DNA of 25,773 nucleotides from a virus, in IMG/VR virus record IMGVR_UViG_3300030329_003473, positions 1 to 25,773 of that record; one strand, written 5' to 3'. A program made the translations under genes and the position numbers. Position 1 is the stretch's first letter. The number at the start of each line of letters is the position of its first letter. The notes beneath the pieces are model-generated. The model saw only the letters and a program-made list of their open reading frames with translations, ran no database searches and was not told the DNA's origin. Shown here one piece after another: positions 1 to 25,773 of this stretch.

Positions 1-2933
1 CCTTCAAGGGTGGCTCCTGCATAAATGTTATTGACCGCAGCGGATATAGCATTACGAGAGTGGAAGGCAGGCCATGGGGTAGTAAACGATGTCTTAAAAA
101 AGTCCGTCAATGCATCTATATACTGCATTGTCTTGCTAATGGATTCAGGCTGCGTGATTACACGCATGTAACCACCAATGCTGTCGCTAATTGGGGCAGG
201 GACACTAAGGTTAGATAGCACAGCATCCATCTGTCTTTCAAAACGGGACATGTTAAACCCGTCTAGATTCTTAAGACTCTCTAAATGCTTAGCTACTTCG
301 TTCCCTGTGAACCGCTCTCGGACAATAGTATGGAATTCATCCTTCCCCATCCGTTGTAACCCACGACCACGGGATGCGGTAAATAGTTCCCCGGAGTCAG
401 CAACTTTCTCCACAACCTCCTGAAGGACATTATCATCCATAGCGCCCAGCACCCTTGCCTTCGCTACTGGAGTGCGGATAAACCACTGGTTAAGCATGTC
501 GAGAATGCTATTACTCGATATGTCTGGATTGCTGCCTATTTTCAGAACAGCTTCAGACCCCAACAAAGATGTAACCATCCGAGCACCATTGCTAGCAGCA
601 ATAGTCTGGCGACTATAATCCTGAAACAACTGATGCAGATCCATAACAAACGGAGACCCGTACTCTTTAAGGAGCGGGTCCTGCGTCGAAAAGAATGCCG
701 CAATCTTACGCAGCTTGTCGTTGTTTACAGCGTTTTCTGAAAACTCCAATATCTCATTTCCAAATTCATCCACAGACTTTGTGGTGAAACCACCCACAGC
801 ACGCTTGGCCATGTCCTGCTTTTCTTGCAAGCGACCAATCTGCCTTTCCAATCCAGCGGCCTTCACTCGTGAAGCAACTGAAGGATCGGGGGCTACTCGT
901 GAATTTACCAAGCGTGACATCTCAGACTGAAATGCTTCGTCAGTGCCGTTGGCAATATTACGCAAGGTGTCTAAATGGCCACCTTCCTTGAGCAATGCTT
1001 CAGAGAAGCGATCTATCGTTTCTCCCATTAACTCACCAGCTGATTCATCAAAATGACCAGTCAAGTGAGCAACATCATTCCACATGCTTTGCACACCCGC
1101 CTGACCTCCAAAGATTTCTTTGAGCGCATCTTCACGCTGAAGCTGGTGCATTGTCATCGTCTCGACATTAGCATCAGCGGCTTGCGTTCTAACGCCGGGC
1201 TGACGACTCTGCCTCACCTTCCTGAATCGCTCCCTGAGAGTTAGTGCGGGTATATTTTTACGTTGCCGAGGGATGTGTTTCGCTAACGAATCTTGCAGGT
1301 AATCCATCTGAAGGCCACTCTCAACCCCATGGGAAAAGATAGCATCCTTGTTCTGCTTCATTGCAGATATCACTGGCTCCAAGTCCTTCAGGTGATCTGG
1401 AAGCTGTGCCGCTTGGCGATTATGAACCCCTCCCTGAATGAAGTATTGAGGACCATAACCCCTGCCTGTTCCTTCGCTAATAACTGAAAGCCTTTCAATG
1501 GCACGACCAACATTTGCTGCGGTTTGGCCTTCTATCTTTTCCAAACCTGCAAGCATAGATTTATCATCGACTAGAGTTTTATCTGCTAAATCACCTAAAT
1601 CTTTTTGCCTCTCTGCAATAGAGTCAGCTAGTCGGGCATATGTCTTCTCGATAGTATCTCGTGTATAGTCTGGAAGAGATGCCACCCCTAATTGATCTAC
1701 GCCAGCATCATCAGTTCGACGTGTTACACCAGCTATATCGTCATAGTCGTAACCCTCGATGTTTTGAACAATAGTATAAATGTTGTTACGCTGATGTTCA
1801 CGGACCTGAGAATCACTCCAGTCAGGATGCGCTTCACGTATTCGCACAGCGCTTGTCTCAGGGTGCTCCTCTAAAGCGTTTAACACTACCCGCATCTGAT
1901 CATCAATTTGCTGCTCAACACGGGATGTCGTTGAGGCAAGCTGTGTTAGATTGTCCTGAACAGTGGGATCAATCGCACCGCCAGCAGTTGGGGAAAACAA
2001 ATTCCTAGCGAAAGCAAATGGCTTAGACTTTGCCATCTTGTTTCCAATGGAATCCATAAGAGAAGCATATTGCTCACCACGGCCACCCGGAGTAAATGGT
2101 AGGGGCTTCTTGCGGAATGGCAACCCAGCGGCACCCCACGACCCTAGCGTCTCACCCGGTTTAATCAGGGTATCCAGATCGTACCCAGCGGACTCTAACG
2201 AATTTGCGATAGGTGAAACATCTGCAACTCTCTGATCAGGCGTATAGCCCATGATGTCATCTAGCACACCTTGGCTATCGCGTTTGAGAATGTCATCCGC
2301 CTGCAAGTTCATCATAGCCTGACGAGGCCCCATTGGCTTAGAAAGACCCAATGCCTCCGCCCCTCGCTTTGTCTTAGCAGCCTCTATGATAGGCTTCAAC
2401 GCACCTGTCTTACCCAATGCTTTGCCCGATGCAGATGCCCCAGCCTTAGCAACTCCCTTAGCAGCACCATAAGAACCCAACGTAAGCCATGTGAGTGGAT
2501 CTAACACAACATCGGTAGCAATGCCCGCAACAAGACTGTCTTCTAAACCAAGTGGCTTAAGCAATTCACTTGCATCAGTGTACTGTTCTGGATCTGTTAC
2601 ACCTAACTCATCGCCAAACGTACCGAGGATAGGGATAGCACTTAATGCTTCACGAGGTTTCCCAGCGAGTAAACCCTTGATACCACGAAGGCCAGTGAGG
2701 GAGTCCAGCTTGCGACCTGTCCACTCCAGACCAGAAAGAACAGGGTTAACATACATATGCGGAGCATTCCGCTCACGCACTATGGCAGCATCCTGCATCC
2801 TGCGTTGCTGCTGCTGCGTAAAGTCGGGGAACTGCAAAGGACCCATATTCAACGGACTAATACCAACAGCGCGTAGCTGCCGATTGATATCCCGAAAAGG
2901 ATCTAGTGAAGCGTATGGATTATTAATAGGCAT
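1..2933 (-). CDS. Large virion/ejection-type protein, 3' end cut by window edge
   Basis: The frame is open from an ATG at 2933-2931 to the window edge, giving 977 codons with no stop; I checked the frame line by line. The protein starts MPINNPYASLDPFRDINRQL and is helix-rich and polar, with no signal peptide. A Gly/Ala-rich segment near residues 130-165 could be amphipathic. Near the cut end it carries an aromatic stretch, TTPWPAFHSRNAISAAVNN. I recall similar 'W-P-A-F-H-x-R-N' segments in large internal or ejection proteins of tailed phages, but this is memory, not a search. Being last after two other large structural genes agrees with an internal/ejection role, and the size agrees too. It follows the 708-residue gene by only 9 bases, in the same frame. 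No good Shine-Dalgarno precedes the ATG, and a 6-codon mini-ORF (ATG at 2943, overlapping the previous stop) ends inside its beginning, so reinitiation or coupling is likely. No enzymatic domain was recognised. Confidence 0.85.
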   Translation of the reverse strand, partial: MPINNPYASLDPFRDINRQLRAVGISPLNMGPLQFPDFTQQQQRRMQDAAIVRERNAPHMYVNPVLSGLEWTGRKLDSLTGLRGIKGLLAGKPREALSAIPILGTFGDELGVTDPEQYTDASELLKPLGLEDSLVAGIATDVVLDPLTWLTLGSYGAAKGVAKAGASASGKALGKTGALKPIIEAAKTKRGAEALGLSKPMGPRQAMMNLQADDILKRDSQGVLDDIMGYTPDQRVADVSPIANSLESAGYDLDTLIKPGETLGSWGAAGLPFRKKPLPFTPGGRGEQYASLMDSIGNKMAKSKPFAFARNLFSPTAGGAIDPTVQDNLTQLASTTSRVEQQIDDQMRVVLNALEEHPETSAVRIREAHPDWSDSQVREHQRNNIYTIVQNIEGYDYDDIAGVTRRTDDAGVDQLGVASLPDYTRDTIEKTYARLADSIAERQKDLGDLADKTLVDDKSMLAGLEKIEGQTAANVGRAIERLSVISEGTGRGYGPQYFIQGGVHNRQAAQLPDHLKDLEPVISAMKQNKDAIFSHGVESGLQMDYLQDSLAKHIPRQRKNIPALTLRERFRKVRQSRQPGVRTQAADANVETMTMHQLQREDALKEIFGGQAGVQSMWNDVAHLTGHFDESAGELMGETIDRFSEALLKEGGHLDTLRNIANGTDEAFQSEMSRLVNSRVAPDPSVASRVKAAGLERQIGRLQEKQDMAKRAVGGFTTKSVDEFGNEILEFSENAVNNDKLRKIAAFFSTQDPLLKEYGSPFVMDLHQLFQDYSRQTIAASNGARMVTSLLGSEAVLKIGSNPDISSNSILDMLNQWFIRTPVAKARVLGAMDDNVLQEVVEKVADSGELFTASRGRGLQRMGKDEFHTIVRERFTGNEVAKHLESLKNLDGFNMSRFERQMDAVLSNLSVPAPISDSIGGYMRVITQPESISKTMQYIDALTDFFKTSFTTPWPAFHSRNAISAAVNNIYAGATLE

Positions 2934-2942
2934 AGCACCGCA

Positions 2943-5069
2943 TTAATTGTAGCCGTAGTCTATTATTGATTGCACATCCCCCATAGACGGCAACTTTCCG
3001 CTAAGTATCGCCTGAAAGAACCTGTTTCCAGCTAAAGCTGAGTCTGAACCAAACGAGCCTTCCTGTCCCATCTGAGACTGGAGGAATGCCTGTGAACCAC
3101 CCTGCAACTTCCTCCGAAGATACTCAGCAACCGCAGCAATATTATTAGCGTTAATCTCATTCCCTTTAATTAAGTTTGCAAGGTTATAGGCAAAGTCTTG
3201 CGCCTTCTCATCATAGTTTTCAAACGGACCTATGCCACCCATCGTACTTCCGATATGACCTTCACTGTCAGGATTAGTATCAAAAATCCCCTCCGAAGCC
3301 GTGCTCAGCATGGTATCAAGGTTAGGGTAATACTGGTCCATAGTGTTTTGGAAGTCCTGCTCACCAAGGTTGGAAAGCTGGGCACCAGTTGGCTTATCTG
3401 TAAAGCTAGGAGCCTGACCCTCACCGTAAATCTCACCGGCAATCTGATTCAAAGCATCTGGGATTTGGTGCGGAGGTAACTGACCAAGCACATTCAACTT
3501 ATTCTGGATATCCTGCTGTGTCAGGCCAGCCTTCTGCAACTCTCGCTGCATATCCAGACCGGCCCTCTGCATATCGCTTTCAATCTTAGCGATCCTGATC
3601 TGGGTCTCACCCTGCATCCCTAAGCCCCTAAGCTGCGTCTGGCTCTGTAACTGGGCACCTTGTAGCCCAGACATAGCCTGAACACCCGCTGCATATCGCT
3701 TGGCATAATCATCAAACGGTTCACCCGGCAATCGGTTCATGTAGAATGCTGGCATCCTAGCACGGTTGCGTGCATGAGCATTAGCTGCCCGATTCCTCCG
3801 ACGCTGTTGACGTGTAGCTTCTTCACGCCGCTTGTGTTTATCAAATTGCTCCCACTGCTCTTTAGTTCTCTTGGAGTGGCCACCACGAACACGAGCATAT
3901 AAATCCTCTGGGAATGGTTCATCGCCCGGCTGATCTGCAACAGGTCGTGTCCATGGCATGTCACCACGAACATCTTCAGGTGGCTGACCAGTAAGACCAG
4001 CAATTTCCTCTGGGGTAGCACCCACTGCACCCACTGCACCCAGCAGTTCTTCAGTGTTTGTTTCTTCAGGTGGAACACCAGCTTCAGCTAGGGTAGCATC
4101 GAGATCATCTGGTGCTCCGGCACCAGCAGCTATCTGTTCTTCTTCCTCTGAATACGCCGCTTCGCCTACATCTGAAAAACGAGACCCTTCCGGTGCAATG
4201 TCTTGATCCGTGGGTGCATCCTGACCGCCTATTACCTGCTGGCCGATACCCCGCAAGGTATCCATGATATTCTCAGGAGATGATAGGTTTTCCATCTGCT
4301 CGGGGGTTAAGCCATATGTTGGCTGATTAGCTTGACCTTGTACTGTCTGCCCAGCAACTTCCTTCTGTTCTTCAATGTTTGTTTCTTCAACCGGCTTATC
4401 CACTGGGCGTTTTGTCATATCATCAGGATAAGGCTCGCCGCCATCACGAGGGTCCCGGTTAGCAGAGTCACTAACTGAAGATGTTCGTGCCCCACCCTTA
4501 GGTGAACCCTTAGGCACCACCTCATGGCGAGTCTCACCTGTCTTAGGGTCAGTATATGGAACTACCTCATAGGTCCTTCGGTCATAGGATTGCATTGGAC
4601 CGATAGGATTACCGGCAGCATCCGTCTCTTGGAAGATCTCAGTGTACTTATTAGTCCCAGTTCGGGGCTGGGCATAGTAATCTCGTGCATAATCCTGACC
4701 ACGCTGCCAACTCTCTTGCTCTTCCTGCTTCAGGCGGGCCTTACGGGCCATATCTTCGGCTTCAGTCTCAGCACGAGATGCAGCCTTAGCACGCTCCGCA
4801 GCATCAACCATAGCCTGATGCTTCTCTTCAGGTGACATACCCGCACGAGCAACAACACCATCGAGGTAATCATCACGCATGCTGCGATGAACACCCATTT
4901 GCTTGCCTCCAGACCCACCTGAAGACCGAGCATTTTCTATAAACCCCTGCCTTGCAGCAGCTGGTAGTCCAGCCAATATTCGATTATACATGGTTGGGTT
5001 ACGATTGGCTCCAGCATTGAATTTCTGTGCCATCTGGAGGCCACGGTCATAATCAGGATCGAATGGCAT
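2943..5069 (-). CDS. 708-residue virion-associated protein sharing a motif with the giant protein
   Basis: No family is recognised. Residues 1-135 are charged and mostly helical (many Ala, Glu, Arg, Lys). Residues about 135-400 are polar, acidic and probably disordered. Residues about 400-440 are strongly basic (runs of KRR and RQQRRRNR). Residues about 465-540 are Gln-rich helix (LQGAQLQSQTQLRGLG), and the C-terminus is a compact helical region. Residues 298-306 read FSDVGEAAY, the same nine-residue motif found four times in the giant protein upstream. Both proteins also begin with MPFD (second Met of the giant). The start ATG at 5069 has GGTGA four bases upstream and lies 8 bases after the giant's stop. 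Lying between two very large genes after the tail module, it is best guessed to be an internal virion or ejection component. The basic patch could contact DNA. Coding status is certain, function is not. Confidence 0.9.
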   Translation of the reverse strand: MPFDPDYDRGLQMAQKFNAGANRNPTMYNRILAGLPAAARQGFIENARSSGGSGGKQMGVHRSMRDDYLDGVVARAGMSPEEKHQAMVDAAERAKAASRAETEAEDMARKARLKQEEQESWQRGQDYARDYYAQPRTGTNKYTEIFQETDAAGNPIGPMQSYDRRTYEVVPYTDPKTGETRHEVVPKGSPKGGARTSSVSDSANRDPRDGGEPYPDDMTKRPVDKPVEETNIEEQKEVAGQTVQGQANQPTYGLTPEQMENLSSPENIMDTLRGIGQQVIGGQDAPTDQDIAPEGSRFSDVGEAAYSEEEEQIAAGAGAPDDLDATLAEAGVPPEETNTEELLGAVGAVGATPEEIAGLTGQPPEDVRGDMPWTRPVADQPGDEPFPEDLYARVRGGHSKRTKEQWEQFDKHKRREEATRQQRRRNRAANAHARNRARMPAFYMNRLPGEPFDDYAKRYAAGVQAMSGLQGAQLQSQTQLRGLGMQGETQIRIAKIESDMQRAGLDMQRELQKAGLTQQDIQNKLNVLGQLPPHQIPDALNQIAGEIYGEGQAPSFTDKPTGAQLSNLGEQDFQNTMDQYYPNLDTMLSTASEGIFDTNPDSEGHIGSTMGGIGPFENYDEKAQDFAYNLANLIKGNEINANNIAAVAEYLRRKLQGGSQAFLQSQMGQEGSFGSDSALAGNRFFQAILSGKLPSMGDVQSIIDYGYN
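4152..4178 (-). repeat. FxxVGxAAY motif in the 708-residue protein
   Basis: FSDVGEAAY, residues 298-306, followed by SEEEEQ. It is the only copy outside the giant gene. Confidence 0.8.
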
Positions 5070-5077
5070 TGTGTCAC

Positions 5078-8000
5078 CTATGAATAAAGATTACCAATCA
5101 GTGGATTTAGTATACCCATAAGGATCTGGTTTCGTAATCGCTGTTCATCAAGCTGTTCTTGATAACGTCGATACCAATCCTTACCTGTTAACATGGCCTG
5201 TTTCAAGCCAAGGTCATGGGCAAGTTGTTCTCGTTTTCTAACATCATCAGCGTATTTAAGCTGCTGCTCCCAAGGGATACGCAACATGGATTGACGGCCA
5301 CCAAGGAGGGACTGTGCAAGGGGACCAAGTGCGTGACGGCTAAAGGTTCCTACATCACTCGACATTCCTCTGCCTGCCCCACCCAACAGATTCCTCTGTG
5401 TCGGGCCAGCCTGCTGACGTGCCTGTGCAACAGCCTGATTGACTAACAACTGCGGGTTGATGCCACGTGCTGTAATCATTTCACGACTGATACCCGGATC
5501 TACTTCAATCATTCCCGTCTTCTCAATACCCTGAGGCATGATGTCGAGTATGTTCTGTGAGATAGGTACAGGTTCACCTTCCTCGACAGGCTCTTCATCT
5601 ACCGGAGGTTCTGGTAGCGGATCATCATCCCGTTCCGGCGGAGGTGCAACAATTCCCGGTGTTCCCGGCGGAGGTGCAACAATTCCCGGTGTTCCCGGCG
5701 ATGGTGTAACTCCCGGTGTTTCCGGTGATGGTGTAACTCCCGGATTCCCCGGTGATGGTGTAACTGGAGGGGTGGCTTCCGGCGGCTCTACAATTGGTGC
5801 TGGTGTGCCCGGGGCAGGTTCAGCAGGCATTACGAAGCGTGCTAGTGGTTTGTCAAATGCGGCAACCCTCCCCGGCGCAACTTCATTAATAGGCGTACCT
5901 GATTTTATATGCTTTAAAAAAGATAAAGGGTCTTGAGTCGGAGCGGCCAATTGTTTCGGACGCTCTACAACCGTGTAGTCCTCCATGCTAATCGGTCTGC
6001 CTGTCTTCTTATCCTTTGCTTCAACCTGATTCCATACCGATTGCATCAGGTCTTCAATTTTTGGCCAGTAGACTTTTTTAACTTCGTCTATCTGCTTAAT
6101 CTTATTTTGCAAAGCGGCTTGCTGCTGAAAAGTCTCATCACGTGTTAACTCACCTGACTTATACTTTTTACCAATAGCCTCCTGTTCTTCAATTAGTCGG
6201 TGTTTAGCACTGGCAAATGCACTTGCCTTAGCCCGATAATCTGTGGGAATGTACTTTGTGTATACTGGTCCCATCCATGCTGGCCAGTTATCACGGTTCC
6301 ACTCAGGAATTGGTTCACCCCCACCTGCAACTTGCTTAAATCTACGGATGTTATCCTTAGCCTGCATAAAGCCATCACTATATAAACGCCTTGCAGCAGC
6401 TGGCAGTTTAGACCATTCACGATGGGATAGATGCTTATCTTCTTTAGGGTTCTTTAGCATCTGCGGGTTCAAACCCCTAAAGGTATACCGTTTTGAACCG
6501 TGCTCTACTTGCGGAAGCATTGACTCCACAATATCAAGCCTTCTCTGCGCTTCTTCCGGGCTGAGATTATGTATGCCATCCCTATCGTGAGACTCACCAG
6601 TAACAGCTTCAATATCAGAGATCATATTATCAACCAAGTATTTAAAAGCAAACTCCTGCTCTTTGATAAATTTAGGTTCTGGGACACCATGACTAGCCCA
6701 GCGATCCCACTTCAACGGAGCGTCTCCCATTGCGTTGGTGAGGTGCGATGGAGTATCTACATCAGGAGGCGATACCGCAGGGGATGAAGCGGGTTGTGCG
6801 AAATCTGTAGCACCCTCTGCAACGGATCGTCTATCATCGTCAGCATAGGCCGCTTCACCAACTTCTGAAAAACGATCAGCTTTGCCGGGAACAGTATCCC
6901 CAGCGACCGGGAACTGGCGGTCCTGTCCTGAACCGAACCACGAACTGGCGGTTTTAGGCTTAGATGGACTATCAACATCTTGAGCAGCCGCTTCACCAAC
7001 CGCTGAGAAATCACGGGCAGGCTCTTCGGCACCACCCATGCCATCGAGTACAGACTGGTAGATATCACGCTTGCCCTGTAACTCCTGTCGGACGTGAGGG
7101 GCAATGTAACGTCCATTCAAAGACTTATCCAATCTGTCTATCTCTTCTTGGAAAAGAGCGGCATCTATACCAGACCCTTGCTCACCAAGGTATTTCTGGA
7201 ATCTAGACAGGTTTGATCTCTCCGCATCCAGATGTCTCTGAAGTTTCTCTCTCTGCTCTCCCTTAAGGCGAGGGTTCTTTAGCTGGGATTCCAGCCTGTG
7301 AATATCAAGATGCGTATCAAGAACCGAACGCCTTGTGTTAGTGATCTTGTTTTTACGATTACGCTCTGCCGCAGCCCTTCTCTCTTCTGGGGTTATCTTC
7401 TTCCATGTCGGGGCTGGGTCCTCCCTTAAAATAGGACCGGGATCTTCCATTTTGTCGGGAACAGGAGCACGTCTTCTGTCGGGAACAGGATCTTCCCTTC
7501 TTTCGGGAACAGGATCCCATCCACCATCAGGCTGACGCAATAGACCCATAGGAGCAGCTGCAAAATTCTCCGGCTCACGCTTTAAGTCTCGGCTGACAAT
7601 ACCACTGTATTCACCTTCAGCACCTGAAGCATCACGACCACCTAACGCTCTTTCAAGTGGGCTTGTTGAAACATCCTTAGGAGTAACGCTTGGTTCAACT
7701 TCCGGCTGCTTTCCAGATAAGGCATTAGATAAACTACCCGACGAAGGCTTCCTAAAATGTTTTCTGACGAGTTGCTCGGGCGACACCTGACCCGACGCTT
7801 CTTGTTGGGTCTCTTTATCCGATAATTCCTTGTATCGTCCTGAGGATGTTCCCGAAAAAGCGAATCGTTCAGGATGCTTCTTGTATAATTCATCCATAAA
7901 CTCCTTGCTCTGCTTCGCAGCCCAAGCCTCTGCGGCACGCTTCCGCTCAGTCTCTTCGTATGACACCCATTTTTTTCTAGACTGTGTCTGCTTGCCCTGC

Positions 8001-11000
8001 CTATGAGGGATTTCGTTGCCAGCCATGTCAAAGGCTTTAACAGGATGAGCATAACCTACATTAGCGCCCCGCTTACGCAGGTGACTGATGGCTTGACTAT
8101 AAGAGCGTGGAATAAACTCGTTACCAAAGATCGAGCGACCTTTGTCGTCCTTTATCAACCTCATAGCCTCATCACGCATCGGCTTGTTCAACATTTTAAA
8201 CAGCTGCGTAATATCTTTGCCGGGAGACTTCCTCTCCTCACCTGTCAACGGATCAACAAAGGTATAGTTTTGACTCCAATCCAGCATGTTCGCCCAGTTG
8301 TCCCACTGACCCGGCTCCTCGGTGGACTCTCGCCACTTGGTCCAATCATCACGACCCACCGCTACATAGGCACCACGCCGCAACTGAGCCTTCGATGGCA
8401 ACTTAACATTCTCATAAGAAGGCATCTTAGGCATTTTAAGATCAGGGGTATACGATACCCACCGACCATCTTCATCCGTCTTACCGGGCGGGGGTGGTAT
8501 GTACTCTCCACCCCACTTAGTTCTCTTCGGCTGCTCTACTGGTGCCTCGTAGTCAGGGCCTTTAAGGTAATCAGGGAAGAACTGCTTCGCCCACTCTGCC
8601 ACAGGCTGTCTTGTGCCCATGCCCTTATGGGTGATATGCGTAGGATTCCCATCCTTATCACGCTCTACATTAAACCGCAAGCGTTCCGCCTCAGACACAA
8701 GTGCATCTGTTGTAGCACCCACCTGCTCTTGTGCCGGAGCAGGAGTAGGAGCAGATCCAAGTTGATCACCGAAGACACGATTGCCGCCTGTATCCTCAAG
8801 ATTATCCAAGATGTTACCAGCGAAACGGAGGCTCATCCTTCCGAGGATTGTCTTTAGATTACTTCCACTCATCTTTCTCCCTATGCCACTGCGAGGGTCA
8901 ACGAGTTTATAATCCTTGCTATCATCTATAGACTGGACAGCCGAATTGAAGGCAGCACCATCCCACTTACCACCCTCCCTGACCTGAGGTTTCGGCGGTT
9001 CTGGCAACGCATCTACCGGCTCAGGATCTTTAGCCCCAATGAGTTGGTCACGTATATCAGGAGTATCTACTGGTGGACGTGGGGATACTGGAGTCGGACG
9101 CTCAGGTGTAGGTTCGGGTGTCGGTGTAGGCTCTACATCGCCAATGAGTTGGTCACGAAGACTTGGCGGTACCGGAACACTGTCGACCGGGAATTGTTTG
9201 ATACGCAGATCTAATGGATCGCGGTCAGGGAAGTACTGGTTACCGGGGAGGCCGGGGTGGCCGGGGTGGCCGGGAAATCCGGGATAAACCGGACGCTCTG
9301 GCTTTTCAAAATGCCCGGAAAGCATTTCATCACGTCGACGTAATAATTCCCTACCCTCAGCAACAGCTTCCTTAGTCAGACCCCAAGCGTTTTTTTGCAG
9401 GAACTGGAATCGCTCTTCATCTTCAGCAGTATAAGTATCGTTATAGAACTCAGGCTTAATTTGACCTGCATCTATATGACCAAAGCCACCCTTACCGAGA
9501 TCTGGTGTCGGGGCAGGACCCTCTGGGATACCAGCATGGGGAGAGGTGTCAGGAACAAGTTTAACAGTGCCGTCGTTATCAACAACCACACTGTGCTTGA
9601 CACCATCTCGTGCCACCTGAGGACGTCCGTAGAAATCATATTCAGACAGGAATCCCTGCATCTCCTCCTCTGTTATCACACCGCTCTCAACTGCCTTGCT
9701 CCATGCATCACGATTCTTAACCATTTCGTCAAACTGACGGTTATTGAAGTCAGCATCTGTATATTCTTTAACAGCAGCATGCCAATCCTTTTCCATGTCC
9801 GTTTGAACCGCACCTCTAAACTCACTGGCCCTATCACGAACCTGATCCCATGGAATCCAGCCTTCACGACCACCGTAGCCAAACTGACCATATGCGTACA
9901 TCTTCCCGTCCGCACCCATAAACCGCAACACAGAGGTCTCGCTGCGTGTTCCAGCATTTAAGGTAAATCGCATTGGCTTCTTGAAGTTACCAAAACGGTC
10001 CTTGATCTCAACCCCACCGGAATTCTTGCCAGCAAAAGAATCCTTTAAGGAGTTGCTAATGCTGGCTATACGACTATCTTCCTCTGGCGGAGGTAAATCA
10101 ACACGCCCCGTTGGAATATCCTCACCACGTACAGTTTTCCCAGTCGGAAGCCCAGACAAATCCACCTGCTGTTCAACCTCTGGTTCATACGCTGCCTCGC
10201 CTACCTCTGCGAAAGGATCTGGTTTCTCGGCTGGAGGCTTGCCGTCCTTCTGGGATTCAGAGCGTAGAAGTTCTAACGCTTGTGACTCTGGGTACACCTT
10301 TCCGCTTACGGTATCACGATATTCATTGGGAGCACCCGGATAAAGTGCTGAAGGCGCGTGGACAAAGCGGCCTGACTCTAAAGCATCCCTTATTAAATCC
10401 CTGCCCTGAGGCTCTGCTGCTTCTTCTGGCTCATAAGCTGCATCGCCTACTTCTGCAAACTTCTCTTTCTGCTTACTGAATAGACGGTTGCCATCCTCGT
10501 CTTCTAGTAGACGTAGGGCGTTGATGGAATCCTTGCGGTTCAGAGCACTAAACAACTGCTTTACGCTCTTGCCGGTGGTAGGCAGCGCCGTTCCAGCACG
10601 TGGATCAATGAACCAATACTTTTTGTCATCCTCTAGGGACTCATCAAAGCTGAAGTCGTCCCACTTACCCGGATCTTCACTACGAACGATATCATCTAAC
10701 TCATTAACAACCTCTGAACGGCGTCGGCTGCGATATTCCTCACGGTTTTCGTTAGGAAGCATCGGAATATGTTCCCGCCCCGCCGCCATCTGCTCTTCCG
10801 CAGACCTTTTGGCTCTCTCGGCAGGGGTCTCATCCCTACGACGTTGCTCAGCTAAAGCCTGCTGCTCTGCTGCCATTGCCCGACGCCTTTCCTCAGCAGC
10901 ACGGTTCATCTCCTCAGCAGTTGGCACTGGCTCCTGATTCCAATTTGGATTGAAGCGTCCCATATCATCGTACCGCTTTAAAGCATCGGCCACCTGCCCC

Positions 11001-12832
11001 GGCGGTATATACCCCTGCATCTGCGTGAGGGCATCGAACATACCGGAATCCATCTTGTTGGTATGCAATCGCCAACCATCTGAACCTTCCAATTGCTGAT
11101 GCCGGTATATATTTCCGTCGCTACCACGACTGAAACGCCACCACTTACGCGAGTCCTGAGAACCACGGTAAGTTCCCATATCTTCAGCACCGGATGGGAT
11201 ATCAGCCTGTGCTGATGGTTCTGCCACCCTCTGAGTTCCAACTGTTGGTTGCGCAGCAGCTTGCGGTGATACCGCCTTCAGCACACGTGACACTTTCTGT
11301 GATACAGGATCTTGCTGCTCTGATAACCACTGTGCTTCTTGCGCAGCCCGAGCGTCAGTATCTTCATCTATCTGCATCTCAGACAATACTGGCTGTGCAG
11401 CTTCAAGGGCACGAGCGCTAGACTCTGGTATCCCTAAAGCATCATCGTATCGGTTAATGTCATCAACATCATCCCATGGAGAGGAAGGAGTATCGACATC
11501 GACGCTGACATCTCCGCCTTCCAAGGCTGCTTGCAATCCAGACGGCTGGGCAACTTCCCGATCAACCACACTCGTGCTATCACGACCAATATCAAACCCA
11601 AATGGCGAAGGACCCGGTTGTGGTAAAGGGGCTGGATGTGGAGCAGGCCCCGGTTGCGGACCGCCTACAGGAGGAAACGGGTCTCCATGCGGAGGTACAG
11701 TCGGACCTGACGTTGGGCCAGTAGGGACGGGCAAGTCAATCGGCGGTGCTACAGGGCCTGAGACAGGTCCTGAGACAGGTCCTGAGACAGGTCCCGAAGT
11801 TGGCACATCAACCGGAGGGATCGAAGGAGGGGTGTCTGCTGGTGGTGCAAGTGGCTTCTCGCCAACTGGAGGACTTGGCGGGATTTCACTAATCGGCGGA
11901 ATAGGCTTATCAATGTCGATATCATCGCCGGGCCGTTGATCAAAGTCATTTCCCGGGGTGCGACGACGCTCCTCAGGTTGCTCCTCCGGTTGTGGCTGAG
12001 GCTGCGGAGCGGGATCTGGCAACGGTTGCTGAGGACCCGGATCTGGCCACGGTTCAGTACGATCCGGCCAGTCATGCGGATCTGGCTGTGGTTGGGGCTG
12101 TGGTTGGGGCTGTGGTTGGGGCTGAGGTTGTGGTTGTGGAGCAGGATCGGGCTGAGGTTGTGGCTGTGGAGCAGGATCAGGTTGTGGTTGTGGTTGTGGT
12201 TGTGGAGCAGGATCGGGCTGAGGTTGCTGATCACCGCCCGGCCCCGGTTGTGGTTGCGGCTGCGGTTGCGGCTGAGGAGGACCCGGCACCTCAATAATGA
12301 TAGGACCCCGAGGTCGTTTTGGTTGCTGTGGTGGCCACTGCTGCTGAGGCCACTGTTGCGGGAATGGGAAAACATTCGGAGGTAATAAAATATTGGGTAG
12401 TGGCAGTCGTGGCATGGGCATTCCCCCCTGCCCGGGTAACTGCGGCATCTGCGGCATCTGTGGATTCTGTGGATTCTGTGGGTTCTGTGGGTTCTGTGGG
12501 TTCTGTGGTTGCTGTGGCACACCTCCTCCACCTTGGCCACCTCCACCGCCTACGGGCTGGTTCGGGTTAGGAAGAATAGTACCCGGAGTTTGATACCCTA
12601 CAGACAGAGATTGCGTTGGAGCCGGTGCTGTACCACCCAGCGCAGCGCCAAGCGCATTCACAGGAGCAGCCTTCGCTGCTTGCTGTGCTACCTGCTGAAC
12701 AGGTTTAGCCGCAGGCTTCTTAAAACTAGCCGCCTGCTTTGGCTTGGCCATGTTAGCAGCCTGACCGTAGTTGCCAGACATAGGATTTTTTGGTGTTTTC
12801 TTTCGCTTTTGCTGATCAAAAGGCATATTCAT
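5078..12832 (-). CDS. Giant 2584-residue modular low-complexity virion protein
   Basis: One uninterrupted frame covers almost a third of the window. N-terminal 60 residues: Lys/Ala/Gln-rich. Residues about 75-425: Pro/Gln-rich, with NPQ, QPQP, DPAPQPQ and SGPV repeats. Residues 722-785, 1288-1354 and 1508-1569: three diverged copies of one domain with G-[KQ]-W-D, [VI]-D-P-x-x-G and R-[LVI]-F. Residues 792-800, 874-882, 1942-1950 and 1988-1996: the motif F-[AS]-x-V-G-E/D-A-A-Y/A. Residues 1184-1197: collagen-like PGFPGHPGHPGLPG. Residues about 1773-1808: Pro-Val-Pro-Asp-Arg repeats. Residues about 1809-1930 and 2030-2230: predicted helical. Residues about 2355-2398: TPGV/PPPGTPGI repeats. The last 130 residues are helical. 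No catalytic signature or membrane segment is obvious. ATG at 12832 overlaps the previous stop by one base; a second ATG lies two codons on. Position after the tail genes suggests a virion protein, perhaps internal or ejected; a fibre or scaffold is possible. Confidence 0.92.
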   Translation of the reverse strand: MNMPFDQQKRKKTPKNPMSGNYGQAANMAKPKQAASFKKPAAKPVQQVAQQAAKAAPVNALGAALGGTAPAPTQSLSVGYQTPGTILPNPNQPVGGGGGQGGGGVPQQPQNPQNPQNPQNPQNPQMPQMPQLPGQGGMPMPRLPLPNILLPPNVFPFPQQWPQQQWPPQQPKRPRGPIIIEVPGPPQPQPQPQPQPGPGGDQQPQPDPAPQPQPQPQPDPAPQPQPQPDPAPQPQPQPQPQPQPQPQPQPDPHDWPDRTEPWPDPGPQQPLPDPAPQPQPQPEEQPEERRRTPGNDFDQRPGDDIDIDKPIPPISEIPPSPPVGEKPLAPPADTPPSIPPVDVPTSGPVSGPVSGPVSGPVAPPIDLPVPTGPTSGPTVPPHGDPFPPVGGPQPGPAPHPAPLPQPGPSPFGFDIGRDSTSVVDREVAQPSGLQAALEGGDVSVDVDTPSSPWDDVDDINRYDDALGIPESSARALEAAQPVLSEMQIDEDTDARAAQEAQWLSEQQDPVSQKVSRVLKAVSPQAAAQPTVGTQRVAEPSAQADIPSGAEDMGTYRGSQDSRKWWRFSRGSDGNIYRHQQLEGSDGWRLHTNKMDSGMFDALTQMQGYIPPGQVADALKRYDDMGRFNPNWNQEPVPTAEEMNRAAEERRRAMAAEQQALAEQRRRDETPAERAKRSAEEQMAAGREHIPMLPNENREEYRSRRRSEVVNELDDIVRSEDPGKWDDFSFDESLEDDKKYWFIDPRAGTALPTTGKSVKQLFSALNRKDSINALRLLEDEDGNRLFSKQKEKFAEVGDAAYEPEEAAEPQGRDLIRDALESGRFVHAPSALYPGAPNEYRDTVSGKVYPESQALELLRSESQKDGKPPAEKPDPFAEVGEAAYEPEVEQQVDLSGLPTGKTVRGEDIPTGRVDLPPPEEDSRIASISNSLKDSFAGKNSGGVEIKDRFGNFKKPMRFTLNAGTRSETSVLRFMGADGKMYAYGQFGYGGREGWIPWDQVRDRASEFRGAVQTDMEKDWHAAVKEYTDADFNNRQFDEMVKNRDAWSKAVESGVITEEEMQGFLSEYDFYGRPQVARDGVKHSVVVDNDGTVKLVPDTSPHAGIPEGPAPTPDLGKGGFGHIDAGQIKPEFYNDTYTAEDEERFQFLQKNAWGLTKEAVAEGRELLRRRDEMLSGHFEKPERPVYPGFPGHPGHPGLPGNQYFPDRDPLDLRIKQFPVDSVPVPPSLRDQLIGDVEPTPTPEPTPERPTPVSPRPPVDTPDIRDQLIGAKDPEPVDALPEPPKPQVREGGKWDGAAFNSAVQSIDDSKDYKLVDPRSGIGRKMSGSNLKTILGRMSLRFAGNILDNLEDTGGNRVFGDQLGSAPTPAPAQEQVGATTDALVSEAERLRFNVERDKDGNPTHITHKGMGTRQPVAEWAKQFFPDYLKGPDYEAPVEQPKRTKWGGEYIPPPPGKTDEDGRWVSYTPDLKMPKMPSYENVKLPSKAQLRRGAYVAVGRDDWTKWRESTEEPGQWDNWANMLDWSQNYTFVDPLTGEERKSPGKDITQLFKMLNKPMRDEAMRLIKDDKGRSIFGNEFIPRSYSQAISHLRKRGANVGYAHPVKAFDMAGNEIPHRQGKQTQSRKKWVSYEETERKRAAEAWAAKQSKEFMDELYKKHPERFAFSGTSSGRYKELSDKETQQEASGQVSPEQLVRKHFRKPSSGSLSNALSGKQPEVEPSVTPKDVSTSPLERALGGRDASGAEGEYSGIVSRDLKREPENFAAAPMGLLRQPDGGWDPVPERREDPVPDRRRAPVPDKMEDPGPILREDPAPTWKKITPEERRAAAERNRKNKITNTRRSVLDTHLDIHRLESQLKNPRLKGEQREKLQRHLDAERSNLSRFQKYLGEQGSGIDAALFQEEIDRLDKSLNGRYIAPHVRQELQGKRDIYQSVLDGMGGAEEPARDFSAVGEAAAQDVDSPSKPKTASSWFGSGQDRQFPVAGDTVPGKADRFSEVGEAAYADDDRRSVAEGATDFAQPASSPAVSPPDVDTPSHLTNAMGDAPLKWDRWASHGVPEPKFIKEQEFAFKYLVDNMISDIEAVTGESHDRDGIHNLSPEEAQRRLDIVESMLPQVEHGSKRYTFRGLNPQMLKNPKEDKHLSHREWSKLPAAARRLYSDGFMQAKDNIRRFKQVAGGGEPIPEWNRDNWPAWMGPVYTKYIPTDYRAKASAFASAKHRLIEEQEAIGKKYKSGELTRDETFQQQAALQNKIKQIDEVKKVYWPKIEDLMQSVWNQVEAKDKKTGRPISMEDYTVVERPKQLAAPTQDPLSFLKHIKSGTPINEVAPGRVAAFDKPLARFVMPAEPAPGTPAPIVEPPEATPPVTPSPGNPGVTPSPETPGVTPSPGTPGIVAPPPGTPGIVAPPPERDDDPLPEPPVDEEPVEEGEPVPISQNILDIMPQGIEKTGMIEVDPGISREMITARGINPQLLVNQAVAQARQQAGPTQRNLLGGAGRGMSSDVGTFSRHALGPLAQSLLGGRQSMLRIPWEQQLKYADDVRKREQLAHDLGLKQAMLTGKDWYRRYQEQLDEQRLRNQILMGILNPLIGNLYS
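5641..5767 (-). repeat. Tandem 30-bp and 27-bp repeats near the giant gene 3' end
   Basis: Bases 5641-5670 and 5671-5700 are identical 30-mers coding for GTPGIVAPPP. Bases 5701-5727 and 5728-5754 are near-identical 27-mers with a partial third copy. The exact duplication looks recent. Confidence 0.85.
6845..6871 (-). repeat. FxxVGxAAY motif, giant copy 4
   Basis: FSEVGEAAY, residues 1988-1996, followed by ADDDRR. Confidence 0.8.
6983..7009 (-). repeat. FxxVGxAAY motif, giant copy 3 (Tyr to Ala)
   Basis: FSAVGEAAA, residues 1942-1950, followed by QDVDSPS. The terminal Tyr is replaced. Confidence 0.75.
7409..7516 (-). repeat. 8-residue Pro-rich repeats (DPVPERRE type)
   Basis: DPVPERRE, DPVPDRRR, APVPDKME, DPGPILRE and DPAPTWKK are five diverged copies (36 codons with edges) in the giant protein. 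Confidence 0.75.
8126..8311 (-). repeat. Giant-protein ~65-residue repeat, copy 3
   Basis: Residues 1508-1569. Begins GQWDNWANMLDW, has FVDPLTG, then ITQLFKMLNKPMRDEAMRLI and ends GRSIF. Confidence 0.75.
8771..8971 (-). repeat. Giant-protein ~65-residue repeat, copy 2
   Basis: Residues 1288-1354. Begins GKWDGAAFNSAVQS, has KLVDPRSG, then LKTILGRMSLRFAGNILDN and ends GGNRVF. Confidence 0.75.
9242..9283 (-). repeat. Short collagen-like tract in the giant protein
   Basis: PGFPGHPGHPGLPG (residues 1184-1197) gives a handful of Gly-X-Y-compatible triplets, echoing the longer tract in the preceding gene. Confidence 0.65.
10187..10213 (-). repeat. FxxVGxAAY motif, giant copy 2
   Basis: FAEVGEAAY, residues 874-882, followed by EPEVEQQ. 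Confidence 0.8.
10433..10459 (-). repeat. FxxVGxAAY motif, giant copy 1
   Basis: FAEVGDAAY, residues 792-800, followed by EPEEAAE. Confidence 0.8.
10478..10669 (-). repeat. Giant-protein ~65-residue repeat, copy 1
   Basis: Residues 722-785 of the giant protein. Begins GKWDDFSFDES, has FIDPRAG, then LFSALNRKDSINALRLLED and ends GNRLF. The motif FAEVGDAAY follows six residues later. Confidence 0.75.
11750..11797 (-). repeat. Four 12-bp units coding for (SGPV)4
   Basis: Three near-identical plus-strand units GACAGGTCCTGA plus an edge copy encode SGPVSGPVSGPVSGPV in the giant gene. Confidence 0.8.
12081..12273 (-). repeat. Low-complexity QPQP/DPAPQ tract
   Basis: 6-base and longer units encode QPQPQP and DPAPQPQPQ. 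The plus strand is G-rich (GGTTGGGGCTGT recurring). Confidence 0.8.
12440..12516 (-). repeat. 9-bp tandem repeats coding for (NPQ)n/(MPQ)n
   Basis: Near-identical 9-base units on the plus strand (CTGTGGGTT/CTGTGGATT) encode NPQNPQNPQ, then MPQMPQ. This is a short-period tract in the giant gene, prone to slippage. Confidence 0.8.
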
Positions 12833-14226
12833 TATGCAAAGAACCCTTTACCGTGTACTGCATTTTGTAAAATTTGACCCTTACGACGCAGGTCTTCCAG
12901 TTTCTTTCGCTGCTGGATGGCAGACGACTGAGCACCAAGACCTTGCACTGCCTCAGCCACATCGAGACCACGTGTAGCAGCGGTCCCTACATTAGCAAGT
13001 TCGTTCTGCTGCGCTTCATCTGTGATCTGCGCAATGTTTTGGATAGCCATGGGACTTCCTGCACCAGACATCACGTCCTGCAACTGCTGGTTAGCACCAG
13101 CGGTGGTAGCTTTGCTACTGGTTGTTCCGGTGGGAAGTAAGTTTAAATTCTTGGCAGACGCCACTGATTTTGAAGGCTGAATACCAGCATCCACAATTGG
13201 TCCAGCACCTTGATCAAAACCTTGATCATCCTTTCTACCAGCAGCATCCTGATAGCGACCCCATTGCTTTAACGCTAGGTTGACAAGACCAACAGGCCCT
13301 ACACGATCAGTGCCGCCACCACCTCCACCACCAAGACCACCTTCACCCAGCAACTTATCAAGCATATTATCCTTGAATCTGTAGTCCGCCTCGGCCATGA
13401 CCTTCTTCTGATCCCAGTCCGCCCAATCTCTCATGGCCTCATTGAGATCATCAGCCCAATCGCCGCTGACGGCTTTTTTAAACAAGTCCCAGAATCCTGT
13501 GCCATCCCACGGGTGTCGCATAACAGGACCGCCCGGAGGGAAATAGTCGTCTGGAATAGGAATAGAGTCATCACCATCATCATCACCATCACCATCTCCA
13601 TCTCCATCTCCATCACCATCATCAGGATCAGGATCAGGACTCGGCTCACCCGGAACCGGCTGTTCGGGAACTCCGGGGTCTCCCGGCAGCGGGATAGGTT
13701 CACCCGGCTTCTGGCTTTGCCCCCCTTCCACAAGCGTGCCGTCAGGAAGGATATCATACATACCATCACGTATTAGCTGTATTAGATATTCAGGATTTCC
13801 CGGCGATGCGGAGTAAGGGTCTCCCAATAGTTTCGCAATGCGGATAATATCAGCAACACTAATTCCAGACATCTCCAGCCACGACTTAGCTTCATCTGAC
13901 CAGTTAGCAGGATCATACGGGTCTCCCGTACCCGGCCCCGGAGGCATGTCAGGGTAAAGACCTTCAGTAAACTGAATACCCTGCCCTGAACCTGTCGAGC
14001 CAGTCGGTCCTGATGGTCCAGATGGACCTGATGGACCTGATGGACCTGATGGACCAGTCGGTCCTGATGGACCAGTCGGTCCTGATGGACCAGTCGAACC
14101 TGATGGACCAGTAGAATTCCCCCATGGGCCTACTATACCCATGACAGGACCCTGAGTGGTTTGTGGTTGTCCTTGAGTCAGCTGATTCCTTGCTGAGTTA
14201 CGAATAAAATCCTCTGCACGTGCCAT
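12832..14226 (-). CDS. Collagen-like repeat virion protein (464 aa)
   Basis: Residues 40-78 form 13 uninterrupted Gly-X-Y triplets of the GPS/GPT/GST type, a collagen-like triple-helix signature used as a trimeric stalk in many phage virion proteins. Around residues 197-220 is an acidic Asp-Pro/Asp-Gly run (DGDGDGDGDG), and around 307-314 a Gly-rich hinge. The last ~100 residues look helical (QQLQDVMSGAGSPMAIQNI), ending in KGFFA. There is no signal peptide or membrane segment. The ATG overlaps the stop of the tail-collar gene by one base (TAATG), and the stop overlaps the next start in the same way, so translation is probably coupled. Placement right after the fibre-like gene fits a fibre or tail accessory. 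The helical C-terminus and the giant neighbour also allow an internal-virion role. Gene call certain; role inferred. Confidence 0.9.
   Translation of the reverse strand: MARAEDFIRNSARNQLTQGQPQTTQGPVMGIVGPWGNSTGPSGSTGPSGPTGPSGPTGPSGPSGPSGPSGPSGPTGSTGSGQGIQFTEGLYPDMPPGPGTGDPYDPANWSDEAKSWLEMSGISVADIIRIAKLLGDPYSASPGNPEYLIQLIRDGMYDILPDGTLVEGGQSQKPGEPIPLPGDPGVPEQPVPGEPSPDPDPDDGDGDGDGDGDGDDDGDDSIPIPDDYFPPGGPVMRHPWDGTGFWDLFKKAVSGDWADDLNEAMRDWADWDQKKVMAEADYRFKDNMLDKLLGEGGLGGGGGGGTDRVGPVGLVNLALKQWGRYQDAAGRKDDQGFDQGAGPIVDAGIQPSKSVASAKNLNLLPTGTTSSKATTAGANQQLQDVMSGAGSPMAIQNIAQITDEAQQNELANVGTAATRGLDVAEAVQGLGAQSSAIQQRKKLEDLRRKGQILQNAVHGKGFFA
13567..13638 (-). repeat. Asp-Gly/Asp-Pro acidic tract
   Basis: 24 codons of mostly Asp alternating with Gly or Pro in the collagen-like protein; possibly a cation-binding or extended spacer. 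Confidence 0.8.
13993..14109 (-). repeat. Collagen-like Gly-X-Y tract (13 triplets)
   Basis: Tandem 9-base units (GGTCCTGAT/GGACCTGAT on plus) encode GPS, GPT and GST triplets at residues 40-78 of the 464-residue protein. Confidence 0.9.
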
Positions 14227-15221
14227 TATAAACCCAATCCTGTTCTGGAATTATTAAGACGTTCCATCATTGCCACATACATGTATGGCGGCACGGTAGC
14301 AACACTACCACCCGATACTGTATGCGATATTGTACCACTTCCGCTGTGCGAGAGACTACCTGTACCAGCGTGTGCTAAGTCACTTGCTCCAGCATTGGCA
14401 AGTTTCGTGTAAAACGTACCACCAACGCTATCTCCTGTTAAAACACCTACGGTAGACGTAGTTCCAGTGCCTATAGTTGTGTCTGATACCTCGTGTTTAT
14501 GGCTTAACCCGCTTGCAGGGTGATCTGAGATGGTTCCAGCCACGTCCGAACCCGCATGAGCACCAATACCACCGGCAATATCAGATATATTGTGGTCACC
14601 CACAGTCACTGACACCGCAGCTGAGGCAGCACCGCCCGTATTACCGCTATCGGAACTAGACGACCAGCATCGCATGAATTTATCTGCAACATTCAGGCCC
14701 GATCCACCATTGTCTTTAGAATTAGCAGTTCCGTCCATGATGCTCCAGCCTTCAATGCCATTATCACCCTGAACACCCATGCGAACACTGCCTATCCGGT
14801 GGTCGCCGTAACCCGGAGCAATCTTAGAGCCGTCTTTAGCTTCAAAAAACATGATTACATCACCGGCCACCACGTTTGGGTCCTCCCCCGGCCCTACCGG
14901 AAGGTAAATTTGAATGTCACTACGACCTGTGGTGCCATTACCCTTGAAATCGTCCGCTTCACGGCACAACACAAGGCTCATTCCACCGTTGTCACTTGGG
15001 TAAGTGCTGCTGTCCGCATTGTAGTCCCAATTGTGCTGGGCTACTGCCCATCTGCACGATTGAATGGCGGGAGCCACTACCGATCCACGAAAAGTCACTG
15101 TGCCAGAGTGCTCAAGCCCCATATTGGCGTTGCTGAAGATATCACGCAACACCGCAACCTGCTCTGGGAGCATGCCTGCATCCAGTAAGCGGTCGAATTG
15201 AATGGCATGGCGGGAATACAC
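14226..15221 (-). CDS. Tail-collar-type fibre / receptor-binding protein (331 aa)
   Basis: Residues 158-186 (GWSIMDG ... KFMRCWSS) resemble the 'GW-x-x-x-DG ... LxxxFxxG' core of the phage tail-collar domain. The C-terminal VPPYMYVAMMERL (310-322) matches the 'PPYxxxxxIxxL' ending typical of collar-type fibre tips. Between them, residues 210-300 are Gly/Ser/Thr-rich with His at many turns (DHN, AHAG, DHP, HKH, AHAG, SHSG, SHT), suggesting a beta-rich tip with possible metal-binding HxH. Residues 1-157 are an N-terminal region of unknown fold, presumably virion attachment. Start is GTG at 15221, sharing a G with the TAG stop of the nozzle gene and preceded by GAGGGGG at 10 bases. An ATG at residue 17 is the alternative. 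A host-recognition role is inferred from domain type and position after adaptor and nozzle genes. Confidence 0.8.
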   Translation of the reverse strand: MYSRHAIQFDRLLDAGMLPEQVAVLRDIFSNANMGLEHSGTVTFRGSVVAPAIQSCRWAVAQHNWDYNADSSTYPSDNGGMSLVLCREADDFKGNGTTGRSDIQIYLPVGPGEDPNVVAGDVIMFFEAKDGSKIAPGYGDHRIGSVRMGVQGDNGIEGWSIMDGTANSKDNGGSGLNVADKFMRCWSSSSDSGNTGGAASAAVSVTVGDHNISDIAGGIGAHAGSDVAGTISDHPASGLSHKHEVSDTTIGTGTTSTVGVLTGDSVGGTFYTKLANAGASDLAHAGTGSLSHSGSGTISHTVSGGSVATVPPYMYVAMMERLNNSRTGLGL

Positions 15222-17722
15222 TACTCAGTAACCCCCTCTATGTCTACTGTCTGGATTTCAGGGACATTATCACCAGCATATCCACGCAACTCGACAGACA
15301 TCTTATGGTCACCATGAGATGTACCGCTATACATACCATCAATGCGGTACGTTTCGTGTCCCGATGCGTTCTCTAGGCTACTTCGAGCCGACTTCATGTA
15401 CAAAACAGCATCTTCTGTGTTAGTATCACCCACTTCGATGGCATCACCTAGCTTCATGGGCATACCATTAGAAGCTGGGGTAGTCGAATTGTTGTAATAA
15501 ATCCGAATATCAACCCTTTGGTCACCTGCCGTGGGCTTAAACTTGATTCCGACAGAACGCTTATGCTCAGCGTCATCCATAGGGAAGTGGAAAGATGAAC
15601 TTCTCCATGAAAACGGTATAGCACCGACAACATACTTGCTGGTTGTGTCTGGATTCGTTGTCCAGTTTGCTGAAACTGTTAATGTGGTCGATGTCTGACC
15701 ACTAATTGTACGTCTTTGCCCTTTACCAGTACCATCAAAAACATATACGCTAGCCCCAACCATACCACTAGTAAAGGAGGCAGCTGAATCAGACAAAGTG
15801 TTGCTACTGCCACCCGTTGCAGTGCCAGCCGTCTCGGAAGTGACAACATCTGTAGTACCTTGATCAGCTAAATATACCTTGGAATTCTCTCCGCCAAAGC
15901 TAAGGCGATTTTCACCACTAATTTGCACAGAACTGGCTGTCGGGATTTGCTGAGGATACTCAAATAGATCCCATGTTTTCCTTCTGATATTGAAGACCAG
16001 AGCACGTCTTGGAAAACTACCAGCATCACCCTCAAAAGCTACAAAAAAGTAAACCCGAGCCTTAGATCTGTCCACTTTTACATGAAACTTATCCGACTTG
16101 GAAAAATCTATTTTGTCCCCATCACCATCTCGACGCCATAAGTCATGGATAGCAGTACCAATCGACTGGCTTGAGCCACCAAAAATATATGGACCGCTAT
16201 CATCCATCATGTACGCCGCATTTTCAAACACATCCCAACAATAATGGTTAAAAATACCACGGTCATCTACATAGCGAACACTTCCATCTCTCAGCGGATC
16301 GACAGAAAAGCTAAAAGCATACTTATGTCGCTTTCCACACAAATACAAATAAGGACCTAAAGGACAAGCACCAACAATATCGTCATCATCATTAATGTAT
16401 TCCTGTACTGTAAACACATTAACACTGGAAACACTCTCAGGCTCATCAGGCTCACTAAAATCAACCTGCCTGCGATTACTTTGTTCCGATCTAATCACAT
16501 AGCTAAGACCCGATGCAGTATTACTGACCGCTGTATCCACTGTAATGGAGGTTGCAGAAGCAGCTGTAATCTTAAATGGCTTGGCTTCTCCAGAAATCTC
16601 TATATAACGACCCACCATCGTCGCAACCCAATCCGTACTCGTTCCCGTAATGGTAGTCGAACCGTTGGTAGCCACTGTACCCCTGTTGTAATCCACATTT
16701 CCAAGGTAAAAGTAGCGATCTTGGAACTGAACAACTACTGGCCGGTCATTCGGCGGTGGCTCAAAGCGTCTCGCAACAAGGCTGTTGTCCACCGGGGGAT
16801 TCGCCAGAACAAGAATCGTATCATCATCTGAACTAAGATTAAGCGTGTTGTCATCTACCTGATCATTGAAGGTAATCGAACCGGAATAATCAACGGTATG
16901 CACCTTAAATAACACATTAGTAACGCCAGCGGTACTTCTCCACAACTCAACCTTGCCTGTTCCTGAAACACGAGCCTCAGTGGTGGTAGCAATACTTGAC
17001 CAGTCAAACTGATCTGTCTCCTCGGCAGTCACTGTAGTAAGAACCGACATGCTGCTTGGGACTGGAGTGGTGGTATCGTCCGTATACCTGACACCACATA
17101 CGTATGTGCCAGCTGTTGCACCAAACCCATCCTTGCACCAAGTCCCACCAGAAGTGTAAGTACCGTCAAATGATGTGTTAGATAAGGTGAAAGTATTCGT
17201 CGTAACACCCTCAATTGTAAACGTCTGTGCGTTTAGGGCGTTTGCCATCCCACCTGTGGCTGTAACATTGCCAATACGAACCTGCTCACCATTCGACATA
17301 TCATGTCCATTGCTAGTGATTTGGTACTTCCCACCGCTATTAGCAATTCCCGTAATGGCACCACCCTTGCCTGCTACACTGATGGATGGAGTGGCAATAC
17401 TAGGACCCACTGATGGTGCAGTAATGCCAAGCTGCTCGACATTGGATGTTATGCCATCCCAACGAAAACCCCTGTCGATCCCATTAACACCAATGAGGTC
17501 ACCCTGACGTGTCTTGCAAAAACACAGGCGTTGGAATGTATGGAAATTACTGGATGAAATCGTAGATGTGCTGGTAAATGTGGCGGGCTGAATGCCACCA
17601 CGCACCTGTAATTTACCCTGAACTAATGTACTAACATTGTTCTGTGATACAGATGAACCGGCAGGAGAGTCTGTGGCATCTGCATCAGACACCTGACCCA
17701 AAAAATCACTGATACGTGGCAT
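15221..17722 (-). CDS. Tail nozzle / tail-tubular-B-like protein (833 aa)
   Basis: A long beta-rich protein directly after the adaptor gene, as in podovirus tail modules. Residues 482-530 (SVRYVDDRGIF ... FGGSSQSIGTAIHDLW) resemble the blade pattern of the beta-propeller nozzle family: a 'screen that the object is visible' strand followed by Ser-Gln-x-Ile-x-x-x-I-x-x-x-W. Residues 132-195 carry an inserted domain resembling the FCCH fold (ITSNGHDMSNGEQVRIGNV ... TFTLSNTSFDG), common as an appended beta module in phage tail proteins. Residues 348-412 and 632-699 are two further small beta inserts of the type also present in the adaptor. No signal peptide or helix-rich region is seen. ATG at 17722 follows the adaptor stop by one base. 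Expected role: the distal tube of a short tail, carrying the fibre and gating DNA. Family assignment is by pattern only. Confidence 0.8.
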   Translation of the reverse strand: MPRISDFLGQVSDADATDSPAGSSVSQNNVSTLVQGKLQVRGGIQPATFTSTSTISSSNFHTFQRLCFCKTRQGDLIGVNGIDRGFRWDGITSNVEQLGITAPSVGPSIATPSISVAGKGGAITGIANSGGKYQITSNGHDMSNGEQVRIGNVTATGGMANALNAQTFTIEGVTTNTFTLSNTSFDGTYTSGGTWCKDGFGATAGTYVCGVRYTDDTTTPVPSSMSVLTTVTAEETDQFDWSSIATTTEARVSGTGKVELWRSTAGVTNVLFKVHTVDYSGSITFNDQVDDNTLNLSSDDDTILVLANPPVDNSLVARRFEPPPNDRPVVVQFQDRYFYLGNVDYNRGTVATNGSTTITGTSTDWVATMVGRYIEISGEAKPFKITAASATSITVDTAVSNTASGLSYVIRSEQSNRRQVDFSEPDEPESVSSVNVFTVQEYINDDDDIVGACPLGPYLYLCGKRHKYAFSFSVDPLRDGSVRYVDDRGIFNHYCWDVFENAAYMMDDSGPYIFGGSSQSIGTAIHDLWRRDGDGDKIDFSKSDKFHVKVDRSKARVYFFVAFEGDAGSFPRRALVFNIRRKTWDLFEYPQQIPTASSVQISGENRLSFGGENSKVYLADQGTTDVVTSETAGTATGGSSNTLSDSAASFTSGMVGASVYVFDGTGKGQRRTISGQTSTTLTVSANWTTNPDTTSKYVVGAIPFSWRSSSFHFPMDDAEHKRSVGIKFKPTAGDQRVDIRIYYNNSTTPASNGMPMKLGDAIEVGDTNTEDAVLYMKSARSSLENASGHETYRIDGMYSGTSHGDHKMSVELRGYAGDNVPEIQTVDIEGVTE
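15232..15238 (-). promoter_or_regulatory. Shine-Dalgarno supporting the GTG start of the collar gene
   Basis: GAGGGGG is spaced ten bases from GTG 15221, which overlaps the TAG stop of the nozzle gene. It favours GTG over the ATG 16 codons later, which has no comparable site. Confidence 0.5.
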
Positions 17723-17723
17723 A

Positions 17724-18896
17724 CTAGCTGTCCGTAGTAATAGTTGACTCTAAGTGTCTGAATAGGTAGTGATACCGACTCTGGCGTCCCCGGCCAATAC
17801 TTGACCAATGACGTGCCTCAGCCTCTAACGCCCTCCTCATCTCCATGTCAGCAACCTGCTTATTCATGGACACATCACGAGAGTCATTCGACATGCGTGC
17901 TAAGCGGTACTCAATTTGTGCTTTCAGAGCCTCGATCATTGTCTCGGTCATATCCACAGGATCAGACACAACAATCTTTGTGGACGTATACGCCTGACTA
18001 AGCGTATCGTCAATTGTTACTGTCGTCCCTGAAATGGCAGTAATTTTATGCTGCTCATTATAGGGGTTATCCCCCGCAAGACCTGTCGGATGAGTGGCAG
18101 TGTCCGAACTAAGACGAATAACCGAACCAACCATACTACTTGGCAACCCTGTGCTGGTCGTCACAGTGCTTGCACCGGATGAACCTGACGCAGTATAAGT
18201 TCGTGCCTCAGTCTCAACACCGGCCCATCGTAAAACTCTGGGGCGACGACGATATATGAAACCAAGTGGCTCTGCTGTTTCAGGGCTGGGATCAATCCAT
18301 AACGCCCAACGATTGTCACTGTCTGGATCACGCATGATAGTCCACGCCCACGTCTGACCAGATGAATTAACAAAACGCTCACGCTGAAGCCATTCAGTGG
18401 GAGTTATGTAATAGGTCACCCAGTAACTCTTTTCCACGGCAACGTCATAAAGACGCCACAAATCAGAAGGTAGAGGATAAACGCTACGATACGACTCATA
18501 TGTCGTACTCGCAGCAATATCAGCACCCGGATTAAACGTGGAATTTAATGTAATCACCGTATCAGATACACGACTCTCAACGGTGTATACAACTTCATCA
18601 ATACGAACACGACCAAACTTTATCCATGACGGCCAAGTACCGCCAGTCAAAGTCAACTGCCGCTCGTTAGATCCGCCAGTGTGGTCGTAGGCTATTGTGC
18701 CCGTATTGTAATTCTCAACTAAATCAATACGCCCCTCATCAAGATAGTAATCCCACTCAGCAGCCATACTGACATCACGATAGGCACCAAGAATGGATTC
18801 TCGATACACGCGCAAGTCTTTACTGCGTGCCCCACCATCATTCAAGGAGGTCACATAATCCAGTAAGTCGCTATAAGTTAAGACGCCTTCATCCAT
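17724..18896 (-). CDS. Head-to-tail adaptor-like protein (390 aa)
   Basis: The N-terminal helices (residues 1-60, LTYSDLLDYVTSLND ... YRESILGAYRDVSM) and a C-terminal helical segment (315-375, ETMIEALKAQIEYRLARM) bracket beta regions. A 'LPxDxWRL' segment at 142-149 is characteristic of phage gatekeeper/adaptor proteins of the T7 gp11 type and related families. Two inserted beta domains, residues about 65-137 and 233-310, share the pattern of small extra domains seen twice in the next gene. The product would form the ring between portal and nozzle. It sits between the small accessory genes and the nozzle gene, 6 bases after the preceding stop. The assignment rests on context, length and the helix/LPxD/helix layout. 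Confidence 0.75.
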   Translation of the reverse strand: MDEGVLTYSDLLDYVTSLNDGGARSKDLRVYRESILGAYRDVSMAAEWDYYLDEGRIDLVENYNTGTIAYDHTGGSNERQLTLTGGTWPSWIKFGRVRIDEVVYTVESRVSDTVITLNSTFNPGADIAASTTYESYRSVYPLPSDLWRLYDVAVEKSYWVTYYITPTEWLQRERFVNSSGQTWAWTIMRDPDSDNRWALWIDPSPETAEPLGFIYRRRPRVLRWAGVETEARTYTASGSSGASTVTTSTGLPSSMVGSVIRLSSDTATHPTGLAGDNPYNEQHKITAISGTTVTIDDTLSQAYTSTKIVVSDPVDMTETMIEALKAQIEYRLARMSNDSRDVSMNKQVADMEMRRALEAEARHWSSIGRGRQSRYHYLFRHLESTITTDS

Positions 18897-18902
18897 TAGT
18901 TA

Positions 18903-19271
18903 CTATCCCATCATAGGTGGTGCTGGAGGACCTTGAGGAGGACCTTGCGGCGGCATACCCTGTGGAGGCATACCCTGCGGAGGCATTCCTTGTGGTGGCT
19001 GCGGAGGAGCAGGCATCGGCATGCCTTGATTAACCGGAGCAATAGGTGGAGCCATGGAGATCTGATTCTGGTAGGGGTTCTTACCTTGAGTCAACTCCCT
19101 AATCTGATTCTTCTGCATGCGATCCAAGATCATCATCGACATCATAGCCGGATCAACCTGAGGTGGGGCTGGTGCAGACATGCCGGGAGCAGGGGCTTGT
19201 GGTTGTTGAGGTGGTCGCTGACCCTGCAATGCAGCAGACATCATAGCACCTAACTCTGGAGGTAGAGGCAT
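18903..19271 (-). CDS. Small Pro/Gln/Met-rich protein (122 aa)
   Basis: No family is recognised. Residues 1-18 are probably a short helix (LPPELGAMMSAALQ), 37-65 a second helix (PAMMSMMILDRMQKNQIREL), and the rest is Pro/Gln/Gly/Met-rich with four to five MPPQG-like units near the C-terminus. Such composition is typical of disordered connector or decoration peptides. The ATG at 19271 overlaps the previous stop by one base and has an excellent Shine-Dalgarno (AAGGAG, 6 bases away), so translation should be strong. It lies between portal and adaptor genes; a short scaffold-like or head-completion role is possible, and no enzymatic role is suggested. Confidence 0.8.
   Translation of the reverse strand: MPLPPELGAMMSAALQGQRPPQQPQAPAPGMSAPAPPQVDPAMMSMMILDRMQKNQIRELTQGKNPYQNQISMAPPIAPVNQGMPMPAPPQPPQGMPPQGMPPQGMPPQGPPQGPPAPPMMG
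18926..19005 (-). repeat. 15-bp tandem repeats coding for (MPPQG)n
   Basis: Units related to GGCATACCCTGTGGA on plus encode GMPPQ repeats at the C-terminus of the 122-residue protein. Confidence 0.8.
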
Positions 19272-19525
19272 TACATTCTCCTTGGGGTTCCGATTATGTC
19301 GTTCTTCGGTTTTTGATTCCGCTGAATCTGTCTTATAACACGTTCAGCGTTTCTAGCACTACGGCTTTCTGTTGGGGTGTAGTGCAAGGGGTTCCGAGTT
19401 ATCTCGGAAACAGCCTCTGGGCCGGTTAAACCCAGAGTACGCGCCAGTGCACTGAAAGGGCCTGCATTGTATAGCGGGTCCAGTTCCGCAGAACGCATAA
19501 CTGATGTATTATCAGGCTGTTTCAT
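19271..19525 (-). CDS. Hypothetical small protein (84 aa)
   Basis: No family is recognised. The protein is polar with basic C-terminal residues (RVIRQIQRNQKPKNDIIG) and a short helix (FSALARTLGLTGPEAVSEIT) near residues 24-43. There is no membrane segment. It overlaps the upstream gene by 4 bases (ATGA), and its stop overlaps the next start (TAATG), so it sits in a translationally coupled chain. Its ribosome binding site is weak (AGAAGA), consistent with coupling. Being locked between two overlapping genes supports real coding. Confidence 0.75.
   Translation of the reverse strand: MKQPDNTSVMRSAELDPLYNAGPFSALARTLGLTGPEAVSEITRNPLHYTPTESRSARNAERVIRQIQRNQKPKNDIIGTPRRM
19278..19283 (-). promoter_or_regulatory. 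Strong Shine-Dalgarno for the Pro/Gln/Met-rich gene
   Basis: AAGGAG is spaced six bases from ATG 19271 and lies inside the end of the preceding 84-residue gene. Confidence 0.6.
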
Positions 19526-20058
19526 AAATTCTTCTTACTGTGCTTTTCGATTACTTCTGAACGAAGGTTCTTCATCTTCTTCTTGCTATGAGCAATAGAA
19601 GGATCTTTCTCAACCTCACGTGCCATGTAATCCTGCACAAGGTCTTCGCCCATTCGCTTCTTCTTAAACTTCCGCTCAGGGGCTTGGTAGCTAACTGCAC
19701 CTGAACACGAATACCCTTTCTCTTTACATGCCGCTTTCACGTCATCAATAGTGGATACCCATGCTAAGGGATCATCGGGTCGGCCAATCCCACCCTTGTA
19801 AACCTTGCCTGCTGTTGGAATGCCAGCCTTCTTGGCAGCACCAAGAATATACTCGGCGTTATCACTATTCAGTTTATCTGCCCAGTGATGACTACCCTCA
19901 AGGAAAGCACGCTCAGTACCCTTTGTTCCGCAGGGCTTACGCATGGCCAGCATTGCAGCAAAGCCCGGGTTGTTCCCTTCGTCAATCAAGCGATCATAAA
20001 AGGCTAAGCAATCAGGACCGTATTCAGCACATTCCATTCTGTACCTATCGTGGCTCAT
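19522..20058 (-). CDS. Hypothetical 178-residue protein with Cys-containing N-terminus
   Basis: Not recognised. The N-terminal ~55 residues contain Cys at 10, 17 and 43 and the segment CLAFYDRLIDEGNNPGFAAM, which reads as helical. Residues 82-115 include KKAGIPTAGKVYKGG and a DD pair. The last ~50 residues are Lys-rich (KKKMKNLRSEVIEKHSKK) and could bind nucleic acid or the acidic face of another virion protein. The start ATG has a strong GGGAGG five bases upstream. The gene begins 14 bases inside the 3' end of the preceding small gene and ends overlapping the next by 4 bases. Location just after the portal suggests a head-completion, head-protein or packaging accessory. Confidence 0.75.
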   Translation of the reverse strand: MSHDRYRMECAEYGPDCLAFYDRLIDEGNNPGFAAMLAMRKPCGTKGTERAFLEGSHHWADKLNSDNAEYILGAAKKAGIPTAGKVYKGGIGRPDDPLAWVSTIDDVKAACKEKGYSCSGAVSYQAPERKFKKKRMGEDLVQDYMAREVEKDPSIAHSKKKMKNLRSEVIEKHSKKNL

Positions 20059-20206
20059 TCTCGCCTCCCATTAAAGCATTGCCCAAATCACTAGGACCAC
20101 CTTCACCTTCATACTCGATAGGTAGTCCGGTCATCTGGGAATATTCTTCAGCCATCCGCATACCTTCTTCCGTATAAGGAAAAGTCTTGTCTCCTACTTT
20201 TGGCAT
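20045..20206 (-). CDS. Small conserved-type phage protein (53 aa), MPKVGxKxFPYT
   Basis: The chosen start is the ATG at 20206, one base after the portal stop and preceded by GAGGA at 5 bases. Upstream in-frame extension would start inside the portal gene and is not preferred. The protein starts MPKVGDKTFPYTEEGMRMAE, a pattern I associate with short proteins (KVGxKxFPYTxxGxxxA) found next to portal genes in many phages; this is recall, unverified. The remainder is acidic and Gly-rich. Function unknown; its constant neighbourhood suggests a structural or portal-associated role. Confidence 0.7.
   Translation of the reverse strand: MPKVGDKTFPYTEEGMRMAEEYSQMTGLPIEYEGEGGPSDLGNALMGGENEPR
20064..20069 (-). 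promoter_or_regulatory. Strong Shine-Dalgarno for the 178-residue gene
   Basis: GGGAGG is spaced five bases from ATG 20058, inside the 3' end of the preceding small gene, which fixes this start. Confidence 0.6.
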
Positions 20207-20207
20207 A

Positions 20208-22385
20208 CTAGTCCTCTTCTTTCTTGGCCCGCATGAAATCAAGTTCCATTTGTGCCTTCTGCTTATCTAGTTCCAGAGTCTGCTTTTTGACCTCTAGGTC
20301 CATTTGCTTACCCTGCATGTCTAACTGTTTACTCTGCATATCAAGCTGCTTTAACTGCAACTCAACCTGCTGTTCAGCCTGCGCTGCCTGCTGCTCAGCC
20401 TGTGCTGCTTGCTGTTGAGCCTGCATCTGCTGTTGTTGCATCTGCATCTGCTGCTGTTGCTGCTGTGCTTCTTCAGGGCTAGGCTGCTGAGCCTGCTCTA
20501 TAACCTGATCTGTAACCATATAACGGCCCGGATCTAAGTCATTGGCTTTTGCCCAGTCCTCAATGAGTGCATTGTAGGGCTGAACAATTCCCTGTGAAGC
20601 GAACTGTTGCAGGTTAGGCATAGCAATCTGAGCAAACTCGTTAAGCTGCCTAACTCGATTAACTTTATTAGGTTTACGTGCACTACCAGCTTCAACCCTG
20701 TAATCATAGTCCCTGACAACCTTATCAAATGACTGCGTCTTAATCTGCTTAGTCCACAAATAGGCAGCAGATGCACCCAAGACAGGGAATACATCGTCGG
20801 CACTCAATATCCACTCCGCTGCTTCCATCTCCTTCAGAGCACAGTTACTAAGCCAATCTTCAACCTGACTACTCATATCATCAGGACGAACAGAAACATT
20901 CTGATTTCTAATCTCAGCTTCCGCTGCTGACCTGATTTGAGTTGGACCGGCAAGGCCATAGATCAACTCTGTTAAGCCCGTTCTTTTATCAATCATGTCA
21001 AGAACTTGGCGAACCATATTCCAAATCTCAACATTGAAGTTAGGAGCATCCAAGAATGAGACAACGTCTTGCACACTCTTCCCGAATATGTCACTGATTT
21101 CTATATGAGTATACGGACCCAATCCAGACTTAATCTGATCTTGTATCTCAGCACCAGCAGCTTTAGCTATAGCTACATACGTTGTGCTCGATGCAGCTAC
21201 CTTGTCAGCAAGGAATGACATACACCAGTTAACGAAGCGTAGTTCGCCAATCGCTGGCTTAATCAGTGATATCGGCCACACTTCTTTCGGTTTGTCGTGG
21301 AAATGAAGTCGTGAGAATGGCCAGCCACCGTCCGTCCAAAACGGGATAGGCCATTGCACTTGCATAAAGGCTTCATCAAAAGTCTTTTTGTCTAGATCCC
21401 ACGATGGGAAGTTAAGGGGAAAGGGGACATCCTCAGACACGGCTAGGAAACAGAAGTCACCAAACTGTTCCCAATCGTACTTGCTCTGACCTTCAGCACG
21501 ATTCGCAATCTTCAGACGATCCCCAAACCCACATTTTGTATACACTTCCCAGTATTCGATTAAGTCAAAAGTCTTCCCAGACTTTTTCTCACCGGATGAA
21601 GGGCGACGACCTTTAGCGTATGTCTCACCCTGTGCAGCCTTGGAAGCAAGGTTGCCGGATAGCTTACCTTCAAGATTATACTTGCGGTCTACTTTCCATA
21701 CTGGATGACAGACACGGCGGGCAACCCAAGTGATATCTTCCCAGTACTCTGCATCTGGATCGACAACAAAGTCATCAACAGATACATAGTGACTCTTAGG
21801 ATAGCGGATGGCAGAACCTTTAGGCTGATGTATATCAGTCCAAAGCAAAGACATCCCCTTGATGATAGCCTCAGTAATTGCACGCCTTGCCTGAACCTTC
21901 TTGTCAGCTTCATGCTGCAACCAGTTCAGGTAGTGCTCCTTGATGCTGGAGTGTGTCCGTTTGATCTCACGTATGAACTTTTCCTGTGTAAGGAAATGGT
22001 CATAGCTTTGAGACATCATTGGATCGGCAGGGTTGATACCTAATGCTTCAGGTGCAATATCCGGGCCTATCCGGGGAGTAACTTGGATTACCGGGTTGCG
22101 GTGATACAACACCGGCCCAAACAAAGCTACAGCCTCGAAGACCCTATTAACCGTCATCCTGAAGTTAGGTAACGCTCCCTGAGCCTCCTTATCAAGGAAC
22201 CCACCCGGAGCCTTGGCATACTCGCCCTTCCACATCCAATCATGAGAGCCGTCAAAAAACTTCATCGCCTCATCGGCGTATCGTCCAAACTTTTCCTGTT
22301 TGGTTTTTTGAGCGTCCTTGATCTTCTGCATCCACTGCGAGCATATCGCCGCCATCGGGTGATTTGTGTCGTCCCAGCTTGGCAT
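20208..22385 (-). CDS. Portal protein (725 aa)
   Basis: Length, context after the terminase and protein layout fit a podovirus-type portal, the dodecameric ring at the capsid vertex through which DNA is packaged and released. The N-terminal region (HPMAAICSQWMQKIKDAQKT) and a middle region with many aromatic residues (WMWKGEYAK, WVARRVCHPVW) are typical of the wing. The C-terminal ~90 residues (about 635-725) are Gln-rich repeats (QQQQMQAQQQAAQAEQQ, then LDMQSKQLDMQGKQMDLE), predicted as a long coiled coil of the kind forming the portal barrel. ATG at 22385 has AGGGAAG upstream. The next gene starts one base after its stop. Confidence 0.85.
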   Translation of the reverse strand: MPSWDDTNHPMAAICSQWMQKIKDAQKTKQEKFGRYADEAMKFFDGSHDWMWKGEYAKAPGGFLDKEAQGALPNFRMTVNRVFEAVALFGPVLYHRNPVIQVTPRIGPDIAPEALGINPADPMMSQSYDHFLTQEKFIREIKRTHSSIKEHYLNWLQHEADKKVQARRAITEAIIKGMSLLWTDIHQPKGSAIRYPKSHYVSVDDFVVDPDAEYWEDITWVARRVCHPVWKVDRKYNLEGKLSGNLASKAAQGETYAKGRRPSSGEKKSGKTFDLIEYWEVYTKCGFGDRLKIANRAEGQSKYDWEQFGDFCFLAVSEDVPFPLNFPSWDLDKKTFDEAFMQVQWPIPFWTDGGWPFSRLHFHDKPKEVWPISLIKPAIGELRFVNWCMSFLADKVAASSTTYVAIAKAAGAEIQDQIKSGLGPYTHIEISDIFGKSVQDVVSFLDAPNFNVEIWNMVRQVLDMIDKRTGLTELIYGLAGPTQIRSAAEAEIRNQNVSVRPDDMSSQVEDWLSNCALKEMEAAEWILSADDVFPVLGASAAYLWTKQIKTQSFDKVVRDYDYRVEAGSARKPNKVNRVRQLNEFAQIAMPNLQQFASQGIVQPYNALIEDWAKANDLDPGRYMVTDQVIEQAQQPSPEEAQQQQQQMQMQQQQMQAQQQAAQAEQQAAQAEQQVELQLKQLDMQSKQLDMQGKQMDLEVKKQTLELDKQKAQMELDFMRAKKEED

Positions 22386-22404
22386 TACTTACTTCCCTAT
22401 GAAA

Positions 22405-22926
22405 TTAGCCAACAGGTTGGCTCGTTGCTTCACCGATCTTCATTTCTAGCCATTTTCGCTTAGGATTGCCTTTAAATTCAATTCCAAGTTCCATTGCTCT
22501 CTCACGAAGACCCGAATAAGTTTCCTCAACAGTCTCGCTCTCCACTTCCTGTGGAATTTCTGCGGGGGCAACAATCTTGTTCTGGGGTGTCGGGCCAGTG
22601 CCCTCCAACGCCTCAAGACGTTCCAATATGTTACGCCGCTCTTCTAATTCTGACTTGTAGAACTCCGTGAAGTCCCAAGCACCATTCTCTCGCTGGTCAG
22701 CGTTAAGTTGTAGCTTGGGGTCAGCTATATGGCGGACGGCATCAAAGTGCCCCCCGTCTGCTGTACGGATGACCACGTTCCGACCTGAGCGCGATATACG
22801 CAACACAAAGCCAATCCGTGGCTCCGTACCTTCTCGTGTCCCTGTAATGTAGAATTCCACCGGAGTCCCCACTTGCACGCTCGGCATTTGAAAACTCTGG
22901 ATTTCTTCTAGGGTAGGTACGTTCAT
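22405..22926 (-). CDS. Protein with C-terminal HeH/LEM-like motif (173 aa)
   Basis: Two parts are visible. Residues 15-85 are beta-rich (VGTPVEFYITGT ... GRNVVIRTADGGHFDAVRH) and end in a 'RHIADPKL ... NGAWDF' stretch that I recall from small phage proteins near terminase genes. A helical linker follows (90-108), then a polar linker. Residues 138-164 (SGLRERAMELGIEFKGNPK, continuing KRKWLEMKI) match the HeH/LEM/SAP-like helix-extended-helix pattern: 'L-x-x-x-A-x-x-L-G-I-x-F-K-G-N-x-x-K-x-x-L-x-x-x-I'. Such motifs are often protein- or nucleic-acid-contacting. The start has GGGAG seven bases upstream, inside the end of the terminase gene. The product could bridge terminase and portal, but this is inference. 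Confidence 0.8.
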   Translation of the reverse strand: MNVPTLEEIQSFQMPSVQVGTPVEFYITGTREGTEPRIGFVLRISRSGRNVVIRTADGGHFDAVRHIADPKLQLNADQRENGAWDFTEFYKSELEERRNILERLEALEGTGPTPQNKIVAPAEIPQEVESETVEETYSGLRERAMELGIEFKGNPKRKWLEMKIGEATSQPVG

Positions 22927-22928
22927 CG

Positions 22929-24659
22929 TTAATCTCCCGATGGGCCTAAGTTAATATATGAGCGGAAACCATCTCCGCTCCGTATCTTTGAGTTAATACT
23001 ACGTTGACGCGCCCTCTTAGCACGCTCCTGTAATATCTTACCAACACGTGTGGTATTCTTCTGCAATCTCTGTGGCTTCACATAAGGCAAGCCATGTGCA
23101 GCAGCATACTCACATGTTTCAATCGCATGGCAATTACCACGCCTGTTACCCTCATCGGTAACGAATCCATTCATTATCTTCTTTTTAAATCGGAAAAACT
23201 CACGGATAAGGTTAGGGCATTTCACTACACTAACCATCATCTTCGGTGTTCCTGAGTCACGAACATGCAGCCAATCTCTTAGCCTCATTTCACGACCTTT
23301 AATGTCATCACTACCAGCACGGAAGTTGCTACCAGTCTCAATGCTACGTACACCCCGACTCTCCAGTTCCCGACTGTATTGTATGCGAGGCAAAACACCA
23401 CTACCTATTTCTCGTATACGACCACCGTGAGCATCAATTATAAACGACTGGAACACCTTGCCCCGAGTTTTAAACTCCACAGCATCTGCAAACTGACGAG
23501 CATTACACTGCTGTAAGTATAACTCGTCGTAGCAAATAACATAGTCACCATATGTCTCCGGGGGTACTCCCCAGAAAGTTACAGCACAAACACTGTGGCC
23601 CGGGTCAACCACCATATAGCGACACCAGTCCTCAGGTGGCTCCCCTTGGTTATCCGTCAATACTTTTTGTACTGCGTTGCGTGGGTCTTCAAAGCGGATA
23701 GCATTATGCACATCCTTTGAGAAAGTCGGGTACATGAGTACGCTGTCCGTAACCATCTCACCGAGTGCACGCTTCCGGTACTCATCCTCACCCTTCTTAC
23801 GCCAACGCTTAATATTCTCCTGCTTGACCTGCTCTGGCATAAATGGGTTGTCAAAGATAGTTGCACGGATGACTACTGTACTTGGCTTCTCTAGATTCTT
23901 CTCATCATCTGCACGCTCATTAAGATTGATGATGGCATCATTTTTAGCGTGTGGCAAAGCAGACCACCGTAGCTTTCCGTCCCGCATAGATAGACGGGCA
24001 ATCATTTCGTCGTACCATTCGGGACGCTCTAGGTCTTCATCAATATGAACTAAGTCAGCTTGGAAACCCTGAGCAGGCTCCCCTTTAGAACCCATCGCAT
24101 ATATGGTCCACCCGTTTGTTAGTTCGCACATTTCAAAGACGTTCTGGGCACGCTTCTTCCACGCCCACTTCTTAACCATTCTCTCTGGAACCAGCGGGGG
24201 AGCAGATCGGGTAGCTTTTTTACGCTTCCAGTCATCCTCCAGCCAAGGCTTCCAAGACCTCCACTCCCCGGTCTCCTTATCCTTGATAATCTTAAAGGCA
24301 CCCGGTCGAAACAGATACTTATGAATCGTCCTCCCGATGTGCCCCTCGTCCATCCCCAGACACACCAGCACTCCGTTCTCTTTCGGATATTTCTCGTAGG
24401 GATCTTGCCCAGTCACAGCACGAGCATCTTCCACAAATGCGCACAGACTCTTCCCCACTTGGTTTCCTGCTTGTATCAGAACTTCTTTCGATGGACATGA
24501 ATGGAACCTCTCTTGGAAAGGGAGAGGTTCGTAAAGACGTAATGCCTCTATGCGGCGACGTGCACGCTCGGCATGTAGAGCACGCAACTCTGACTTCTGG
24601 TGTTCTGTGGCATGCTGGTTGTAAACAGCATCCGGTATGTTAGTCGAGTTGTTCTGCAT
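22929..24659 (-). CDS. terL: Terminase large subunit (576 aa)
   Basis: The packaging motor ATPase-nuclease. Residues 42-53 (LYEPLPFQERFH) form a Q-motif-like adenine pocket. Residues 65-71 (GNQVGKS) are the Walker A. Residues 203-209 (LVHIDED) are the Walker B with catalytic D207 E208. Residues 231-239 (RWSALPHAK) fit the coupling motif. The RNase H-like nuclease begins near 345: YMVVDPGH (first acidic D352) and FIIDAHGG (D409), with a further GNCHAIETCEY segment towards the C-terminus. Length is normal for the family. The start ATG lies inside the 3' end of the preceding gene by 20 bases, as typical for small/large terminase pairs. It uses ATP hydrolysis to drive DNA through the portal and cleaves concatemers. 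This is the best-supported function in the window. Confidence 0.95.
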   Translation of the reverse strand: MQNNSTNIPDAVYNQHATEHQKSELRALHAERARRRIEALRLYEPLPFQERFHSCPSKEVLIQAGNQVGKSLCAFVEDARAVTGQDPYEKYPKENGVLVCLGMDEGHIGRTIHKYLFRPGAFKIIKDKETGEWRSWKPWLEDDWKRKKATRSAPPLVPERMVKKWAWKKRAQNVFEMCELTNGWTIYAMGSKGEPAQGFQADLVHIDEDLERPEWYDEMIARLSMRDGKLRWSALPHAKNDAIINLNERADDEKNLEKPSTVVIRATIFDNPFMPEQVKQENIKRWRKKGEDEYRKRALGEMVTDSVLMYPTFSKDVHNAIRFEDPRNAVQKVLTDNQGEPPEDWCRYMVVDPGHSVCAVTFWGVPPETYGDYVICYDELYLQQCNARQFADAVEFKTRGKVFQSFIIDAHGGRIREIGSGVLPRIQYSRELESRGVRSIETGSNFRAGSDDIKGREMRLRDWLHVRDSGTPKMMVSVVKCPNLIREFFRFKKKIMNGFVTDEGNRRGNCHAIETCEYAAAHGLPYVKPQRLQKNTTRVGKILQERAKRARQRSINSKIRSGDGFRSYINLGPSGD

Positions 24660-25173
24660 CTACTTCTTCCGAACTCTCCGTGTTCACAACAGGTGCATCC
24701 AGTAGCAATGCTCTGGCCGTCTTTTGGATTTCCAAATCCAACTCCTCATCAGTAATCTCTTCCAGACTACGCTTTGCCGCACCAGACTCCGAAACCTTCA
24801 CATTCAACTGCAACACCATGTTTAACATCTTCTGCCGGGTAGCACTGCCCGGCTCTGTACTCAGATAGTTTCCAAGGAAGTGCTGAGCAAATCCAATTGA
24901 ACCACCGAACGCTGAAATAATATGCTGAAATGTCTCAGCCATGTGCGGTATATTGCTACCGCCCGACACCAATTCATCCAGAACTTTTATTCCATTGGCT
25001 TCCAGCTTCTTGATACGGTCATCAATCTTTTTGTCTTCTTTTGCTTTGTGCTGCTCAGCACGACACATCTTGCAGACCATTTTATAGCCTGCTTCTTTTG
25101 TACGGTCCTTGTGGAAATAGTCATCCGTTAACGGGAACTCCACAAAACATTTTTGACATTCTCTAACTGCCAT
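24640..25173 (-). CDS. Zinc-ribbon protein, candidate terminase small subunit (177 aa)
   Basis: The start is taken at ATG 25173, which has GAGGA four bases upstream just downstream of the terminator. An in-frame extension to 25272 would include the terminator hairpin and is not preferred. Residues 6-37 hold C-x2-C ... C-x2-C (ECQKC, VCKMC), a zinc ribbon-like finger with 24 residues between pairs. Residues 39-62 are Lys-rich helix. Residues 63-140 are helical (IPHMAETFQHIISAFGG), and the C-terminus is acidic (EEITDEELDLEIQK). Small terminases use an N-terminal DNA-binding domain followed by helical oligomerisation and a C-terminal TerL contact, which fits. The overlap of 20 bases with TerL supports the role. 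A zinc-finger DNA binder unrelated to packaging remains possible. Confidence 0.7.
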   Translation of the reverse strand: MAVRECQKCFVEFPLTDDYFHKDRTKEAGYKMVCKMCRAEQHKAKEDKKIDDRIKKLEANGIKVLDELVSGGSNIPHMAETFQHIISAFGGSIGFAQHFLGNYLSTEPGSATRQKMLNMVLQLNVKVSESGAAKRSLEEITDEELDLEIQKTARALLLDAPVVNTESSEEVDAEQLD

Positions 25174-25182
25174 GTCTTCCTC
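25174..25182 (-). promoter_or_regulatory. Ribosome binding site deciding the zinc-ribbon gene start
   Basis: GAGGA (25182-25178) is followed by AGAC and ATG at 25173. It lies just after the terminator T-run. No equally good site precedes any start further upstream in this frame. Confidence 0.6.
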
Positions 25183-25184
25183 AT

Positions 25185-25226
25185 AAAAAAAGGTGCCGCC
25201 GGGACGACTGGCGACCCGACGACACC
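25185..25226 (-). terminator. Intrinsic (rho-independent) terminator
   Basis: In the transcript direction GGTGTCGTCGGG (25226-25215) pairs over 12 positions, two of them G-U, with CCCGGCGGCACC (25203-25192) around an 11-base loop, followed at once by seven T (25191-25185). It sits 31 bases after the stop of the head-protein-like gene and 11 bases before the zinc-ribbon gene ATG. By analogy with the terminator after the T7 capsid gene, it likely lowers, not abolishes, expression of the packaging and tail genes downstream, since no promoter is seen between. Confidence 0.9.
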
Positions 25227-25233
25227 CCTGACT

Positions 25234-25250
25234 ACCAAATTTGCTTTGGT
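25234..25250 (-). other. Small AT-rich hairpin upstream of the terminator
   Basis: ACCAAA and TTTGGT form a perfect 6-bp stem around a 5-base loop, just before the terminator. It could be an mRNA 3'-end or processing element, or chance. Confidence 0.35.
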
Positions 25251-25256
25251 TAACTC

Positions 25257-25773
25257 CTAGTGTCGGACGCAAGCTGAGACGAGAATCTCGTCCGAGCCAT
25301 CCGAAGTTTGGAGTGCACGAGCAATAGCATTAACACCATCAATGGCGTCAGCTGATGCACCGATTTCAGCGGCTTCGCCGGAAGCAGCGGAGACAAGGAT
25401 GTCGCCAACTGCAACTGCACTAGACCCTGAATTGGTGGTCACTTTACAAGGACCTTCTAGGATAACCCAGAATAGTTCCTTGTCAGCAACAGTGCTCGTT
25501 AAGTACTGGTCACCGATACCAGCCCATTCAGCTGTACCGCCTGATTGAGCCGTTATTCGACCCAAAGCGTTACGGCTGTTGGATGTACCGATATCAAACT
25601 TCAAGACCTTCTTGGCAGCAGTTAGAGCCGAACCTTTTGAGTTTCGGCAAATGACAGCTTTAATCTGTCGGCCACCTTGTCGGGACTTGGAGCCACGAAT
25701 GCTCGACGCGCTAACATCAACATCAGGCAATTCAAAAATCTGTCCTTCCCAATGGGAATTGATTTCGTTGCCG
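25257..25773 (-). CDS. Head-decoration-like protein, 5' end beyond window
   Basis: The frame is open to the window edge: 157 codons follow a TTG at 25730, and 14 more open codons (GNEINSHWEGQIFE) lie upstream, so the true start is probably outside the window. The protein is small, beta-rich, Ser/Ala/Gly-rich and soluble, with repeated short strands (GDQYLTS, LFWVILEGPCKVTT, VAVGDILVSAA), which is typical of head decoration or capsid-associated small proteins. It ends in CVRH. It is followed by a strong terminator, as the major capsid/head genes are in T7-like phages. Function is inferred from type and position only. Confidence 0.7.
   Translation of the reverse strand, partial: GNEINSHWEGQIFELPDVDVSASSIRGSKSRQGGRQIKAVICRNSKGSALTAAKKVLKFDIGTSNSRNALGRITAQSGGTAEWAGIGDQYLTSTVADKELFWVILEGPCKVTTNSGSSAVAVGDILVSAASGEAAEIGASADAIDGVNAIARALQTSDGSDEILVSACVRH

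Follow-up and report, generated by a model that had tools for sequence, protein, structure and literature searches.

A nine-residue peptide repeated along the linkers of a giant phage protein is conserved within one virus clade and may act as a docking motif for internal cargo

The window analysed here (W) is the whole of a 25.8-kb virus record whose main genes all lie on the minus strand (Table 1). The adaptor, nozzle, fibre and decoration proteins were named by gene order and sequence reading, and small genes were also seen between the portal and the adaptor-like gene. A portal search retrieved 79 relatives from IMG/VR. The gene order in relatives is scaffold, major head protein (phrog_9953), TerL, portal, adaptor, nozzle, fibre, giant protein, 708-aa protein and a protein of 977+ aa, the first two being the genes upstream. 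In T7-type podoviruses, internal proteins are encoded at the position that matches the last three of these genes. The giant gene is thus placed among those for internal virion proteins, in an order that relatives conserve. Judging by this order, the giant is an internal (cargo or ejection) protein, probably carried inside the head. Neither the giant, the 708-aa protein and the third ORF nor their homologues belonged to any Pfam or PHROG family; in the three giants searched, no Pfam domain passed its cut-off and no known polyvalent, catalytic or effector-type domain was recognised. Likewise, known ejection proteins were matched by the giant neither in sequence nor in fold, its C-terminal model being of low confidence. 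Portal, TerL, capsid and third ORF had no match in 50,697 phage records and, judged on these four marker proteins, the virus family is without a relative in that collection. Nozzle and portal searches of GTDB genomes found no relative, so no host genome was pointed to, and the 708-aa protein, the third ORF, the giant C-terminus, the block here called WD and the nozzle, used as queries, revealed no further giant genes.

Table 1. Genes, motif copies and other features of the window, with the basis for each.
Feature	Position	Strand	Basis or remark
Decoration-like protein		minus	gene order and sequence reading
HNH/endonuclease VII-like protein, 210 aa	24640-25272	minus	profile matches and order in relatives
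Large terminase (TerL)	22929-24659	minus	profile matches and order in relatives
Portal, phrog_156	20208-22385	minus	profile match and order in relatives
Adaptor-like protein	17724-18896	minus	gene order and sequence reading
Nozzle-like protein	15221-17722	minus	gene order and sequence reading
Collar-type fibre	14226-15221	minus	gene order and sequence reading
Collagen-like 464-aa protein		minus	between fibre and giant gene in listed order
Giant protein P0001, 2584 aa	5078-12832	minus	ORF list and translation; no Pfam/PHROG family
708-aa protein P0002	2943-5069	minus	no recognised family
Incomplete third protein after 708-aa gene		minus	partial in window
WD bead copy 1, directly upstream of motif copy 1	10466-10744	minus	AlphaFold pLDDT about 85; family alignment A2
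YVN bead, between motif copies 1 and 2	10247-10402	minus	pLDDT about 85 over most of bead
WD bead copy 2, not followed by a motif	8768-8977	minus	alignment A2
WD bead copy 3, not followed by a motif	8108-8335	minus	alignment A2
Motif copy 1, FAEVGDAAY	10433-10459	minus	residues 792-800; L001 ortholog FAEVGEAAY; linker pLDDT <50
Motif copy 2, FAEVGEAAY	10187-10213	minus	residues 874-882; ortholog in L001; pLDDT <50
Motif copy 3, FSAVGEAAA	6983-7009	minus	giant residues 1942-1950
Motif copy 4, FSEVGEAAY	6845-6871	minus	giant residues 1988-1996
Motif copy 5, FSDVGEAAY	4152-4178	minus	in P0002, about residue 298/708
Second short repeat, copy 1, LRDQLIG	9140-9160	minus	self-comparison
Second short repeat, copy 2, IRDQLIG	9035-9055	minus	self-comparison
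Conserved C-terminal region, ends in long predicted helix	5081-5542	minus	alignment A1, 32-47% identity; low-confidence model, pLDDT 54

A first-pass annotation had pointed out five copies of a nine-residue motif, F-[AS]-x-V-G-[ED]-A-A-[YA], in the giant and its neighbour. A pattern scan of the six frames of W found exactly these five, at the same positions, all in frame on the minus strand and none elsewhere, with four in the 2,584-aa giant and one in the 708-aa protein. From their composition, the two proteins would be expected to hold 7e-6 matches to the full pattern and 0.034 to its core (F..VG.A). Indeed, the core occurred 0.04 times on average and at most twice in 2,000 block shuffles, compared with the five copies observed, and a chance repeat was rejected on this ground. 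Motif pairs were also among the best matches when both proteins were compared with themselves, above most shuffled maxima. The basic or proline-bearing flanks and the acidic tail described at first reading were recovered over 15 copies: the right flank contained 35% D/E as compared with a protein average of 15%, the left flank 23% K/R as compared with 12%, and both were enriched in proline (17-20%, average 12%).

The giant is built of a Pro/Gln-rich N-terminus followed by beads on flexible linkers. An AlphaFold model of residues 695-919, based on nine aligned rows, showed two compact beads (pLDDT about 85) joined by linkers (pLDDT <50) that hold motif copies 1 and 2. The WD bead was predicted to fold as a helix, a beta hairpin and helices, and the YVN bead as a small domain with a three-stranded beta-sheet and helices; a fold search of the bead model in PDB and viral models returned nothing significant for either. 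WD beads number three in W, two in the relative G009, and one each in G015 and G021/G022, and YVN-related stretches were seen by eye in G009 and G015. Given the pLDDT of their linkers, we rejected the idea that copies 1 and 2 lie inside a folded domain. Nor does the motif, as a rule, cap the C-terminal end of WD beads, since the second and third WD beads of W and the first of G009 are not followed by a motif. The surroundings, initially described as otherwise disordered, are not so throughout, as the linkers holding both modelled copies run between compact predicted domains.

The giants of several relatives carry the motif: there are three copies each in L001 (84% identical), G009 and G028, and one, FAAVGEAAA, in the partial giant gene of G016. 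Portals of G009 and G028 are 98% identical, and the two were therefore counted as one lineage. Motif-bearing lineages were thus three, namely W/L001, G009/G028 and G016, with portals 74-78% identical, and the motif was kept in the giants of all three lineages with a giant gene at hand and a portal identity of at least 74%. The N-terminal part of the G016 giant had no BLAST match to the other giants, yet it is there that its copy lies. Throughout 15 copies, F1, V4, G5, A7 and A8 were invariant, the residue before F was usually basic or proline, and an acidic, Pro-containing tail followed. Compared across ten distinct contexts, codons 1 to 8 of the motif showed a pS of 0.62, near saturation, and a pN of 0.076 (pN/pS 0.12), while the three G009 copies differed by 13 synonymous changes and no amino-acid change. 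With third positions near saturation and residues rarely changed, it is the peptide, and not the DNA, that selection keeps. On these alignments, the motif is a selected short linear motif, kept as protein while the surrounding sequence changes. Because third positions are saturated, we also rejected the view that a recent DNA duplication or a recombination seed explains the copies entirely. The second codon ends in CA in every copy, and this identical ending suggests that the copies descend from one ancestor by old duplication.

Sharing of the motif by two gene products, as originally noted, was seen in W only; the counterparts of the 708-aa protein in G009 and G028 lack it. The part of the third cargo-like ORF within the window and the 464-aa protein are also without it. 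Taken together, these absences indicate that the motif is not a universal packaging tag.

Sequence around the motif behaved differently from the motif itself. At copies 1 and 2, G009 and G028 were 57-97% identical before the motif, identical in the motif, and 25-40% identical over the next 40 residues. Homology between strains often broke off directly after a motif copy, and L001, compared with W, carried an additional linker-bead-motif cassette. Based on these breaks and on the extra cassette, it appears that beads of the giant are swapped in the course of evolution and that the motif is retained.

As the first-pass annotation had advised, we looked for the pattern in other viruses, scanning the DNA of 2.9 million viral contigs. 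Forty-one contigs had a match, and more than one copy was found only in three known members of this phage family. Each of the other contigs had one match, in an unrelated ORF; a short phage protein and a tape-measure-like one were among these. The motif was absent from relatives whose portals are 58-70% identical, and in the contigs scanned it is confined to one clade. Retention in giant homologues, together with a low frequency both by chance and in unrelated proteins, agrees with the conserved element first proposed. The giant of G015, whose portal is 69-70% identical to those of W, G009 and G028, had no F..VG.A; its long linkers contained six copies of [PA]E.[IV]IR, compared with 0.004 expected. 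One such element was also present in G009/G028. More distant relatives carry other short repeats, each less well supported. Mimicry of another structural protein was rejected, as an ORF similarity scan of the phage family gave no convincing second carrier; the best non-giant matches, a metallophosphatase-like C-terminus and a capsid segment, were both imperfect. The scaffold of the closest relatives of W contains FEAVGG and a conserved LGF[AST][DN][VI]Q stretch, which we judged too weak to claim. A limited literature search did not find the motif described.

We tentatively propose, with a confidence just short of an even chance, that FxxVGEAA acts as a multivalent docking motif of an internal cargo protein, most likely loading or tethering the giant in the head; the partner, the virion location and the loading role are what we infer. 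The motif, placed in flexible acid- and Pro-rich linkers of the giant and once in the neighbouring 708-aa protein, would bind with several copies per chain to one repeated pocket on a partner. Affinity would then come from number, leaving the spacing and identity of the beads free to change. The partner would most likely be a component of the (pro)head interior, that is, scaffold, major capsid protein or portal, and docking would load the giant cargo into the head or tether it there. We favour a head partner because the gene lies among internal-protein genes, because many copies suit an abundant partner, and because related solutions are known. Cargo is brought into an HK97-fold shell by a disordered domain that bears short conserved motifs (PMC8049743), T4 internal proteins have in common only a capsid targeting sequence (PMC3012670), the P22 scaffold may be needed for ejection-protein incorporation (PMC12005531), and a structured piece of the crAss001 cargo gp45 sits on the portal wing (PMC10172136). 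As in encapsulin cargo, a short conserved peptide was found here in a disordered region, copies 1 and 2 having a pLDDT <50 and the peptide recurring in three lineages. Docking to a common partner, as suggested in the first-pass annotation, is the best reading of motif conservation and linker position, and the head component is our candidate for that partner.

A wider scheme, more speculative and in our view rather unlikely, is that each clade within this family of uncultivated podoviruses has a private peptide-receptor pair for its giant cargo, with FxxVGEAA in the W clade, [PA]E.[IV]IR in G015 and perhaps [DN]P[ILV]xxALxG elsewhere. Peptides repeated along the beads-on-string would then form a swappable multivalent loading code in heads, compatible with free bead exchange.

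The motif might, alternatively, crosslink the cargo from within, by binding in trans a bead of the giant, the 708-aa protein or the third protein, and thereby hold the internal bolus or the ejected channel together. It is common to adjacent cargo-type proteins, W, G009 and G028 have both the motif and WD beads, and ejection proteins of the T7 type assemble with one another (PMC8954989). However, the model with one WD and one YVN bead left both motif copies at pLDDT <50, with no sign of docking in cis; G015 has a WD bead without the motif, and no motif comes after WD copies 2 and 3 of W. Such crosslinking seems unlikely to us. We give distinctly less weight to docking in the host, in which the motif would recruit a bacterial protein once the ejected giant enters the cell. 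Injected giant multidomain phage proteins are known (polyvalent proteins, PMC5512222), and different hosts would fit the clade restriction, but no host genome with nozzle or portal relatives was found among GTDB genomes and the giants have no recognised effector-type domain.

A cleavage element had also been suggested, and a cut at V-G-[ED]/A-A (slash, cut) during head maturation would free the beads. The hydrophobic-x-Glu/Ala pattern bears a loose resemblance to the prohead protease sites of T4-type phages. In SPN3US, cleavage motifs broadly of this sort are known (PMC5694885). Yet no prohead-protease family was recognised in the head module, in selected ORFs of G022 (57 kb) and G028 (54.5 kb) or among the internal proteins, and the invariant residues exceed a three-residue site, including an F three positions ahead of V and the two alanines that follow the acid. 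With no capsid-maturation protease recognised among head-module genes or the selected ORFs from these larger contigs, cleavage was not borne out and we hold it to be very improbable. G022 does carry an M19 dipeptidase, of a family that acts on dipeptides. Finally, a recombination relic, in which linker-plus-motif cassettes are copied and shuffled and the peptide is without function, could account for the cassette gained in L001 and for the G009/G028 homology breaks beside the motif, but neutral copies would not show a pS so far above pN, which largely refutes it and leaves it barely credible.

Loading of very large internal proteins is poorly understood in tailed phages that lack an obvious targeting propeptide. 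A fixed docking peptide amid exchanged surroundings would offer a concrete handle, a nine-residue probe, on this question. Should its target be the shell or scaffold, the motif would constitute a multivalent loading signal and could serve as a tag with which to package other proteins. Short linear motifs have mostly been studied in eukaryotes; here, what is conserved in a phage protein of structural type is such a motif.

Several known systems resemble this one in part. Polyvalent proteins (Iyer et al. 2017, PMC5512222) are likewise giant mosaic phage proteins made from interchangeable modules, but the present giant has small repeated beads and linear motifs instead of a recognised catalytic or polyvalent domain. 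Podovirus ejection and cargo proteins (T7 gp14/15/16, P22 gp7/16/20, crAss001 gp45; PMC8954989, PMC12005531, PMC10172136) are also large mosaic proteins encoded after portal, adaptor and nozzle, and the C-terminal part of the giant is predicted, at low confidence, to be helical. In contrast, they have no sequence family in common with the giant, and the sections of those reports considered here describe neither a repeated linear motif nor a bead-on-string build for the T7, P22 and crAss001 proteins. In the T4 capsid targeting sequence (CTS; PMC3012670, PMC5694885), as here, a short element is the conserved part of otherwise diverse internal proteins. The CTS is, however, one N-terminal propeptide, 10-20 residues long, which the prohead protease cuts off, whereas FxxVGEAA is internal and multi-copy, at residues 792, 874, 1942 and 1988 of the 2584 in the giant and near residue 298 of the 708 in its neighbour. 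The cargo of the SrpI encapsulin, cysteine desulfurase CyD (PMC8049743), also combines short conserved motifs with a divergent disordered region, which docks in a shell of the HK97 lineage. Its motifs, LARLANEFFS and AASPYYFLDG, lie in an N-terminal domain of an enzyme, whereas in the present case a single motif recurs along a giant phage protein, with the shell as a candidate partner. As far as these sequence comparisons go, the motif is in kind a variant of cargo docking peptides, made unusual by its repetition along a giant protein and by its apparent replacement with an unrelated motif in a sister clade.

The giant proteins of G015 and G009, two viral relatives found via their portals, share a 119-aa block that includes a 'WD' bead (a small predicted folded domain); this block is 81% identical between them, whereas their portals are 70% identical (alignment A4: L098, L099, L101). 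On sequence grounds, this difference suggests module exchange or strong constraint. Another bead of the window's giant, 'YVN', has a faint WW-domain-like look. Foldseek on its model listed WW domains, only at E 1-4, and we regard this likeness as a lead, not a result.

In the G015 giant, [PA]E.[IV]IR occurs six times (0.004 expected) within flexible linkers rich in Ala, Gln and Asp, and apparently takes the place of FxxVGEAA, the nine-residue motif repeated in the window's giant. The window's giant also has a second short repeat, [LI]RDQLIG (two copies), adjoining Pro-rich linkers; a distinct LGQALTGxxP-like repeat is present twice in G009 and G028. The scaffold-like protein of the window's closest relatives contains FEAVGG close to its N-terminus and a conserved stretch, LGF[AST][DN][VI]Q, and both would, from sequence, faintly resemble FxxVGEAA.

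Locations of the features in the window and in related stretches (L-numbers)
Feature	Stretch	Positions	Strand
'YVN' bead	window	10247-10402	-
[LI]RDQLIG repeat	window	9035-9160	-
G015 giant homologue	L101	9604-15477	-
Scaffold-like protein	L005	4153-5367	+
G028 Arg/Gly/Pro-rich protein	L159	1093-3060	-
G022 dipeptidase gene	L160	8385-9698	-
G028 sigma-70 region 4 protein	L099	3247-4023	+

Between its decoration-like and HNH genes, G028 encodes a 656-aa Arg/Gly/Pro-rich protein that most other relatives lack. On the G022 phage contig, an M19 membrane dipeptidase gene (Pfam 5e-49) adjoins the scaffold-like gene. G028 also encodes a possible phage transcription factor, in which Pfam recognises sigma-70 region 4 (3e-15).
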